In this document: in pieces, positions 1 through 64,000 of the stretch
How positions within the stretch are numbered: the first letter of the stretch is position 1
Layout of the letters: every line of letters begins with the position of its first letter
Translations under genes and position numbers: made by a program
Assembly: GCA_903893815.1 (NCBI GenBank)
Contig: CAITNS010000030.1
Location: forward strand, 1 to 64,000
Origin: an uncultured Bacteroidota bacterium
Lineage (GTDB): Bacteria; Bacteroidota; Bacteroidia; B-17B0; Aurantibacillaceae
Direction of reading: 5' to 3'
Length of the DNA: 64,000 nucleotides
Notes under the pieces: model-generated
Database searches by the model: none
Told to the model about the DNA's origin: nothing
What the model saw: the letters and a program-made list of their open reading frames with translations, nothing else

Positions 1-3000
1 CATTAAACGATTCTGGGATACCTGGAGCAGGAATGTTTTCACCTTTTACAATTGCTTCATAAGCTTTTGCGCGGCCCATTACATCATCTGATTTAATGGT
101 TAACAATTCCTGTAAAACATTAGCTGCACCATATGCTTCTAATGCCCAAACCTCCATCTCACCAAAACGCTGACCACCAAATTGTGCTTTACCACCTAAA
201 GGTTGTTGCGTAATTAATGAATATGGTCCAATTGAACGAGCATGCATCTTATCATCAACCATATGGCCTAATTTTAACATGTAGATAATACCTACAGTAG
301 CCGGTTGATCAAATTTCTCACCGGTTCCACCATCAATTAAGAAAGTACGGCCGTATTGAGGAATTTTAGCTTTATTAGTATACTCATCAATTTGTTCAAT
401 AGATGCTCCATCGAAAATAGGTGTTGAAAATTTTAATCCTAATTCTTTACCAGCCCATGCTAAAACTGTTTCATAAATCTGACCGATGTTCATACGAGAT
501 GGCACACCTAATGGATTTAAAACGATATCAACTGGAGTTCCATCATCTAAGAAAGGCATGTCTTCATCTTTAACGATACGAGCAACAATACCTTTGTTAC
601 CGTGACGACCTGCCATCTTATCACCAACTTTTAACTTACGTTTTTGAGCGATGTAAACTTTTGCTAATTGCACAATACCATTTGGCAAATCATCGCCAAC
701 TGTAATTTGATACTTAGCTCGTTTATATTGACCTAAATAATCATTAAACTTAATCATGTAATTGTGCAACAAACGCTCTATTTGCTCATTCTTATCTTTA
801 TCAGTCGTCCAGTTACCTGGGTTAACTTCAGAGAAATCAATCTTCTCCAATAATTTTTGGGTAAACTTAGTCCCTTTAGAAATTACCTCTTCGCCTAATA
901 TGTTATGAACGCCTTGCGATGTGCGGCCATTTACTAGTTCAAATAATTTTTCAACTAATTGATACTTGATATTAGCATTTTCCTTGCTATGATCAGCATC
1001 TAATTTTTCAATTAGCGGCTTTTCATCTGCTTTTTGCTTTTTATCTTTAATAGCGCGAGAGAATAATTTTTTATCAACTATTACACCTTTAATAGATGGA
1101 GATACACGTAAAGAAGCATCTTTCACGTCACCAGCTTTATCACCAAAGATAGCACGTAATAATTTTTCTTCTGGCGAAGGATCAGTTTCACCTTTTGGAG
1201 TAATTTTTCCAATTAAGATGTCACCTTCTTTTACCTCAGCACCAACGCGAATAACTCCTTTTTCATCAAGATCTTTAGTAGCTTCTTCACTTACGTTAGG
1301 AATATCTGGAGTTAACTCTTCCATTCCACGTTTTGTGTCACGCACCTCTAAAGAATATTCATCAATATGTATAGATGTAAAAATATCATCACGAATAATA
1401 CGTTCAGAAATTACAATCGCATCCTCAAAGTTATAACCTTTCCAGGGCATGAACGCTACTTTTAAGTTACGTCCTAATGCTAATTCACCTTTATCGGTTG
1501 CATAACCATCACATAATACTTGTCCTTTAACCACTTTATCACCTTTCTTAACGATAGGTTTTAAGTTCATACAAGTACTTTGGTTAGTTTTTTGGAATTT
1601 AGTTAACTTGTATGTTCTAACATCACCTTCAAACGATACTAATTTCTCGTCGTTAGTTCTGTTGTAACGAATAACAATTTCTCTTGCATCAACATATTCA
1701 ACAATTCCTTCGCCTTCTGCATTAATTAATACACGGCTATCTTCAGCTACGCGAGCTTCAATACCAGTACCAACAATTGGGGCTTCTGGACGCATCAATG
1801 GAACTGCTTGACGCTGCATGTTTGATCCCATCAAAGCACGGTTAGCATCATCATGCTCCAAGAAAGGAATTAATGACGCTGCAATAGATGCAATTTGATT
1901 AGGCGCAACATCCATCAAGTTAACTTTAGCTGGATCAATTACAGGAAAATCTCCTTCGTAACGAGCAGTTACTTTGTCATTAACAAAGTTTCCTTTTTCA
2001 TCTAATTCTGCTGATGTTTGTGCAATGTTTTTGGAATCTTCTTCTTCAGCAGTTAAATAAGTAATAGGTTTATTTACATCAACTTTACCGTTAGTTACTG
2101 AACGGAAAGGCGTTTCGATAAATCCTAATTTATTAACTTTTGCGAAAACGCAAAGTGAAGAAATCAATCCAATGTTTGGCCCTTCTGGAGTTTCAATTGT
2201 ACATAAACGTCCGTAGTGAGTGTAGTGAACATCACGTACCTCAAAACCTGCACGCTCACGGGATAAACCTCCTGGCCCTAGTGCCGATAAACGACGCTTG
2301 TGCGTAATTTCGGATAAAGGATTGGTTTGATCCATAAACTGAGATAATTGATTTGTTCCGAAGAACGAATTAATTACAGAAGATAATGTTTTTGCATTAA
2401 TTAAGTCGGTTGGCGTAAATACTTCGTTATCACGAACGTTCATACGTTCACGAATAGTACGGGCCATACGCGCTAAACCAACACCAAATTGAGAAAATAA
2501 TTGCTCACCAACTGTACGTACACGACGGTTAGACAAGTGATCAATATCATCCACATCAGTTTTAGAGTTAATTAACTCTATTAGATATTTCATGATTAAG
2601 ATAATATCTTCTCTAGTTAATACACGGATATTCATTGGAATATCAATGCCTAACTTTTTATTGATACGGAAACGACCTACTTCTCCTAAATCATAACGTT
2701 TGTCTGAGAAGAATAACTTATCGATTACTCCACGAGCTGTTTCTTCATCAGGTGGTTCAGCATTACGAAGTAAACGGTAGATATACTCGATTGCTTCTTT
2801 TTCTGAGTTTGTAGAATCTTTTTGTAAAGTGTTATAGATAATAGCAAAATCTGCTGTATTGACATCTTCTTTATGTAAGATGATAGATTTCACACCAGCG
2901 TCAACTATTAAGTCGATATGCAAATCATCTAAAATCGTTTCACGATCTAAGATAACTTCGTTACGCTCAATTGATACAACTTCTCCGGTATCCTCATCAA

Positions 3001-3763
3001 CGAAATCTTCAATCCACGTTTTTAAAACACGAGCTGCTAGTCTGCGACCAACTTCACGTTTTAAACCGGCTTTCGAAACTTTTACTTCGTCAGCTAAACC
3101 AAAAATTTCTAAAATTTGTTTATCACTTTCAAAACCAATAGCACGTAATAACGTTGTTACTGGTAATTTTTTCTTACGATCAATGTATGCATACATCACA
3201 TTATTAATATCTGTTGCAAACTCAATCCAAGAACCTTTAAAAGGGATAACACGAGCACTATATAATTTAGTACCATTTGCGTGACGGCTTTGGCCAAAGA
3301 ACACGCCCGGAGAACGATGTAACTGAGAAACGATAACACGTTCAGCACCATTGATTACAAAAGAACCTTTTGGCGTCATGTACGGGATTGTTCCCAAATA
3401 AACGTCCTGCACGATGGTTTCAAAATCTTCATGTTCAGGATCAGTACAGTAAAGCTTTAATTTAGCTTTTAACGGCACTGAATAAGTTAAACCACGGCTG
3501 ATACACTCTTCAAGAGCATAGCGTGGTGGATCTACGAAATAATCCAAAAATTCTAATACAAAATTATTTCTCGCATCAGAGATAGGAAAGTTTTCGGCAA
3601 ATACGCGGAATAAACCTTCATTTTTACGGTTATCCGGTGTAGTTTCTAATTGAAAGAAATCTTGGAAAGATTTCACTTGTATATCCAAAAAATCTGGGTA
3701 TTCAATTGGAAATTTGTTTGAAGAGAAATTAATTCTCTGTGATTTTTTTATTGCTGTAGCCAA
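1..3763 (-). CDS. rpoB: RNA polymerase subunit beta (partial, C-terminus beyond window)
   Basis: Catalytic beta subunit of RNA polymerase. The frame is open from 3763 to the window edge, 1254 codons, so only about 15-20 C-terminal residues should be missing. Readable landmarks are [20 protein letters not shown] near the N-terminus, the rifampicin-pocket segment [18 protein letters not shown] followed by [13 protein letters not shown] (about 2280-2370), and [19 protein letters not shown]. The pocket residues equivalent to E. coli D516, H526 and S531 are all the sensitive type. No ATG exists at the N-terminus. I place the start at TTG 3763 (translated [15 protein letters not shown]) because it matches the usual Bacteroidota beginning and an in-frame stop lies a few codons upstream. 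It is the last visible gene of the tuf-secE-nusG-rpl operon, separated from rplL by a hairpin. Confidence 0.97.
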
Positions 3764-3827
3764 TGTAATGAAGTTTATTAGTTAGTATTCTAAAAGAGTT
3801 ACGCCAATTACTAAAAGCAGAAAAAGG

Positions 3828-3863
3828 GTTAAGGTCTTTTGCCTGAGCATAGAAGACCTTAAC
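3828..3863 (-). promoter_or_regulatory. Hairpin between rplL and rpoB, possible attenuator
   Basis: A perfect 11-bp inverted repeat (GTTAAGGTCTT at 3828-3838, AAGACCTTAAC at 3853-3863) with a 14-base loop fills the rplL-rpoB spacer. Read in the gene direction it is followed by CCCTTTTTC, a short U-run. In E. coli a partial terminator between rplL and rpoB lowers polymerase-subunit expression relative to ribosomal proteins. Position and shape suggest the same role here. Termination itself is inferred. Confidence 0.55.
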
Positions 3864-3883
3864 GCCTAATTTTATAAGTAAAA

Positions 3884-4249
3884 TTATTTTACTTCTACTT
3901 TTGCACCAGCTTCTTCTAAAGCCTTTTTAATAGACTCAGCTTCTTCTTTTGCAATACCTTCCTTAACTGCTTTTGGAGCGCCGTCAACTAAATCTTTAGC
4001 TTCTTTTAAGCCTAATCCAGTTAAGTCTTTTACAACTTTAACTACACCTAATTTAGCTGCACCTGCTTCTAACAAGATAACATCAAAAGATGTTTTTGCT
4101 GCTGCTTCTCCGCCGCCACCTGCTGCTACAACTACTGCTGCTGCTGCTGGTTCGATACCATATTCGTCTTTTAATACTGTTGCTAATTCTTGAACTTCTT
4201 TAACTGTCAAGTTTACTAATGTTTCAGCGATTGCTTTTACGTCTGCCAT
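3884..4249 (-). CDS. rplL: 50S ribosomal protein L7/L12
   Basis: Stalk protein that recruits translational GTPases to the ribosome. The 121-residue length is normal for the family. The N-terminal dimerisation helices ([20 protein letters not shown]) are followed by an Ala/Gly-rich hinge at about residues 35-50. The conserved C-terminal domain contains [20 protein letters not shown] and the [16 protein letters not shown] signature. It lies 89 bases after rplJ in the standard rplJL order, and L10 is its direct binding partner. The ATG at 4249 is the only sensible start. Confidence 0.98.
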
Positions 4250-4338
4250 TTTATTATTAGTTTAATTTTTGTTTGTTATTAATTTAATTTGTTTTACTTA
4301 CTTGTGTAAGCTTGTTTTTTACTCTTTGTTCAGTGCAA

Positions 4339-4845
4339 TTAAGCTGCTGCTTCTTCGTCGCCACCTTTAAACTTGTTCTCTAAACCACCGATTACGCGTT
4401 GGATTGGAGATTGTAATAAGCCAATTACTTCGCCTATTAATTCGTTTTTCGATTTTAAATTTGCTAAAGAATCTAATTTATCGTCACCGATAAAGATCAT
4501 TTCTTCAACATAAGCTGCTTTTAATTGAGGTTTATCACCACCTTTACGGAACTCTTTAATTAATTTAGCTGGTACATTAGATGTTTCAGTTAACATTAAA
4601 GCAGTTTGGCCTTTTAATGCTGGGATTAATTGAGCAAGATTGCTATCATTTGCACGCTCTAAAGCTTTCGCTAATAAAGTGTTTTTAACAACAGACATAC
4701 TTACTTTTTTATCATAGCAAGAACGGCGTAATTGATTTACCTTTTCTACTGACAAAGAAGAACAATCAGCTAAATAGATTTTTGTGTTAGCATTAAGAAT
4801 GCTAAGTAATCTATCTATTTCTTGTGTTTTTTCTTGTTTGTTCAT
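4339..4845 (-). CDS. rplJ: 50S ribosomal protein L10
   Basis: Stalk base protein linking L7/L12 dimers to 23S rRNA, 168 residues. The N-terminal RNA-binding part (EKTQEIDRLLSILNANTKIY, then VEKVNQLRRSC and SVVKNTLLAKALE) is the recognisable L10 core. The C-terminal helix that binds L12 ends in GGDEEAAA. Only 15 bases separate it from rplA, so the long L10 leader used for autoregulation in E. coli is absent. Any feedback must act elsewhere in the operon. Confidence 0.98.
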   Translation of the reverse strand: MNKQEKTQEIDRLLSILNANTKIYLADCSSLSVEKVNQLRRSCYDKKVSMSVVKNTLLAKALERANDSNLAQLIPALKGQTALMLTETSNVPAKLIKEFRKGGDKPQLKAAYVEEMIFIGDDKLDSLANLKSKNELIGEVIGLLQSPIQRVIGGLENKFKGGDEEAAA

Positions 4846-4860
4846 AATAGAGTTTTTTTA

Positions 4861-5553
4861 TTAATTAAATGTTTTTGGATCAATTTGAATACCTGCACTC
4901 ATTGTGCTGCTCATGTACACAGATCTAACATATGTACCTCTTGCAGAAGATGGTTTTAATTTTACGATTGCGTTTAAAACTTCCATTGCGTTTTCAGTTA
5001 ATTTTTGAGCGTCGAAAGATGCTCTACCAATTCCTGTGTGAACGATACCTGCTTTATCTACTTTAAAATCAATTTTACCACCTTTTGAATCAGTTACTGC
5101 TTTACCAATATCCATGGTAACAGTTCCTGTTTTAGGGTTAGGCATTAATCCACGAGGACCTAATACACGACCTAATGCACCTACTTTACCCATTACTGAA
5201 GGCATAGTGATGATTACGTCTACATCTGTCCATCCGTTTTTAATTTTTTCAATGTATTCGTCTAATCCAACGTAATCCGCACCTGCAGCTTTAGCTTCTG
5301 CTTCCTTATCAGGAGTAACAATTGCTAAAACACGCAACACTTTACCAGTACCGTGAGGTAAGGTAACAGTTCCACGAACCATTTGATTAGCTTTACGAGG
5401 ATCAACTCCTAAACGGATCGCAAGATCCACGGATGCATCAAATTTAGTAGTGGTAATTTCTTTCACTACTTTTGAAGCTTCAGCCACAGTGTGTGCTTTG
5501 TTCACATCGAACTTAGCGTCTGCTGACTTTCTTTTTTTAGTTAACGTTGCCAT
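4861..5553 (-). CDS. rplA: 50S ribosomal protein L1
   Basis: Protein of the mobile L1 stalk involved in E-site tRNA release, 230 residues, a full-length match to the family. Recognisable segments are [19 protein letters not shown], the two-domain hinge, [20 protein letters not shown] and the C-terminal [17 protein letters not shown]. In many bacteria L1 represses its own operon by binding a leader before rplK. A candidate structured leader lies at 6067-6137. It is 37 bases downstream of rplK. Confidence 0.98.
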
Positions 5554-5590
5554 TTTTTAAAAAGCTTGTTTTTGGTTAATATTAATTTAA

Positions 5591-6034
5591 TTAAGGTTTT
5601 ACAGGTGCCTCGCCTGTTGTTGTGATTCCCATGCTACGTGCAGTACCTGCTACCATTGACATTGCAGATTCAATTGTAAAACAGTTCATGTCTACAATTT
5701 TATCTGTTGCGATAGTACGAATTTGGTCCCATGAAATGGTACCAACTTTTTTACGGTTGCTCTCGCTAGAACCTTGCTTAACTTTAGTTACCTCTAAAAT
5801 TTGAACTGCTACTGGTGTACGTTTGATAATGAAATCGAACGTTTTATCAACATAAACATTAATCAAAACTGGTAATACTTTACCTGCTTGTTCTTGAGTT
5901 CTAGCATTAAATTGCTTACAGAACTCCATAATGTTTACACCTTTTGCACCTAATGCAGGACCAATTGGAGGCGACGGGTTAGCAGCTCCACCTTTAATTT
6001 GAAGCTTTACAATTGCTGATAACTCTTTTGCCAT
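5591..6034 (-). CDS. rplK: 50S ribosomal protein L11
   Basis: GTPase-centre protein, 147 residues. The N-terminus [20 protein letters not shown] carries the proline-rich signature, and [19 protein letters not shown] follows. The C-terminal rRNA-binding domain ends with a conserved-type AGTARSMGI. It is separated from nusG by 117 bases that hold an inverted repeat and may form a regulatory leader. Neighbour order nusG-rplK-rplA is the common bacterial arrangement. Confidence 0.98.
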
Positions 6035-6066
6035 TTTTTTGTTTTTATTTATTTGTTACATTGTTA

Positions 6067-6137
6067 GTATAAATCGAGAATTAAAGTTGACTTTGAGTTG
6101 GAAGCAGCAAAGCGGCTCATTTTAACCTGATTTATAC
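6067..6137 (-). promoter_or_regulatory. Inverted repeat in the nusG-rplK spacer (possible L1/L11 leader)
   Basis: A perfect 9-bp inverted repeat (GTATAAATC at 6067-6075, GATTTATAC at 6129-6137) brackets 53 bases. These contain a smaller AAAGT/ACTTT hairpin and a GC-richer patch unlike the AT-rich surroundings. It lies directly before rplK, where L1-responsive leaders occur in other bacteria. I could not match the known L1-binding consensus, so the function is a guess. Confidence 0.35.
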
Positions 6138-6151
6138 CTTTCAATTTTTTA

Positions 6152-6724
6152 TTATTCTACCTCTACTTCGCCGAAACTTAATTCAACTGGAGTTTTACGT
6201 CCAAAGATCTTAACCGTAACTTTGATTTTTTTCTTCTCCTCGTTAATTTCTTCAATAGTACCGCTGAAACCATTAAATGGTCCGTTAGTTACTTTAACCG
6301 ATTCTCCAACAGTATAATTACTAGTAACTAAGCTATCAGCTTCTGTTAATTCATCTACTTTACCTAAAATACGATTTACTTCTGATAAACGCATTGGAAC
6401 AGCTTCTCCACGTTTAGTTTCACCTAAAAAACCAATAACACCAGTGATGTTTTTGATAATGTGTGTGATTTCACCTACTAAAGCTGCTTCAATTAATACA
6501 TAACCTGGGTAAAAAGAACGTTCTTTTTGAATTTTCTTTCCGTTACGAATTTGAATAAATTTTTCAGTAGGAATTAAAACTTGTGATACATAATCGTTTA
6601 ATTTTAAACGATTAATTTCTACTTCAATATATTGTTTTACTTTTTTCTCTTGTCCGCTAATAGCACGTACTACATACCATTTTTTTACAATCGAAGAAGT
6701 TTCTTTATTTACTGTTTCAGCCAT
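6152..6724 (-). CDS. nusG: Transcription termination/antitermination protein NusG
   Basis: Elongation factor that bridges RNA polymerase and the ribosome or Rho, 190 residues. The NGN domain starts at KKWYVVRAISGQEKKVKQYIE and includes FYPGYVLIEA. A KOW motif (VTNGPFNGFSGTIEEINEEK) forms the C-terminal domain. The length fits a standard NusG rather than a longer UpxY/RfaH-type specialist. It sits 17 bases downstream of secE in the usual pair. Confidence 0.97.
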   Translation of the reverse strand: MAETVNKETSSIVKKWYVVRAISGQEKKVKQYIEVEINRLKLNDYVSQVLIPTEKFIQIRNGKKIQKERSFYPGYVLIEAALVGEITHIIKNITGVIGFLGETKRGEAVPMRLSEVNRILGKVDELTEADSLVTSNYTVGESVKVTNGPFNGFSGTIEEINEEKKKIKVTVKIFGRKTPVELSFGEVEVE

Positions 6725-6741
6725 TTTGTAAGTATAAAAAA

Positions 6742-6942
6742 TTATAAACTATTCACCATTTGATAAGCTAATTCCATTAACTTACTAAATGCTGCATCCA
6801 TACCCCAAACTATAAGACCAATAATTATAGACGCTAACATTACTAATAAAGCACTGCTTTGAAGTTCAGGCCAAGTTGGCCAAGTTACTTTATTAAATAA
6901 TTCGTCTTTAGTTTCCTCTATATATGTTCCAAACTTACTCAT
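6742..6942 (-). CDS. secE: Preprotein translocase subunit SecE
   Basis: Small essential membrane subunit that clamps SecY. The open frame reaches 6987, but I choose the ATG at 6942 (MSKFGTYIEETKDELFNKV, 66 residues). The upstream extension is lysine/leucine-rich and unlike SecE, and the chosen start gives the normal single-helix bacterial form. The amphipathic stretch KDELFNKVTWPTWPELQSS is the family hallmark, followed by one membrane helix (about residues 27-50). Gene order tRNA-Trp, secE, nusG supports the call. Confidence 0.95.
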   Translation of the reverse strand: MSKFGTYIEETKDELFNKVTWPTWPELQSSALLVMLASIIIGLIVWGMDAAFSKLMELAYQMVNSL

Positions 6943-7018
6943 CTTTGTTAATTTTAGATTTAAAATTTTAGATTTAAGAAATTTCACTTTCTTATCTCTT
7001 CCTTCTAACTTTATTTAG

Positions 7019-7089
7019 CACGGGAGGAGGGATTCGAACCCCCATCAGCGGTTTTGGAGACCGATATTCTACCCTTGAACTACTCCCGT
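7019..7089 (-). tRNA. tRNA-Trp (CCA)
   Basis: A 71-base cloverleaf with acceptor arms ACGGGAG/CTCCCGT, a T-arm containing GGTTCGAATCC, anticodon loop CTCCAAA giving CCA, and discriminator G. No 3' CCA is encoded. It lies between tuf and secE, as in many bacteria, and is presumably cut from the same operon transcript. Confidence 0.97.
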
Positions 7090-7113
7090 AAAATACATTT
7101 TATATTAAATAAC

Positions 7114-7144
7114 AAAATGGCTAAGCCTTTCGGCAAGCCATTTT
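7114..7144 (-). terminator. Hairpin downstream of tuf
   Basis: AAAATGGCT (7114-7122) pairs with AGCCATTTT (7136-7144), with an inner GCC/GGC stem, just after the tuf stop codon. Only four U residues follow in the gene direction. It may be a partial terminator or an RNA-processing site before tRNA-Trp. Confidence 0.55.
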
Positions 7145-7162
7145 GCTAATAATATGCATTTA

Positions 7163-8350
7163 TTAAGATAAAATCTCAGTTACTTGACCAGCACCTACAG
7201 TACGGCCACCTTCACGCATTGCGAAACGTAAACCTTTATCCATAGCTACAGCCGAGTGTAATTCAACTGTGATAGTAACGTTATCACCTGGCATAACCAT
7301 TTCACGTCCTGCTTCTAAAGAAATCTCTCCAGTTACATCAGTTGTACGTAAATAGAACTGAGGACGGTATTTGTTATGGAATGGAGTGTGACGTCCACCT
7401 TCTTCTTTTTTCAAGATATAAACCTCAGCTTTGAATTTTTTGTGAGCTTTGATAGAACCTGGTTTAACGATAACCATACCACGACGGATATCAGCTTTGT
7501 CAATACCACGCAATAATAAACCTACGTTATCTCCAGCCTCACCGTAATCTAAAATTTTACGGAACATCTCAACACCAGTAACAGTAGAAGTTAATTTTTC
7601 ATCACCCATACCTAAGATCTCAACTGGATCGTTAGAGTTGATTACACCTGTTTCGATACGACCTGTAGCAACAGTTCCACGACCAGTAATTGTAAACACA
7701 TCTTCAACCGGCATTAAGAATGGTTTTTCTTTTTCACGCGGAGGTAATGGAATGTAAGAATCTACAGCATCCATTAATTCCATAATTTTGTCAACCCATT
7801 TTGGATCGTTATTTAATCCACCTAAAGCAGAACCTTGTATTATTGGAGTATTATCACCATCAAACTTATAGAATGATAATAATTCACGGATTTCCATTTC
7901 AACTAATTCTAATAACTCAGCATCTTCAACCATATCCACTTTATTCATGAATACAACGATTTGAGGAACACCAACTTGACGAGCTAAAAGGATATGCTCA
8001 CGAGTTTGAGGCATAGGACCATCAGTAGAAGCAACTACTAAGATAGCTCCGTCCATTTGTGCAGCACCTGTAATCATGTTTTTTACATAATCCGCGTGAC
8101 CTGGACAATCTACGTGAGCGTAGTGACGTGTAGCTGTTTGATACTCAACGTGTGAAGTATTAATAGTAATACCACGTTCTTTTTCTTCAGGAGCATTATC
8201 AATAGAAGAGAAATCTCTTACTTCTGATAAACCTTTAGATGCTAATACAGTAGTAATTGCAGCTGTTAATGTCGTTTTACCGTGATCTACGTGACCAATT
8301 GTTCCAATGTTTACGTGTGGTTTGGAACGGTCGAATTTTTCTTTAGCCAT
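7163..8350 (-). CDS. tuf: Translation elongation factor Tu
   Basis: GTPase that delivers aminoacyl-tRNA to the ribosome, 395 residues, a normal length. The G1 loop GHVDHGKTT, the switch region [13 protein letters not shown]3 DCPGHADY, G4 NKVD and the C-terminal [19 protein letters not shown] are all present. It is embedded between tRNA-Thr(GGT) and tRNA-Trp and co-directional with both. The single copy in the window sits in the tRNA-tuf-secE-nusG context typical of Bacteroidota. Confidence 0.99.
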
Positions 8351-8414
8351 TGTTATTTTGTTTATTTGTTATTATTATTAATTATTTAATTTATTCGTTT
8401 TTACTCTTTGTTTG

Positions 8415-8486
8415 AGCTGTTGAGCGGGATTGAACCGCCGACCTCCTCCTTACCAAGGAGGTGCTCTACCACTGAGCTACAACAGC
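8415..8486 (-). tRNA. tRNA-Thr (GGT)
   Basis: A 72-base cloverleaf with acceptor GCTGTTG/CAACAGC, D-arm TAGCTCAGTGGTAGAGC, anticodon loop TTGGTAA giving GGT, T-loop GGTTCAATCCC and discriminator T. It is the last of four tRNAs upstream of tuf and about 65 bases before its start codon. Confidence 0.97.
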
Positions 8487-8685
8487 TTATTAAATATGAT
8501 TTCTAAAAGTCATATTATTTTGACTCTGCTGTTTGCTGTATTTTAAAGAACTTTACTCTTGTATACACGAAAAGTCCCTCTTTTTGGGGACATTCAAAAG
8601 AATTGAGACCGCCTACGCAAGCCTTTTCTGTCTTTTGTCCGTTTATACGGTTATTCATCAACTTCACACAACCTCATTCTATTGG

Positions 8686-8758
8686 AGCGAAAGACGGGTC
8701 TCGAACCCGCAACCTCCAGCTTGGAAGGCTGGAGCTCTACCAATTGAGCTACTTTCGC
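8686..8758 (-). tRNA. tRNA-Gly (TCC)
   Basis: A 73-base cloverleaf with acceptor GCGAAAG/CTTTCGC, anticodon loop CTTCCAA giving TCC, T-arm GCGGGTTCGAGACCCG and discriminator T, usual for glycine. A 199-base spacer with short hairpins (for example GTCCC at 8574 pairing with GGGAC near 8587) separates it from tRNA-Thr(GGT). I see no gene there. Confidence 0.97.
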
Positions 8759-8794
8759 TTAATCTCTTAACAATGCGACAACCATCGTTCAATG

Positions 8795-8875
8795 TGGGGA
8801 CAGGAGGATTCGAACCTCCGAAGTCGAAACAACAGATTTACAGTCTGTCCCATTTGGCCACTCTGGTATATCCCC
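8795..8875 (-). tRNA. tRNA-Tyr (GTA)
   Basis: A type II tRNA of 81 bases with a long variable arm. The acceptor is GGGGATA/TGTCCCC, the anticodon loop contains GTA (CTGTAAATC), the T-arm is GGAGGTTCGAATCCTCC, and the discriminator is A. It is second in the cluster read from the promoter at 9005-9035. Confidence 0.97.
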
Positions 8876-8888
8876 ATTTTAAATTAAG

Positions 8889-8961
8889 AGCCGAAGAAGG
8901 GACTCGAACCCCCGACCTACTGATTACAAATCAGTGGCTCTACCAGCTGAGCTACTTCGGC
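8889..8961 (-). tRNA. tRNA-Thr (TGT)
   Basis: A 73-base cloverleaf with acceptor GCCGAAG/CTTCGGC, anticodon loop TTTGTAA giving TGT, T-arm CGGGGGTTCGAGTCCC and discriminator T. It is the first gene of the operon, starting about 40 bases downstream of the -7 element. Confidence 0.97.
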
Positions 8962-9004
8962 TTAATTTTTTGCTTTTAAAGAACGTCCCTTTTAATTGGG
9001 GTTG

Positions 9005-9035
9005 CAAATTTAATAACAATTTCTGTTGTTGCAAA
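9005..9035 (-). promoter_or_regulatory. Consensus Bacteroidota promoter of the tRNA-tuf-rpl-rpoB operon
   Basis: Read on the minus strand, TTTG (9032-9035) is followed by exactly 19 bases and then TAAATTTG (9005-9012). This matches the published Bacteroidota primary sigma consensus TTTG-N19-TAnnTTTG at both elements. It is the only such match upstream of the tRNA cluster and faces the operon. Confidence 0.85.
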
Positions 9036-9096
9036 AAAATATATAACTTTTTTCGTTTTTTTTCGAAAATAATTATTTTTAGTTATATATGTAAAC

Positions 9097-9126
9097 AAAA
9101 ATGGAAGGAAAAATCCTTCCATTTTT
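9097..9126 (-). terminator. Intrinsic terminator of the AhpC-type peroxiredoxin gene
   Basis: A perfect 13-bp inverted repeat (AAAAATGGAAGGA at 9097-9109, TCCTTCCATTTTT at 9114-9126) with a 4-base loop lies just past the peroxiredoxin stop codon and ends in a U-run. It insulates that gene from the operon promoter at 9005-9035. Confidence 0.88.
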
Positions 9127-9144
9127 GTTTAATTAAACTGCTAT

Positions 9145-9774
9145 TTAGTGATTTCCTAAATAGTCTGCAACACCAGTGTGGTCAGCCTTCATACCATCTT
9201 TACCTTTGCTCCAGTTAGCAGGACAAACCTCACCTTTTTCTTCAAAAAACTGTAAAGCGTCAACCATACGTAAAGCTTCATCAACATTACGTCCTAATGG
9301 CAAATCGTTGATTAATTGATGACGAACAACCCCAGCTTTGTCAATTAAGAACAATCCGCGGAATGCAATCATCTCGCCAGTAGCAATTAAATCGCCGTTT
9401 TCGTTTACATCATAATCTCCTAATAATGTATCGAAATTGATAGATATAATTTTAGTTGTATCTGCTACAATTGGGTAAGTAACACCTTTAATGCCACCTG
9501 CTTTTTTATCTAGTTGTAACCATCCCCAGTGGCTTTGCTCTGTATCTGTACTGCAACCTACTACAGCACAATTACGAGCTTCAAATTCGTTTAATTTCTC
9601 TTGAAATGCGTGCAATTCTGTTGGGCACACAAACGTGAAATCTTTTGGGTAAAAGAAAAACACCACGTGCTTTTTGCCAATGTAGTGTTCTAACGAAAAA
9701 TTATCTACGATTTCTTCTCCGTTAATTACCGCTGATGCCTTGAATAAAGGCGCTTTTTTACCTACTAATGCCAT
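9145..9774 (-). CDS. Typical 2-Cys peroxiredoxin (AhpC/Prx1 type)
   Basis: Thiol peroxidase reducing H2O2 and organic peroxides in the cytoplasm, 209 residues. The peroxidatic cysteine is C50 in FYPKDFTFVCPTE and the resolving cysteine is C184 in GEVCPANW, as in the Prx1/AhpC subgroup. The C-terminal tail DGMKADHTGVADYL resembles the flexible end associated with sensitivity to over-oxidation. No ahpF is adjacent, so the reductant is unknown. It is transcribed divergently from a second, BCP/AhpE-like peroxiredoxin at 9909, with 134 bases between them. A -7 box is visible upstream at 9810-9817. Confidence 0.95.
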   Translation of the reverse strand: MALVGKKAPLFKASAVINGEEIVDNFSLEHYIGKKHVVFFFYPKDFTFVCPTELHAFQEKLNEFEARNCAVVGCSTDTEQSHWGWLQLDKKAGGIKGVTYPIVADTTKIISINFDTLLGDYDVNENGDLIATGEMIAFRGLFLIDKAGVVRHQLINDLPLGRNVDEALRMVDALQFFEEKGEVCPANWSKGKDGMKADHTGVADYLGNH

Positions 9775-9809
9775 ATAATTTTATTTTTTTAGTTTATTAA
9801 ATTTTTGTG

Positions 9810-9817
9810 CAAAATTA
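9810..9817 (-). promoter_or_regulatory. Probable -7 element for the AhpC-type peroxiredoxin
   Basis: TAATTTTG on the minus strand fits TAnnTTTG and ends 35 bases before the ATG at 9774. No clear TTTG is present at the -33 position, so only half of the consensus is met. Confidence 0.5.
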
Positions 9818-9908
9818 TCATTTACTTTGTTTAAACAGTTCTAAATTAAGATTGTTTAACTAACAATTAATAACCAGTTTACCACAGGTAAGCACAAAAA
9901 CAAAATAT

Positions 9909-10379
9909 ATGGCAATTACAGTAGGACAAGCAGCTCCAGATTTTAAACTATTTAATACCGAAAAAAAAGAGATTTCTTTGTCAGATTACAAAGGAAAAAA
10001 TTTAGTTATTTTATTTTTCCCTCTAGCATTTACAGGTGTGTGTACAGCTGAGTTATGTAACATTAGAGATAATTATAACATTTACACATCCTTAAATGCT
10101 GAAGTAGTAGGCATTTCGATTGACTCATTATTTAGCTTAGGTAAATTTAAAGCTGAACAAAGCTATAACTTCGATTTACTATCGGATTTTAATAAAACAA
10201 CCGCTGAAGCCTATGATTCGTTATACAAAACATTTGGTTTTGGAATGATTGGCGTTACTATGCGTTCTGCTTTTGTTATTGATAAAAACGGTACTATTCA
10301 ATATGCTGAAATTTTAGAAGATGCTGGTAAGCAGCCAAATTATGATGCGATTAAGGCTTGTTTGGAAGGATTGAATTAA
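9909..10379 (+). CDS. Peroxiredoxin, BCP/AhpE-like
   Basis: Second thioredoxin-fold peroxidase, 156 residues. The peroxidatic cysteine C45 lies in FFPLAFTGVCTAELC, and C50 five residues later matches the intramolecular resolving cysteine of BCP-type atypical 2-Cys enzymes. The PLAFTG wording also recalls AhpE. The fold core ends with GTIQYAEILEDAGKQPNYD. It is divergent from the AhpC-type gene, so the pair may form one oxidative-stress locus. No OxyR-like regulator is nearby. Confidence 0.92.
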   Translation: MAITVGQAAPDFKLFNTEKKEISLSDYKGKNLVILFFPLAFTGVCTAELCNIRDNYNIYTSLNAEVVGISIDSLFSLGKFKAEQSYNFDLLSDFNKTTAEAYDSLYKTFGFGMIGVTMRSAFVIDKNGTIQYAEILEDAGKQPNYDAIKACLEGLN

Positions 10380-10383
10380 AATC

Positions 10384-10501
10384 ATAGAACGCTGATGACG
10401 CTGATTTAATATGATCAGATATGATTTTTATGATTTCGCTTAAAATAAACCTTTTAAAATAATATCTTACAATATCATAACCATCTGCGTTTATCTGCGT
10501 G
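10384..10501. repeat. Imperfect inverted repeat of the 'ATCTGCGT' family
   Basis: The spacer before rnhB is bracketed by ACGCTGATGACGCTGAT (10389-10405) and ATCTGCGTTTATCTGCGT (10483-10500), near-reverse complements of each other. Each arm is itself a tandem doublet. The wording recalls interspersed intergenic repeats seen in many Bacteroidota. A related arm occurs at 13784-13808. Confidence 0.6.
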
Positions 10502-10516
10502 CCATTAATTAAAAAG

Positions 10517-11116
10517 ATGCTCAAATCTTACTTTGATAAAAATTTAATTGAAGCAGGTTGCGACGAAGCAGGTCGTGGTTGTTTGGCTGGCCCTGTTTAT
10601 GCTGCTTCTGTTATCTTGCCTAAGAATTATAAAAATAAATGGTTAGATGATAGCAAAAAATTAAGTGATAAAGATAGGTATGAACTCCGTCCTGAAATAG
10701 AGGAAAAAGCGCTCACTTGGGCTGTTGGTGTAGTTGATAATGTAGAAATTGATAAGATTAATATTTTAAAAGCTTCTTTTTTGGCCATGCACCGAGCTAT
10801 TGATCTGTTAAAACAAAAACCTGAGTTGCTATTGATTGACGGAAACCGATTTACACCTTACAAAAACATCAATCATCAATGTATTATTAAAGGAGATGCA
10901 AAATTTTTAAGTATTGCCGCGGCAAGTATTTTAGCTAAAACCTATCGAGATGATTTTATGAAAGAAGCAGATTTAAAACATCCTGAATATAGTTGGGCTC
11001 AAAATATGGGCTATCCTACTAAAAAACATCGTGAAGCAATAAGACAATTTGGAACAACCTCTTTACATAGACTAACGTTTCAATTATTGCCTAAACAATT
11101 AACTTTAGAATTATAA
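10517..11116 (+). CDS. rnhB: Ribonuclease HII
   Basis: Removes RNA primers and misincorporated ribonucleotides from DNA. The catalytic DEAGRG motif occurs at residues 16-21, and further conserved segments are [14 protein letters not shown] and [10 protein letters not shown] use the ATG at 10517 (199 residues). A GTG at 10499 would add six residues, but it lies inside the repeat arm ending at 10500 and is less credible. The C-terminal [18 protein letters not shown] matches the family. It is monocistronic, preceded by a repeat and followed by a convergent gene. Confidence 0.95.
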
Positions 11117-11151
11117 TTTAAAAACATTTGCTTCTATATTTGGGTAAGAAT

Positions 11152-11349
11152 TTATCTTGGCGGTATTTCGTCTTGGCTATATTGATATCCATCTTGATCT
11201 TGTCCAATTGGAGTGTGACGATCGGTTAAGCCCTTACATGGAGCGCATCGATCATACTTAGCGTCGTGCCATTGCCCACATTCGTAACATCTTTTGTATC
11301 CTTGTGGTGAAACGTAATCTTTTTTATTGCTATCTTTTTGGTAACCCAT
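11152..11349 (-). CDS. Small four-cysteine protein, zinc-ribbon-like
   Basis: A 65-residue hydrophilic protein I do not recognise. Two CxxC pairs (CYEC at residues 21-24, CAPC at 35-38) separated by ten residues look like a small zinc knuckle, and the C-terminus is acidic and Gln/Tyr-rich. The ATG lies 3 bases downstream of the stop of the T9SS protein gene, so the two may be co-transcribed. No signal peptide is present, so it should be cytoplasmic. A chance ORF is possible, but the tight spacing and ordered cysteines argue for a gene. Confidence 0.6.
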   Translation of the reverse strand: MGYQKDSNKKDYVSPQGYKRCYECGQWHDAKYDRCAPCKGLTDRHTPIGQDQDGYQYSQDEIPPR

Positions 11350-11352
11350 AAC

Positions 11353-13041
11353 TTATTCTATTGCAATTATTTTTTGACTCACAGCATGGTTCTTCTCTTT
11401 TCCAATTAGAGTGTAAAGACCTTGAGGCAATTCATTAATAGTTGTTGTGAAATTATTCTCAGAGTTCAGTTGAAAAATTTTAATAGTTTGCCCTAAGCTA
11501 TTTATCAATTGATAAGAACCTTCACTCGATGTTTTAATAGTTACAACGCCATTATTAGGGTTAGGAAAAACTATTAAAGAATTGTTTTTTGAAAGTTCTT
11601 CAACCCCTATTACTGTATTCCCAAGTTTTAAAATAAATGCGTCTGTATTACCTGGTTGAGGAGCCATAGTAAAAGTGCTTGTACCCATATCAAAATCACA
11701 TAGGCCAGAATAAGCTCCCACAATATAAATGTTACCCGTTGCATCATTAACCATTTCACATTTCGAGTCAAAATATATGAAACCGTTACCAAAGCTACCA
11801 GCCCAAACACAATTGCCAATATTATCATATTTTGAAATAAAAATATCACTTACACTACTATTACTACCAGCTGTTGAAATCAATACATTAATCCAACCGA
11901 CAGAAATTGTTCCATTAAACTGCCCCATTACGTAGGTATTACCAGCGGCATCAATATTTACAGAGACCCCCGAAGTATGAGAACCATTAACATATCCTCC
12001 CATTTGCCGGCCACCGATATAATTGCCATTTATATCATATTTTACCAAAAAAGCTGAGATTGAAAAAAGAGGTGTAGATAAGCCATTGGTTGCAGATACT
12101 CCATCAAAACCTACTGTACCCTCAAAACTACCAGTGATGTATATAGTATTATTATCAATAATCATTGAATGTACATCATAAACAGTCCCACCTATTGAAT
12201 TCTTTGCCCAAACAAAATTACCTGAAGCGTCTAAATTTAAAAGAAACAATCTTTTGTCGCTAGAAAACACATCTCCCAATGTATAAGTTGTAGAACTAGG
12301 ATTAAAATCTACCACGTTTCCAAATTCACCTGTAACAAAAACATTACCTGTTGGGCCAACCGCTATAGATGTAGCATTGCAATGCTTGTTGCTACCAACG
12401 GATACTGAATATATATTTACACTACCAATACTTTTTACCCAGATAAAATCGCCATTATTGTCCAATTTTAAAATAAAAGCATCACTTATAGAAATACCTT
12501 TTGCTCTAATTGTATCTATACCTGAACCTGAGTTAAAATCAACTAAACCACTAAATTGTCCACATAATAAAATATTACCTATTACATCTATTGTGAAATG
12601 TGGATTAAAACCTAAAGGGCCAATATATTTCGCCCAAACTATGCTCCCTGAAGACGATAATTTTGTAATAGAATCACGATATGCTAAATAAACATTACCA
12701 GATGCATCTGTTTTTATTGAGGGTAGATTATTATAGAAATAGCCTGGATATAATTTTTTTGCCCACAAAAACCCACCTGATGCATTTAATTTAGAAACGT
12801 AGACATGCCCATACGGACTTGATAAATTATAAGTACCAACTCCAGGGTCAAAGTCTGTTACCCCAGAAAAATGACCCGTGGTATAAATATTACCGGAATT
12901 ATCAACGGCAATTGAATTTCCACTAGTACTTGAGGTGTTTATATTTGGGCTACCCAAATTTTTTGCCCAATCAAATGTAGGGTTTTGCGCATTGATGAAA
13001 ATCGAAAAAAATAAAATAATTGAAAAGTAAAATAATTTCAT
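11353..13041 (-). CDS. T9SS-secreted protein with SBBP-like propeller repeats
   Basis: Extracellular or surface protein of unknown role. I start at ATG 13041 (562 residues), which opens directly into a signal peptide (MKLFYFSIILFFSIFINAQ). The longer frame to 13149 would overlap the divergent gene at 13136. The body holds repeated blades such as GNSIAVDNSGNIYTTGHFSG and VTGEFGNVVDFNP, each pairing 'FxWAK..G' with 'GNxYvxGxFxG', as in SBBP/beta-propeller repeats. The last 80 residues (IVFPNPNNGVVTIKTS, then QGLYTLIG) are a type A T9SS sorting domain. Confidence 0.88.
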   Translation of the reverse strand: MKLFYFSIILFFSIFINAQNPTFDWAKNLGSPNINTSSTSGNSIAVDNSGNIYTTGHFSGVTDFDPGVGTYNLSSPYGHVYVSKLNASGGFLWAKKLYPGYFYNNLPSIKTDASGNVYLAYRDSITKLSSSGSIVWAKYIGPLGFNPHFTIDVIGNILLCGQFSGLVDFNSGSGIDTIRAKGISISDAFILKLDNNGDFIWVKSIGSVNIYSVSVGSNKHCNATSIAVGPTGNVFVTGEFGNVVDFNPSSTTYTLGDVFSSDKRLFLLNLDASGNFVWAKNSIGGTVYDVHSMIIDNNTIYITGSFEGTVGFDGVSATNGLSTPLFSISAFLVKYDINGNYIGGRQMGGYVNGSHTSGVSVNIDAAGNTYVMGQFNGTISVGWINVLISTAGSNSSVSDIFISKYDNIGNCVWAGSFGNGFIYFDSKCEMVNDATGNIYIVGAYSGLCDFDMGTSTFTMAPQPGNTDAFILKLGNTVIGVEELSKNNSLIVFPNPNNGVVTIKTSSEGSYQLINSLGQTIKIFQLNSENNFTTTINELPQGLYTLIGKEKNHAVSQKIIAIE

Positions 13042-13066
13042 GTTGCTATTCAAATTTTGGTTCAAA

Positions 13067-13074
13067 CAAATATA
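13067..13074 (-). promoter_or_regulatory. -7 element for the SBBP-like T9SS gene
   Basis: TATATTTG on the minus strand is a full TAnnTTTG match ending 25 bases before the ATG at 13041. It supports that start over the longer frame, because the -7 box would lie inside the longer coding region. No -33 TTTG is evident. Confidence 0.5.
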
Positions 13075-13135
13075 CTGGAATTTAATAAACTCTTCGCTAA
13101 ATATTTTTTCCGTTCTTTGTCTTAAATAAAACCAA

Positions 13136-13777
13136 ATGGAATTCATCACTAAAGAACTCAGTGATTATTGTGAGAGCAATACATCTCCTGAAACAGATAT
13201 ATTAGCGCAGCTAAATAGAGAAACGCATTTAAAAGCGGTTTCTCCGCGTATGCTAAGCGGGCATTTGCAGGGGCGTTTTTTAAGTTTTATCTCTAAATTA
13301 ATACAACCTAAATTAATTATTGAGATTGGTACTTACACCGGCTATTCGGCATTATGTTTAGCAGAAGGATTAGCAGAGAATGGAAAACTAATCAGTATTG
13401 ATGTGAATGAGGAAACGTCTGCTTTCGCCAAATTGTTTATCGAAAAAACAGAATACGCAAACAAAATAGATTTGGTACTAGCTGATGCTAAAAATTACAT
13501 TCCAACCATTAAAGAGTCAATAGATTTAGTATTTATTGATGCCGACAAAAAAAATTACCTCAACTATTATCATTTAGTGATTGATAAATTAAATAAAGGT
13601 GGATTAATTATTGCCGACAATGTTTTATGGAGCGGCAAAATAACCATGCCCGAAAGTACTATGGACAAAGAAACTATAGCACTTCATCAGTTCAATCAAT
13701 TTGTGCAACAAGATAATAGAGTTGAAAATATGTTGTTGCCGATAAGAGATGGATTAATGGTGGTTAGGAAGAAATGA
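13136..13777 (+). CDS. Class I SAM-dependent O-methyltransferase (Methyltransf_3 family)
   Basis: Predicted metal-dependent catechol-type O-methyltransferase, 213 residues. Motif I is IEIGTYTGYSALCLAEGL, followed by the acidic ribose-binding strand LISIDVN. DLVFIDADKKNYLNYY carries the conserved Asp/Lys metal and substrate residues, and LIIADNVLWSGK follows. The family is related to caffeoyl-CoA and catechol methyltransferases, but the bacterial substrate cannot be read from sequence. It is divergent from the T9SS gene with a 94-base spacer. Confidence 0.92.
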   Translation: MEFITKELSDYCESNTSPETDILAQLNRETHLKAVSPRMLSGHLQGRFLSFISKLIQPKLIIEIGTYTGYSALCLAEGLAENGKLISIDVNEETSAFAKLFIEKTEYANKIDLVLADAKNYIPTIKESIDLVFIDADKKNYLNYYHLVIDKLNKGGLIIADNVLWSGKITMPESTMDKETIALHQFNQFVQQDNRVENMLLPIRDGLMVVRKK

Positions 13778-13783
13778 GTGTCC

Positions 13784-13808
13784 CGCAGATCTCGCAGATT
13801 TTCGCTGA
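13784..13808. repeat. Single arm of a 'CGCAGAT' intergenic repeat
   Basis: CGCAGATCTCGCAGATTTTCGCTGA starts six bases after the methyltransferase stop codon and contains the CGCAGAT unit twice. It resembles the arms at 10389-10405 and 10483-10500 in reverse orientation. No second arm is present here. Confidence 0.5.
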
Positions 13809-13880
13809 CAAAAAACAAAAAAATAATCGCCAAATTTGTTTTACATTAGTTTTCTATTAAAAAAACAATCATTTAGATAT

Positions 13881-15194
13881 ATGAAATCATTTTTTTCTTT
13901 TTTATTACTCTTTATCTTTTCTCTGTCTTTAAAGGCCCAAACCAACGAAGAACTATCTGTTTCATTTATTCAAAAACTAGAGCGTCAGCAGTTTGATAGT
14001 TGTTTTGCTATGTTTGACACAAGCATGGCCAATAAATTTAATGCAGGCATGTTAGAAGGTATGTGGGGGCAAATACCAAAATATATGGGCGAATACAAGG
14101 GTTATTCTACCATTGAATCTAGTAAAAAAGATTCTATGGATATAGTGGCCGTTAGATGTGAATTTGCAAAAACAAAAATGGATTTGCAATTTGCATACAA
14201 CGACGCTCAAAAAATAATGGGCATGTACTTTGTGCCGCCAAAAAGTAAAAATGCTTATGTAACTCCTGAGTATGCTCAGCAAAATAAATATTACGAAACT
14301 AAAATTGCTGTAAAAACAGGAACTATGTCGTTACCAGGAGCATTATGTGTTCCAAACAATACTAAAAATCCGCCAGTGGTAATTTTGTTAGCTGGCTCTG
14401 GACCAAATGATAAAGATGAATCTCTTGGTCCAAATAAAGCATTAAAGGATTTAGCCATTGGATTAGCTTCAAACGGCGTAGCAACCTACAGATACGACAA
14501 ACGCACCTTGGTGTATGGTAAGGACATGAAAAATGTTGATTTGAATTCGGAAGTAATTGAAGATGCTATTAGTGCGGCTGCGATGCTAAAAAAGAATCCC
14601 GATTTTAAAAATTCTAAAGTTTATATTGTTGGGCATAGCCTTGGCGCTATGTGCGCACCATTAATTGCAAGTAAATCAAAACAAATAAACGGTATTATAT
14701 TATTAGCCGGAAATGCCAGGCCATTAGAAGATGTTGTATTAGATCAGTATAATTACATATTTGGTCTTGATAGTTTGGATGCGGAAGAAAAAAAAGAAAT
14801 TGCTGACTACACTATTAAAATGAAAACAGTAAAAAATCCGAAGGCATTAAAAACAGCTAAGGCCGACGATTTACCGCTAAATTTAGAATCGCATTACTGG
14901 CAATCCTTAGTTAAATACAATCAGGTGCAAGTAGCTAAAAAAATAAAACAACCCATTTTAGTTTTACAAGGCGAAAGAGATTATCAAGTAACTATGACTG
15001 ATTATAATTTATGGAAACAACATTTAAGTAGCAATCCAAAAAATCAATTCATCTCCTACCCTAACTTAAATCATCTGTTTATAAACGGTGCAGGAAAATC
15101 GATGCCAAGCGAATATGATAAGCAAGGCAATGTGGAGGAAAAGGTGATTTTAGATATTGCCACTTGGATTAAGGAAAAAACCTCTTCAAAATAA
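13881..15194 (+). CDS. Secreted alpha/beta hydrolase with N-terminal DUF3887-like domain
   Basis: Predicted periplasmic or exported serine hydrolase, 437 residues from ATG 13881. This start opens a signal peptide (MKSFFSFLLLFIFSLSLKAQ); the frame extends to 13836 without a better start. Residues about 22-115 look like a DUF3887 domain (SFIQKLERQQFDSCFAMFD). The hydrolase has an oxyanion segment LLAGSGPNDKDES, nucleophile elbow GHSLG, acid in QGERDYQV and histidine in NLNHLF, so the triad is complete. Similar Bacteroidota proteins are annotated as dienelactone hydrolase-like or S9-like. The substrate is unknown. Confidence 0.88.
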   Translation: MKSFFSFLLLFIFSLSLKAQTNEELSVSFIQKLERQQFDSCFAMFDTSMANKFNAGMLEGMWGQIPKYMGEYKGYSTIESSKKDSMDIVAVRCEFAKTKMDLQFAYNDAQKIMGMYFVPPKSKNAYVTPEYAQQNKYYETKIAVKTGTMSLPGALCVPNNTKNPPVVILLAGSGPNDKDESLGPNKALKDLAIGLASNGVATYRYDKRTLVYGKDMKNVDLNSEVIEDAISAAAMLKKNPDFKNSKVYIVGHSLGAMCAPLIASKSKQINGIILLAGNARPLEDVVLDQYNYIFGLDSLDAEEKKEIADYTIKMKTVKNPKALKTAKADDLPLNLESHYWQSLVKYNQVQVAKKIKQPILVLQGERDYQVTMTDYNLWKQHLSSNPKNQFISYPNLNHLFINGAGKSMPSEYDKQGNVEEKVILDIATWIKEKTSSK

Positions 15195-15424
15195 ATTATT
15201 GTATTTTATTGATTTTCATTATGTTAAAATTATTTTTAGAATAATTATTGTTCTACTGTAACTTTTAAAAGATCTGGTGCGTCCTACGTATAAAATCTGC
15301 AGAAAAGATTATTTATAATTAAACACCATAAAAAATGAACTATCCATTTTTCAAAACAGCAAAATTTAAAAATGATAAAATGGATAAAACATGTTACAAT
15401 TTAAAAATCAATAAAACGCTCAAC

Positions 15425-16858
15425 ATGAAACCCATATTACTATCCTCTCTGTTTTTAATTAGTTCGTTAACTATTAAAGCACAAACCTCTCAAGTAAGAG
15501 AAACATCTCCCTTCAAAAAAATAGAAGTATCAGGCGCAGCCAATGTTGTATTTACACAAAGTGATACGTTAAACTTAAAAGTGGTTGCTGATGAAAAAGA
15601 AATCAATAACATCTTTACTACTTTCGAAAACGAAACTTTAGTGATAAAAGCAAAAGGGAGTTTTACTCATTCATATAAAATATATGTTAGTGGCAATAGC
15701 TTAAATCAAATCACTAGCAGTGGCGCTTCCAAATTTAATTCTACTAACCCTATCACATCTGATAGTTTATCCATTGATGTGTCTGGCGCTAGTGATGTGA
15801 TTTTAAAAGTTAACACAAAAGTGATTGATGTGATGTTAAGTGGCGCGTCTGGTGTTAATTTAGAAGGAAACACACAAACTTTATATAGTACTGTGAGCGG
15901 TGCTTCAGCCTTAAAAGCCTATAAACTCAGTACAGCAATAACCAATGTTACAGCATCTGGTGCTTCATCAGCCAAAGTGTTTGCTAACAATAAAATAAAT
16001 GCCAATGCCACGGGTTCAAGTACTATTAAATTTAAAGGTGAGCCTAAAGAAGTAAGTGCCGAAGCATCAAGCTCTTCATCTATTGCCAAAGTTGTGGGCG
16101 ATGATGTTGCTAAAAAAGCGGGCGATAAAAAAGATTCGACCACTATTAATTTTAGAAATAAAAAATATGTGATTATTAATAAAGACAAAAATTCTGATAC
16201 TAATGTTCCTTCAAAAGATAATGATGATGATTTTCACCATTGGTCGGGATTTGGCATCGGTGTTAATGGATGGCTGTCTAATGGCAATACCTCAATACCA
16301 AAAGGGCAAGAATATATGAAATTGAACTATGGCAAGTCATTAAACTTTCAATTAAATCCTTTCGAAAAAGATTTTCACCTTTATAAAAATTACATCAATT
16401 TGGTTGTGGGTTTAGGATTTGAATGGAATCAATATGAATTTAGCAACAAAACAAAATTAAATCCAGATAGTAGTTATACATACGGCGTGATTGATTCTAC
16501 AAATACTTTCAGCTACAAAAAAAATAGACTAAAAAGTACTTTTATAAATGTGCCCGTATTATTAGAATTAAACACTAACAAAGATCCAGACAAATCATTT
16601 CATTTAGCTTTTGGTGTCATTGGAGGATATAAATTAGGCTCTCGTACTCGCCAAATTATTGAGCAAAACGGAGAGACTATAAAATCAATTAAAAAAGATG
16701 ATTATAACTTAAATCCATTTCGTGTAAATGCCCACGCTAGTGTTGGATACCGAGGAGTTACCATATTTGCAGATTACGCATTAACCCCTTTGTTTGAAAG
16801 CGGAAAAGGTCCGGAATTATACCCTTTTACCATCGGTGTAAAATTAATTTCATTTTAA
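15425..16858 (+). CDS. GIN-domain (DUF2807) protein with C-terminal outer-membrane barrel
   Basis: Secreted or outer-membrane protein of unknown function, 477 residues from ATG 15425 (signal peptide MKPILLSSLFLISSLTIKAQ). The open frame begins at 15335, but those 30 residues lack a signal character. The N-terminal GIN domain (FKKIEVSGAANVVFTQSD) forms a beta-helix with SGAS-type turns recurring about every 20 residues. A low-complexity charged linker follows. The C-terminal about 180 residues (from HHWSGFGIGVNGW to PFTIGVKLISF) resemble a PorT-like eight-stranded barrel. A terminator at 16917 follows. Confidence 0.85.
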   Translation: MKPILLSSLFLISSLTIKAQTSQVRETSPFKKIEVSGAANVVFTQSDTLNLKVVADEKEINNIFTTFENETLVIKAKGSFTHSYKIYVSGNSLNQITSSGASKFNSTNPITSDSLSIDVSGASDVILKVNTKVIDVMLSGASGVNLEGNTQTLYSTVSGASALKAYKLSTAITNVTASGASSAKVFANNKINANATGSSTIKFKGEPKEVSAEASSSSSIAKVVGDDVAKKAGDKKDSTTINFRNKKYVIINKDKNSDTNVPSKDNDDDFHHWSGFGIGVNGWLSNGNTSIPKGQEYMKLNYGKSLNFQLNPFEKDFHLYKNYINLVVGLGFEWNQYEFSNKTKLNPDSSYTYGVIDSTNTFSYKKNRLKSTFINVPVLLELNTNKDPDKSFHLAFGVIGGYKLGSRTRQIIEQNGETIKSIKKDDYNLNPFRVNAHASVGYRGVTIFADYALTPLFESGKGPELYPFTIGVKLISF

Positions 16859-16916
16859 AAGACCAATCATTACGAGCATTTTGATTAAACAACAATAAGC
16901 CGTTTCTCAAACAACC

Positions 16917-16950
16917 AAAACCCTTCTGATTGATAGCAGAAGGGTTTTTT
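16917..16950 (+). terminator. Intrinsic terminator after the GIN-domain gene
   Basis: AAAACCCTTCTG (16917-16928) pairs with CAGAAGGGTTTT (16937-16948) around an 8-base loop ATTGATAG, followed by a U-run to 16950. The loop and flanking CCTTCTG are repeated in the terminator at 17121, implying local duplication. Confidence 0.9.
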
Positions 16951-16982
16951 ACTTTTCAGTTAAATCGATTTTTGTCAAAAAC

Positions 16983-17014
16983 GCTACACTTATCAGTTAG
17001 ATGCGAGCACTTAT
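16983..17014 (+). promoter_or_regulatory. Paired CACTTAT repeats, unit A (LytTR-like operator)
   Basis: CACTTAT occurs at 16987-16993 and 17008-17014, exactly 21 bases apart (two helical turns). This is the geometry of LytTR-family operators. The first copy runs into TCAGTTAG, close to the published LytTR/AgrA-type half-site. A -7-like TACTTTTA begins 39 bases after the start of the second copy. Regulator identity is inferred. Confidence 0.45.
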
Positions 17015-17059
17015 TTATTTGCCATAAAAATGGATATCTATTGAGTTACTTTTACTCAG

Positions 17060-17157
17060 ATTTTAGTTCAATTTGCAAAACGAGCGATTTTTAATTATAG
17101 ACAAACAAACCCGAGAAACGAAAAAGCCCTTCTGATTGATAGCGGAAGGGCTTTTTA
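17060..17157 (+). ncRNA. Candidate small RNA, unit A
   Basis: A transcript of about 100 bases is predicted from a -7-like box TACTTTTA (17047-17054) downstream of the paired CACTTAT repeats and ending at the terminator at 17121-17156. No convincing ORF fits inside. It lies in a convergent gap where no protein-gene promoter is expected, and unit B repeats the layout with nearly identical spacing. The exact 5' end is a guess and transcription is unproven. Confidence 0.4.
17121..17156 (+). terminator. Intrinsic terminator of unit A
   Basis: AAAAAGCCCTTC (17121-17132) pairs with GAAGGGCTTTTT (17145-17156). Two more base pairs, T-G and G-C, close the loop ATTGATAG, which is identical to the loop of the terminator at 16917. 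A strong hairpin with U-run in the plus direction, with no protein gene directly upstream. Confidence 0.85.
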
Positions 17158-17176
17158 AATTTACACTAATCCCAAA

Positions 17177-17212
17177 AAACCTACCACTTATCAAATGAAA
17201 CCTACCACTTAT
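17177..17212 (+). promoter_or_regulatory. Paired 15-base direct repeats, unit B (LytTR-like operator)
   Basis: AAACCTACCACTTAT occurs exactly twice (17177-17191 and 17198-17212), again with a 21-base period and ending in the CACTTAT core shared with unit A. The second copy continues into TAGTTAG. A -7-like TAATTTTA begins 40 bases after the start of the second CACTTAT, matching unit A within one base. Confidence 0.5.
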
Positions 17213-17258
17213 TAGTTAGTGGTTTTTTATGGCAGGTTTAGGTATTAATTTTACACTA

Positions 17259-17346
17259 CGTTCTTTTTCATAGGTTTTGTTTAGTTTAAACCAAAAAAAT
17301 CAGGCTGCGGTGCTTTAAACGGGGATGGGCACAGCAGCCTTTTTTA
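17259..17346 (+). ncRNA. Candidate small RNA, unit B
   Basis: A transcript of about 85-90 bases is predicted between the -7-like box TAATTTTA (17246-17253) and the terminator at 17302-17345. The 5' part contains TTTAGTTTAAACCAAA, then the GC-rich hairpin. No ORF of note. The sequence outside the terminator is not similar to unit A, so if both are transcribed they would be co-regulated but have different targets. Confidence 0.4.
17302..17345. terminator. Bidirectional terminator before asd
   Basis: AGGCTGC (17302-17308) pairs with GCAGCCT (17334-17340), and an inner GTGC pairs with GCAC. A U-run follows on the plus strand, and a run of seven T follows on the minus strand read from asd. It can end both unit B and asd transcripts. 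Confidence 0.85.
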
Positions 17347-17366
17347 TGCCCAAAAATTTGGGATTT

Positions 17367-18356
17367 TTAAACTAGTTTAGCCTCTACCAGATATTCTGCT
17401 ATCTGAACCGCGTTAGTAGCTGCTCCTTTACGTAAATTATCTGATACAATCCAGATATTTAAAGTTTTTGGCTGAGTTTCGTCACGACGAATACGCCCTA
17501 CAAACACTTCATCTTTATTATGAGCATTCATAGGCATTGGATAAATTTGATTCGCTATATCATCTTGTAAAACAACACCTTTTGTGTTATTCATCATCTC
17601 AAAAATATCTTTTACTTCAAATTCGTTCTCAAATTCAATGTTCACACTCTCGCTATGTCCGCCCATTACAGGAATACGAACCGTAGTGGCTGTTAAACGG
17701 ATCGAATCATCGCCCATAATTTTCTTGGTTTCGTTTACCATTTTCATTTCTTCTTTGGTATAGCCATTATCTGTAAACACATCGATTTGAGGAATGACAT
17801 TTAAATCAATTTTGTATTTATACGCCATTTCTCCTTCTCTTCCAGCACGCTCATTCATTAGTTGATCAACTGCCTTCACACCAGTACCAGTTACCGATTG
17901 GTAGGTAGAAACCACCACGCGTTTGATTTTATATTTTTTGTGTAATGGATTTAACACTACTACCATTTGGATAGTAGAACAATTTGGATTTGCAATAATT
18001 TTATCGGTTGCTTTCAATTCGTGTGCATTAATCTCAGGCACTACTAATTTTTTTGTAGCGTCCATACGCCAAGCACTAGAGTTATCAATAACAGTAATTC
18101 CAGCCTCTGCAAATTTCGGAGCCCACTCTAAAGAAGTGCTTCCTCCCGCTGAAAATAAAGCAATTTCAGGTTTTGCCGCAATAGCATCTGTCATAGAGTG
18201 TACCTTATATTGCTTGCCCTTAAATGTAATTTCCTTTCCTACTGATCTTTCTGAAGCTACTGGAATTAAGTCTGTTAAAGGAAAGTTTCTTTCTGCTAAT
18301 ACTTCTAACATTTTTGTGCCTACTAAGCCAGTTGCTCCTACTACTGCAATTTTCAT
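17367..18356 (-). CDS. asd: Aspartate-semialdehyde dehydrogenase
   Basis: NADPH-dependent reduction of aspartyl phosphate to the semialdehyde, the branch point to lysine/diaminopimelate, threonine and methionine. The protein has 329 residues. The nucleotide loop is GATGLVGTKMLEVL at the N-terminus, and the catalytic C126 lies in IIANPNCSTIQM. The substrate-binding region contains GGHSESVNIEF with the catalytic histidine, and VGRIRRD is near the C-terminus. Length and motifs are complete. It is a single gene, ended by the bidirectional terminator at 17302-17345. Confidence 0.97.
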   Translation of the reverse strand: MKIAVVGATGLVGTKMLEVLAERNFPLTDLIPVASERSVGKEITFKGKQYKVHSMTDAIAAKPEIALFSAGGSTSLEWAPKFAEAGITVIDNSSAWRMDATKKLVVPEINAHELKATDKIIANPNCSTIQMVVVLNPLHKKYKIKRVVVSTYQSVTGTGVKAVDQLMNERAGREGEMAYKYKIDLNVIPQIDVFTDNGYTKEEMKMVNETKKIMGDDSIRLTATTVRIPVMGGHSESVNIEFENEFEVKDIFEMMNNTKGVVLQDDIANQIYPMPMNAHNKDEVFVGRIRRDETQPKTLNIWIVSDNLRKGAATNAVQIAEYLVEAKLV

Positions 18357-18459
18357 TTCTTTGGTATATTATATTAAAGTTAAATATTAGGGCTTAAAGT
18401 TGTTAAATTATTTGCTATCAAAAAAATTTCTTATTTTAGATTTCATTAATTTTTTCAGC

Positions 18460-21400
18460 ATGTTTAGAACACTCTATATACTTTTAGCTTTTTTTATATT
18501 TAATACCGCTTACTCTCAAGTTTTTGATAATTTTAGTGATGGAGACTTTACAGCTAATCCAACATGGACATTAAGTTCGGCATCAGATTTTTCTGTAGGA
18601 ACAGGTCAGTTAAAGTCTGCCAATACAACTACTAATTCGAGCTTTTACATCAGTACGACGAATACATTAACATCAAATTGCACTTGGGAATTTTGGGTAA
18701 ATCTACAATTTGCTTCTTCGGGCTCTAACTATGTTGATGCCTATTTAATGTCAGATAACAGCAATTTATTAGCAACAAACATTAATGGCTATTTTGTAAG
18801 AATTGGAAATACAAGTGATGATATTTCATTATACAAAAGTACAGCTGGAATTCAAACTATCATCATAGATGGCGTAAACACTAGTGTAGCAAGTAGTAGT
18901 AATAATTTGATTAAAATAAAAGTCACGCGAACAAGTGCTAATCTATTTACATTGGAACGTGATATGACTGGAACAGGTAGTAGCTACTTTGCTGAAGGAA
19001 GCGTTACAGATGCAAGTTTTAGTTCTTCGAACGCATTTGGTTTTGCTATTAAACAATCAACAGCTAGTTTTTTTGGTAAGCATTTGTTTGATGACATTAA
19101 TGTAGCTCCGATAGTAGTGGATGTTACAGCCCCAACTATAGTAAGCAATACCGTTATCTCTAATACACAATTAGATGTATTGTTTAACGAACCTTTGGAA
19201 ATAGCTTCTGCGCAAAATACATCAAATTATTTAGCAAATAATAGTATAGGGAATCCTAATTCAACAACAAGAGACGCATCAAATTTTTCTTTAGTTCACT
19301 TGTCGTTTACAACACCTTTTACAAATGCTGCTCTTAATACATTAACCGTTTCTAACGTTCAAGATATTGCCTTAAATACGATTACTTCCGCTACAACAAA
19401 TTTTACCTATTTGGCGCCTGTTACAGTTGGATATAAAGATATTGTAATTAACGAGTTATTTGCAGATCCATCGCCACTGATTAATTTAACCAATGCCGAG
19501 TTTGTTGAATTATACAACAGAAGTTCAAATACATTTAATTTAAATGGATTACGATTAGCCGACAGTTACACCGCAACAGGAGCAACATTAGGGAATTATG
19601 TCATGGCTCCAAATAGCTATGTTATCATTTGTCCGATTGCCGATACGGCACAATTTACATCCTTGGGTTACATGAATAAATTAGGCGTAAGTTCTTTTCC
19701 AACATTAAACAATAGTGGAGATAATATTTATTTGAAAACAAATGCAGGCGTATTTATTGACAGCGTTAATTACAAAGACACTTGGTACAAAGACGCTGTA
19801 AAAAAAGACGGTGGTTATACCTTAGAACAAATTAATCCAAATTTAAATGCTAGTTGTTCTCAAATAAATAATTGGATAGCCTCTACTGATGCAGACGGCG
19901 GAACACCAGGATTTGTAAATTCAGTTTACTCTTTAGCACCCGATGTTATTCCGCCAACAATTAACTCAGTAACTGTTTTGGATTCTTTGCACGTTTCGGT
20001 TTGTTTTGATGATGCGATTTCTACGTCCCAATTATCTCTTGCTTCAAATTATAGCATTACTGGAGTTGGTTCTCCTACATTAGCGACTGCCACATCGGGC
20101 AATATGTGTGTTACATTATCGCTGTCAAGTAAGTTAATTAATGCAACAAATTATACCATTACAGTTACTGGAATTAACGATTGTAGCGGAAATATATTAT
20201 CTCCAAACATAAAAGCTTTTTCATATTATAAAGCAAAGCCTTATGATGTGGTAATTAACGAACTAATGCCTGATCCCGATCCTTCTATTGCATTGCCAAC
20301 AGAAGAATATGTTGAATTAAAAAATAGAACTAATTTCAGTATCAATTTAAAAAACTGGAGCTTTTCCTCTTCAAGTTCAATCAAACAATTACCAGATGTT
20401 ACTATTGCACCTAACGGATATATGGTTTTAGGTGGCACTGGTGCTGACAATTTGTATTTTAATAACTTTGGAATTCACATTGCAGAGGTTGTCAGTTTTC
20501 CATCCTTATTAAACGATGGCACTACACTGACATTGCGCGATACAAATAATATTGTTGTTAGTTCGATAACCTATTCTTCGTCTTGGTATAATGATGCCAA
20601 TAAAAGTGATGGCGGCTGGAGTTTAGAACAAATAGATGCCAACAATCCTTGTGGTGGACAAAACAACTGGCGAGCAAGTACGCATCCTAACGGCGGTACT
20701 CCTGCTTATGCAAATTCGGTTGCTGGAACAAATCCTGATAATTCATCTCCAACATTAGATAGAGTAATAGTGATAACAGCTGACACGATTGCCCTTTTAT
20801 TTACAGAACCTTTAGATAGTATCACTTTATCTAATCCTTTGAATTATTTATTTGATAATGGATTAACCTCTCCTACTTATGTAAAAGCCATTGCACCTCA
20901 ATTTAAAAAAGTAATTTTAAAATTATCCTCGTCCATTCAATTAGGAACTATTTACAATGTAAGTGTTTTAAACGGCATTACCGATTGTGTTGGCAATGCA
21001 TTAATAAATGGCTCTTTACCATTTGCTTTGCCCGAAGCGCCTGTTGCAAACGATGTAGTGATTAATGAAATTTTATTTGACCCCAATACAGGCGGTGTTG
21101 ATTTTGTAGAATTATATAACCGTAGTAGTAAAACTATTAATTTAAAAGATTTACGACTTGGTTCAATGGACACCCTCACTTCTATTTTAAAAGACACTGA
21201 AATACTTACTGATGAAGGTTATTTATTGTTTCCTGAAAGTTATGTAGCAATTAGCGAAAACGGCGCCTCTGTAAAACAACAGTACTTAACTCCTAATCCA
21301 AAAGGATTTTTAGATGTGGTGGATTTACCAAGTATGAATACAGATGACGACGTAGTTACATTAAGCGATGCTAATTTTAATGTGATTGATAATTTTAAAT

Positions 21401-21888
21401 ACACAGCAAAAATGCACTTTCCGTTGTTAGTTACAACTAAAGGCGTGTCGCTAGAAAGAATTGATTATAATAGGCCGACCAACGACAAAACAAACTGGAA
21501 TAGTGCTGCCGAAGCATTTGGTTTTGCTACTCCTGCTTATCGCAATTCCCAATATTTGCAAGCAGATGGTGGTAGTGGTGTTACAATTCCTAATCAATTG
21601 TTTTCTCCTGATAATGACGGCTACAATGATGTGTTAAACATTAGTTACAAATTAGATGAGCCGGGAAAAGCAGCTAACGTTTATATTTATGATAGTAAAG
21701 GAAGATTAATTCGTCATCTAATTCGTAATGAACAATTAGCGCAAGATGGCACCCTAAGCTGGAATGGCATAAATGATGATAACGAAAAAGCACCTATAGG
21801 AATTTACGTTGTATACGTTGAATTATTTAATTTATCAGGCAAAGTCAATAAGTATAAACTAAGTTGTACCCTTGCAGGCAAATTGTAA
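18460..21888 (+). CDS. Secreted lamin-tail-domain protein with FlgD/T9SS-like C-terminus
   Basis: A large exported protein, 1142 residues from ATG 18460, where a signal peptide begins (MFRTLYILLAFFIFNTAYSQ). The frame extends to 18400 without signal character. After an N-terminal jelly-roll-like region come three lamin-tail domains, each opening with VINEL/VINEI and then VELYNRS or VELKNRT (about residues 335, 605 and 880). They alternate with SbsA-type Ig domains. The C-terminus (LFSPDNDGYNDVLNISYKL, then LSWNGINDDN) matches FlgD-like/gliding-associated ends that direct Bacteroidota proteins to the surface. The stop codon abuts the comF start. Confidence 0.88.
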   Translation: MFRTLYILLAFFIFNTAYSQVFDNFSDGDFTANPTWTLSSASDFSVGTGQLKSANTTTNSSFYISTTNTLTSNCTWEFWVNLQFASSGSNYVDAYLMSDNSNLLATNINGYFVRIGNTSDDISLYKSTAGIQTIIIDGVNTSVASSSNNLIKIKVTRTSANLFTLERDMTGTGSSYFAEGSVTDASFSSSNAFGFAIKQSTASFFGKHLFDDINVAPIVVDVTAPTIVSNTVISNTQLDVLFNEPLEIASAQNTSNYLANNSIGNPNSTTRDASNFSLVHLSFTTPFTNAALNTLTVSNVQDIALNTITSATTNFTYLAPVTVGYKDIVINELFADPSPLINLTNAEFVELYNRSSNTFNLNGLRLADSYTATGATLGNYVMAPNSYVIICPIADTAQFTSLGYMNKLGVSSFPTLNNSGDNIYLKTNAGVFIDSVNYKDTWYKDAVKKDGGYTLEQINPNLNASCSQINNWIASTDADGGTPGFVNSVYSLAPDVIPPTINSVTVLDSLHVSVCFDDAISTSQLSLASNYSITGVGSPTLATATSGNMCVTLSLSSKLINATNYTITVTGINDCSGNILSPNIKAFSYYKAKPYDVVINELMPDPDPSIALPTEEYVELKNRTNFSINLKNWSFSSSSSIKQLPDVTIAPNGYMVLGGTGADNLYFNNFGIHIAEVVSFPSLLNDGTTLTLRDTNNIVVSSITYSSSWYNDANKSDGGWSLEQIDANNPCGGQNNWRASTHPNGGTPAYANSVAGTNPDNSSPTLDRVIVITADTIALLFTEPLDSITLSNPLNYLFDNGLTSPTYVKAIAPQFKKVILKLSSSIQLGTIYNVSVLNGITDCVGNALINGSLPFALPEAPVANDVVINEILFDPNTGGVDFVELYNRSSKTINLKDLRLGSMDTLTSILKDTEILTDEGYLLFPESYVAISENGASVKQQYLTPNPKGFLDVVDLPSMNTDDDVVTLSDANFNVIDNFKYTAKMHFPLLVTTKGVSLERIDYNRPTNDKTNWNSAAEAFGFATPAYRNSQYLQADGGSGVTIPNQLFSPDNDGYNDVLNISYKLDEPGKAANVYIYDSKGRLIRHLIRNEQLAQDGTLSWNGINDDNEKAPIGIYVVYVELFNLSGKVNKYKLSCTLAGKL

Positions 21889-22572
21889 ATGCTTGACGAT
21901 TTTTTAGCACTCATTTATCCACGTATTTGCGTTAGTTGCGGCAACTCGTTGTTTAGACATGAAGAACAAGTTTGTAATTTCTGTTATTTAAATTTACCAA
22001 AAACCAATTTTCATAAACAACAACGTAACCCTGTTGATGCTTTGTTTTATGGACGAACACCTTTATTATTAGCCAGTAGTTTTTATTTGTTCACTAAAAA
22101 AGGAAACATTCAAAAAATACTACACGCTATAAAATACAAGCATAACAAGGATTTAGCCGTACTTGTTGGCAAATGGTATGCAGAAGATTTGAAAACAAAT
22201 GATATCATTAGTAAAGCTGATTTTATTATTCCTGTCCCATTACACAGTAAAAAATTTAAAATACGCGGCTATAACCAAAGCGAAGAATTTGCTAGAGGTT
22301 TGGCAGAAGGCTTGAAAATTCCCTTAAATACAAGCGTTTTGATGCGTAAAGAATTTACTGAAACACAGACTAAAAAAAGTAAATACGAACGTTGGGAAAA
22401 TGTAGAAGAGGTATTTGAATTAATAGTTCCAGATACCTTTATAAACAAACACGTTATTTTAGTAGATGATGTGATCACTACGGGCGCAACTATTGAAGCC
22501 TGTTGTCAGCTATTACAACAAATAGAAGATATACAAATAAGTGTGTTGAGTATTGCTTACGCGGATAAATAA
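21889..22572 (+). CDS. ComF family phosphoribosyltransferase-like protein
   Basis: A ComF-type protein, 227 residues. Cysteines C14/C17 (CVSC) and C29/C32 (CNFC) form the N-terminal zinc ribbon. The phosphoribosyltransferase core includes PVPLHSKKFKIRGYNQSE and the PRPP loop VILVDDVITTGAT. In naturally competent bacteria ComF helps DNA uptake, but in Bacteroidota its role is untested. The ATG follows the previous TAA without a spacer, so translation is probably coupled to the lamin-tail gene. Confidence 0.93.
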   Translation: MLDDFLALIYPRICVSCGNSLFRHEEQVCNFCYLNLPKTNFHKQQRNPVDALFYGRTPLLLASSFYLFTKKGNIQKILHAIKYKHNKDLAVLVGKWYAEDLKTNDIISKADFIIPVPLHSKKFKIRGYNQSEEFARGLAEGLKIPLNTSVLMRKEFTETQTKKSKYERWENVEEVFELIVPDTFINKHVILVDDVITTGATIEACCQLLQQIEDIQISVLSIAYADK

Positions 22573-22578
22573 TTTTAA

Positions 22579-22678
22579 ACACATAGTCACATAGAGAACA
22601 TAGATAAAAGTGTTTTGTAATAAAACAACACCCTCTTTTTTCTTTGCGAAAAAACTCTGCAAGCTTTGCGGTTAAACC
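22579..22678. repeat. Intergenic 'ACATAG / CTTTGCG' phrase repeats
   Basis: The comF-nfu gap contains ACATAG-type units (ACACATAGTCACATAGAG, then AACATAG) and, further on, CTTTGCG twice within CTTTGCGAAAAAACTCTGC and AAGCTTTGCGGTTAAA. Such wording recurs between genes in many bacterial genomes. It codes for nothing visible and runs up to the nfu stop codon. Confidence 0.4.
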
Positions 22679-23308
22679 TTACATCGCCTCACTCACAACT
22701 TCCTTAACTGCATCAGGCAATAAACGCTTTAATAACGCTTCAATCCCTGCTTTCAACGTCATCGTACTACTTGGACAACCACTGCAAGCTCCACGCATTT
22801 GCACTGTAACAACGCCTTCTTTTAATTCTTTGAAAGTAATCATGCCTCCATCCGATTCTACAGCCGGACGAATGTATTGGTCTAATATTTCAATAATTTT
22901 TGCTTCAACTTCGTCTTTAGCAGCAACGTGTTGCGTGCTAATAATTTTCTTTTCGGTAAATGTATTGTCAACGGCTACTTCTTGCTGCGGTAAAGCTGTA
23001 ACAATTAAATTGCCTTTATTTAAATAGTCATTTAAAAAAATGCGTAATTCCAAACTAATATCGTCCCACTCTACTGCATCCGTTTTTGTAACAGTAATAT
23101 AGTTAGAAGCAATAAAAATGGTCTTCACAAATGGGAACTGAAATAATTGTTTAGCAATTGGTGCGGTCTGTGTTTCGCTAATGTTTTTGTATTCAGCAGT
23201 TGCGCCTTTTTCTTTTATTAAAACTTTATTAGCAACAAATTTCATTGAAACAGGATTTGGTGTTGCTTCAATATATATAGTATAAGGTATTTCGATGTCG
23301 TTTTCCAT
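22679..23308 (-). CDS. NifU-family Fe-S scaffold/carrier (Nfu)
   Basis: Iron-sulfur cluster carrier, 209 residues. The N-terminal Nfu_N domain (YIEATPNPVSMKFVANKVL, then FPFVKTIFIASNYITVTK) is followed by the NifU C-terminal domain. That domain has the cluster-binding CxxC at C175/C178 in GACSGCPSSTMTLKAGIEA. The domain order matches bacterial and mitochondrial Nfu1-type proteins. A clean TATCTTTG promoter element lies 48 bases upstream. No suf/isc genes are adjacent. Confidence 0.94.
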   Translation of the reverse strand: MENDIEIPYTIYIEATPNPVSMKFVANKVLIKEKGATAEYKNISETQTAPIAKQLFQFPFVKTIFIASNYITVTKTDAVEWDDISLELRIFLNDYLNKGNLIVTALPQQEVAVDNTFTEKKIISTQHVAAKDEVEAKIIEILDQYIRPAVESDGGMITFKELKEGVVTVQMRGACSGCPSSTMTLKAGIEALLKRLLPDAVKEVVSEAM

Positions 23309-23355
23309 GAGAATTTAATTATGATCACAAATGTCGGTAACAATTATGGTAAGTA

Positions 23356-23363
23356 CAAAGATA
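23356..23363 (-). promoter_or_regulatory. -7 element for nfu
   Basis: TATCTTTG on the minus strand is the commonest form of the TAnnTTTG element. It ends 47 bases before the nfu ATG. The -33 position reads CTAA rather than TTTG. Confidence 0.6.
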
Positions 23364-23418
23364 GCTTTCATTTTAGTATAAATTAGCTCTGTTTGAGCTC
23401 AGGGTTTAAGAGTTTTAT

Positions 23419-23656
23419 GGCGTGCCCAGCCTGAAAAAGGCTGGTCGGGCTGCCGCTGCAATCTTTTACTTCACTCCGTTGCGTAAAAGGATTTTCGCTT
23501 GCATCCCTCACGCAAACTTGCGCTGAACCGATGTTTAAGTTTCAATTTAGTGTAAGCTCCGCGTGAGGGATTGTAGTGGAAAGCCCACAGCCATGAGGGA
23601 CGAATGGCGAGGACTTGGAACGAAAAGCCCGACCCGACGGCAGGAGGGACACGCCC
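23419..23656. repeat. 238-base nested palindromic element (structured intergenic repeat)
   Basis: Most of the 424-base nfu-asnS gap is a GC-richer block of nested complementary arms. GGCGTGCCC (23419) faces GGGACACGCCC (23646-23656). GGTCGGGCT (23443-23451) faces AGCCCGACC (23626-23634). CCGCTGCAATC (23453-23463) faces GATTGTAGTGG (23569-23579) using G-U pairs. ATCCCTCACGC (23503-23513) faces GCGTGAGGGAT (23561-23571). Local hairpins sit at 23428-23442 and 23464-23488. No ORF. It resembles REP/MITE-like or structured RNA elements that I associate with Flavobacteria-type genomes. Confidence 0.75.
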
Positions 23657-23732
23657 GAATCATTCAAATATTAAAAATTCCCTTTTTAAAGCCCATTGAT
23701 TTTATTATCTTCACATCCTCAAAATTTAGATT

Positions 23733-25184
23733 ATGACAACTCGCACAAAAATTAAAGAAGTTTTAAAAGGCACACAAATCGACCAAACGGTAAACGTAAA
23801 AGGTTGGGTTCGTACATTTCGTAATAATTCATTTATTGCCATCAATGATGGTTCGTGCATCAATAATATTCAGGCGGTTGTTAATTTTGAAACCTTTAAT
23901 GCAGACACGTTAAAACGTTTAACTCCTGGTGCTTGTATTGGTGTTACTGGTAAGTTAATCGCTTCGCAAGGTAAAGGACAAACGGTTGAAATTGTTGTTT
24001 CGGAAATTGAAGTTTACGGCGATGCTGAATCTGATATTTCAAAACCAAACCCGTATCCATTACAACCCAAAGCTCACTCATTAGAATTTTTAAGAGAGAT
24101 TGCTCACTTACGTTTTCGTACAGGTACGTTTGGTGCTATTTTCAGAGTACGTCATACATTAGCATACGCTATTCATAAATTTTTTAATGATAAAGGATTT
24201 GTTTACATGCATACGCCAATTATTACTAGCAGCGATGCAGAAGGTGCTGGTGAAATGTTTCGTGTATCCACTTTAGATCCTAAAAATCCACCACTAACAG
24301 AAACTGGTGAAATTGATTACAAACAAGATTTCTTTGGTAAATCAACTAACTTAACAGTTTCTGGGCAACTAGAAGGCGAATTAGCGGCGATGGCGTTTAG
24401 CGATGTGTATACATTTGGGCCAACGTTTCGTGCGGAGAATTCAAACACCACTCGTCACTTAGCAGAGTTTTGGATGATTGAACCAGAAATGGCTTTTTAT
24501 AATTTACAAGACAACATGGCTTTAGCAGAAGAAATGTTGAAGTATGTGATTACTTATGCTTTAGAACATAACAAAGAAGATATCGAGTTTTTATCTCAGC
24601 GTTTGTTAGATGAAGAAAAAAATAAACCTCAAACTGAGCGTAGCGAATTAAATTTATTAGAGAAATTAAATTTCTGTTTAGGAAATGAATTCGCTAAAAT
24701 CACATATACAGAAGCGATTGATATTTTACGTGAAAGTAACCACAACAAGAAAAAGAAATTCCAATATGTTATTGATGGATGGGGAGCTGACTTACAAAGC
24801 GAACACGAGCGTTACTTAGTAGAGAAACATTTTAAAAAACCAGTGATCTTAACGGATTATCCAAAAGATATCAAATCATTTTACATGCGTATGAATGACG
24901 ATGGCAAAACGGTTGCTGCCATGGATATTTTATTCCCCGGTATTGGCGAAATTATTGGTGGTTCTCAACGTGAAGAACGTTTAGAAAAATTAGAATCTCG
25001 AATGAACGATATGCACATCCCAACAGAAGAAATGAGTTGGTATTTAGATACGCGTCGTTTTGGTGCTTGTCCACATGCAGGATTTGGCTTAGGTTTTGAA
25101 CGCTTGGTGTTATTTGTAACAGGTATGACAAATATTCGCGACGTGATTGCTTTCCCAAGAACTCCGAATAACTGTGAGTTTTAA
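23733..25184 (+). CDS. asnS: Asparaginyl-tRNA synthetase
   Basis: Class IIb aminoacyl-tRNA synthetase, 483 residues. The OB-fold anticodon-binding domain ([20 protein letters not shown]) occupies about residues 20-110. The catalytic core has motif 1 ([15 protein letters not shown]), motif 2 ([21 protein letters not shown]) in part and motif 3 ([12 protein letters not shown]). The AsnRS-type [16 protein letters not shown] loop distinguishes it from AspRS. Its TAA stop overlaps the convergent NUDIX stop within a shared TTAA. Confidence 0.97.
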
Positions 25185-25807
25185 GGACTAATAATTTTTT
25201 TTAACTCATTCAGCATCATCGCTGTTGCGCCCCAAAGCACCTTACCTTGTACATCAAAGTAAGGTGTTTTTAATTTAAGTCCAGGTGTTGGTTCTATCGA
25301 GGTTTCTTTAATGATGTCTGGGTTTAATAAATGATCGATTTCCCATTCAATGAGTTCATTCACTTCATAAGCACTTGCCGAAAAATTTGGCTTTTGCTCA
25401 ACATAAGAAACAAAAGGTTGCACCATAAATTTACTGACTGGAATATATACAGGAGTTAATCGACCAATAACAGTAGGTGTTGCATCAGCGCCTGTTTCTT
25501 CAAAAAATTCACGCAAAGCCGTTGCTTCTAAATCAATGTCTGCTAGTTCTGCTTTACCACCTGGCAATGCTATTTGTCCGCTATGATGTCCATCATAAGT
25601 CATGCGTTCAATTAATAAAACAGAAGTTTGTTGTTGTTCGTTTGGATATAATAAAATCAATACGGCACTTGGTCGGTAATTTTTATAATCTCCTAATAAG
25701 TCTGCTAATTTCTCACGCTTAACATGAGCCATTTCAAACTGAACTTCTTCACCAGGTAATGGTTTTTGTAAATTAGTTTTTAAATTATCAATGAATAATT
25801 GAAACAT
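25181..25807 (-). CDS. NUDIX hydrolase, CoA-pyrophosphatase (NudL)-like
   Basis: Pyrophosphohydrolase of the Nudix superfamily, 208 residues. The Nudix box reads [20 protein letters not shown] followed by EETGA. Its spacing and the preceding IALPGGK resemble the CoA diphosphatase subgroup, and the [12 protein letters not shown] strand fits too. The usual Glu at the G(x5)E position is not conserved, as in NudL-type enzymes. The substrate is therefore likely CoA or a derivative, but this is inference. Transcribed from TATCTTTG at 25832-25839, divergent from the SRPBCC gene. Confidence 0.88.
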
Positions 25808-25831
25808 TGCGCTGCTTTATTTGTCTTATAA

Positions 25832-25839
25832 CAAAGATA
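25832..25839 (-). promoter_or_regulatory. -7 element for the NUDIX gene
   Basis: TATCTTTG on the minus strand, ending 24 bases before the ATG at 25807. It sits in a 39-base divergent spacer, so its -33 region would lie inside the start of the neighbouring SRPBCC gene. Confidence 0.55.
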
Positions 25840-25846
25840 TAACATT

Positions 25847-26317
25847 ATGAACTTCTATAGCATTAAGAGCACTCAACATTTACCTATTAGTTTAGAAGAA
25901 GCTTGGGATTTTTTTTCTTCCCCAAATAACTTACAAAAAATAACACCTCCCGAAATGGACTTTGTCATTACATCCGACAAAAAAGATGGCGAGAAAATGT
26001 ATGCTGGGCAAATCATCACCTACATTCTTAAACCCATGCTAGGCATTCCTGTAAAATGGATGACGGAAATTACACATGTAAAAGATGGAGAGTACTTTAT
26101 TGATGAACAACGTTTTGGTCCCTATAAATTATGGCATCATCGCCATTCATTTAAAAAAACATCTACGGGAGTTGAGATGCACGATGAAGTCAACTATGTG
26201 CTTCCCTTTGGAATTTTAGGAACTATCGCCCATAAATTATTTATAAGAAAACGGGTAGAAGAAATATTTACTTATAGAACAAAGGTTGTAGAAAAACTGT
26301 TTACAGGAAAAAATTAA
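25847..26317 (+). CDS. SRPBCC (START-like) family protein
   Basis: A 156-residue helix-grip fold protein. The N-terminal HLPISLEEAWDFFSSPNNLQKITPPEM is the SRPBCC opening, and VKWMTEITHVKDGEYFIDEQ and HDEVNYVLPFGILG form the later strands and helix. Similar Bacteroidota proteins are annotated as ligand-binding or cyclase-like, with no assigned ligand. No signal peptide. A 151-base spacer without an obvious terminator separates it from the nitroreductase gene. Confidence 0.85.
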   Translation: MNFYSIKSTQHLPISLEEAWDFFSSPNNLQKITPPEMDFVITSDKKDGEKMYAGQIITYILKPMLGIPVKWMTEITHVKDGEYFIDEQRFGPYKLWHHRHSFKKTSTGVEMHDEVNYVLPFGILGTIAHKLFIRKRVEEIFTYRTKVVEKLFTGKN

Positions 26318-26468
26318 GCGCGTAAAACAGGATAAGATAACTCACCGGAAACACAAGTTAAATATCGTTCCTGACGCTTTTTATATTTTATTGTGTTTAT
26401 AATTTAAAATAGACCAAGTAAAGTAATTACTATTGCTCCCATAAAATAAGAATGTAAATTAACATAAC

Positions 26469-27101
26469 ATGGGTATCTTAGAAAACTTAAACTGGCGCTA
26501 TGCCACCAAAAAAATGAATGGAACAATAGTTCCTCAAGATAAAGTAGACACAATTTTGGAAGCGGCACGTTTAGCGCCTTCTTCTTCGGGTCTGCAACCT
26601 TATGAAATTATTGTAATTTCTAATAAAGAATTATTAGAAAAAATAAAACCAGTAGCTAATGGCCAAACTCAAATTACTGATTGTTCTCACCTTTTAGTAT
26701 TTGCAGCTTGGGATACATATACGGAAGACCGCATTAATGAAGTATTTAAACGCCATAGCACTGAACGCAATATGCCCGAAAGTGTTTCTGACGCTTATAG
26801 ATTGATGCTAATTGGCGCTTATCCTAAACGTCCGGCAGAAGAAAATTACATACATGCAGCTAAGCAAGCTTACATTTCATTAGGTATAGCTATGGCTGCC
26901 GCCGCCGAAATAAAAGTAGACGTAACACCAATGGAAGGTTTTGATTACAAAGCGTTGGATGAATTGTTAGGCCTAAAAGAAAAAGGTTTAAGAACTGCCG
27001 TGATTTTACCATTGGGATACAGAGATGAAGCAAATGATTGGTTATTAAATTTGAAAAAAGTGCGCACTCCGAAAGAAAAATTTATTACTGAAATAAAATA
27101 A
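26469..27101 (+). CDS. NAD(P)H-dependent nitroreductase-family flavoprotein
   Basis: FMN oxidoreductase of the NfsB/nitroreductase superfamily, 210 residues. The opening WRYATKKMNGTIVPQDKV and EAARLAPSSSGLQPYEIIVI form the FMN-binding signature, and AYISLGIAMAAAAEIKVDVTPMEGFD is the dimer-interface helix. The C-terminal GYRDEANDWLLNLKKVR(T)P(K)E is typical. The natural substrate is not readable (quinones, nitro compounds or flavin are possibilities). Ends at a clear terminator. Confidence 0.92.
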   Translation: MGILENLNWRYATKKMNGTIVPQDKVDTILEAARLAPSSSGLQPYEIIVISNKELLEKIKPVANGQTQITDCSHLLVFAAWDTYTEDRINEVFKRHSTERNMPESVSDAYRLMLIGAYPKRPAEENYIHAAKQAYISLGIAMAAAAEIKVDVTPMEGFDYKALDELLGLKEKGLRTAVILPLGYRDEANDWLLNLKKVRTPKEKFITEIK

Positions 27102-27122
27102 TCATCATAATTTATACAAAAT

Positions 27123-27162
27123 AACCGCAGTTGCTTTAAATATAAGTAACGGCGGTTTTTTT
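27123..27162 (+). terminator. Intrinsic terminator after the nitroreductase gene
   Basis: AACCGC (27123-27128) pairs with GCGGTT (27152-27157), with an inner GTT/AAC contact, followed by a run of seven T (27156-27162). Confidence 0.85.
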
Positions 27163-27238
27163 ATTTTAGGTAATTATTAAACTAAAAAGCCCAAATACTG
27201 TTCCTATAAATAGCAATAAATTCGTAAATTAGCGCCCC

Positions 27239-28444
27239 ATGGAAACAATCAAATTAAATACAATTGAAGAAGCAATTGCCGATATAAAGGCTGGTAAAGT
27301 TATTATTGTAGTTGATGATGAAGATAGAGAGAATGAAGGCGATTTTTTAACGGCCGCGCAAAACGTAACTCCTGAAATTATCAACTTTATGGCAACTCAC
27401 GGGCGTGGTTTAATTTGTGCGGCCGTTACTCAAGAAAAAGCGAAAGAGTTGAAACTAGAATTAATGGTTTCTTCAAATACGGCTTTGCACGAAACAGCCT
27501 TTACCGTTTCTATTGATTTATTAGGTTACGGTTGCTCAACAGGTATTTCTGCTTCAGATCGTTCAAAAACAGTTCAGGCATTAATTGACCCTAATATGAA
27601 GGCTTCTGATTTTGGAAGACCAGGGCATATATTTCCTTTAATTGCAAAAACAGGTGGCGTGTTACGTCGCACAGGACATACCGAAGCAACGATTGATTTT
27701 GCGCGTTTAGCGGGTTTTGAACCTTGCGGTGCTTTAGTAGAAATTATGAATGAAGATGGAACGATGGCTCGTTTACCAGATTTAGTTCAGATTGCAAAAA
27801 AACACGATTTAAAAATTGTGACTATTAAAGATTTAATTTCTTACCGTTTAAGTAAAGAAAGCATTGTGACTCGTCAGGTTGAAGTGGATATGCCGACTCA
27901 GTGGGGCGATTTTAAATTAATTGCTTACAAAGTTGATACAAACGGAGAAGAACACATGGCCCTTATAAAAGGTGAATGGAATAAAGACGAACCTGTTTTA
28001 GTGCGAGTACATTCATCTTGTGTTACGGGTGATATTTTTGGTTCTTGCCGTTGTGATTGCGGTCCTCAATTACACAAAGCAATGGAATTGATTGAAAAAG
28101 AAGGTAAAGGTGCCATTGTTTATATGAACCAAGAAGGCAGAGGTATTGGTTTATTAAATAAATTAAAAGCTTATAAATTACAAGAACAAGGTCGTGACAC
28201 TGTAGAAGCTAATTTAGAATTAGGTTTTAAAATGGACGAACGTGATTATGGAGTCGGTGCACAAATTATTAGAGATTTAGGAATTAGTAAAATGAAATTA
28301 ATTTCTAATAACCCCGTGAAACGTGTTGGTTTAATTGGTTATGGTTTAGAAGTGGTAGAAAATATTCCTATCATCATTCAATCCAATCCGCATAACGAAA
28401 AGTATATGCAAACCAAGAAAGATAAAATGGGACATAGTTTTTAA
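27239..28444 (+). CDS. ribBA: Bifunctional 3,4-dihydroxy-2-butanone 4-phosphate synthase / GTP cyclohydrolase II
   Basis: Supplies both precursors of riboflavin, 401 residues. The N-terminal DHBP synthase domain (residues 1-205) has [12 protein letters not shown] and GRPGHIFPL plus RTGHTEA. The C-terminal GTP cyclohydrolase II domain has the zinc site [15 protein letters not shown] (three cysteines) and [11 protein letters not shown]. Both active sites look intact. It overlaps no neighbour, and truB starts 9 bases after the stop, so the two are probably one operon. No FMN riboswitch is visible upstream. Confidence 0.97.
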
Positions 28445-28453
28445 ACTATACTG

Positions 28454-29158
28454 ATGGAACATGATTATCGCAGCGGCGAATTACTCCTCATTAATAAACC
28501 ATACACTTGGTCGTCTTTTCAGGCTGTCAATAAATTAAAACATGCTTTAAAAAAACATCCTTCTTTATTATTGGATGATAAATTGGTTCATTTAAAAATT
28601 GGGCATGCCGGTACTTTAGATCCATTAGCAACAGGTTTATTAATTATTTGCACTGGTAAAAAAACAAAAGAGATTTCTTCTTTTCAAGATTTACCAAAAG
28701 AATACACGGGCACATTTTTTATTGGCGCCACTACGCCTTGCTTCGATAAAGAAAAAGAAGTAGATGCTACGTATCCAACAGAGCAAATTACTGAAGAATT
28801 AATTTACGAAACCGCTAAATCCTTTATTGGCAAGCAAGAACAGGTGCCTCCTATGTTTAGCGCCGTAAAAGTAGATGGAAAACGTCTCTACAAATTAGCG
28901 CGCATTGGCGAAGAAATAGAACTAAAAGCAAGACCAATTGAAATTTTAGAATTTGAAATAACGCGTTGCGAACTGCCTTTGGTTGATTTTAGAATTGCCT
29001 GCACAAAAGGAACATATATCAGAAGCATCGCCCGTGATTTTGGCTTAGCTTTAAATAGTGGCGCCTATTTAGATACTTTATGTCGCACAAAAATTGGACA
29101 CTTCTCTATTGAAGACGCCAAAACACCCGAAGAATTTATCACTGAAAACCCTTACTAA
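28454..29158 (+). CDS. truB: tRNA pseudouridine(55) synthase TruB
   Basis: Modifies U55 in the T-loop of tRNAs, 234 residues. The catalytic D56 lies in [34 protein letters not shown] and [15 protein letters not shown] are further family motifs. At 234 residues it lacks most of the C-terminal PUA extension found in the roughly 300-residue enzymes, which is common in Bacteroidota. It follows ribBA by 9 bases. Confidence 0.96.
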
Positions 29159-29197
29159 AACCGTTAATCCGCACACCTCTAATTTACACGTTGTATC

Positions 29198-29680
29198 TTG
29201 GATATTGAAAAACATAATCAAAAAGCGTCTACTCTTAAAAAAGAGAACAGGATTTTTTTTGACAAACTCAAGCGGACCAAACCAAAAAATTTAGATCATC
29301 AATTTCATACTTTACATGAGGAAGTGTTTGCAGAAATAGATTGTCTCGCCTGCGCCAATTGCTGCAAAACTACTTCTCCCATTTTTTATAACCGAGATAT
29401 TGAACGTTTAGCAAAACACTTTCGCATTAAGCCTGGAGAATTCATTGATAAATATCTACGCATTGATGAAGACAAAGATTATGTGTTACGTCAAGCACCT
29501 TGTCCTTTTTTAGGTTCTGATAATTACTGTTCTGTTTATGAAGCAAGACCAAATGCCTGCCGTGAATATCCACATACTGATAGAAAACGTATGGAGCAAA
29601 TTTTAGATTTGACTTACAGAAACACTCTGGTGTGTCCTGCTGTTTTGGAAATTACTGAAAGGTTGAAAAAGATTATTTAA
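29198..29680 (+). CDS. YkgJ-family cysteine cluster protein
   Basis: Putative metal or Fe-S binding protein, 160 residues. The family cluster is spread over CLACANCCK (residues about 49-57), CPFLGSDNYCSVYEARPNACR and a late CPAVLEI, giving eight cysteines. The function of the family is unknown, with zinc or iron-cluster binding presumed. No ATG exists before the conserved region, so I use TTG at 29198, 39 bases after truB. Probably the third gene of the ribBA operon. Confidence 0.85.
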   Translation: MDIEKHNQKASTLKKENRIFFDKLKRTKPKNLDHQFHTLHEEVFAEIDCLACANCCKTTSPIFYNRDIERLAKHFRIKPGEFIDKYLRIDEDKDYVLRQAPCPFLGSDNYCSVYEARPNACREYPHTDRKRMEQILDLTYRNTLVCPAVLEITERLKKII

Positions 29681-29730
29681 TATGATGCCATCACTTCTAT
29701 CATACGTTAGTAATGGTGCGGCTGACTTTT

Positions 29731-29796
29731 GACAATTCGGTGTGAATCGCCATTCTGGGAAGCTTCTACGGAGCAAATGGGGATTGGCGAATTGTC
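29731..29796. repeat. Structured inverted repeat between the YkgJ-type and kinase genes
   Basis: GACAATTCG (29731-29739) is an exact reverse complement of CGAATTGTC (29788-29796). Inside, TCGCCA and TGGCGA form a competing pair. A T-rich/A-rich pair (TTCTTTTTT with AAAAAAGAA) follows at about 29809-29832. The surrounding 188-base gap has no ORF. A likely mobile or regulatory intergenic element of unknown family. Confidence 0.55.
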
Positions 29797-29868
29797 TTGA
29801 ATTTTTGGTTCTTTTTTTTCAAGAAAAAAGAATAGATTATTAATAATGTGCAATAGGTAGAATGAAAT

Positions 29869-30282
29869 TTACAAAAGCTTCACTTTATACTTCTCTGCCA
29901 TTTTTTGCAACTGCTCTTCACTAACACCGTGTGTATTTTGTTTACCATGATAATTTTCAACTGTTACTACAAACAAAGCATAATTAAATTTGGAAGCCAA
30001 TTTAAAATAGGGCTCTAATTCCCAATCCATTGTAAATGTATTATGTACAAATACCTTAGCAATGTTTTGTTTCATAGCATCTCTCGACAATTCTTCGCAT
30101 TGCTTATAGGCTAAATGATTATCACTAAAATTAAATACATATTCGCCAGTACGCTCATCTGTAAAAAAATCATCTACTGAAAAAATGGGATAGGTATTGT
30201 TCTCTGACAATACACATGCTAAAGCAGATTTACCTGCACCTGGCAAACCTCGTAATAAAATTAAAGAATTTTGAGTCAACAT
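29869..30282 (-). CDS. Small P-loop kinase/ATPase (AAA_33, NEDD4BP2-like)
   Basis: A 137-residue nucleoside/polynucleotide-kinase-like protein. The Walker A motif GLPGAGKS occupies residues 12-19, and FSVDDFF supplies the Walker B-like acidic pair. FVHNTFTMDWELEPYF is typical of the AAA_33 group, where it shapes the acceptor site. The protein ends soon after VTVENYHGKQNTHGVSEEQL, as in short NEDD4BP2-like members. The substrate is unknown. The start codon is partly buried in a 9-bp inverted repeat. Confidence 0.85.
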   Translation of the reverse strand: MLTQNSLILLRGLPGAGKSALACVLSENNTYPIFSVDDFFTDERTGEYVFNFSDNHLAYKQCEELSRDAMKQNIAKVFVHNTFTMDWELEPYFKLASKFNYALFVVTVENYHGKQNTHGVSEEQLQKMAEKYKVKLL

Positions 30283-30309
30283 ATTTTAGCAATAAATATA
30301 CTAAAATAT
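30281..30309 (-). repeat. Perfect 9-bp inverted repeat over the kinase start codon
   Basis: ATATTTTAG (30281-30289) and CTAAAATAT (30301-30309) flank an 11-base loop in the gap after the PorP/SprF gene. In the minus direction the second arm includes the first two bases of the kinase ATG. It could be a weak terminator without U-run, an operator, or a start-masking hairpin. Confidence 0.5.
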
Positions 30310-30319
30310 ATAAGTGATT

Positions 30320-31399
30320 CTAATACATTGCTTTTGATCTTCGTTGATACAAGAAAGCTGTGGGAGTCATCATTCTTAAAGTAATTTCCGAACCACCTCT
30401 TCCACTACTCACATTTGCCAATTTTGAAACATTAATATCATAACTGTAACCAACTGCAAATCTTCCAAATTCTACCAATAATGTAGTAATAACAGCATCT
30501 CCTGTTCTGTAATTAGCTCCAACCCCAATAGACCAACGTTTAATATTACCAGTATATTTAGAATTGTCTTTTATATAATACTTCATCATTAAACCAGCCA
30601 TAATTTCTTTTGAAGGTCCTTGCATTTGCACTAACCATGTTGGCGCAATTCCGATTAGGGTATTAGGAATGCCAAATAATAAGTTTCCATGAAACACGTA
30701 CTTTCTATACATCCTGTCGCTTTCACCATTTAAAAAATTCTGCTGCGGACGAGTTAAATGGAATGCGCCAAAACCAACTTGTGCATTAATTTGATCATTA
30801 GCCGTAACAGATCTTTCTCCACGATTAAAAGTATACGCTATTCCACTTGCAACATCACCGTACATAAAACTTTGTCTTGTGTAAGCTTCGCCTGATGGTA
30901 AGTTAACATCATAAGTATAACCGTTATACTGTTCCCCATAAATCAAACTAGATCCATTCATTTTACGTTGAACAAATCCTCCTTGTAATCCAAGCGAGAT
31001 ACTACTATTTGTATTAAGAGGAAAAAACATGGCATAGGTTAAATTAGTAGCGAATGTTCCAACTTTGGCCTCTCCAGAATTATCATTATAAATCGAAATT
31101 CCACCAGCCATTCTGTTTTTCGCTTTTTTGAATATCATTCCTCTTTTGGCATCTGCTTTTTCCCAATTACTTGCTTTAAATCTTGATTCAAAGGAAAGGC
31201 CATAAGAAGTATATGGTGTTGCAACCGCACTCCATTGAGTTCTATAAACAATCGAACCTCTCATAACATGGTTAGAACCTGCCAAAGCAGGGTTCATCAA
31301 TAATGGATTTTCGTTATATTGAGAAAAATGGAAATCTTGTGAAGTTGCTGTTTGAAACAGCAAACATCCAACTACTAGTATAATAATTCTTGTCATCAT
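30320..31399 (-). CDS. PorP/SprF family T9SS outer-membrane protein
   Basis: A predicted outer-membrane barrel of 359 residues, in the family that partners T9SS-secreted adhesins (SprF for SprB in Flavobacterium). The signal peptide is MMTRIIILVVGCLLFQTATSQ. The diagnostic opening DFHFSQYNENPLLMNPALAG is followed by YRTQWSAVATPYTSYGLSFE. The C-terminal half gives alternating amphipathic strands with VGYSYDINVSKL. It starts 5 bases after the giant SprB-like gene, the classic cargo-partner arrangement. Confidence 0.95.
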   Translation of the reverse strand: MMTRIIILVVGCLLFQTATSQDFHFSQYNENPLLMNPALAGSNHVMRGSIVYRTQWSAVATPYTSYGLSFESRFKASNWEKADAKRGMIFKKAKNRMAGGISIYNDNSGEAKVGTFATNLTYAMFFPLNTNSSISLGLQGGFVQRKMNGSSLIYGEQYNGYTYDVNLPSGEAYTRQSFMYGDVASGIAYTFNRGERSVTANDQINAQVGFGAFHLTRPQQNFLNGESDRMYRKYVFHGNLLFGIPNTLIGIAPTWLVQMQGPSKEIMAGLMMKYYIKDNSKYTGNIKRWSIGVGANYRTGDAVITTLLVEFGRFAVGYSYDINVSKLANVSSGRGGSEITLRMMTPTAFLYQRRSKAMY

Positions 31400-31404
31400 T
31401 TCTC

Positions 31405-34400
31405 TTATTTAACTAATGTAATATTTCCTTTTCTTACAACTTCACCAATATCTTTTACGGTTGCTTTGATATAATAAACAAATACCGCAGAATTTAATGG
31501 ATTGCCCTTAAATGTTCCGTCCCAACAAAAGCCTGGATCTTCCGATTCATATATTTTCTCTCCCCATCTGTTATAAATCCCAATGTAAAACGTAGTAACA
31601 CATTCATTCCAACCTTTTAAACAAAACTCATCATTAATACCATCGTTATTAGGACTAAATGCTGTTGGTGTAGAATAATCTGTTTTACTCTCACAATCTA
31701 CTTCTACTGTAATTAAAACACAAGATGTGTCGGCACATGAACCAATGGTTGTATAGGCACAATATTCTGTAGTAACAGTAGGTGAAGCAATAGTAGCAGA
31801 ACATGTAGCACAGCTAAGCCCTGTTGACGGTGTCCAAATTACAGAAGCACCATTTGGCACAAATGCTATTATTTGAGTGCTTTCTCCATCATTAATTGTA
31901 ACATCCGAAGACGTATTTACCGTTAATGAGCCTACTGAATTTACATTAGTAATAGCAGAGGCTGTACAACCTGTAGCATCAGTTACCAAAACGCTATAGG
32001 TTCCTGCTGATAAACCGGTAACTGTTGCACTATTGCTATTTACACTCCATAATGGTGTTAAAGAACCTGTACCTCCACTCATTATTACAGTTGCACTACC
32101 ATCATAGTTTCCACAACTTGCAGTTGTATTAGTTACAGTAACAACAATAGCTGGCGGTTGTGTTATGTTTATTGTAATGGTACTTACACATAAAGCTGCA
32201 TCAGCAACAAACACAGTATAAGTGCCACCTGATAACCCCGAAGACGTAGCTGAATTTCCACCAACTGGTGTCCAGCTATATGTAAACGGTCCTGTTCCGG
32301 TTGCAGAAATAGAAGCGCCTGCGTTTGTAGATGAAGCGCATACAGCATTTGTTTGAGATGAAATTGATAATGCAGGTCCTGCTCCAGATGTACTAATCGA
32401 TGTATTTAAAATTACTGAACAACCTTGCGCATCAGCCACAATAACCGAATAACTTCCAACACCTAATCCCGAAATGGAAGTTCCAGATCCTGGCGCTGGT
32501 CCCCAAGTATATGTATAAGCTGGCACACCACCACTAGCTGTTACTGTTGCGCTACCAATACTATTACCACAGCCTGTTGGCGTTGTAGTAATTGTTCCTG
32601 TTATTCCTGCGGTTGGCTGGGTAATAGAAATAGTTCCTGTTCCTGAACATAAATTCACATCTCTAACAGTTACCGTATAAACGCCAGCCACTAATGATGA
32701 TTGACTTGCTCCAATTAAATTTCCAGGCGACCAAGTATAGGTATAAGGCCCAGTTCCGCCAGCTGCAGTAACAGTAGCTGCACCGGTACTAGCACCTAAA
32801 CAACTAACGCTTGTTTGCGAAACAACAGATAATGTTGGTCCGCTAACAGAAGCTAATGATACTACAACTGATTGCGTACAACCTTTTGAATCGGTAATAG
32901 TTACTGTACTATTACCAGAAGATAAATTTGAAACAGAAGGCGTTGTTCCACCATTTGGGCTCCAACTATAAGAATATGTTGGCGTACCGCCACTCGCAGT
33001 AACTGAAGCACTACCAGTACTTGAACCACAACCAGGCGCTGTTGAATTAGATATAACACCAGTTAAAGATGCTGTTGGCTGAGTAATTAAAACCGTAGTA
33101 GAAGAGGCACAAGAGTTTCCATCTAATGCATTAATAGTATAAGTTCCAGCAGCTAAACCTGTTTGACTTGTACCAGATAAATTTCCTGGAGACCAGGTAT
33201 ACGTAATTGGAGCTGTTCCACCTGTAGCATTAATTGTTGCGCTACCAGTGCTTGCGCCAAAACAATTCACATTTGTTTGAGATGTTACAGATAACGTTGG
33301 GCCTCCTGCTGTAGTAATATTTGCGACAGCTGATACTGTACAGCTATTTGCATCTATAACTACAACTGTGTTATTTCCTGCTCCTAAATTTGATACTCCT
33401 GCTGTTGTTCCTCCACTAGGAACCCAAGCATATGTATAACTTGGTGTTCCACCGCTTGCTGTTACCGTAGCGCCTCCAGTACTTGCGCCACAACCTGCTC
33501 CAGTTGTAGCTGATATAACTGCACTAAGCGAACTAGTTGGTTGAGCAATAACTAACGTTCCAGAGCCTACGCAAGAGTTAGCATCCATTAAATTAATAGT
33601 ATATGTTCCTGCCGCTAAACTAGTTTGACTAGCGCCACTCAAATTTCCTGGGGACCATGTATAAGTGAAAGGACTAGTTCCACCAGAACCAGCTACTGTT
33701 GCAGTTCCAGTACTAGCACCAAAACAAGTAACACTTGCTTGCGAAACGGTTGTAAGCGTTGGTCCTCCTGTTGAAGTAATATTTGCAATAGCAGTCGCCG
33801 TACAACCTTTACTATCTGTTACCACAACCGTATTACTTCCTGCACCTAAATTTGAAACCCCTGCTGTAGTGCCCCCACTAGGAGTCCAAGCGTATGTGTA
33901 ACCTGCTGTGCCACCACTAGCAGTTACCGTTGCGCCACCAGTTCCTCCTGCTCCAGAACTTGCAGATAATGTAATATCATCAACTGCAAACGAAGGGTCA
34001 GATCCAGCGCCATCATCATTATTTACCCATCTGTATCCAACTTTCACATTTGCATTGTTATTGGCACTTGCAGGTAATACAATTGTTCTTGTTCCCCATT
34101 GCCCTTGACCACTGCCGCAAACAATTGTTTTTGGCATATTATCTATTTGAGTCCAAGTTGCTCCATCAAAATACCATAAAGTAGCATCATCAATGGTTGT
34201 TTGTCCGCCTTCTATGTAATTAAAATTAAGTGTAATATTTGATTGACCTATACAATTAATTGTTGGAGATTCAGCTCGTTTATCAGCAGCCACATTATTT
34301 GCACCGATACCAGTATCATAGGCTGCTCCACAATCTCCTGTAGGACAAAACAAAAACGCCGCCGGAGAAGTAGATACATTTGCAACATGTAATGTTTTAT

Positions 34401-37400
34401 TGGTAGTGCCTGTTCCCAAACAACCGTCTCCACAGTTTCCTGCTCCCATGCCGGATTCGGTAGCACTTACAAACCATTGACTTGCAGAAGGATTATTTAC
34501 GCCAGTATTAGTTACTGCCCAAGCCCCATTGGTACCAGTATAAACAGATGCTAATGCTCCTTGATTACAACCCACTCCGAAATTCTCTGTCCAAAATATT
34601 GCAGTAGTAGTAGTACCTCCACAACTAGCTGGTGTAGTAGCTGAAATAACAGCGGTTAACGAAGAAGTTGGTTGCGTAATGGATATTGTTCCTGATCCTA
34701 TACATGAAGACGCATCAGTTGTATTAATGGTATATACACCTGCACTCAGTGCAGTTTGACTTGCTCCATTTAAATTTCCAGGCGACCAAGTATACGTGTA
34801 TGGGGCAACTCCTCCACTTGTACTAACGGTTGCCGTACCTGTATTTGCACCAAAACAATTAACATTAGTTTGTGAACTAACTGATAAAGTTAATGTTGGG
34901 CAAGATGTATTGGACGGTAAAATACAACAATTTCCTCCTGTTGAAATATTTAAAGTTTGATTTATCCAGCAGTTATATTGCGTTTGATGAAATAGTAATG
35001 TACCTGCAGTAGCTTGCTGAAAATAATAGACAATTTCATCTGGAGTATTAGCACCGCCGCCGTTAATAGTGGTATCACAATTTCCAGCAGTTCCTATCAT
35101 TACCCCTCCCCAGGGTCCTGCACCATTGTTATGAACTGGAGTATATCCAACTAATGGCGGAGATAAAGGAGGGTTTATAGTTACAATACCTGCAGGAACT
35201 CCAGTAATTGAAGTTGGGAAATTTCCTAAGCCACAATTATTATTGTTTTGATTTGAATTAAATCCAGCATAGATTACTTGTGTTACATTTCCCACAAAAG
35301 GTCCTGTAAAATTAACTTGTATTGGTTCATAGGTGCAGATGCCAACTTTCAGATTGGGAATATTTTGGTCAACATTTATTGTAAGAATACCCCCATCATA
35401 ATTTGAAAAAATTGCCAAGTTTCCATTAGGTTGACAAAAATTAGAACAAGGAATAGTTGCAATAGCTGTAAAATTACATCCTTTAATGTCGGTTATAATT
35501 ACAGTATTATTTCCAGTAGCTAAATTTGAAACGCCAGCAGTTGTTCCACCACTTGGTGCCCAAATGTATGTGTATCCAGGTGTGCCTCCATTTACCGTTA
35601 CTGTTGCACCACCTGTGCTAGCGCTACAACTTGTTGCTGTTGTTGCTGTAATAGCTGCTGTTAATAAAGAGGCTGGTTGCGTAATTATTACTGTGCCTGT
35701 TCCTACACAAGAATTTGCATCTTTAATTGCTATGGTATAAGTACCAGCAGCAAGGCCTGTTTGACTTGCTCCAGTTAAACTTCCTGGCGACCAAGTATAT
35801 GTATATGGTCCCGTTCCACCGCTTGTACTAACGTTTGCCGTACCTGTGCTGGCTCCAAAACAATTGACGTTTGTTTGAGAGGCAACAGACATAGTAAGTG
35901 TAGGACAAGCAGTTGTTGTGCAAGGAGGAATACCAGCTAATGTTGTGAATGTAAACGTTATTCCACTACCTAAATCTTTTACTTTTATAGGGAATACAGT
36001 TGCAGAAGGTGCGGCTACAGTCGTTCCAGAGGCAGTCCACGTTGGCACGGTTGTCCCCGCGCATATAAACGGAATGCAATTTCCTCCAGGACAGGCTGCG
36101 CAACTAACAGATGTTGTTGTGCTTGACCAAGTATAAGTATTTGCCCCTCCTATGACAGATAATGAACCAGAATTAATACAAAGAGAGACGCTTCCGCAAG
36201 CCGTAACATTTATAGTAGTTGAACCAACACCGCAAGCTAAACTATAAGTAACAACATGTGTTCCAATGCCAGCTGTGCTTGGATTAAAAGTTCCAGTAGT
36301 AGCATTTGTAATACCTGGTCCGCTCCATGTGCCTCCAGCTGTTGCTGCTTGCAAATTAAATGGCGCATTAGTTGAACATTGATTAGGTACTTGGCAAATA
36401 TTTACATCGCAACACGTTAATGTAATGGTTGCACAAGCTCCTGCATTAATGTGTTCTAGAGTTCCAGATCGAGAGCCAGTTGCTGATGTTCCAGTTGAAC
36501 CGCAAGCAATAATATTACCGCCTGTAGTTACATGTACATCATAAACATTATAAGTTGTTGGGTATGATGCTAACTGATTTAAATTTGCGTCAAATTTAAT
36601 AACCGCGTTTTTAGAACCAACATAAACGTTTCCGCAATCATCAATGTCAATTCCACTATTTTGAACCGCATTGCCTCCAAAACCTCCTGCAAAACCGCCA
36701 CCTGGTATAACAACTGAACTTATAATAGCACTTGTATTTAAATTACGTTTATCTAATCGATTCCCTCTGTTTACGTATACAAATGAAGTGTTGGCTTTAA
36801 TTGCCATAATACCAGTATTATCATATCTAAAGTTTTCGCATTTATAACCAAAACTATAGGTATTTGTGGCTTTATAAATAGCAGCATTGGGGGTTGAGCA
36901 GGCGTTAAAATTTTGATTGATATATCCAATCGTATCATGAGTTAAAAAATAATATCTACCATTTCCACAAGGGGCAATAGATCGAACTTCTTGTGTTGGA
37001 ATTAAAGCGCCTGGCGTAACTTGCAAGCTACTGATTACATTTCCATTAGCCATATTCATTTCATAGATATATGGCAGTGGTGGCAAAAAGCCTCCTGTAC
37101 CACCAATCACTAATTTCGTTTGATCACAGTTAAATGTAATGTTCCAAAACTCTGTTGAACCAAAAATTCCACCAGGACTTGTATTATTCCATACAACAGC
37201 ACCTGCCGTTGATACTCTGACAATTTCAGCAACCGAACCTTGTGTTACATAAGAGTTACCTGCATTATCTGTTGCAAATGTTCCAAGCCAAGCTGTTGTA
37301 TCGTAAGGAGTATTGTAAGTCCACTGTATAGCTCCAGCTGCATTGTATTTAATTAATTGCATTGGGCTAACGCCTCCAATTAAATAAACATTTCCAGCAC

Positions 37401-38301
37401 CATCTTTTTCACATTCCCAAACACAATCCCAGTTAGTAGCAAACGCTGGAGTTTGAGTCCAGGGATCAATTACAACCGTTTTGGTGTTATCATAATTTGC
37501 TAATTGAAAAGAAACTGTTTTTCCTGTTTTTGTAAAGCTAGAGGTAATAACCGATGCGTTATTGTTTTGATAAAATGTTAAAGGTGCATGGTCAATAATA
37601 TCTCCAAACTTTGTGCTAATTCTAATTTCTCCTGCATTGTTTAAGTCAACATTGCTATCATATAACATTTTTACTTGCGAAGGATTAGCGCCAGGATGAA
37701 GCGTTAACGAATATTCTAAGCCGCCTTTTTCATGAAACACATAGTCGATATCGATATTGGGATAAATATCTTTGTATGTAATTTTTCTAAAACCTCTGAT
37801 ATAACACACATTTTTATACTGTGTATTTGCTTGTTTAAAATAATAACTATGATAATCATCTGTCACTCCACTTGCTTCAATCTTTACATTTGGATTGGCA
37901 TTTTGCCATAACATGGTAACTTGATCAGTTTTTGTTTTTATTTTGCGCTCTTCCTTTTCATGACGCTCGTGTGCCTCTGCATCCAGGATTACTTCATTTC
38001 TTTCTCTTTCCAACTCTTTCTCATCTTTCGGCTTTTTCCACATTTCCAAAAAAGTATAGGTAATCCCTTTTTTAGTAAAGTAAATTTTAGTTCCGCCATC
38101 ATCAACAGCAAATAATACCTCACTAGGGTTTCCAAAAGAATTTGGAATAGTGAATTGTCCTTTATTTTCAATAAAGGATTTTTGACGCTCTAGTTTTTTT
38201 GACCAAGAACCCGCTGGTCTGTTTTGCGCATGCAAATTTGTGAATGCAAAAACTAGCAAATAAACAGTAATCGAAAAATAATAAAGTAAACGTGTTTTCA
38301 T
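31405..38301 (-). CDS. Giant SprB-repeat surface adhesin with type B T9SS C-terminal domain
   Basis: A 2298-residue exported protein. The signal peptide MKTRLLYYFSITVYLLVFAF leads into a domain I associate with DUF7948/SBBP-type proteins (SFIENKGQFTIPNSFGN, residues about 40-300), then a propeller-like region. From about residue 800 to 2130 run about ten SprB repeats, each with a form like NCFGASTGTATV, GGTAPYTYTWSPG, LAAGTYTI and VLITQP. A jelly-roll domain (about 1228-1452) interrupts one repeat, and another non-repeat domain lies at about 950-1139. The C-terminus (TPTAFSPNNDGINDEFCLKG) is the gliding-motility type B sorting domain. Its transporter partner is the PorP/SprF gene. Confidence 0.95.
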   Translation of the reverse strand: MKTRLLYYFSITVYLLVFAFTNLHAQNRPAGSWSKKLERQKSFIENKGQFTIPNSFGNPSEVLFAVDDGGTKIYFTKKGITYTFLEMWKKPKDEKELERERNEVILDAEAHERHEKEERKIKTKTDQVTMLWQNANPNVKIEASGVTDDYHSYYFKQANTQYKNVCYIRGFRKITYKDIYPNIDIDYVFHEKGGLEYSLTLHPGANPSQVKMLYDSNVDLNNAGEIRISTKFGDIIDHAPLTFYQNNNASVITSSFTKTGKTVSFQLANYDNTKTVVIDPWTQTPAFATNWDCVWECEKDGAGNVYLIGGVSPMQLIKYNAAGAIQWTYNTPYDTTAWLGTFATDNAGNSYVTQGSVAEIVRVSTAGAVVWNNTSPGGIFGSTEFWNITFNCDQTKLVIGGTGGFLPPLPYIYEMNMANGNVISSLQVTPGALIPTQEVRSIAPCGNGRYYFLTHDTIGYINQNFNACSTPNAAIYKATNTYSFGYKCENFRYDNTGIMAIKANTSFVYVNRGNRLDKRNLNTSAIISSVVIPGGGFAGGFGGNAVQNSGIDIDDCGNVYVGSKNAVIKFDANLNQLASYPTTYNVYDVHVTTGGNIIACGSTGTSATGSRSGTLEHINAGACATITLTCCDVNICQVPNQCSTNAPFNLQAATAGGTWSGPGITNATTGTFNPSTAGIGTHVVTYSLACGVGSTTINVTACGSVSLCINSGSLSVIGGANTYTWSSTTTSVSCAACPGGNCIPFICAGTTVPTWTASGTTVAAPSATVFPIKVKDLGSGITFTFTTLAGIPPCTTTACPTLTMSVASQTNVNCFGASTGTANVSTSGGTGPYTYTWSPGSLTGASQTGLAAGTYTIAIKDANSCVGTGTVIITQPASLLTAAITATTATSCSASTGGATVTVNGGTPGYTYIWAPSGGTTAGVSNLATGNNTVIITDIKGCNFTAIATIPCSNFCQPNGNLAIFSNYDGGILTINVDQNIPNLKVGICTYEPIQVNFTGPFVGNVTQVIYAGFNSNQNNNNCGLGNFPTSITGVPAGIVTINPPLSPPLVGYTPVHNNGAGPWGGVMIGTAGNCDTTINGGGANTPDEIVYYFQQATAGTLLFHQTQYNCWINQTLNISTGGNCCILPSNTSCPTLTLSVSSQTNVNCFGANTGTATVSTSGGVAPYTYTWSPGNLNGASQTALSAGVYTINTTDASSCIGSGTISITQPTSSLTAVISATTPASCGGTTTTAIFWTENFGVGCNQGALASVYTGTNGAWAVTNTGVNNPSASQWFVSATESGMGAGNCGDGCLGTGTTNKTLHVANVSTSPAAFLFCPTGDCGAAYDTGIGANNVAADKRAESPTINCIGQSNITLNFNYIEGGQTTIDDATLWYFDGATWTQIDNMPKTIVCGSGQGQWGTRTIVLPASANNNANVKVGYRWVNNDDGAGSDPSFAVDDITLSASSGAGGTGGATVTASGGTAGYTYAWTPSGGTTAGVSNLGAGSNTVVVTDSKGCTATAIANITSTGGPTLTTVSQASVTCFGASTGTATVAGSGGTSPFTYTWSPGNLSGASQTSLAAGTYTINLMDANSCVGSGTLVIAQPTSSLSAVISATTGAGCGASTGGATVTASGGTPSYTYAWVPSGGTTAGVSNLGAGNNTVVVIDANSCTVSAVANITTAGGPTLSVTSQTNVNCFGASTGSATINATGGTAPITYTWSPGNLSGTSQTGLAAGTYTINALDGNSCASSTTVLITQPTASLTGVISNSTAPGCGSSTGSASVTASGGTPTYSYSWSPNGGTTPSVSNLSSGNSTVTITDSKGCTQSVVVSLASVSGPTLSVVSQTSVSCLGASTGAATVTAAGGTGPYTYTWSPGNLIGASQSSLVAGVYTVTVRDVNLCSGTGTISITQPTAGITGTITTTPTGCGNSIGSATVTASGGVPAYTYTWGPAPGSGTSISGLGVGSYSVIVADAQGCSVILNTSISTSGAGPALSISSQTNAVCASSTNAGASISATGTGPFTYSWTPVGGNSATSSGLSGGTYTVFVADAALCVSTITINITQPPAIVVTVTNTTASCGNYDGSATVIMSGGTGSLTPLWSVNSNSATVTGLSAGTYSVLVTDATGCTASAITNVNSVGSLTVNTSSDVTINDGESTQIIAFVPNGASVIWTPSTGLSCATCSATIASPTVTTEYCAYTTIGSCADTSCVLITVEVDCESKTDYSTPTAFSPNNDGINDEFCLKGWNECVTTFYIGIYNRWGEKIYESEDPGFCWDGTFKGNPLNSAVFVYYIKATVKDIGEVVRKGNITLVK

Positions 38302-38467
38302 GTATATAGGTTGAAAGTTTGTATTATTTGGGTATCAAACAAATATCAAAAAAATACAACTTTTAAGTTAGGGGGGTAGCCCCTCAATCCTTTACGAAAC
38401 AAATCTACTAAAACGATAAAACCATCCATTTTTAACAAATAAATGGCTTTAATTTTGATAAATCAAC

Positions 38468-40885
38468 CTACATTTTATATCGCAAACTCACAATAAAGTT
38501 TCTGCCTGGTGCATTAATGCCACTAGCAAAGGTGCGGTAACGATTATTGGTTAAGTTTTCAAAGGCTGCATTTAATCGCAATGATTTAGTCATATTAAAT
38601 CCTAAGCGTATATTTAATGTAAACCACGCAGGCATACCACTAGCTGTTGCATATTGCAAATTATCTTCAGTCGATATAAAAGCAGGACCATAATCTACTA
38701 GTGATTTTTTGCCATTATAACGAACAAAAAACTCACCATCTATGCTTTTGGTTTTATATATCAAACTGGTTTGTCCAAATAGAGGCGCAATATGATCTAA
38801 TGGAATCACGGTATCAATTTTTGTATCTGTTACTCTGCCATAGGTATAATTCAATACACTTTTAAAAGATACATGCTCATTAAAATCAAGAGTAATACCT
38901 CCGTTTATACCGAGAATATAGGCATTATTTCCATTCTGCATAGCTTGCACTTTGCTTTTTACTCCTTGATAGATGGTGGAATCACTGCCATTAAATGTAA
39001 AATCACGAACCACTAATACATTGGTTAAACTGGTATAATATCCTGTGATATCAAATTTATATTTTCCTTGTATGACTTTACTAATACCCAATTCTATATT
39101 ATACGAATACTCAGGCCTTAAATCGGGATTCGGAACAATAATAACTCCTGATGGCGACTCAAATACTTTTGTCATATCGTCTACATTTGGAGATCGAAAA
39201 CCAGTGTTGGCTAATAAACTCACTTTATAATCGTTATCTGATTTCCAAGTAAAACCTAAGGCTCCCGTCACTGCCTGATTATTTTGTTTAGCAGTTTTAA
39301 ATGGGAATTTAAAAAACGTAGTGTCTGCAAAGTTAGCCGTTAAGCTTGTGTTTGTATAACGAATACCATCTGTGACGACAAAATTTTCATTTACCTCCCA
39401 AGCATGAGATAAGTATACAGCGAAGGTATTCATTTGACTTCCTCCATCTGGATAACGTGTTTGTGCTTTGCCTTCGCCTCCTGCAACTATGTTTGTACTA
39501 TCTGCCGCTGACTTTACATCATTATTTGTAAATTCTAAACCATAACGTAACTCATGTTTTTCTTTTATAACTTTATTAGCATCTACATTGGCAGATAAAA
39601 CAGCTACATCTTCTCGTTGCGAAATTCTCGCTGTTTTTTGCCATCTTCTTGTGAATCTGTCCTGATCAATTTTTTGATAGGCTAAAATTACTTTAACGTT
39701 ATCTGTTAAAACAGTTTTTCTATCGAAGTTTAAGGTATAGGCCGCTAACAAGCGCTTTTGTGGGCCATACCCATTTTCGGCCCATCTAAATTTGCCGCCA
39801 GCATAATCTCCATTTAAACGATCGTAGCGAGGTAGATAACTTGAAGTAGCATATTGGAAATTTAAATTATGAGTGCTGTGACTTCCTGTTTTAATATTAA
39901 ATCTTTGCATTAAATCCATTTGTGTATATCCACTTCCTTTCTGCAGATTATTGTCTTTATTTACAGTCATAGTATCTCTATCATTTACTCTCTCCTGAAA
40001 ATAATTTCTATCCCATGCATTTGAATATCCGTTAAGTTTTGTAGAGCCACTCATCACATCCCCAAAATCAGAAAAAGTAATATTAGTAAGTGATGTAAAT
40101 TTCTTTCCACCTAAGTTAAAATCTAAATGCCCTGTTTTTTCTTGATTAACAGAAGCGTAACGCACCATAGTATTCACTTTCACTAGTAGTTTATCATCAG
40201 AACTAAATTGAGCATTTTTTGTATAAAAATTCATCACACCTCCTAAAGCATCACTGCCATACATGGTAGATGAAGGACCAAAAATCACTTCTGTTCTTTC
40301 TAACATATTAGGATCAATAGTCATAACGTCCTGCAAATGTCCGCCACGGTAAATGGCATTATTCATTCGTACACCATCAATCACTAATAATACTTTGTTG
40401 GCTTCAAAACCTCTCATACTAGGGCTTCCGCCTCCCGCCTGACTTCTTTGAATAAACACTTGACCTGTATTTTGTAATAAATCGCCACTTGTAGCAGGAT
40501 TTGTAAATTCGATGTCTTTTTGTTTGATGATTTCCATTTGATATGGAACATCCATTTTAGATTCTTCTTTTCGATTTGCAGAAAATACAATCTCATCTAA
40601 GTTGACAGATTTAGCAGATAAATCAACCGCTATATCCATATCTTTTGAAAGCATGACTTTTTTAGTGGCATAACCAAATTGATACACAAAAGCAGAATCA
40701 CCTTTTAACAAAGTAGAAACATCTGCTTTTCCTTTGATATTTGTTTTTACTTGAACATTGTTTTTATCTTGAATAACAACATTCTCAAATGGTTCTCGCG
40801 AAGACTGATCTCGCACAGTAATTGTTTGAGCATATGAAGATGCGCATATACCAGACAATAAAATAAGTAGTTTATTTTTTTGCAT
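38468..40885 (-). CDS. TonB-dependent receptor, haem/haemoglobin type
   Basis: Outer-membrane active transporter, 805 residues with a signal peptide. An N-terminal carboxypeptidase-regulatory-like domain (about 20-95: TVRDQSSREPFENVVIQDK) precedes the plug (about 105-225: MRGFEANKVLLVIDGVRMNN, then GPSSTMYGSDALGGVMNFYT). The plug wording, including AIYRGGHLQDVMTID, is closest to TonB-dependent haemoglobin/transferrin receptors, so haem uptake is likely but not proven. A 22-strand barrel with PNPDLRPEYSYNIELG completes it. A small membrane protein gene lies upstream across a 102-base gap with a CGCACT/AGTGCG hairpin. Confidence 0.9.
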   Translation of the reverse strand: MQKNKLLILLSGICASSYAQTITVRDQSSREPFENVVIQDKNNVQVKTNIKGKADVSTLLKGDSAFVYQFGYATKKVMLSKDMDIAVDLSAKSVNLDEIVFSANRKEESKMDVPYQMEIIKQKDIEFTNPATSGDLLQNTGQVFIQRSQAGGGSPSMRGFEANKVLLVIDGVRMNNAIYRGGHLQDVMTIDPNMLERTEVIFGPSSTMYGSDALGGVMNFYTKNAQFSSDDKLLVKVNTMVRYASVNQEKTGHLDFNLGGKKFTSLTNITFSDFGDVMSGSTKLNGYSNAWDRNYFQERVNDRDTMTVNKDNNLQKGSGYTQMDLMQRFNIKTGSHSTHNLNFQYATSSYLPRYDRLNGDYAGGKFRWAENGYGPQKRLLAAYTLNFDRKTVLTDNVKVILAYQKIDQDRFTRRWQKTARISQREDVAVLSANVDANKVIKEKHELRYGLEFTNNDVKSAADSTNIVAGGEGKAQTRYPDGGSQMNTFAVYLSHAWEVNENFVVTDGIRYTNTSLTANFADTTFFKFPFKTAKQNNQAVTGALGFTWKSDNDYKVSLLANTGFRSPNVDDMTKVFESPSGVIIVPNPDLRPEYSYNIELGISKVIQGKYKFDITGYYTSLTNVLVVRDFTFNGSDSTIYQGVKSKVQAMQNGNNAYILGINGGITLDFNEHVSFKSVLNYTYGRVTDTKIDTVIPLDHIAPLFGQTSLIYKTKSIDGEFFVRYNGKKSLVDYGPAFISTEDNLQYATASGMPAWFTLNIRLGFNMTKSLRLNAAFENLTNNRYRTFASGINAPGRNFIVSLRYKM

Positions 40886-40987
40886 AGATAATTATTTAGT
40901 GAAAATTACAACGCACACAACCGCACTCATTTATAAAAACAGTGCGTTATGCATAAACTTAGACGATGCAAAAAGCACCACACAAAA

Positions 40988-41548
40988 TTATATTGCAAAA
41001 AATTGGGGAGGAGGTGTATCTAAATTAATTACTGGTGAATTAATTTGAATGCTTTTAAATGAAGCTAAATTATCAAGACTAAAAACACAATTATTAAAAC
41101 AGAAATCAGAGTTAGCGGCTAAATATTTAAGAGCCATAAAGTTTTTTAATAAATCAAAAGGGCCTTTCGTTTTTTGATTCGAGCTAACATCAAACAAAGA
41201 AGCGAATTCTTTTTTAAGTTCCATTTCCTGATGATCGGAAACAACAATTAACTCAACTGTTAAACCTTTACCATTAACCTTTAAAACATCATACAAAACA
41301 CCATTACAAATTACTTCCTTGAACTCATCCTCCCAAGTAATAGTTTTAGAATTAGCATATAGCTCACTCGGGTTGATAGTAATTGTTGAAAAAGCGGATT
41401 GCTCCTTAAATTTCGAAATGTAGGCTTTGAACTCTTTTTTGTAACTTTTTAAATATAGTTGATGCAGGAAATAACTTCCTGCTGAAAAAACAGTAATTAG
41501 TATAAAAGAAAATATGATAGTTGCTTTTTTCAAATAATTGGTATACAC
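40988..41548 (-). CDS. Hypothetical membrane-anchored protein upstream of TonB receptor
   Basis: A 186-residue protein I do not recognise. One N-terminal membrane helix (about residues 9-33, ATIIFSFILITVFSAGSYFL) is followed by a hydrophilic domain with several conserved-looking aromatic residues and two cysteines near NSDFCFNNCVFSLD. It ends in a proline-rich tail TPPPQFFAI. The position upstream and co-directional with the haem-type receptor suggests a shared regulon. The tail resembles that of the small protein at 50367. Confidence 0.65.
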   Translation of the reverse strand: MYTNYLKKATIIFSFILITVFSAGSYFLHQLYLKSYKKEFKAYISKFKEQSAFSTITINPSELYANSKTITWEDEFKEVICNGVLYDVLKVNGKGLTVELIVVSDHQEMELKKEFASLFDVSSNQKTKGPFDLLKNFMALKYLAANSDFCFNNCVFSLDNLASFKSIQINSPVINLDTPPPQFFAI

Positions 41549-41653
41549 TAATCCTTATAAATGTAATTGAAATAACGCTAAAATAGCAAAATATTTTCAA
41601 ATTAAATTGGAGGGCTAAGCCCTTTTATTTTTATGGCATATATGTTATAATAT

Positions 41654-41661
41654 TATATTTG
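41654..41661 (+). promoter_or_regulatory. -7 element directly before the glycosyltransferase ATG
   Basis: TATATTTG ends 7 bases before the ATG at 41669. With transcription normally starting a few bases past this element, the mRNA would be leaderless or nearly so. Confidence 0.5.
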
Positions 41662-41668
41662 TTTCATC

Positions 41669-43600
41669 ATGTTGCTAAGCAAGTATATTAAAACCAATAC
41701 GCTAATACACTTACTACTTATAGTAGCAAGTGTTTTGCGCCTTTATAATTTATTTGATTTACAATATACCTATGATGAATTAAGTGCGGTTGATCGATTG
41801 CGTTTTGATTCTTTTGGAGAATTAATCAGGAAGGGTGTGATGATTGATGCACATCCTGCTTTGGTGCAAGTTTGGATGTATTACTATTCTTTAATTTTTG
41901 GTACTACCGAATGGTTAATGAAATTGCAATTTATTTTTATGGGCATTGCATCAGTTTACCTTATTTATACAATTGGAAAACGTTGGTTTAGCGAAACAAC
42001 GGGGCTTTTAGCAGCAACGGTATTAACTTGCGCTCAATATTTTGTGTTTTACAGCGTAACCGCAAGACCATATGTGAGTGGGTTATTTTTGTGTTTATTT
42101 GTTTTAAAATATTGGTTAGAGATTTTGTTTAACGATTCTGCCAAACTAAAACACTATGTATGGTTTGCTGTATTTGCCGCATTAGCAGCTCTTAACCATC
42201 ATTTTAGTATGATGTTTGCAGCACTGTGTGGATTGCTAGGGTTATTCTTTTTAACTAAAACAAATCTCAAAAATTATTTAGTGGTTTGTGTTGGAACAGT
42301 TGTTTTATACGCTCCCCATTTCCCTATTTTGATTGCTCAATTAAAAATTGGCGGTATTGGTGCCGCAAACGGAGGTTGGTTAAATCCGCCTGAAAACGAT
42401 TTTATAATTCAATTTATATTCTATCTGTTTCATTACTCGTGGCTATTTTTAATTGCATGTATAGGTGTTATTGTATTCGCCTATTTTTCTGCAGAAAAAA
42501 ATAATACTTCCTTAAAAAACAAAATTCGTGCTCTATTATTTTCCTTATTTGCTTTATCTTTTTTAATTGGGTTTTTCTATTCATTAAAAGTAAATCCGGT
42601 TATTCAATTTTCAACACTCATTTTTGCAACTCCTTGCCTGCTTTTGTTTATCGCTTCTTTTGCTGGAGAGTTCTCCCTCAAATTAAAATGGGCTTCTGTT
42701 GTTTTACTATTAGGGATTGGCATGAGTACTTTAGTTTTTAAAAGGCATTATTACCAATTAGTATTCAACCAATCCTTTGACACTTATATCAAAACAACCG
42801 ACGAGTTGATTAAAGAAAAAGGAAACGAAAACGTATATGCTTTATATAAAGGTGAACCTTGGTTTTTAAATTTTTATAAAGAAAAATATGGATCCAGCGC
42901 GCGTTTTGAAGTAATTGAAAATGAAGCAAAAACCATTAACGATTATAAAACTATTTACGATACTTTATCTGCAAAATACTTGGTGTTAGGTGATTTTAAC
43001 CCATCACAATTATTACAAGCCTCCAACTATTTTCCATACGTACATAAAAAAATAGTTGGCTATGGATTTGAATTATATGTGTTAAGTAAAGAACCTAGCA
43101 AAGAAAATTTAGAAGTTGAAAAATTCAATCGCCTTCAACTTGACTTTAAAAATCCATCATCATTATTCAATATCAATAAAGATTTGGTTGTTTCAAATAA
43201 CGAAGAAACTTATTATCGTATTGATAGTTTAAATGAATACCCTATTTCTTTTAAAATTAAAAATAGCGAACTCCATTGCCATGAAGGACAAAGCCTTGTA
43301 GCAGAAATTAAATACCAATCAGATTCGATCATAAAAGGATTGCTGAGTAGCAGCCAAGACGCCTTAAAACAAAATATACATTTTACTGCGTCTGATTTTT
43401 CTGCATTTTATCAGCCATCTCAAAAAACTCAAACTGCCTATGTATCTGTTTATGTAGATGTGAAATTTAATAATCCAGATAACGAACTCACTCTTTTTGT
43501 TTGGAACAACAATAAAGAGAAATTTCGTATTACAGGCTTTTCAGTTTATACTTGGGATAATAATCCCTATCGTTACGGGTTGTTATCTGATATTAAATAA
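41669..43600 (+). CDS. GT39-like (PMT/ArnT-type) membrane glycosyltransferase
   Basis: A 643-residue integral membrane enzyme predicted to move sugar from a polyprenyl-phosphate donor. The first periplasmic loop carries YTYDELSAVDRLRFD, corresponding to the acidic catalytic loop of GT-C enzymes. Ten or more hydrophobic helices follow (for example LLAATVLTCAQYFVFYSVTA) up to about residue 390. The C-terminal roughly 250 residues are soluble and have no family I know. The acceptor (protein or lipid) is unknown. Single gene with a promoter element immediately before the start. Confidence 0.85.
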   Translation: MLLSKYIKTNTLIHLLLIVASVLRLYNLFDLQYTYDELSAVDRLRFDSFGELIRKGVMIDAHPALVQVWMYYYSLIFGTTEWLMKLQFIFMGIASVYLIYTIGKRWFSETTGLLAATVLTCAQYFVFYSVTARPYVSGLFLCLFVLKYWLEILFNDSAKLKHYVWFAVFAALAALNHHFSMMFAALCGLLGLFFLTKTNLKNYLVVCVGTVVLYAPHFPILIAQLKIGGIGAANGGWLNPPENDFIIQFIFYLFHYSWLFLIACIGVIVFAYFSAEKNNTSLKNKIRALLFSLFALSFLIGFFYSLKVNPVIQFSTLIFATPCLLLFIASFAGEFSLKLKWASVVLLLGIGMSTLVFKRHYYQLVFNQSFDTYIKTTDELIKEKGNENVYALYKGEPWFLNFYKEKYGSSARFEVIENEAKTINDYKTIYDTLSAKYLVLGDFNPSQLLQASNYFPYVHKKIVGYGFELYVLSKEPSKENLEVEKFNRLQLDFKNPSSLFNINKDLVVSNNEETYYRIDSLNEYPISFKIKNSELHCHEGQSLVAEIKYQSDSIIKGLLSSSQDALKQNIHFTASDFSAFYQPSQKTQTAYVSVYVDVKFNNPDNELTLFVWNNNKEKFRITGFSVYTWDNNPYRYGLLSDIK

Positions 43601-43603
43601 TGG

Positions 43604-43641
43604 AACGCCGATAACTTCGACTCCGCTCAGCTACCGGCGTT
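43604..43641. repeat. Hairpin with 'CTTCGACTCCGCTCAGC' repeat phrase
   Basis: AACGCCG (43604-43610) pairs with CGGCGTT (43635-43641), and the loop contains ACTTCGACTCCGCTCAGCTAC. That phrase is familiar to me as an interspersed intergenic sequence in Bacteroidota. It fills the gap between two convergent stop codons and may act as a terminator. Confidence 0.55.
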
Positions 43642-43659
43642 GTATAAAATCAAAAAGTC

Positions 43660-44532
43660 TTACTCTTCAATATAACCAAACTTACCCATGTTATAATCTT
43701 CAATAGCCTGAATGATTTCGGCGCGTGTATTCATTACAAAAGGTCCTTGAGCGGCAATCGGCTCATTAATGGGTTCTCCACTTAACACTAATACAATGGC
43801 ATCTTCAGAGGCTTCAATTATAAAATCCTCCGCGTTATTTTGAAACACCACAAAATTATTAGTTGGTACTACCTCAGTTTCGTTAATTTTAACGTTTCCT
43901 TCTACTACTATCAAAGCAGTATTATAATGAGCAGGAAAAGAAAAATTTGTAACTGCACCTTTATTTAATTTAACGTTTAATAAATTAACATCTGTAAATG
44001 TAGAAGCCGAACCTTTTACATCTTGATATTGCCCAGCAATAACTTCAACAACGCCTCCATTATTTGGTAATTGAAACTTATTGATTTGTTCATTCGTCAA
44101 TCCCTGATATTTTGGTTTCGACATTTTATCTTTAGCAGGTAGGTTTACCCACAACTGCACCATTTGGAAATCACCACCTGTTTTACTAAAATTTTCTTCA
44201 TGAAATTCTTTATGCAAAATTCCAGAAGCGGCCGTCATCCATTGCACATCGCCTTCGGCAATTACTCCACTATTGCCTGCACTATCGTTATGGGCTACTT
44301 TTCCTTTATAAGCAATGGTTACGGTTTCAAATCCTCGGTGCGGATGCACGCCTACTCCACGTGGTTTATCCGTTGGTGGAAAATAAAATTTTGAGCCATA
44401 ATCCATCATAATAAAAGGGCTCATGCGCTGCATATCAGCTTTATAAGGAATAAAATTATGTACTCTAAATCCATCGCCTACAAAATGAGGTGATGGTGGC
44501 GTTATGACTGATTCTATGTTTCTTGTTTTCAT
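43660..44532 (-). CDS. Pirin family protein
   Basis: Bicupin protein, 290 residues. The N-terminal cupin holds the metal ligands in VGVHPHRGFETVTIAYKG (two histidines) and GILHKEFHEE (histidine and glutamate). The signature VGDGFRVHNFIPYK and FIMMDYGSKF opens the domain. Bacterial pirins with this site can act as quercetinases or redox-sensitive regulators, and which applies cannot be decided here. The Crp/Fnr gene lies 71 bases upstream in the same direction and may control it. Confidence 0.95.
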   Translation of the reverse strand: MKTRNIESVITPPSPHFVGDGFRVHNFIPYKADMQRMSPFIMMDYGSKFYFPPTDKPRGVGVHPHRGFETVTIAYKGKVAHNDSAGNSGVIAEGDVQWMTAASGILHKEFHEENFSKTGGDFQMVQLWVNLPAKDKMSKPKYQGLTNEQINKFQLPNNGGVVEVIAGQYQDVKGSASTFTDVNLLNVKLNKGAVTNFSFPAHYNTALIVVEGNVKINETEVVPTNNFVVFQNNAEDFIIEASEDAIVLVLSGEPINEPIAAQGPFVMNTRAEIIQAIEDYNMGKFGYIEE

Positions 44533-44603
44533 AATACTTAGTTTTAATTACACATAAAAGGTAAATTGGTTTATGAACTAAAACATTGATGTATGATATG
44601 AAA

Positions 44604-45197
44604 TCAACTTGTCTTAAAATGTTTTTTTGCCAATTCATTTCTTACTCTACTTAAACTTTCTGGTGTAATACCTAAATACGAAGCAATCATCCATTGAGGA
44701 ACGCGTAACATTAAATCGGGATACAATTTGATAAAATCCATATAGCGCTGTTCGGCTGTAGCGCATAATAACAAACTAACACGTTTTTGAATATGACGAA
44801 TATGATTGTGTAAAGCTCTTTCGGTAAAGACTCTATAATTAGCACTTACTTCATAAGCCTTTTCCATAAAGGTTTTATCTAAATATACTATTTCCGAATC
44901 TTCAATGGCATCAATAAAAAAATCGGAAGTTTGATTAAAGTAGGCGCTGCTTCTATCACTCACAATACAGTTTTCGGGCGCAAACTGAATAACGTGTTCT
45001 TTACCAGCATCGTCCATAGTATACGACCGCAATAAACCTTTCTCAACAAAAAAGGAATGTCCGCATATTTCTCCGGGATGTAAAAGAATAGTATGCTTTT
45101 TTATCTTTTGTGTCTTCAGGTATTTTGATAAAACTTCAAATTGCTTATCATCTACCTCAGCATTTTTTTGGAGATATGTTTTAAATTTCTCTAACAT
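44604..45197 (-). CDS. Crp/Fnr family transcriptional regulator
   Basis: A 197-residue regulator. The cNMP-binding jelly roll (KHTILLHPGEICGHSFFVEKGLLRSYTMDD) occupies residues about 30-120. The C-terminal helix-turn-helix is short (VPQWMIASYLGITPESLSRVRNEL). No FNR-type cysteine cluster is present, so it is not an oxygen sensor of that kind. Ligand unknown. Its position next to pirin is a common Bacteroidota pairing that suggests local control. Confidence 0.92.
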   Translation of the reverse strand: MLEKFKTYLQKNAEVDDKQFEVLSKYLKTQKIKKHTILLHPGEICGHSFFVEKGLLRSYTMDDAGKEHVIQFAPENCIVSDRSSAYFNQTSDFFIDAIEDSEIVYLDKTFMEKAYEVSANYRVFTERALHNHIRHIQKRVSLLLCATAEQRYMDFIKLYPDLMLRVPQWMIASYLGITPESLSRVRNELAKKHFKTS

Positions 45198-45278
45198 GTT
45201 TACTCCAATAAAGATAAAATAATTTGTGCAATTCTCTCTTTTAAAGATTTTGCAGAATAATTGAAGAAATGATTAAAT

Positions 45279-45306
45279 AAAAAAAGCCTCAGTAAACTGA
45301 GGCTTT
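45279..45306 (-). terminator. Intrinsic terminator of tRNA-Val
   Basis: AAAGCCTCAG (45283-45292) and CTGAGGCTTT (45297-45306) form a 10-bp stem with a 4-base loop. On the minus strand it is followed by seven T, immediately downstream of tRNA-Val. Confidence 0.9.
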
Positions 45307-45312
45307 AGGTGG

Positions 45313-45387
45313 TGGGAGATACAGGGTTCGAACCTGTGACCCCCTGCTTGTAAGGCAGGTGCTCTGAACCAGCTGAGCTAATCTCCC
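45313..45387 (-). tRNA. tRNA-Val (TAC)
   Basis: A 75-base cloverleaf with acceptor GGGAGAT/ATCTCCC, D-arm TAGCTCAGCTGGTTCAGAGC, anticodon loop CTTACAA giving TAC, T-arm ACAGGTTCGAACCCTGT and discriminator A. It stands alone with its own promoter and terminator. Confidence 0.97.
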
Positions 45388-45398
45388 GAATCGGGCTG

Positions 45399-45429
45399 CA
45401 AATATAATGGCTTTTTTTAAATCTGCAAA
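45399..45429 (-). promoter_or_regulatory. Consensus promoter of tRNA-Val
   Basis: On the minus strand TTTG (45426-45429), 19 bases, then TATATTTG (45399-45406): a full match to the Bacteroidota consensus at both elements and spacing. The -7 box ends 12 bases before the tRNA 5' end, leaving a very short leader. Same geometry as the operon promoter at 9005-9035. Confidence 0.88.
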
Positions 45430-45456
45430 AAAAAACAAGTTTTTTTTCAAAAAAAT

Positions 45457-46104
45457 CTATTTATCATAAAAATATATTTTGATTTGGGCCGCATCCTTTA
45501 AAAAGTCAATTTTGTGAATGGAATATCTGTGCACGTTAAAGCCCGTTCTAAGCTTCAAATCAGCTAATAAATCGTCTTGCTTACCCTCTTTAATCATCTC
45601 AATGTTTTCGTATAAAATGGTCTTCACACTCTCTTTTTTCATGAAAATATTGCTCTCTAAAAGGTAAGTAATCAGTAATACTAACGCATTAATGCCTATT
45701 AAAAAGATATATTCAATATGATCTGCCGTATCCTTAATTTTTGTAACAGCCGATACTAATCCTAAGGCAATTACCAAAAACAAATAGGTCATATCCTTTA
45801 TGGCAATTTCTTCGGTTTTATACCTTAGCATACTAAATACAGCAAATAAACCAAAGGCTGCTCCCATCGACAAATCCACCTTGTTTAATAAAAAGGATAT
45901 TAAAAAGATGACAATATTGAAGATGAAATAGGTAAAAAATAATTCACGGTGTTTATAGATAGGATAATAAATAAACCGCACTAAAATAAATACCGCCGTT
46001 AAATCAATTAATAACCTCACCAGTAATTTAACCGACATTTTTTGAAATTCTTCGAAACCAGTAATTGTTGTTGCTGCATCGCCAGCAATTTGTAATAGCA
46101 TCAT
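45457..46104 (-). CDS. DUF4956 membrane protein
   Basis: A 215-residue membrane protein. About four helices are visible (LLVRLLIDLTAVFILVRFIY; ELFFTYFIFNIVIFLISFLL; FLVIALGLVSAV; FLIGINALVLLITYLL), then a cytoplasmic C-terminal domain of about 70 residues. It includes the family-typical AAFGLFAVFSMLRYKTEEIA. DUF4956 genes are often next to VTC-type polyphosphate polymerase genes, as here, with an ATGA overlap. It may take part in polyphosphate membrane translocation or anchoring, which is untested. Confidence 0.88.
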   Translation of the reverse strand: MMLLQIAGDAATTITGFEEFQKMSVKLLVRLLIDLTAVFILVRFIYYPIYKHRELFFTYFIFNIVIFLISFLLNKVDLSMGAAFGLFAVFSMLRYKTEEIAIKDMTYLFLVIALGLVSAVTKIKDTADHIEYIFLIGINALVLLITYLLESNIFMKKESVKTILYENIEMIKEGKQDDLLADLKLRTGFNVHRYSIHKIDFLKDAAQIKIYFYDK

Positions 46105-46853
46105 GAGTTAATTATTTTTTTTACGTTTGACAATTTTCGTTTAAAATTATTTTTTTTTACTTCAGTAAAAGAGCTTGCAACTCCGAAACAGTATTTACTA
46201 ATAGAACCTTCCTGAATATGCTTGTTTCGCATAATCGTTATAAATGGCGAAGCAATTTTCCTGTCCTGTTTTACTTCTGCAATTACTAACTGATCTAATA
46301 AGTCCGTTTTTCCATCTCTTTCAAATTCTAAATTCAAATCAAGAGTTAAGCGTTCTGCAGAAACATTATTTACTAAAGTTATGCGACTATAATTAATCCA
46401 AATTTTTGGCAATAGTATTAAAGGATCAAAAGGCAACATTTTTTTCAAAAACTCAAAAGCTCTGCCCGTATTAAGTTGAGGCACTTCCACTTCTTTAATA
46501 CGTGTTTTTAAAGTTCGACCTTTATTGTTTTTGAATTTCACTTCCAAAAAACCAATATTACTATCTACGTAAGTTCTATGTCTGATTTTGTAACGGTTTA
46601 ATTTTCCGCAATGATGTTGGTTATACAAAGCAAAATTTTGTGTATCAAAATATAATGTTTTATATCTACTGATTCTGTTGCCTTCTATCTTTAATATACG
46701 ATAATGGTTTTTTGCTTCTTCTAAAATAATAGGCAGTTCATTAATGTTAAAGGTAAATTTAGTATCAGTTCTATCCATTAGTTTTACACCATCCATTTCT
46801 TGAAGGGTAATTGAATTGAATTCACTTAATTTATCGAAAACTTGCTTATTCAT
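46101..46853 (-). CDS. VTC-domain polyphosphate polymerase
   Basis: A 250-residue cytosolic protein with the tunnel fold of the yeast Vtc4 catalytic domain, which makes polyphosphate from ATP. Charged tunnel residues are readable in DRTDTKFTF, ISRYKTLYFDT, LNRYKIRHRTY, FLEVKFKNNKGRTLKTR and LTLDLNLEFERDG, with the late catalytic-type lysine/glutamate in VIAEVKQDRK. No SPX domain is present. It overlaps the DUF4956 gene by 4 bases and abuts the upstream repeat-protein gene. Confidence 0.9.
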   Translation of the reverse strand: MNKQVFDKLSEFNSITLQEMDGVKLMDRTDTKFTFNINELPIILEEAKNHYRILKIEGNRISRYKTLYFDTQNFALYNQHHCGKLNRYKIRHRTYVDSNIGFLEVKFKNNKGRTLKTRIKEVEVPQLNTGRAFEFLKKMLPFDPLILLPKIWINYSRITLVNNVSAERLTLDLNLEFERDGKTDLLDQLVIAEVKQDRKIASPFITIMRNKHIQEGSISKYCFGVASSFTEVKKNNFKRKLSNVKKIINS

Positions 46854-47330
46854 TTATTTAGTAATGTAAACGTATTTTTTTATCGAAGTGATTTTCCCTT
46901 CAGCATCTACTATTTTTTTTTCGATTTTTAATCCCTTTGAATCATAAACATATAGATGTTTTCTTGTTGCCTTACCAGCCAAGTCAAAATAACTTTCTTC
47001 TATTTTATCCTTTGAAGAATTATATTTAATCAATTTTTTTTCTACTAATTTATTATTGCTATCATATTCATCGTCTTGTATTTCATCGCCTTCACTATTA
47101 TACTTATACTTATGAATTACTTTAATAGTACCGTCTTTGTTATAATCTGTTGTTTCAACTTCATTACCATTGGCATCAAAGATAGTTTTGCTTTCCTGTA
47201 TGGTTTTTCCGTTTTCGATAACAGAAACTGCAGAAGCTTTAATTTTATGTTTTTTTACCTCTTTTTTACTTTGAGAATAAACTGAAAGTTGAAAAAGGAC
47301 AAATAGAATTATTAAGAAATGACGTTTCAT
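46854..47330 (-). CDS. Exported YD-like repeat protein
   Basis: A 158-residue protein with a signal peptide (MKRHFLIILFVLFQLSVYSQ). The rest is made of about five degenerate repeats of roughly 20 residues such as YNSEGDEIQDDEYDSNNK and YDSKGLKIEKKIVD. These recall the YD/RHS-like or MORN-like repeats common in Bacteroidota envelope proteins. No enzymatic motif. Its stop abuts the VTC start and its start is 15 bases from the T9SS gene, so it belongs to the same transcription unit. Confidence 0.75.
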   Translation of the reverse strand: MKRHFLIILFVLFQLSVYSQSKKEVKKHKIKASAVSVIENGKTIQESKTIFDANGNEVETTDYNKDGTIKVIHKYKYNSEGDEIQDDEYDSNNKLVEKKLIKYNSSKDKIEESYFDLAGKATRKHLYVYDSKGLKIEKKIVDAEGKITSIKKYVYITK

Positions 47331-47345
47331 ATAGTACTGATTAAA

Positions 47346-49010
47346 TTAGTTAGCAGAAATAAAAATACCTTTTGAATACAAAGATTGGTTTTTAATATGA
47401 ATGATGTAAAAATAAATCCCTTCCGAATACTCAGATGCATTCAATGAATATGTTTGGTTACTTTTTATGTTAGCAGTTTTTATAAATTTTCCGGTAGCAT
47501 CAAAAATACTTATTTCCCAAGGATGATTGGAAAAATTATTGTTTAATTGAATAACGGAATTTAAGCTAATGGGATTTGGAAAACATACTGACGGAATTTC
47601 ATCTGATTTGTTTAATTCCTTAATGCCAACATAGTTTACAGTTCCGCTACTATAAAAATGTGTAGCATATAAATCATAGTTAGAAAAATTTCTTCTGTCT
47701 TCCCAAACATAAACTGCACCACCTTCATTATCCGTTACATGTGATACATTAATTTGATCTTGGAAAGCGCTACAAACTGTTTCTCCACCAACTGACCACT
47801 GAATGGCACCAACTGAGTTTATACTTTGAGATTTTACATCCCAACCTAAAGCTGTTGAATCTTGCCAAGCAATAATGGCGCCACCAAAGCCATCGCTTAT
47901 TGTGTTAGGATTAATAGATTTTAAACTATTTGAAATTAAAATACCATCAGTCGTTAGTTGATTAACACCTGCTAAAGAAACTAATTGCGCATAAATAGCA
48001 TTAACAGCAGATCGATCATCTTTCCATGTTAATACTAATCCATTTGCTCCAACATATTTCATATCTAAAGCACTTTGATTGTTTGAAGCTCCACATACTA
48101 AAACACCATTGTTTGTCCATTGCACAACACCTGTAGCATCAACACGCTGGGCATAAATATTATTATCCACAGCGTTTCGTTTATCCGCCCACCCAATTAA
48201 AGCGCCATTAGCACCGTCAGACTCGATACGAGGATTATTTTGAGTATTTATTGCATTACATACAACTATTCCATTAGCAGTCCATAAAGCAGCTCCTGAA
48301 TTATCAAGACGTTGTGCATACACATCATAATCTGCATTGTATCTTTTATCTTGCCATACGATAATAGCTCCTCCTAGTCCATCAGCCTCAATTTTTGGGT
48401 TAGTTTGAGTGTTTGGAAATGAACATACGTTTACACCTGTGGATGTCCATAACGCTGCGCCAGTTGAGCTAATGCGTTGAGCAGACACATCCCAATAATT
48501 GTTTAACGAATCTTCCCAAACTATTATGGCACCACCATTATCATCAGAAATGATTTTAGGATTTTTTTGATTTGTTGTTTTTGAACAAACCAATACGCCA
48601 TTTGCAGGCCATAAAATATTACCCGAAGAATCTATTTTTTGAGCGTAAATATCGTAATTCCCAGCACGGTTATCTTCCCAAGTAACAATAGCACTTCCAT
48701 CACCAGCAGAAGTAATTGCTGAGGATTTTTGTAAGGCCAAATTTGTACAAATAGCTAATCCATTAGTAGTCCACTTCATCACTCCATTTTTTCTAACACG
48801 CTGCACATATATATCTGATTGACTCACCAAAAAATTTCTAGTATCGTCCCAAGCAATGATTGAACCACCTTTTGAATCGGAAACGCTATGCACATTATCT
48901 TGCGATTTAGGAGCTATAGCTATTGGAGTATTAATAATTGGGTTTGGATTCCATTGCGCTATAGACGAAATTGAAATTAGATATAAACTAAAGACCAAAA
49001 AAAATTTCAT
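47346..49010 (-). CDS. T9SS type A protein with about eight 50-residue tandem repeats
   Basis: Secreted or surface-anchored protein, 554 residues with a signal peptide (MKFFLVFSLYLISISSIAQ). Residues about 40-460 are tandem repeats of roughly 50 residues, each shaped like GGAIIVWQDKRYNADYDVYA, QRLDNSGAALW and GIVVC. They probably form a propeller or solenoid. The last 80 residues (VCFPNPISLNSVIQLNN, then YSEGIYFYIIHIK) are a type A sorting domain. It lies inside the group with the VTC and DUF4956 genes. Function unknown. Confidence 0.87.
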   Translation of the reverse strand: MKFFLVFSLYLISISSIAQWNPNPIINTPIAIAPKSQDNVHSVSDSKGGSIIAWDDTRNFLVSQSDIYVQRVRKNGVMKWTTNGLAICTNLALQKSSAITSAGDGSAIVTWEDNRAGNYDIYAQKIDSSGNILWPANGVLVCSKTTNQKNPKIISDDNGGAIIVWEDSLNNYWDVSAQRISSTGAALWTSTGVNVCSFPNTQTNPKIEADGLGGAIIVWQDKRYNADYDVYAQRLDNSGAALWTANGIVVCNAINTQNNPRIESDGANGALIGWADKRNAVDNNIYAQRVDATGVVQWTNNGVLVCGASNNQSALDMKYVGANGLVLTWKDDRSAVNAIYAQLVSLAGVNQLTTDGILISNSLKSINPNTISDGFGGAIIAWQDSTALGWDVKSQSINSVGAIQWSVGGETVCSAFQDQINVSHVTDNEGGAVYVWEDRRNFSNYDLYATHFYSSGTVNYVGIKELNKSDEIPSVCFPNPISLNSVIQLNNNFSNHPWEISIFDATGKFIKTANIKSNQTYSLNASEYSEGIYFYIIHIKNQSLYSKGIFISAN

Positions 49011-49142
49011 AATTTAATTTAATGTGAAAGTAATAAAAATTTAACTTTAAATTTACATAAAATAGGGAAACGCACAAATTTTGAGGAGAAATATTTATAC
49101 TTAAAATCTATAGATAAACTGTACTCTTAGAGATTAAACATT

Positions 49143-49835
49143 TTAAATCGTTAAGGTGTAACCTAATCCCAATATAAAAATAGACTCAGGAGTTGAGATG
49201 GTAAACTCTGTTTGGTATAGGTAGTAAATATTTACTGCATTTTTTTTATTTATTTCATACTCTACTCCTAAAACATTCCTAACTCGGCGAAACCCATTAT
49301 CATATAAAGGACCGTCACCACGTGGCGCATGAATTTGATAACGAAATTCAATGGAGTAATAAGGGGTTATTTTATCCGTGGCAGCAAATTTTACATCTGT
49401 TTTAAATCGCAAAAATTGTTCTACTAACTTCCCTTTTCTACTTGTGTAAAAATCTTGTACTTCCGCTTGATAACGGACACGTTCACTTAAAGTAATTTTT
49501 TGAATTTTCTTCTTTAATGTTACATCTAACATTAATCGGTGCCTGTGGCTATAAGTGCCATTTAATCGTTTTTTTTGAATGGCTCGATAGGTAGGGCTAA
49601 TTTTAAAAAATTTACTGTATTTGTAATCAATACCAATGTTCGTATAAAATAAATTGATACGCTGATAGTTTTCTCTCAATCTAAATTCTTGATCAATTAC
49701 TAAATTTATTTTTTTTGTAAAACTATGTTGAATAGTCAGTGTATTCCACATACCAGCGTCGTTACTGCGCTGTGCATTGCTTGTGAAAAAACACAAAATG
49801 AATCCACCTAAAAAAAATATAAATTTTAGTGTCAT
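49143..49835 (-). CDS. DUF2490 outer-membrane protein
   Basis: Predicted beta-barrel, 230 residues from ATG 49835, which opens a signal peptide (MTLKFIFFLGGFILCFFTSN). The frame runs to 49856 but would then overlap the lipoprotein gene. The DUF2490 pattern is clear: WNTLTIQHSFTKKINLVIDQEFRLREN near the start, ISPTYRAIQKKRLNG and the final VNIYYLYQTEFTISTPE ending in GYTLTI. Ligand or cargo unknown. It starts 4 bases after the lipoprotein stop. Confidence 0.88.
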   Translation of the reverse strand: MTLKFIFFLGGFILCFFTSNAQRSNDAGMWNTLTIQHSFTKKINLVIDQEFRLRENYQRINLFYTNIGIDYKYSKFFKISPTYRAIQKKRLNGTYSHRHRLMLDVTLKKKIQKITLSERVRYQAEVQDFYTSRKGKLVEQFLRFKTDVKFAATDKITPYYSIEFRYQIHAPRGDGPLYDNGFRRVRNVLGVEYEINKKNAVNIYYLYQTEFTISTPESIFILGLGYTLTI

Positions 49836-49839
49836 TATT

Positions 49840-50235
49840 TTATTTAATAATAACAAAGTCGTTTAACACTACCTTTTCTTTTCTTTTGGTAATATTTACT
49901 TGCACTAGTTCTTCTTTTGGAACAGCTAAAAAAGGTTTTGTTGAATCTTCACTCAATACAAATATTTTATAAGTGCCTTTTCTTAAATAATTAAATTTAA
50001 AAGAACCATCGTAGGATGTTTTTACAGTATTAGCTACTTCTGTGCCATCGCCATAAATAATATATACGGTTTCGCTTGGTAAATAATACTCTGCTGTTAC
50101 TATTGTATAGCTCTCATCATAGTCTTTTACATAAACTTTACCTTCAATAGAGGCAAAACCTCCTTCTCCTGGCTGTTTTTTGCAAGAAAAAAAGCTTAAA
50201 GAAATTAAAACAAATACAATAATTTTGCTGCTCAT
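49840..50235 (-). CDS. Lipoprotein with carboxypeptidase-regulatory-like domain
   Basis: A 131-residue exported lipoprotein. The signal ends in a lipobox, ISLSFFSC, so the mature protein should be acylated at that cysteine (residue 18). The rest is one beta-sandwich (SIEGKVYVKDYDES, then YDGSFKFNYLRKGTYKIFVL) of the CarboxypepD_reg/peptidase-associated type often used as an assembly module. First gene of the leftward group that ends with DUF4956. Confidence 0.83.
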   Translation of the reverse strand: MSSKIIVFVLISLSFFSCKKQPGEGGFASIEGKVYVKDYDESYTIVTAEYYLPSETVYIIYGDGTEVANTVKTSYDGSFKFNYLRKGTYKIFVLSEDSTKPFLAVPKEELVQVNITKRKEKVVLNDFVIIK

Positions 50236-50333
50236 GGATATATAATTAAGTTCAATATAATGTTAAATAAACTTTAAATTTAATCAAAATTCATATAATT
50301 TAATTATTTTGTGCTGCTTTATGAGATAAACCT

Positions 50334-50341
50334 TATGTTTG
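50334..50341 (+). promoter_or_regulatory. -7 element before the SulP/carbonic anhydrase group
   Basis: TATGTTTG fits TAnnTTTG and ends 25 bases before the ATG at 50367. A TTTG at 50308-50311 is 22 bases upstream, slightly wider than the usual 19. Confidence 0.55.
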
Positions 50342-50366
50342 TTAAGTTGAGTTTTAATTAAGAACT

Positions 50367-50675
50367 ATGATTTATAAGTTAAGACATATTTTTATTTTCT
50401 TTTTCGTATTCAGCGTTTTTTCCTTAACGCTGCACGCTTCTGTTATCAATGCATGTAAAGACAGTAAAGTTTTTAAAAATCAAAGTCAAACAAATCCAAT
50501 AGAAGAGGAAGAAGAAGGGCATGATGCTGATGAAGATGTTGATAAAGAGTATTACTTAGGACATGATGCTTTTACTGGCAAAACAATTACAGTGAATAAA
50601 CTTTTTTGGTTAACATCAGGATACGGGTATTTTTCTTACACACGGTCCATTCCAATTCCGCCTCCAAAATTTTAA
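50367..50675 (+). CDS. Small acidic exported protein
   Basis: A 102-residue protein with an N-terminal hydrophobic signal (HIFIFFFVFSVFSLTLHAS). An acidic segment NPIEEEEEGHDADEDVDKEY sits in the middle and the tail is Tyr/Pro-rich, ending IPIPPPKF. I do not recognise the family. The Asp/Glu-His cluster could bind divalent metal such as zinc or calcium, which would fit a carbonic anhydrase neighbour, but that is speculation. 63 bases upstream of the SulP gene and co-directional. Confidence 0.6.
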   Translation: MIYKLRHIFIFFFVFSVFSLTLHASVINACKDSKVFKNQSQTNPIEEEEEGHDADEDVDKEYYLGHDAFTGKTITVNKLFWLTSGYGYFSYTRSIPIPPPKF

Positions 50676-50738
50676 TTTAATATTTCGTCGGCATCATCTG
50701 TTGACAATTTCGTATTATTTAAAATTCAAAAAAAATTT

Positions 50739-52259
50739 ATGTTTCAAAAAAATTTATTTGCTGATATAAAGGCAGGTGTTGTAGTGTTTTTAGTGGCTTT
50801 GCCATTATGTTTAGGAATTGCAATGGCATGCAAAGTTCCATTATTCTCAGGTATTATTGCCGGTGTAATTGGCGGTATTTTAGTTACTATTTTTAGTGGC
50901 TCTAAATATAGTGTATCTGGTCCTGCTGCAGGCTTAACTGCTATTGTGCTTGCGTCCATAAGTCAATTAGGTAGTTTTCAAGTTTTTTTAGCAGCTGTTG
51001 TTTTTGCGGGTGTAGTTCAATTAATTCTAGGAGCTTTAAAAGCAGGTGCTGTCGGAAATTATATTCCAAATGCTGTTATAAAAGGTATGCTTGCGGGCAT
51101 CGGTATTATTTTAATTATTAAACAAATACCTCATTTATTTGGATATGATAAAGACCCTGAAGGCGATGAACAATTTATTCAAATGGACGGAGAAAATTCA
51201 TTTACAGAATTAGTTCATATGATTAACTTTATAACTCCTGGCGCTTTAATAATAGGAATTGTGTCATTTATAATTTTAATAATAACCGAAAGAGCATTTT
51301 ATAAAAAGGATAAAATCTTATCAAACATTCCAGGCCCTTTATTGGCAGTTATTTTTGGAATACTATTAACTATCTCATTTAAAGGTCATTCGTTCCTAGC
51401 AGTTGATTCACAGCATTTAGTAAATCTTCCCTCCATACAATCTATTGCTGATTTACAAGATAATCTATTTTTTCCTGACTTTAGTTCTGCAAACACAAGC
51501 ACATTTTGGATAATCGTTTTAACGCTAGCTGTTGTAGCAAGTTTAGAAACTTTACTTGGCATTGAAGCAGTTGATAAATTGGACCCCGATAAAAATGAGT
51601 CGAATACTAATAAAGAATTATTAGCTCAAGGTATTGGTAATATTGCTTGTGGTTTTGTTGGCGGATTGCCCGTTACATCAGTTATAGTAAGAAGTTCAGC
51701 AAATATTAATTCGGGCGCTAAGTCAAAATTATCAACTGTAATTCACGCGGCATTACTTTTAATAAGTGTATTACTTTTGCCAAATTTACTAGCCTTAATT
51801 CCTAACGCTTGCCTTGCTGCTATTTTAATTATGACTGGATTTAAACTAACTAAGTATGCAATTTTTAAAGAACAGTGGAATTTCGGAATGGAACAATTTG
51901 TTCCTTTTGTAATTACAATTGTTGTGATGTTGGTTTCAGATTTATTGAAAGGTGTTTGTGCTGGATTAATTGTAGCTGTCATTTATATTATTAGAGATAC
52001 TATTAAATTTTCTTTTGAAACTACTAGCGACGTTATGAATGGGAAATTATATTATTTAATTAAGTTACCGCAATATGTCACCTTTTTTAATAAAGGATAT
52101 TTAATTAAGTACTTTTCGCAAATTAAACAAGATAGTAAAGTTATCATTGACGGAAGTATTAACAAAAAAATTGATAGGGATTCGAAAGATGTTATTGCAC
52201 AGTTTATAAATAATTGTAACAAGAAAAAAATTGAAGTAGAATTAGTTAAGTATAATTAG
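50739..52259 (+). CDS. SulP family anion transporter, probable bicarbonate uptake
   Basis: A 506-residue SulP/SLC26 transporter. The N-terminal DIKAGVVVFLVALPLCLGIAMA and SKYSVSGPAAGLTAIVLASI are family signatures. About 12-14 helices run to residue about 425, including GIGNIACGFVGGLPVTSVIVRSSANINSG. A short STAS-like domain (about 435-506: KLPQYVTFFNKGYLIKYF, then VIIDGSINKKIDRD) ends the protein. Linkage to a carbonic anhydrase gene 90 bases downstream suggests bicarbonate rather than sulfate as substrate. Confidence 0.92.
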   Translation: MFQKNLFADIKAGVVVFLVALPLCLGIAMACKVPLFSGIIAGVIGGILVTIFSGSKYSVSGPAAGLTAIVLASISQLGSFQVFLAAVVFAGVVQLILGALKAGAVGNYIPNAVIKGMLAGIGIILIIKQIPHLFGYDKDPEGDEQFIQMDGENSFTELVHMINFITPGALIIGIVSFIILIITERAFYKKDKILSNIPGPLLAVIFGILLTISFKGHSFLAVDSQHLVNLPSIQSIADLQDNLFFPDFSSANTSTFWIIVLTLAVVASLETLLGIEAVDKLDPDKNESNTNKELLAQGIGNIACGFVGGLPVTSVIVRSSANINSGAKSKLSTVIHAALLLISVLLLPNLLALIPNACLAAILIMTGFKLTKYAIFKEQWNFGMEQFVPFVITIVVMLVSDLLKGVCAGLIVAVIYIIRDTIKFSFETTSDVMNGKLYYLIKLPQYVTFFNKGYLIKYFSQIKQDSKVIIDGSINKKIDRDSKDVIAQFINNCNKKKIEVELVKYN

Positions 52260-52349
52260 ATTTGTAATTGTTTACTTTGCTGCAGTACAAACAAAAAATA
52301 TTAAACTAAATCCTCAACAAAAAACTAATAAATTAATAATTCAAATAAA

Positions 52350-52997
52350 ATGAAAGATTCATACAATAAACTAATTGAAGGGAATAAGAGATTTGCAATG
52401 TCCAAAAAATTTGGTGATCCTGAGTATTTTAAAAAATTATCATTAGGGCAAACGCCAGAATATTTGTGGATAGGTTGTAGTGATAGTCGTGTTCCTGCCA
52501 ATGAAGTAACCAATACAGAAAGTGGCGAAATATTTGTTCACCGCAATATTGCTAATTTAGTGGTGCATACTGATATGAACTTATTGAGCGTTTTGGAATA
52601 TGCTGTAAAATATTTAGGTGTAAAGCACATAATAGTTTGTGGGCACTATGGCTGCGGAGGCGTTAAAGCTGCTATGAGTAACGAATTACATGGTTTTGTG
52701 GACAACTGGCTTAGAAACATTAAAGATGTTTACAACAAGAATTCAACTGAACTTGAATTAATTACTGATATTGATAAACGCACGGATCGTTTAACAGAAA
52801 TGAATGTTGTTGAACAAGTTAGAAACCTTGCAAAAACAACGATTGTTCAAGAGGCATGGAAAACAAAAGAGTTACATCTGCACGGTTGGGTATACGGAAT
52901 AAACAGTGGTTTAATTACTGATTTAAGTGTTATTCATAATGGCACGGAAGATATTGAACCAATTTATAGATTTAATGTAAACAAAACTAACGACTAA
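52350..52997 (+). CDS. Beta-class carbonic anhydrase
   Basis: Interconverts CO2 and bicarbonate in the cytoplasm, 215 residues. The zinc site is complete: C43 and D45 in GCSDSRVPANE, then H99 and C102 in VCGHYGCGGV. FVHRNIANLVV and the C-terminal HGWVYGINSGLITDL are typical. It pairs with the upstream SulP transporter to trap imported bicarbonate or supply carboxylases. Confidence 0.96.
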   Translation: MKDSYNKLIEGNKRFAMSKKFGDPEYFKKLSLGQTPEYLWIGCSDSRVPANEVTNTESGEIFVHRNIANLVVHTDMNLLSVLEYAVKYLGVKHIIVCGHYGCGGVKAAMSNELHGFVDNWLRNIKDVYNKNSTELELITDIDKRTDRLTEMNVVEQVRNLAKTTIVQEAWKTKELHLHGWVYGINSGLITDLSVIHNGTEDIEPIYRFNVNKTND

Positions 52998-53150
52998 CAA
53001 GAAAAAAACTCACCCGATAGCTTATAGATATTCATAAACGACAATCAATAAGTATTGAAATTTTTAGTAGGTGTTTTTAATGAACCTACTAGTGAGTAAC
53101 CACTATTTTTATCACACCAAGGCGTGATTCATTCAATACTTTTATTAGAT

Positions 53151-53184
53151 AAATACCTTGGCTAAATGTCGAGGTATTTATTTT
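53151..53184. terminator. Bidirectional terminator between carbonic anhydrase and LytTR genes
   Basis: AAATACCT (53151-53158) pairs with AGGTATTT (53172-53179), with a T-rich tail on the plus strand. A second stem (AGTAGGT 53066-53072, ACCTACT 53084-53090) and a short ATCAC/GTGAT stem lie upstream. Convergent genes flank the 249-base gap. No ORF is seen. Confidence 0.7.
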
Positions 53185-53246
53185 TAAAGTTTGATGTAAT
53201 TCTTCTTTTAAAACCAATTAATGCACTCAATTTCTAATTTGTGAAG

Positions 53247-53930
53247 TTAAGCACTAAAGTGTTTTAGCACATCCTCTTCGTAGCTATTGCCAACAGGAAT
53301 TTTTTTATCCCCCAACTGTAACATTTTGTTTCTTAAACTTTCAACCTTTTTAATAGGAACAATAAAAGACCGATGAACTCTCATAAATTCTGTTGAGGGT
53401 AGTTTTTCTAACATCGCTTTCATAGTCATGCGGGCTACAATGGTTTTTTGATTATTAATATAGATTTTTAAATAATCGTCTAAAGCTTCAATGCACATAA
53501 TATCATCTAACATAATTTTCTGTAAGCGATAATCTGCTCTCACAAAAATATGTTGAGCTTTTTGATTATTAGAACTTGCAAAATAATCACGAGCCTTATC
53601 CGTTGCTTGTTTAAACCGTTCAAATGTAAATGGCTTTAATAAATAATCTAAAGCACTTAAATTAAAGCCTTCAACTGCATAGTCAGGACGAGACGTAATA
53701 AAAATCACTAACGTATTTTGCTGAATTTGTTTATACAAATCGATGCCATTTAAATTAGGCATTTCAATGTCTAAAAAAATAATATCGGTTGGAAATTTTT
53801 TCAAGTACTTCAATCCATCCTCCGCATTAGTAAAGGTCTTTTCTATAGTTATCGCTTCTATTTCATGACAAAAATTCTCAATCACCTTTAATGCAATTGG
53901 TTCATCATCTATGGCTATGGCTCTAATCAT
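53247..53930 (-). CDS. LytTR-type response regulator
   Basis: Two-component regulator of 227 residues. The receiver domain has the acidic pair in AIAIDDEP, phospho-acceptor D54 in IIFLDIEMPNLNG and the conserved lysine in LKPFTFERF. The LytTR DNA-binding domain follows from about residue 130 (FVRADYRLQKIMLDDIMCIEAL, then FMRVHRSFIVPI). No histidine kinase is adjacent, so it is an orphan here. Such proteins bind direct repeats two helical turns apart, a geometry found at 16983-17212, though a link is only inferred. Confidence 0.94.
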   Translation of the reverse strand: MIRAIAIDDEPIALKVIENFCHEIEAITIEKTFTNAEDGLKYLKKFPTDIIFLDIEMPNLNGIDLYKQIQQNTLVIFITSRPDYAVEGFNLSALDYLLKPFTFERFKQATDKARDYFASSNNQKAQHIFVRADYRLQKIMLDDIMCIEALDDYLKIYINNQKTIVARMTMKAMLEKLPSTEFMRVHRSFIVPIKKVESLRNKMLQLGDKKIPVGNSYEEDVLKHFSA

Positions 53931-54078
53931 TATACTTACTTCAATAGTTCAAACAATGATACTCAAATTTCATACTAAGATAATTAGCATTTATTGATTA
54001 AACAAAAAGAGAGGTAGATTATCTAATTTCGTCGGTAAACTCATTTACTAACAATAGTAATAATATGTAAATTTAAAT

Positions 54079-55113
54079 ATGGAACGTAGAACTCAAACAG
54101 CGGATGTACTGAAAGGAATTGCTGTTCTTTTGATGATACAAGTTCATATTGTGGAGTTATTTGCAACTGAAAGCTTTTACCAAAGTTCAACTGGAAAAAT
54201 TTTAATGTTCTTGGGTGGTCCACCTGTAGCTCCTGTATTTATGGCAATATTGGGATACTTTTTGTTGTCTGTTAATAAAACAAGCATACAATTAGTTGTT
54301 AGAGGAATCAAAATATTCATTTTAGGCATGCTCTTAAATTTAGCCCTAAATTTCAATTTATTTATAAAAGTTAACAGTGGCAAATTAGTGGTTGATGTGT
54401 GGCCTTATGTATTTGGTGTAGATATATTACCATTTGCTGGACTTAGTATAATTTGTATAGCTTTAATGAAACATCTGATTGAAAAAAAATGGTGGGTTAT
54501 TTTTATAATGTTTTTTATTTCTATTTGGTTGGGGCAGTTTTTAATTGAGTTTACACCTAAGAGTAATTTTCTAAAATATATGGGAGCCTATTTTTATGGT
54601 TGTACCGAATGGTCTTATTTTCCTCTATTTCCATGGATTGCCTATCCATTGTCAGGAATTGCATTATCTAAGATAGAGCAGCGTTACAATTTTCAGGTTC
54701 TTTATTTATTAAAAACTAAAATCACATTAGGTATTCTATTTCTTGTGTTCTTTGTCTCAACCATTACTTATGCTATTTCAATCGCATCAAATTTAACATC
54801 GTATTACCATCAAGATATTCTGTTCTTTTCATGGACCATCATATTTTCTTTATTCTATAGTTTATTCATACATGAGATAAATGCATGGCTAGGCCAAACA
54901 TGGATGTTTCAGTATTTTAAATGGCTTGGAAGGCATGTGACACTAGTATATGTGATCCAATGGGTAATGATTGGCAATATTGCTACTGAAATTTACAAAA
55001 CGGTTTCGTGCCCCGTATACTTAATCTTCTGGTATATAGGAATAATTTCTGTTACTAACTGTTTGACTTATTTAATTTTGAAAATAAAATTTAAAAAATC
55101 TACATCAACTTAA
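54079..55113 (+). CDS. HGSNAT/DUF1624-like membrane acyltransferase
   Basis: A 344-residue integral membrane protein with about ten helices. The opening RTQTADVLKGIAVLLMIQVHIVELF, with a histidine in the first helix, is the pattern of heparan-alpha-glucosaminide N-acetyltransferase-like and acyltransferase_3-like proteins. PPVAPVFMAILGYFLLS and the C-terminal LGRHVTLVYVIQWVMIGNIA fit as well. It probably acylates a cell-envelope sugar. Its 3' end overlaps the convergent ATP-grasp gene by 14 bases. Confidence 0.82.
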   Translation: MERRTQTADVLKGIAVLLMIQVHIVELFATESFYQSSTGKILMFLGGPPVAPVFMAILGYFLLSVNKTSIQLVVRGIKIFILGMLLNLALNFNLFIKVNSGKLVVDVWPYVFGVDILPFAGLSIICIALMKHLIEKKWWVIFIMFFISIWLGQFLIEFTPKSNFLKYMGAYFYGCTEWSYFPLFPWIAYPLSGIALSKIEQRYNFQVLYLLKTKITLGILFLVFFVSTITYAISIASNLTSYYHQDILFFSWTIIFSLFYSLFIHEINAWLGQTWMFQYFKWLGRHVTLVYVIQWVMIGNIATEIYKTVSCPVYLIFWYIGIISVTNCLTYLILKIKFKKSTST

Positions 55114-56566
55114 AACCACTTGCCTCTATCAAATCTTCTTCACTCAACAGACTAATGTCAATTAAATCAGATCTATATTGAGAACGAAGGGCTTTAATCC
55201 ATAGTTTAGCTCTCTCAGATAATTGAAAATCATCAGACATTAAACGCCCACGCATTACTAAAATCCCTAAGTCGGCCCCTTCATACAAGTAATCGTCTTT
55301 TTGAGTGATTTGTAAAAAGAACGCTTCGTTATCATCTTTTACTGATTGACGATGTGCATCCATTTTTTTGAATTGAATGTTGCCATTCTTTTTCATTTCC
55401 CAAATACCAGATTCTGGCACTCTTGTAGCTAACTCTAATGATTTTTTAGTGTGCTTAATTACCAATTGACTCCAACTATCCATATTTTCGGCTTTCATCC
55501 AACGATCTGTTAATTCATTCACGTTAATAGTATAAGTTACATTCATCCACTCTAATAAATGAAATAAAAACATGGGTACATCCATCATCCCAAATTTAGA
55601 ATGATTAGTTAATGAACTTACACCAGATACACGAGGATTTAATTCTCCTAAATAAATTTCTCCATTGTCTTTATCAATTAGAAAATCCAATTCAAAATAG
55701 CCTTTGTATCCTTCTTTGTGCAATTGATCTCCGAACTTTTGCGTATAGGATTTTGCTTTTTCTCTGATATCAGCATTAAAGGCATTACCAAAAATTTCGT
55801 TTCCGCACCAACCGCCTTTGTAAGGAGTTAGTACTTTAAATCCTACTAACTCTGTCATTAAAGGTGCTACCAAAGTGCCATGATGAGTGACGCAACCTTC
55901 TATGGCAGTTCCATAGCAGTTAATGCGTTTCATGATTTTTACTTCTTTTTCTTTTAAAATTTCTTCCGCATAAGTATTAAACTCTTCTTCGTTCGAAATA
56001 AAAAATGTCGTATGTCCCGAATCACCAAATGGTGTTTGCACTACTAAACTATCTCCTAACTTTTCAGATACCTTTCTTAAATGCTCATAATCCGTTACCG
56101 GCGATAACACATTAGGTACGCATGCTACTCCAGCTTTTTCAGCAATACGATTGGTGTTGACTTTATTATCTAAAAACGTGCGTAATTGTGCAGATGGAAA
56201 ACATACATCTAATCCTATTGCATTTGCTAATTGTTCGGTTTTTTCATCAAACATCAAAAACAACGCTATTCCAATATCTCCATTAATAGCATTAGATTTG
56301 ATGTAATTGATGACTTCAGGATGTTGCAATAAATAATTGTTAATGTCCTCAATGCTGGTGAACTCATCATGAGGCACTTCTTCTTTTGGCGAAAATAAAT
56401 TTGGATGTCGTCCATCATACGAATCAATATGACTGATGTATTTAAAATTATTTACCCATTCGTCTATGCCCAATAAATTAAAGTTAGTGGCACTGATAAA
56501 ATAAATAGGCGTTGTATTAGATTTAAAAAAATCTTTAATGTCGGATATGGTTGTTAGAGTTTTCAT
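55100..56566 (-). CDS. ATP-grasp ligase, biotin carboxylase-like
   Basis: A 488-residue ATP-grasp enzyme of unknown substrate. The ATP-grasp core (about residues 130-340) shows RIAEKAGVACVPNVLSP, LVVQTPFGDSGHTTFFIS and the metal-binding GYFELDFLIDKDNGEIYLGE followed by LNPRVSGVSSLTN. The pre-ATP domain and the C-terminal about 140 residues have no family I can name. No biotin-carrier domain gene is nearby, so a carboxylase role is doubtful. It follows the decarboxylase gene by 24 bases and is likely co-transcribed. Confidence 0.85.
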   Translation of the reverse strand: MKTLTTISDIKDFFKSNTTPIYFISATNFNLLGIDEWVNNFKYISHIDSYDGRHPNLFSPKEEVPHDEFTSIEDINNYLLQHPEVINYIKSNAINGDIGIALFLMFDEKTEQLANAIGLDVCFPSAQLRTFLDNKVNTNRIAEKAGVACVPNVLSPVTDYEHLRKVSEKLGDSLVVQTPFGDSGHTTFFISNEEEFNTYAEEILKEKEVKIMKRINCYGTAIEGCVTHHGTLVAPLMTELVGFKVLTPYKGGWCGNEIFGNAFNADIREKAKSYTQKFGDQLHKEGYKGYFELDFLIDKDNGEIYLGELNPRVSGVSSLTNHSKFGMMDVPMFLFHLLEWMNVTYTINVNELTDRWMKAENMDSWSQLVIKHTKKSLELATRVPESGIWEMKKNGNIQFKKMDAHRQSVKDDNEAFFLQITQKDDYLYEGADLGILVMRGRLMSDDFQLSERAKLWIKALRSQYRSDLIDISLLSEEDLIEASGFKLM

Positions 56567-56590
56567 ATATCTCTTAATTTAAAACAATTT

Positions 56591-59329
56591 TTATTTTTTA
56601 ACTTTAGCTTCTGGTATTTGCAAGGCATGCATCGCTCCCATAGCCGAGATCGTATTTTTACGATTCAAGGCTTCTGGCGTAAATACTTTTAGCCCTAACT
56701 CTGCTTTGTAACCGTGAATTTCTTTCACATCTAATGCAATCATAAAGCGCAATATTTCTTCGCTCACTACTTGTCCTGGAACCAAAATTGGGAACCCCGG
56801 AGGATATGGAATAACGAACGAAGTAGATACCAATTCTTTATTATTAGCTAATTCCTTCAAGCAATCTTTTAATAAAATGTATTCACACAAATCCTCTTCA
56901 TAAGCCAAAAAAAATGCTTCTCGTATATTTCCCCCAGGCACACCTGGTGAAGCCTGAAACGATCGATGGAAATAACTGAAGTCAGGGAGAGGAGGAACAT
57001 CTTTAATTAAAGACGTTATATGCTTTTTAGAAATTTCTTCTTCGCGTTTGTTTAAAGAACGTCTGCTTTCATCTAACTCATCGGCAATTTGTAATAATGC
57101 ATTTATTAAAAATGTCACACTACCACGAGTGGTTCCAATATTGGTCATAAACAAAACGGTGTTACGAGATGTTTTATTTACTTGAATATTGAAACGATCC
57201 ATTAAATATGAATTTTTAAATGCATCTCCAGTAATACCTGCCATTCCTACGGAAAGAGTAACCTTCGTTGGATCTAAAACAAATTCATCTTTTTCCCAAG
57301 CTTCTTCCATTCTATCCCAACCATCTTTTTCAGTATAATATTCACTTAAGCCACATTGACGGAACTCTGCAGGAATAATATCTTTCACATTTAATACATG
57401 AAAGTATTTACTCAATTTTGGATGGTCTTGAATTTTTGAACGCAACACCATGGCCATTTCAATACTTTTTTCTACTAACTCGTATCCTTCCAACTCCACT
57501 TGTCGACGGCCAATATCCAGTGATGCTAAAATTTGATAGTTCGCCGACGTGGTGGTATGAGTCATGTATGCTTCTTGAAAATTATCTGCTACGCGACGGC
57601 TAAATTCTTCGTCCCAAATTTGTATCATGGATCCTTGACGGAAACAAGACAATGTTTTGTGTGTACTTTGTGTAGCATACACTCTGATTTTTACCTTATC
57701 TGGATCAGGCATTGTTGGAATTTCACCCGGTTTTAAAGTGGAAATATATGCTTTATATTTTGCTCTGTATTCTTCACTACGGTATTTATGAAATAGTTTT
57801 TGAGCAACATACATTCCAGTACGTTGTTTATAAGTGTATGTAAAACTTGCAAAGGCAAACCAAGCTTCATCCCACAAGAATACCATGTCGGGTTTGATTG
57901 CTAATACTTCTTCCATCACACGTTCCACATTATACACCAAGCCATCAAATGTACAGTTTGTAAGCAATAGCATTTTCACTTTATCTAAGCGTCCTGCTTT
58001 GCTCAATGCAATTAAACGTTCTTTGATAATGCGTAAAGGCACTGCTCCATACATCGAATATTCTTGCACAGGATACGAATCCAAATAGGCTGGAAAAGCG
58101 CCAGCCAATACCATTCCGTAATGATGTGACTTGTGACAATCTCTGTCGATTAGCACCACATCTCCTGGTTTAATTAATGCTTGTTGTACAATCTTATTAG
58201 CAGTACTCGTACCGTTAGTAACATAAAATGTGTGTTCTGCTCCAAACGCTTTCGCTGCCTTTTCTTGCGCTCTTTTTAAAGGACCTTTAGGTTGTAATAA
58301 AGAATCCAATCCTCCGTTCGTTGCAGATGTTTCTGCTAAAAACACATTACGTCCATAAAAATCTCCAAAGTCAGAAATCCAACGAGATTTAAAAACAGAG
58401 TTCCCTCTTGAAATTGGCATCGCATGAAATACACTAGTTGGTTTTTTACTATACGCTGTTAAGGCAGTATAAAAAGGTGCATCATAACGTTCGTTAATCC
58501 CACTAATAATAGTTAAGTGCAATTCCTGCACATCTTCCATTCGGTAAAAAATACGTCGGAACGATTTCAAAGTAGAGTCTTCCAAATGCGTTAGCGAGGT
58601 ATCCGTTATATAATAAATATCTAACTCTGGCCGGAACTGATGAATGTATTTTCCCAATAAAGGTCCTAAATCCCCATCAGAAACATTACTAATATCAATT
58701 TTCAAAACATTTTGAATAAATGGTTTGATGTGTTTTGTAATATTAGTAGAAGAATGCAAAGGCGCATACCTAATGCAAGCTGCTTGAATATTATAATTAA
58801 AAAATAAACAAACTAATGCATCTTGAAAAGATCGTTGCACTACCACATCATACACCAAATTATCGCTAGGTGTTACTAACTCCTTAAATTTATTTTTCAA
58901 TATATCTTCTTCTTTAGAAGACAAATCTTCTACATATAATACTTCAAAATAATTTCTCTTAGGACCGCTAGATAATTTTTCTTTATTGCCATCAACACTG
59001 TAACCACCTTTCAATTTTTCACCTAGTACTTCTGGATGAGTTCTGTAGTTATCGCTTACTAATAAATATACGATTTCAGCCACTTGGTTACTTACGGCTT
59101 TTAGTTCGCGCTTCTCTACCGACTTAATAATTTTACGAACTAAAGGCGCGCCAGGAAATGAAAAGTATTGCTCGATACTTAATAAATTTTGGAGCACTTC
59201 ATTCATATCGCTTAATGCTACATTAAATAACGGCTCTTGTTGAACTCGCGTAATGTTATTGCTTTTCTCTTTAAGTTCATTCCATAAATCAATTCTCAAT
59301 TGGTTTATGTTATAATGTTTGGAATTCAT
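56591..59329 (-). CDS. Orn/Lys/Arg-type PLP decarboxylase
   Basis: A 912-residue fold-type I PLP enzyme, longer than the usual 710-760. The N-terminal roughly 270 residues are an extended wing region. The catalytic domain has TFYVTNGTSTANKIVQQALI, the internal aldimine region FLWDEAWFAF and the PLP-binding lysine K558 in ATQSTHKTLSCFRQGSMI. The C-terminal IPYPPGFPILVPGQ is the Orn/Lys/Arg decarboxylase C-domain hallmark. Arginine is my favoured substrate because a urea transporter lies next door, but lysine or ornithine cannot be excluded. It sits between a VOC and an ATP-grasp gene. Confidence 0.9.
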   Translation of the reverse strand: MNSKHYNINQLRIDLWNELKEKSNNITRVQQEPLFNVALSDMNEVLQNLLSIEQYFSFPGAPLVRKIIKSVEKRELKAVSNQVAEIVYLLVSDNYRTHPEVLGEKLKGGYSVDGNKEKLSSGPKRNYFEVLYVEDLSSKEEDILKNKFKELVTPSDNLVYDVVVQRSFQDALVCLFFNYNIQAACIRYAPLHSSTNITKHIKPFIQNVLKIDISNVSDGDLGPLLGKYIHQFRPELDIYYITDTSLTHLEDSTLKSFRRIFYRMEDVQELHLTIISGINERYDAPFYTALTAYSKKPTSVFHAMPISRGNSVFKSRWISDFGDFYGRNVFLAETSATNGGLDSLLQPKGPLKRAQEKAAKAFGAEHTFYVTNGTSTANKIVQQALIKPGDVVLIDRDCHKSHHYGMVLAGAFPAYLDSYPVQEYSMYGAVPLRIIKERLIALSKAGRLDKVKMLLLTNCTFDGLVYNVERVMEEVLAIKPDMVFLWDEAWFAFASFTYTYKQRTGMYVAQKLFHKYRSEEYRAKYKAYISTLKPGEIPTMPDPDKVKIRVYATQSTHKTLSCFRQGSMIQIWDEEFSRRVADNFQEAYMTHTTTSANYQILASLDIGRRQVELEGYELVEKSIEMAMVLRSKIQDHPKLSKYFHVLNVKDIIPAEFRQCGLSEYYTEKDGWDRMEEAWEKDEFVLDPTKVTLSVGMAGITGDAFKNSYLMDRFNIQVNKTSRNTVLFMTNIGTTRGSVTFLINALLQIADELDESRRSLNKREEEISKKHITSLIKDVPPLPDFSYFHRSFQASPGVPGGNIREAFFLAYEEDLCEYILLKDCLKELANNKELVSTSFVIPYPPGFPILVPGQVVSEEILRFMIALDVKEIHGYKAELGLKVFTPEALNRKNTISAMGAMHALQIPEAKVKK

Positions 59330-59340
59330 AACCTTAAATT

Positions 59341-59778
59341 TTAATGTTTAGAATGTAATGCCAATCTGTTTCCCTCTGAATCAATAAATAAAGCAAAGTA
59401 GCCAGCCGACTCGCTCAAAAATGTTTTTTCCAAAACTACTCTACCCCCCGCTTCATTTACTCTAAATAATACATTATTTAAATCATCGCCTGCATTTAAA
59501 TATATTAATGGACCTACTTCGCTAGGCACACAACCATTACCTGTTACGATGGCCCCGGTGATTCCATTTTCTGCTGGAAAAAATCCCATTGCAAAACCAT
59601 TTAATTCAACTGTTGTCATTTCAATAGCAAAAATGTAATTGTAAAATGCAACAGAACGGTAATGATTGTATGCAGGAATTTCGAACCACGTCACAAAATT
59701 TTTAACAGCAGTTTGCCCTTTAATCTTTTGTATGTTCGCTTCTTTAATTCTATTTTTTAAATTAACCGTTGATCCCAT
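59341..59778 (-). CDS. VOC (glyoxalase/bleomycin-resistance) superfamily protein
   Basis: A 145-residue vicinal-oxygen-chelate protein. The single paired beta-alpha-beta unit has VTWFEIPAYNHYRSVAFYN at the start, then MGFFPAENGITGAIVTGNG, and the closing FALFIDSEGNRLALHS. This subgroup is often annotated as glyoxalase-like. Its position is 11 bases before the decarboxylase, so it belongs to that operon and could handle a reactive by-product or act as a binding module. That is inference. Confidence 0.85.
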   Translation of the reverse strand: MGSTVNLKNRIKEANIQKIKGQTAVKNFVTWFEIPAYNHYRSVAFYNYIFAIEMTTVELNGFAMGFFPAENGITGAIVTGNGCVPSEVGPLIYLNAGDDLNNVLFRVNEAGGRVVLEKTFLSESAGYFALFIDSEGNRLALHSKH

Positions 59779-59938
59779 AACTATTATTTTAGTAGGCTTA
59801 AATTATTTAACCAATTTCTAAATACTTGTACGTAAAGTTCTATTTTTTAATTGACAAATGAATACGATTTAACCGCACAATTCGCCTGTTTACCTCAAAT
59901 CCTTCTTTTGACTGTTATTGAGGTAAAACGCACCAATA

Positions 59939-59946
59939 TATATTTG
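59939..59946 (+). promoter_or_regulatory. -7 element directly before the urea transporter ATG
   Basis: TATATTTG ends 7 bases before the ATG at 59954, with ATTG 18 bases upstream as a near -33 element. It implies a leaderless or nearly leaderless transcript, the same arrangement as at 41654-41661. Confidence 0.55.
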
Positions 59947-59953
59947 TAATTTT

Positions 59954-62182
59954 ATGCAGTATTATATACATAATTTGAAATCATTATCTGAAATAATTAA
60001 ATCTAATTACTGGCTGCAATGCTTATTGAACAGCTATAGTTTAATGTTTTTTTCATTAAACAATGTATTTGCTGCAATTATTATTTTGGTAACATTTTTT
60101 TCTCCTATTGTAGGATTATGTGGCTTTCTAGCTGTTGCATTAATTAATGTGTCTGCCTATATTATAGGCTTTAATAGAGATGAAATTAAAAACGGCCTAT
60201 ACGGATTTAATGCTCTCTTCTTAGGATTATCATTGGGCTACGAATATGCCTTTAATGCCACGTTTATTGTTTTATTTATTACCTCAATCCTGATTTTATT
60301 ATTACTTACTGTATGGTTAAAAGGCTTGTTTGCTATTCACAATTTACCATTTTTATCTTTCCCTTTCATTTTATCTTATTGGATCGTATCATTAGCTACA
60401 TCAAATTTCACAAACATACAATTAGACGAATCACATATATATACAATAAATGAATTAGCTAAAAGTCAATCCTCTTCATGGTATCAAATTATCCATTCAT
60501 TAGATAATATCTCGTTGTTTCCGTTCGCTTTAAGTTTCTTTAAAACCTTAGCAGGTACATTTTTTCAAACAAGTGTGTTGGGTGGTATATTGATTGCTTT
60601 TGGTATGTTATATTTTTCAAGAATTGCATTTTCGTTAAGCGTGATTGGATTTTATCTAGCGTTTTTGTTCTACTCCATTTTCGGTGCAGATGTAAATGAT
60701 TTAAATTATAATTTACTAGGCTCGAATTTTATTTTTATTGCTATTGCCATTGGTTGTTTCTTTTTGATTCCAAATACATATAGCTACATCTCGGTTATTA
60801 TATTAGTACCTATTTTATTACTGGTTTTGTTGTCTCTTGGCAAGGTTTTATCTATTTTCCAATTAAAAGCGTATTCGCTATCATTCAGCATAGTCTGCAC
60901 TGCTTTCTTGTTTACGTTAAATCAACGATGGTTTCATAAATATTTGCATCTGGCTACTATTCAATATTTTTCGGCAGAAAAAACGATTTACAAATATCTA
61001 AATTCGCTACAGCGTTTTAAAAATGAACATTTATACAAATTAGCATTGCCTTTTTCTGGTGAATGGAATGTAAGCCAAGGTTACAATGGAAAAATTACAC
61101 ATTTAGGGGATTGGAGCAAGGCGTTAGATTTTGTAATTGTTGATTCTAAATCTAATACATACAAAGAACCAACAAATGCAAGAGAAGGTTTTTCAAGAGA
61201 CAATTTTTATTGTTACAATAAAGAAATTTTAGCTCCATATGATGGTTATGTGTACGACATTGTCAATACTGTTGAAGAAAATGATGTGGGAGATGTAGAT
61301 ACAGAACATAACTGGGGAAACACCATTGTCATTAATCATTTAAACGGCTTGTTTTCGCAAATCAGTCACATAAAAAAAGATTCGTTTGGAGTATTTATTG
61401 GTCAGTACGTAACTAAAGGAACTTATCTAGCAACTTGCGGAAATTCTGGCCGTTCACCAGAGCCACACATTCATTTTCAATTGCAAACAGTTCCAACAGT
61501 TGGTGCGCCAACATTAGAATATCCAATTTCTTATTTTATTGAAAGAAATGGTACTGAAAAAAAACTGAAAATTTCGGAAATACCGTCAGAAAATTCATTT
61601 ATAAGTAATGTACAAGTCAATCAATTGTTAACGGTTGGTTTTTCATTTTTACCGGGACAAAAAATCGCCTTTAAAAACGAGGCCTCTGAAGCACTTACTA
61701 ATTGGGAGGTATTTACGGATGCTTACAATAGAACTTATATTTACTGCAAAGTCTCAAACTCATACGCTTATTTTGTAAACGATGGAGTCATGTTATATTT
61801 CACTGATTTTGAAGGGGACAAATCATCCCTATTGTTTCATTTTTATTTAGCAGCCTATCGTCAGTTATTGGGGTATTACGACAACATGCCCGTAAGTGAT
61901 AATGTTCCATTAATTCATTTTAATCAGAAATGGATTCAGTTTTTTCAAGACTTCATCGCTCCTTTTTATTTGTTTACTAAGGCAAATCACACATCTACAT
62001 TTACTTATGTAGATAATGTATACGCTCCACAAAAACTAATCATTAAAACGGAAATTGAAGCAAAGTTGATTAACTACACATTTAAAAACATTCATTTTGA
62101 AATGGAACTAAAAGACCACAAACTTAATCGATTTACTATTCATTATAAAAATAAAACAGAATCATTCATTAACGTATCATAA
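59954..62182 (+). CDS. Urea transporter fused to an M23 metallopeptidase
   Basis: A 742-residue two-part protein. Residues about 1-345 are a urea transporter of the SLC14/UT family with helices such as NNVFAAIIILVTFFSPIVGL, YGFNALFLGLSLGYEY and the UT signature LPFLSFPFIL (residues 131-140). After a short linker, residues about 360-540 are a LytM/M23 peptidase with intact zinc ligands: H383 and D392 in HLGDWSKALDF, and HxH at 505-507 in PEPHIHF. A C-terminal domain of about 200 residues is unassigned. Divergent from the decarboxylase operon. It is followed by TPR and outer-membrane genes at 10- and 6-base spacing. Confidence 0.88.
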   Translation: MQYYIHNLKSLSEIIKSNYWLQCLLNSYSLMFFSLNNVFAAIIILVTFFSPIVGLCGFLAVALINVSAYIIGFNRDEIKNGLYGFNALFLGLSLGYEYAFNATFIVLFITSILILLLLTVWLKGLFAIHNLPFLSFPFILSYWIVSLATSNFTNIQLDESHIYTINELAKSQSSSWYQIIHSLDNISLFPFALSFFKTLAGTFFQTSVLGGILIAFGMLYFSRIAFSLSVIGFYLAFLFYSIFGADVNDLNYNLLGSNFIFIAIAIGCFFLIPNTYSYISVIILVPILLLVLLSLGKVLSIFQLKAYSLSFSIVCTAFLFTLNQRWFHKYLHLATIQYFSAEKTIYKYLNSLQRFKNEHLYKLALPFSGEWNVSQGYNGKITHLGDWSKALDFVIVDSKSNTYKEPTNAREGFSRDNFYCYNKEILAPYDGYVYDIVNTVEENDVGDVDTEHNWGNTIVINHLNGLFSQISHIKKDSFGVFIGQYVTKGTYLATCGNSGRSPEPHIHFQLQTVPTVGAPTLEYPISYFIERNGTEKKLKISEIPSENSFISNVQVNQLLTVGFSFLPGQKIAFKNEASEALTNWEVFTDAYNRTYIYCKVSNSYAYFVNDGVMLYFTDFEGDKSSLLFHFYLAAYRQLLGYYDNMPVSDNVPLIHFNQKWIQFFQDFIAPFYLFTKANHTSTFTYVDNVYAPQKLIIKTEIEAKLINYTFKNIHFEMELKDHKLNRFTIHYKNKTESFINVS

Positions 62183-62191
62183 ATAACTCAT

Positions 62192-62809
62192 ATGAAAACT
62201 ATCAAAAACATCATTGCAATAGTAGCATTCATTTCAGCGGTAAATGCAAATGCCCAATCCAACAAGCCTTTAACTGCCATCTTTAAGCAATCGTACGAGT
62301 ACGAAGCGATGAAAAATTACGAAGGAGCTATAAACACTATCAATTCAATGTATAGTGAAACTTCTTACGAAATTAACCTAAGATTAGGGTGGTTAAACTA
62401 CTTATCAGGGAAACAAAAAGAATCTATTAGCTTCTATCAAAAAGCTATTTCTATTATGCCCGCAGCTACAGAGCCTTTGTGGGGTGTGATTAACTCATAC
62501 GTCAAATTGGAAAATTGGACTGAGGTTGAAAAAACATATTTGTCTATTTTGAAAATAGATCCGAAAAACACTAAGGCTAATTACAATTTAGGTTTAATTT
62601 ATTATTACCGAAAAGATTATAAAGAAGCAAAAAAATATTTTGACGTTGACTTGAATTTATCCCCATTTGGCTATAATAATTTATTGATGAGTGCTTGGAC
62701 AAACTACTATTTAGGAAACAAAAATGAGGCGTCTATTTTATTCAATAAAACGTTATTGTATAGCCCCAATGATAAATCTGCGCTCGAAGGATTAAGTTTA
62801 ATTAAATAA
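62192..62809 (+). CDS. Periplasmic TPR protein
   Basis: A 205-residue exported protein with a signal peptide (MKTIKNIIAIVAFISAVNANAQ). Four tetratricopeptide repeats follow, for example WLNYLSGKQKESISFYQKAI and NLGLIYYYRKDYKEAKKYFD. TPR domains mediate protein assembly, so it likely bridges its neighbours. It starts 9 bases after the transporter-peptidase stop and ends 6 bases before the outer-membrane gene, indicating one operon. Confidence 0.88.
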   Translation: MKTIKNIIAIVAFISAVNANAQSNKPLTAIFKQSYEYEAMKNYEGAINTINSMYSETSYEINLRLGWLNYLSGKQKESISFYQKAISIMPAATEPLWGVINSYVKLENWTEVEKTYLSILKIDPKNTKANYNLGLIYYYRKDYKEAKKYFDVDLNLSPFGYNNLLMSAWTNYYLGNKNEASILFNKTLLYSPNDKSALEGLSLIK

Positions 62810-62815
62810 TATCAG

Positions 62816-64000
62816 ATGAATTATTTTAAAATATATATTGCTTTACTGTTCTTTTTCATAAGTATGAATCATGCTGTTGGACAAGACTCTTTAAACTCGG
62901 CGACTGTAGAACAAAAAAGCTACCAATTATACAAAGATAAAAATTGGTCAGAGCTTATTACATTTGGAAATAAGGCTATCCGTATTGGGTTTGATTACTA
63001 TTATCTGCAATTACGAATTGGCATAGCTTACTTCGAAAGAAAAAATTATTCGTTAGCAGAGGCTTATTTTAGAAATGCCTTAGCCTTTAATACTGAAGAC
63101 GAATTAAGTTTAGAGTACTTATATTACTGCTACTTATATAATGGCAGAAATGAAGATGCTAGGCTATTGAGCAAAACATTTAATCCATCTTTAGCTGATA
63201 AAATAGGAACAAGCCAAAAATCAGCAGTAGATTTTATAATCATTGAAGGTGGTACCAAAATAACCGATAGTTCAACATATTATAATAAAATACAAAATGG
63301 TAAAACAAATTATTTTAACCCTGCCACCTATATTCAAGTAGGATTAAATCATCATGTTAAGAACAGAGTTTCTTTTTTTCATGCAGTCACTTATTTTGGA
63401 CAAGAAACATCCATTAATAAAGTAAAACAATATCAATACTTTCTTAAAGCTTCAATTCCAATAAAAAGAAATTTTTTAATTAGTTCGTCTTTTCATTATG
63501 TAAAAATTAATGTTGCTTCTGAATTTACAACCACAAAGGTCGACACACTGTATCCCCCAGGAGTTCCGCCGGGTTCTCAACCACCACCTGGTGCGCCGCC
63601 ATTTAAAACAGAAACTACAACTACCTCTAATACAACTAATAGTGCAACAGATAATTTTGTTGGTTCGATAAACGTACAAAAAACGCTTAAAAAATTTGTT
63701 TTTGGAATTGGGACAACAGTCTCTAGTTTAAATAAAGTGACACAGTATAATCACAATGGATTTTTAGCTTACTATTTATTGGGAAACAGTAAATTAGTTT
63801 TAGGTTGCTTGGGTTATATTCATACAACTAACAATTACAAAACTACAAACGCCGCCATAAACCCATTTGTATACATACAACCAGTTAATAAACTCTCTTT
63901 AAAATTGAGCTATTATTACAATAGTAAAAACAATGTTGTTGAAGAAAATGGTTACTTAGTAAATAATTCGCCTGACATAACAACGTCAAAATACTCTGCA
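62816..64000 (+). CDS. Outer-membrane protein with N-terminal TPR-like repeats (partial)
   Basis: The frame opens at ATG 62816 and stays open to the window end, 395 codons. It begins with a signal peptide (MNYFKIYIALLFFFISMNHA, cleavage after VGQ). TPR-like helices (QLRIGIAYFERKNYSLAEAYF) occupy residues about 40-120. The remainder reads as alternating amphipathic strands (KNRVSFFHAVTYFGQE; KLVLGCLGYIHTTN), with a proline-rich loop PPGVPPGSQPPPGAPP near residue 248. It resembles other Bacteroidota barrels with a TPR front. Third gene of the urea transporter operon. Function unknown. Confidence 0.85.
   Translation, partial: MNYFKIYIALLFFFISMNHAVGQDSLNSATVEQKSYQLYKDKNWSELITFGNKAIRIGFDYYYLQLRIGIAYFERKNYSLAEAYFRNALAFNTEDELSLEYLYYCYLYNGRNEDARLLSKTFNPSLADKIGTSQKSAVDFIIIEGGTKITDSSTYYNKIQNGKTNYFNPATYIQVGLNHHVKNRVSFFHAVTYFGQETSINKVKQYQYFLKASIPIKRNFLISSSFHYVKINVASEFTTTKVDTLYPPGVPPGSQPPPGAPPFKTETTTTSNTTNSATDNFVGSINVQKTLKKFVFGIGTTVSSLNKVTQYNHNGFLAYYLLGNSKLVLGCLGYIHTTNNYKTTNAAINPFVYIQPVNKLSLKLSYYYNSKNNVVEENGYLVNNSPDITTSKYSA

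Follow-up and report, generated by a model that had tools for sequence, protein, structure and literature searches.

A predicted small RNA gene with agr/VirR-like wiring in uncultured Bacteroidota, very probably controlled by a LytTR-type regulator

Introduction

Regulatory RNAs driven by LytTR proteins are best known from Gram-positive pathogens, in the form of the agr/RNAIII and VirR/VR-RNA systems. The VirS/VirR–VR-RNA system of Clostridium perfringens, as presented in the available excerpts of PMC4963840 and PMC2838878, resembles the circuit proposed here in that its LytTR-type response regulator has a regulatory RNA among its direct targets and the helical phasing of the operator matters. 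The VirR motif, CCAnTT(n=15)CCAGTT (PMC4963840, excerpt), has the same 21-bp period as the CCA(C/G)TT-N15-CCA(C/G)TT arrangement found here, and nearly the same core. By these excerpts the two systems also differ: VR-RNA is 386 nt long and belongs to a Firmicute, whereas the RNA described here is ∼87 nt and belongs to Bacteroidota; the known VirR targets are toxin and other genes, unlike the regulon inferred here; and the genes for VirS/VirR and VR-RNA are dispersed around the genome, while in sister genera here the RNA usually adjoins the regulator gene.

In the AgrC/AgrA–RNAIII system of Staphylococcus aureus, according to the excerpted text of PMC4227749, a LytTR regulator switches on the operon that encodes it together with a neighbouring regulatory RNA gene, as we propose here, and the AgrA repeats are centred near −60, compared with ∼−61 from the inferred start of our RNA. 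Unlike agr/RNAIII, the RNA here is ∼87 nt and has no Rfam gathering match, and the kinase carries a propeller domain. LytTR operators in general consist of two repeats of 9–11 nt with 11–13 nt between them (PMC4847170, excerpt); those found here have 9-nt half-sites and a 12-nt spacer. Conserved intergenic RNAs have also been described from Bacteroidota, among them Rfp18 and other small RNAs of Flavobacterium (PMC9723704, excerpt) and GibS of Bacteroides (PMC7366714, excerpt). These are set apart by their descriptions, the word LytTR being absent from both main texts (PMC9723704, PMC7366714), and the best matches in the open-licence literature contained no report of such a LytTR-RNA circuit in Bacteroidota.

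Here we analyse a stretch of 64,000 nucleotides, referred to as the window, from the genome of an uncultured member of the Bacteroidota. Comparison with its relatives points to a small RNA under operator control, wired much as in agr and VirR, the regulator of which is very probably of the LytTR type.

Results

Two repeat units between convergent genes

A pattern search of the window yields two exact CACTTAT-N14-CACTTAT pairs, at 16987–17014 (unit A) and 17185–17212 (unit B), and none in 100 shuffles. The heptamers begin at 16987 and 17008 in unit A and at 17185 and 17206 in unit B, where longer AAACCTACCACTTAT copies begin at 17177 and 17198. From the start of the second heptamer to the downstream box there are 39 bases in unit A and 40 in unit B. 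Both units sit between convergent genes, an outer-membrane barrel/DUF2807 gene on the plus strand that ends at 16858 and the gene for aspartate-semialdehyde dehydrogenase (asd) on the minus strand at 17367–18356. The initial annotation of this DNA had drawn attention to the positions of the repeats, their 21-base period, their distance from a TA(C/A)TTTTA-type box and the convergent gap, and each of these is borne out (Table 1). It had further described both units as ending in a strong terminator with no ORF; a hairpin with a T-run does close each unit, but a 54-aa ORF with a TTG start (16930–17094) overlaps unit A.

Folding gives z-scores of −3.19 (unit A) and −2.57 (unit B). A simple terminator scan has neither hairpin among its matches, which on our reading reflects a loop above its length limit in unit B and a T-run that lies within the stem in unit A. 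A sigma-70 promoter scan gave no match, the sigma-70 consensus not being the Bacteroidota promoter type. The genome-wide search for repeat pairs that had been suggested at the outset found four exact CACTTAT pairs in the window's genome (G000) and none of the reversed pattern. Across the 87 genomes of the family, CCACTTAT-N13-CCACTTAT, with at most one mismatch, occurs 355 times compared with 20 for the reversed pattern, so the repeat pairs are not chance occurrences.

The promoter-proximal half-site can also pair with the bases just behind it to form a terminator-like hairpin, at 17204–17223 in the window and likewise at two other loci (L290, L287; in L290, GCCACTTACAAAGTGGC followed by T's). 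By means of this hairpin, the operator might also stop read-through from upstream.

Table 1. Positions of the predicted features of units A and B in the window
Feature	Position	Strand	Remarks
Unit A putative operator, half-sites TACACTTAT and AGCACTTAT, 21-bp period	16985..17014	+	Same layout in 5 genomes
Unit A −7-type box TACTTTTA	17047..17054	+	Bacteroidota consensus TAnnTTTG (PMC7366714, excerpt)
Unit A predicted small RNA gene	17060..17157	+	Start inferred from box; terminator ∼17121–17157, loop CTGATTGATAGC
Unit B putative operator, ACCACTTAT-N12-ACCACTTAT, 21-bp period	17183..17212	+	Pattern and matrix searches
Unit B −7-type box TAATTTTA	17246..17253	+	33 bp after operator
Unit B predicted small RNA gene	17259..17345	+	Inferred start; conserved 5′ part GUUCUUU...AGGUUUUGUUUAG
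Unit B terminator hairpin	17302..17345	+	Stem covaries; loop CGGGGAUG at 17320–17327

Conservation of the unit B RNA

The predicted unit B RNA gene was found in 53 of the 87 family genomes, every copy behind a recognisable operator. G099 is a 54th RNA-bearing genome, with operator, box and RNA start in a copy that is cut by the end of the fetched stretch. A covariance model of the RNA body alone, without operator or promoter (R1; 12 sequences, ten from the window's genus and two from G024), matches at E ≤ 1e-3 in 42 of the 87 genomes, including 19 of the 20 in the window's genus. When the DNA behind the regulator gene (see below) was read directly, the RNA was also seen in G060, G061, G062, G069, G070, G072, G084, G086, G087, and G091, and a further model, R3, adds G076. 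R1 has false negatives, since G070 and G086 carry the RNA by reading and have no R1 match. From its search output of 56 rows, four that are antisense to the RNA and one chance match (L061 1403–1492) were set aside, and the weak matches of the first search, at E 0.001–0.01 (among them G000:C30:116182–116250), lie outside the counts. Second matches in G002 and G048 (L081 and L374) have the look of ordinary terminators and were not accepted as RNA copies; model R2, with only three base pairs, was discarded.

In a first alignment of 13 copies, from 11 genomes of the genus together with both copies of G024, the TAAnTTTA box is invariant, the GUUCUUU and GGUUUUGUUUAG stretches are conserved, and the stem shows compensatory changes, with nine of its 14 pairs altered on both sides. 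The loop CGGGGAUG is likewise invariant in this alignment; the genus member G009 reads CAGGGAUU, and most copies from genus g2 have UGGAGAU in its place. Its core, GGRGAU, is found in 53 of the 54 complete copies, the exception being AGGGAU in G009. The loop may resemble CsrA-type GGA sites. In a larger alignment fitted to the model's structure (41 distinct rows, counted from the 45 rows below E 5e-5), 92.7% of cells are paired and double changes occur at 13 of the 14 pairs. The covariation score is 0.849, as against 0.244 for shuffled alignments and at most 0.192 with slid partners.

The operator stands in a nearly constant relation to this RNA. All 55 scored copies (G099 and both copies of G024 included) have an upstream pair of at least 15.9 bits by a matrix built from 23 of these same operators, the lowest scores being those of G012 (15.9 bits) and G074 (16.2 bits). 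TAnnTTT begins 32–33 bp past the pair in 51 of the 55, and GUUC begins 45–48 bp past it in 53; in G041 and G084 the best pair is 67–68 bp from GUUC, one 21-bp step farther. The inferred RNA start in the window lies near ..ACGTTCTTT. Judged by sequence, unit B has its own promoter and an intrinsic terminator, and its RNA has compensatory structure. One genome, G024, has the RNA in duplicate, with 1.8 kb between the copies and a separate operator for each (L024, L051, L292; contig 27, ∼520.9–522.9 kb).

None of the 4227 Rfam families gives a gathering-score match at the locus or at six other loci, and sub-threshold Rfam matches at the locus were taken as chance. In a sample of 395 genomes from the class, searched with few candidates scored per genome such that the RNA-bearing G070 was missed, R3 at E ≤ 1e-3 has matches in 10 genomes outside the family. 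The 11 out-of-family loci that were read have negative best pair scores in the upstream 140 bases and the look of ordinary terminators. The 35 stretches of a pattern scan include records titled Mastigocoleus, Pelagibacteraceae, Geomicrobium, Woesearchaeota, and other non-Bacteroidota, judged by title to be probable chance. As far as this limited sampling reaches, the unit B RNA is likely to be restricted to this family.

Duplex energies were calculated between the RNA and the start regions of six candidate genes (TonB-dependent receptor, kinase, regulator, asd, PBP-like, and barrel genes; 34 gene copies). The mean z-scores range from −0.78 to +0.93, with no target signal among these six genes. 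As a first guess, targets could be outer-membrane transport mRNAs or A-rich start regions that pair with UUUUGUUU.

Unit A

Unit A has the same plan in five genomes of the genus (G000, G019, G003, G017, and G011), in which TACACTTAY or TACAGTTAT is followed by RCACTTAT, 32 bp, a TAC(T/A)TTTA box, and ∼100–120 nt that end in a terminator with the loop CTGATTGATAGC. G004, G008, and G006 have unit B alone at this place, and no unit A was found in the ∼500 bases upstream of unit B in the other 14 RNA-bearing genomes of the genus (a shorter stretch in G009). The initial annotation's proposal of a pair of small RNA genes, each behind an operator of LytTR geometry, is supported, B across the family and A in these five genomes; within the upstream stretches read in the genus, the tandem arrangement was seen in these five alone. 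We regard unit A as a putative second RNA gene, narrower in distribution and with a less canonical version of the unit B operator. It may stem from a local duplication, because the terminator of the upstream gene has the same loop: CTGATTGATAGC is common to the neighbouring terminators at 16926–16937 (upstream gene) and 17132–17143 (unit A). Several other species of the genus likewise have a terminator with this loop ahead of unit B.

A propeller-kinase LytTR pair as candidate regulator

Searches of nine genomes identified ten LytTR genes in the window's genome and six in G010, the sole member of the genus without RNA or operator matches. The best-supported regulator is very probably the LytTR response regulator (Response_reg and LytTR domains) encoded at G000:C58:25696–26442, on a contig other than the window's, and preceded by the gene of a ∼1000-aa kinase with Reg_prop, Y_Y_Y, and His_kinase domains. 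Orthologs at 81% or above occur in every other member of the genus except G010. The regulator is present in 19 of the 20 genus genomes, and its presence matches that of the RNA and operator in all 20.

Across the family, 71 of the 87 genomes have a match to this regulator at E ≤ 1e-80. Of these 71, 65 have the operator, against 3 of the 16 ortholog-free genomes (p = 1.2e-8), and 41 of 71 versus 1 of 16 have an R1 match (p = 1.7e-4), both p values being uncorrected for relatedness. There are exceptions in each direction. G063 and G065 (73% and 60% complete) have operator matches without the regulator, and G090 (86% complete) has RNA and operator with no regulator found; regulator and operators with no RNA found are seen in, for example, G020, G023, G047, and G051, and the models miss true copies. 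The regulator not only co-occurs with the sites but also carries them upstream of its own operon, and 21 of the 28 operon loci have an operator of at least 9 bits immediately before the kinase gene, a count that omits G007, G011, and G050, where the stretches end too early. The seven in which this operator was not seen are G018, G041 (contig edge), G042, G043 (no kinase frame found), G045, G048, and the out-of-family G039.

The RNA is frequently a neighbour of this regulator. In genera g2 and g24, an operator lies 3–867 bp after the regulator gene in 26 of 37 downstream regions, many of which were chosen for matches already seen, and in G078 it lies 5.0 kb past the gene; each of these 27 operators is then followed by the 5′ motif of the RNA. 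Neither operator nor R1 match was found in 10 of the 37 regions, and three of the genomes concerned (G045, G066, and G076) have RNA and operator elsewhere. The 37 regions represent 37 of the 42 regulator-bearing genomes in g2 and g24. Outside them are G020, G051, and G079, with unfetched downstream regions, and two genomes read in other stretches, G048, with the RNA directly behind the regulator gene, and G042, where it is 3.5 kb away. Since the RNA usually follows the regulator in these two genera, the ancestral unit was probably kinase, regulator, operator, and RNA. In the window's genus, we infer, the RNA moved from there to a place next to asd or elsewhere.

Operator geometry and the predicted regulon

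At 63 other operator sites, of which many are orthologous and two are RNA copies that had slipped through the filter, 37 TAnnTTT boxes lie at 31–33, 53–54, or 74–75 bp, that is, in 21-bp steps. Together with the 51 of 55 RNA copies above, these sites put the operator at a set distance upstream of the promoter, in phase with the DNA helix. Of the proteins encoded downstream of these other sites, 22 cluster with kinases and 10 with one receptor family. Pfam scans of one protein per group place a TonB-dependent receptor (CarboxypepD_reg and Plug) behind the operator at 10 loci, one outside the family, and MotA_ExbB behind it in G000 and G020; PBP_like_2 and a barrel-like protein with no Pfam match both follow it in G000, G003, and G004. 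These genes suggest an outer-membrane transport regulon.

The promoter of the TonB-dependent receptor has features of its own. Several of the loci L003, L027, L029, L030, L040, L042, L283, and L289 have an extra half-site-like repeat behind the pair, and the TAnnTTT boxes cluster two more 21-bp steps on, at 74–75 bp.

An operator change in one genome

The RNA operator of G012 has the sequence ACCGGTTAC-N12-ACCGGTTAT, and the operator of its kinase gene is CCCGGTTAT-N12-ACCGGTTAC. Exact CCGGTTAY-N13-CCGGTTAY pairs number 10 in this genome, those of the RNA and the kinase operon among them, and are absent from the nine other genomes searched. With one mismatch there are 13 in G012, compared with 0–2 elsewhere and with two of the reversed pattern in G012 itself, and its count of CCACTTAT pairs is one.

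The G012 regulator differs as well. In an alignment of 19 regulators (18 genus members and G041), it has 13 residues of its own relative to the other genus members. Positions 182, 185, and 186, within the LytTR domain, differ where the other 18 sequences are invariant, and the 10 further residues are at positions that vary elsewhere. A motif filter left 8 of 27 regulators outside this alignment (G009, G024, G042, G048, G020, G023, G047, and G051). PDB sequence searches returned receiver-domain matches and one weak match to the LytTR region (3d6w, E 2e-4). The operator change in G012 is stronger evidence than co-occurrence by itself for a link between the regulator and the RNA. On balance we favour, with some reserve, the reading that a propeller kinase/LytTR/small RNA cassette with agr/VirR logic extends across the family and that in G012 its operators were rewired genome-wide from CCACTTAT to CCGGTTAY along with changes in the LytTR domain, residues 182, 185, and 186 being the candidates, as a natural specificity switch.

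Alternative explanations

The initial annotation had put forward as a candidate driver of both units a LytTR response regulator encoded within the window, at 53247–53930. The operator geometry fits the LytTR class generally, and the best match of this protein in G012 is a reciprocal best one, though only 33% identical. Against it, the protein has no clear ortholog in G012, which has RNA and operators, and a 68% ortholog in G010, where neither was found, and we consider this assignment very unlikely. (The gene adjoins carbonic anhydrase-like and SulP-like genes, the names being guessed from sequence.) A slightly better but still improbable candidate is another LytTR paralogue that regulates through these operators or shares them, for example the one behind a TPR kinase at G000:C69:51580–52323. 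A pair upstream of that operon scores 17.9 bits in G000 and 21.2 bits in G012 by a hand-set matrix, and this regulator, like the C58 regulator, is missing from G010. However, its best matches in the RNA-bearing G001, G002, G004, G007, G009, G013, G014, G015, and G018 are at 39–47%, its ortholog in G003 has no upstream pair above 11 bits, and its pair in G012 retains the ACCACTTAT form that the RNA operator there has lost. The weaker pair upstream of this operon in the window's genome (L154) and the one in G012 point to possible cross-talk between LytTR paralogs.

The remaining alternatives accept the sites and dispute the RNA. The sites could be mere binding or titration sites, or terminator stems, with no functional RNA, and the hairpin that the second half-site of the window forms with downstream bases at 17204–17223 is of the kind that this would predict. 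Such sites would not account for a −7 box that keeps its spacing in 51 of 55 copies, or for a conserved RNA body with compensatory stem changes and a conserved loop downstream of the operator, and we give this explanation very little weight. Least credible is that the conserved transcript encodes a small peptide and does not act as RNA. Some ATG is present in 38 of 48 copies, with one in the terminator loop in the window's genus, yet 10 of the 48 have none, and the longest closed frame (ATG, GTG, or TTG) is 24 aa in one G024 copy (G024a) and does not exceed 19 aa in any of the remaining 47. This 48-copy set omits 16 of 64 entries, namely the RNA-bearing G067, G068, G071, G072, and G088, the cut copy of G099, and 10 entries with no operator behind the regulator gene.

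Discussion

Considered together, these comparisons favour the reading of unit B as the gene of a ∼87-nt regulatory RNA within a LytTR-activated cassette, to which we assign a probability of roughly 0.84. In the proposed mechanism, a β-propeller sensor kinase (Reg_prop, Y_Y_Y, and His_kinase) would phosphorylate the LytTR response regulator, which would then bind two half-sites 21 bp apart, mostly ACCACTTAT with variants. These are centred ∼61 bp upstream of the inferred start at 17259, and the bound regulator would activate transcription from the TAnnTTTA −7 box. It would likewise activate its own operon and a set of outer-membrane transport genes, namely those for the TonB-dependent receptor, ExbB, the PBP-like lipoprotein, and the predicted barrel protein. 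The RNA would end in a hairpin that presents the conserved GGRGAU loop and would probably act post-transcriptionally, on other RNAs. The support for this mechanism comes from genome comparison throughout: the conservation and covariation of the RNA, the geometry of operator and box, the co-occurrence with the regulator, the operators at the kinase gene, the synteny, and the operator change in one genome.

What is gained is a candidate small RNA of Bacteroidota that has a conserved loop and for which both an input and a regulon centred on TonB-dependent transport are predicted. The natural operator change in G012 lends itself to direct tests of how a LytTR domain selects its DNA. The proposed wiring is the same as in the Gram-positive systems and the RNA is apparently unrelated, which suggests that the LytTR-plus-RNA circuit may be older, or more easily re-invented, than has been thought.
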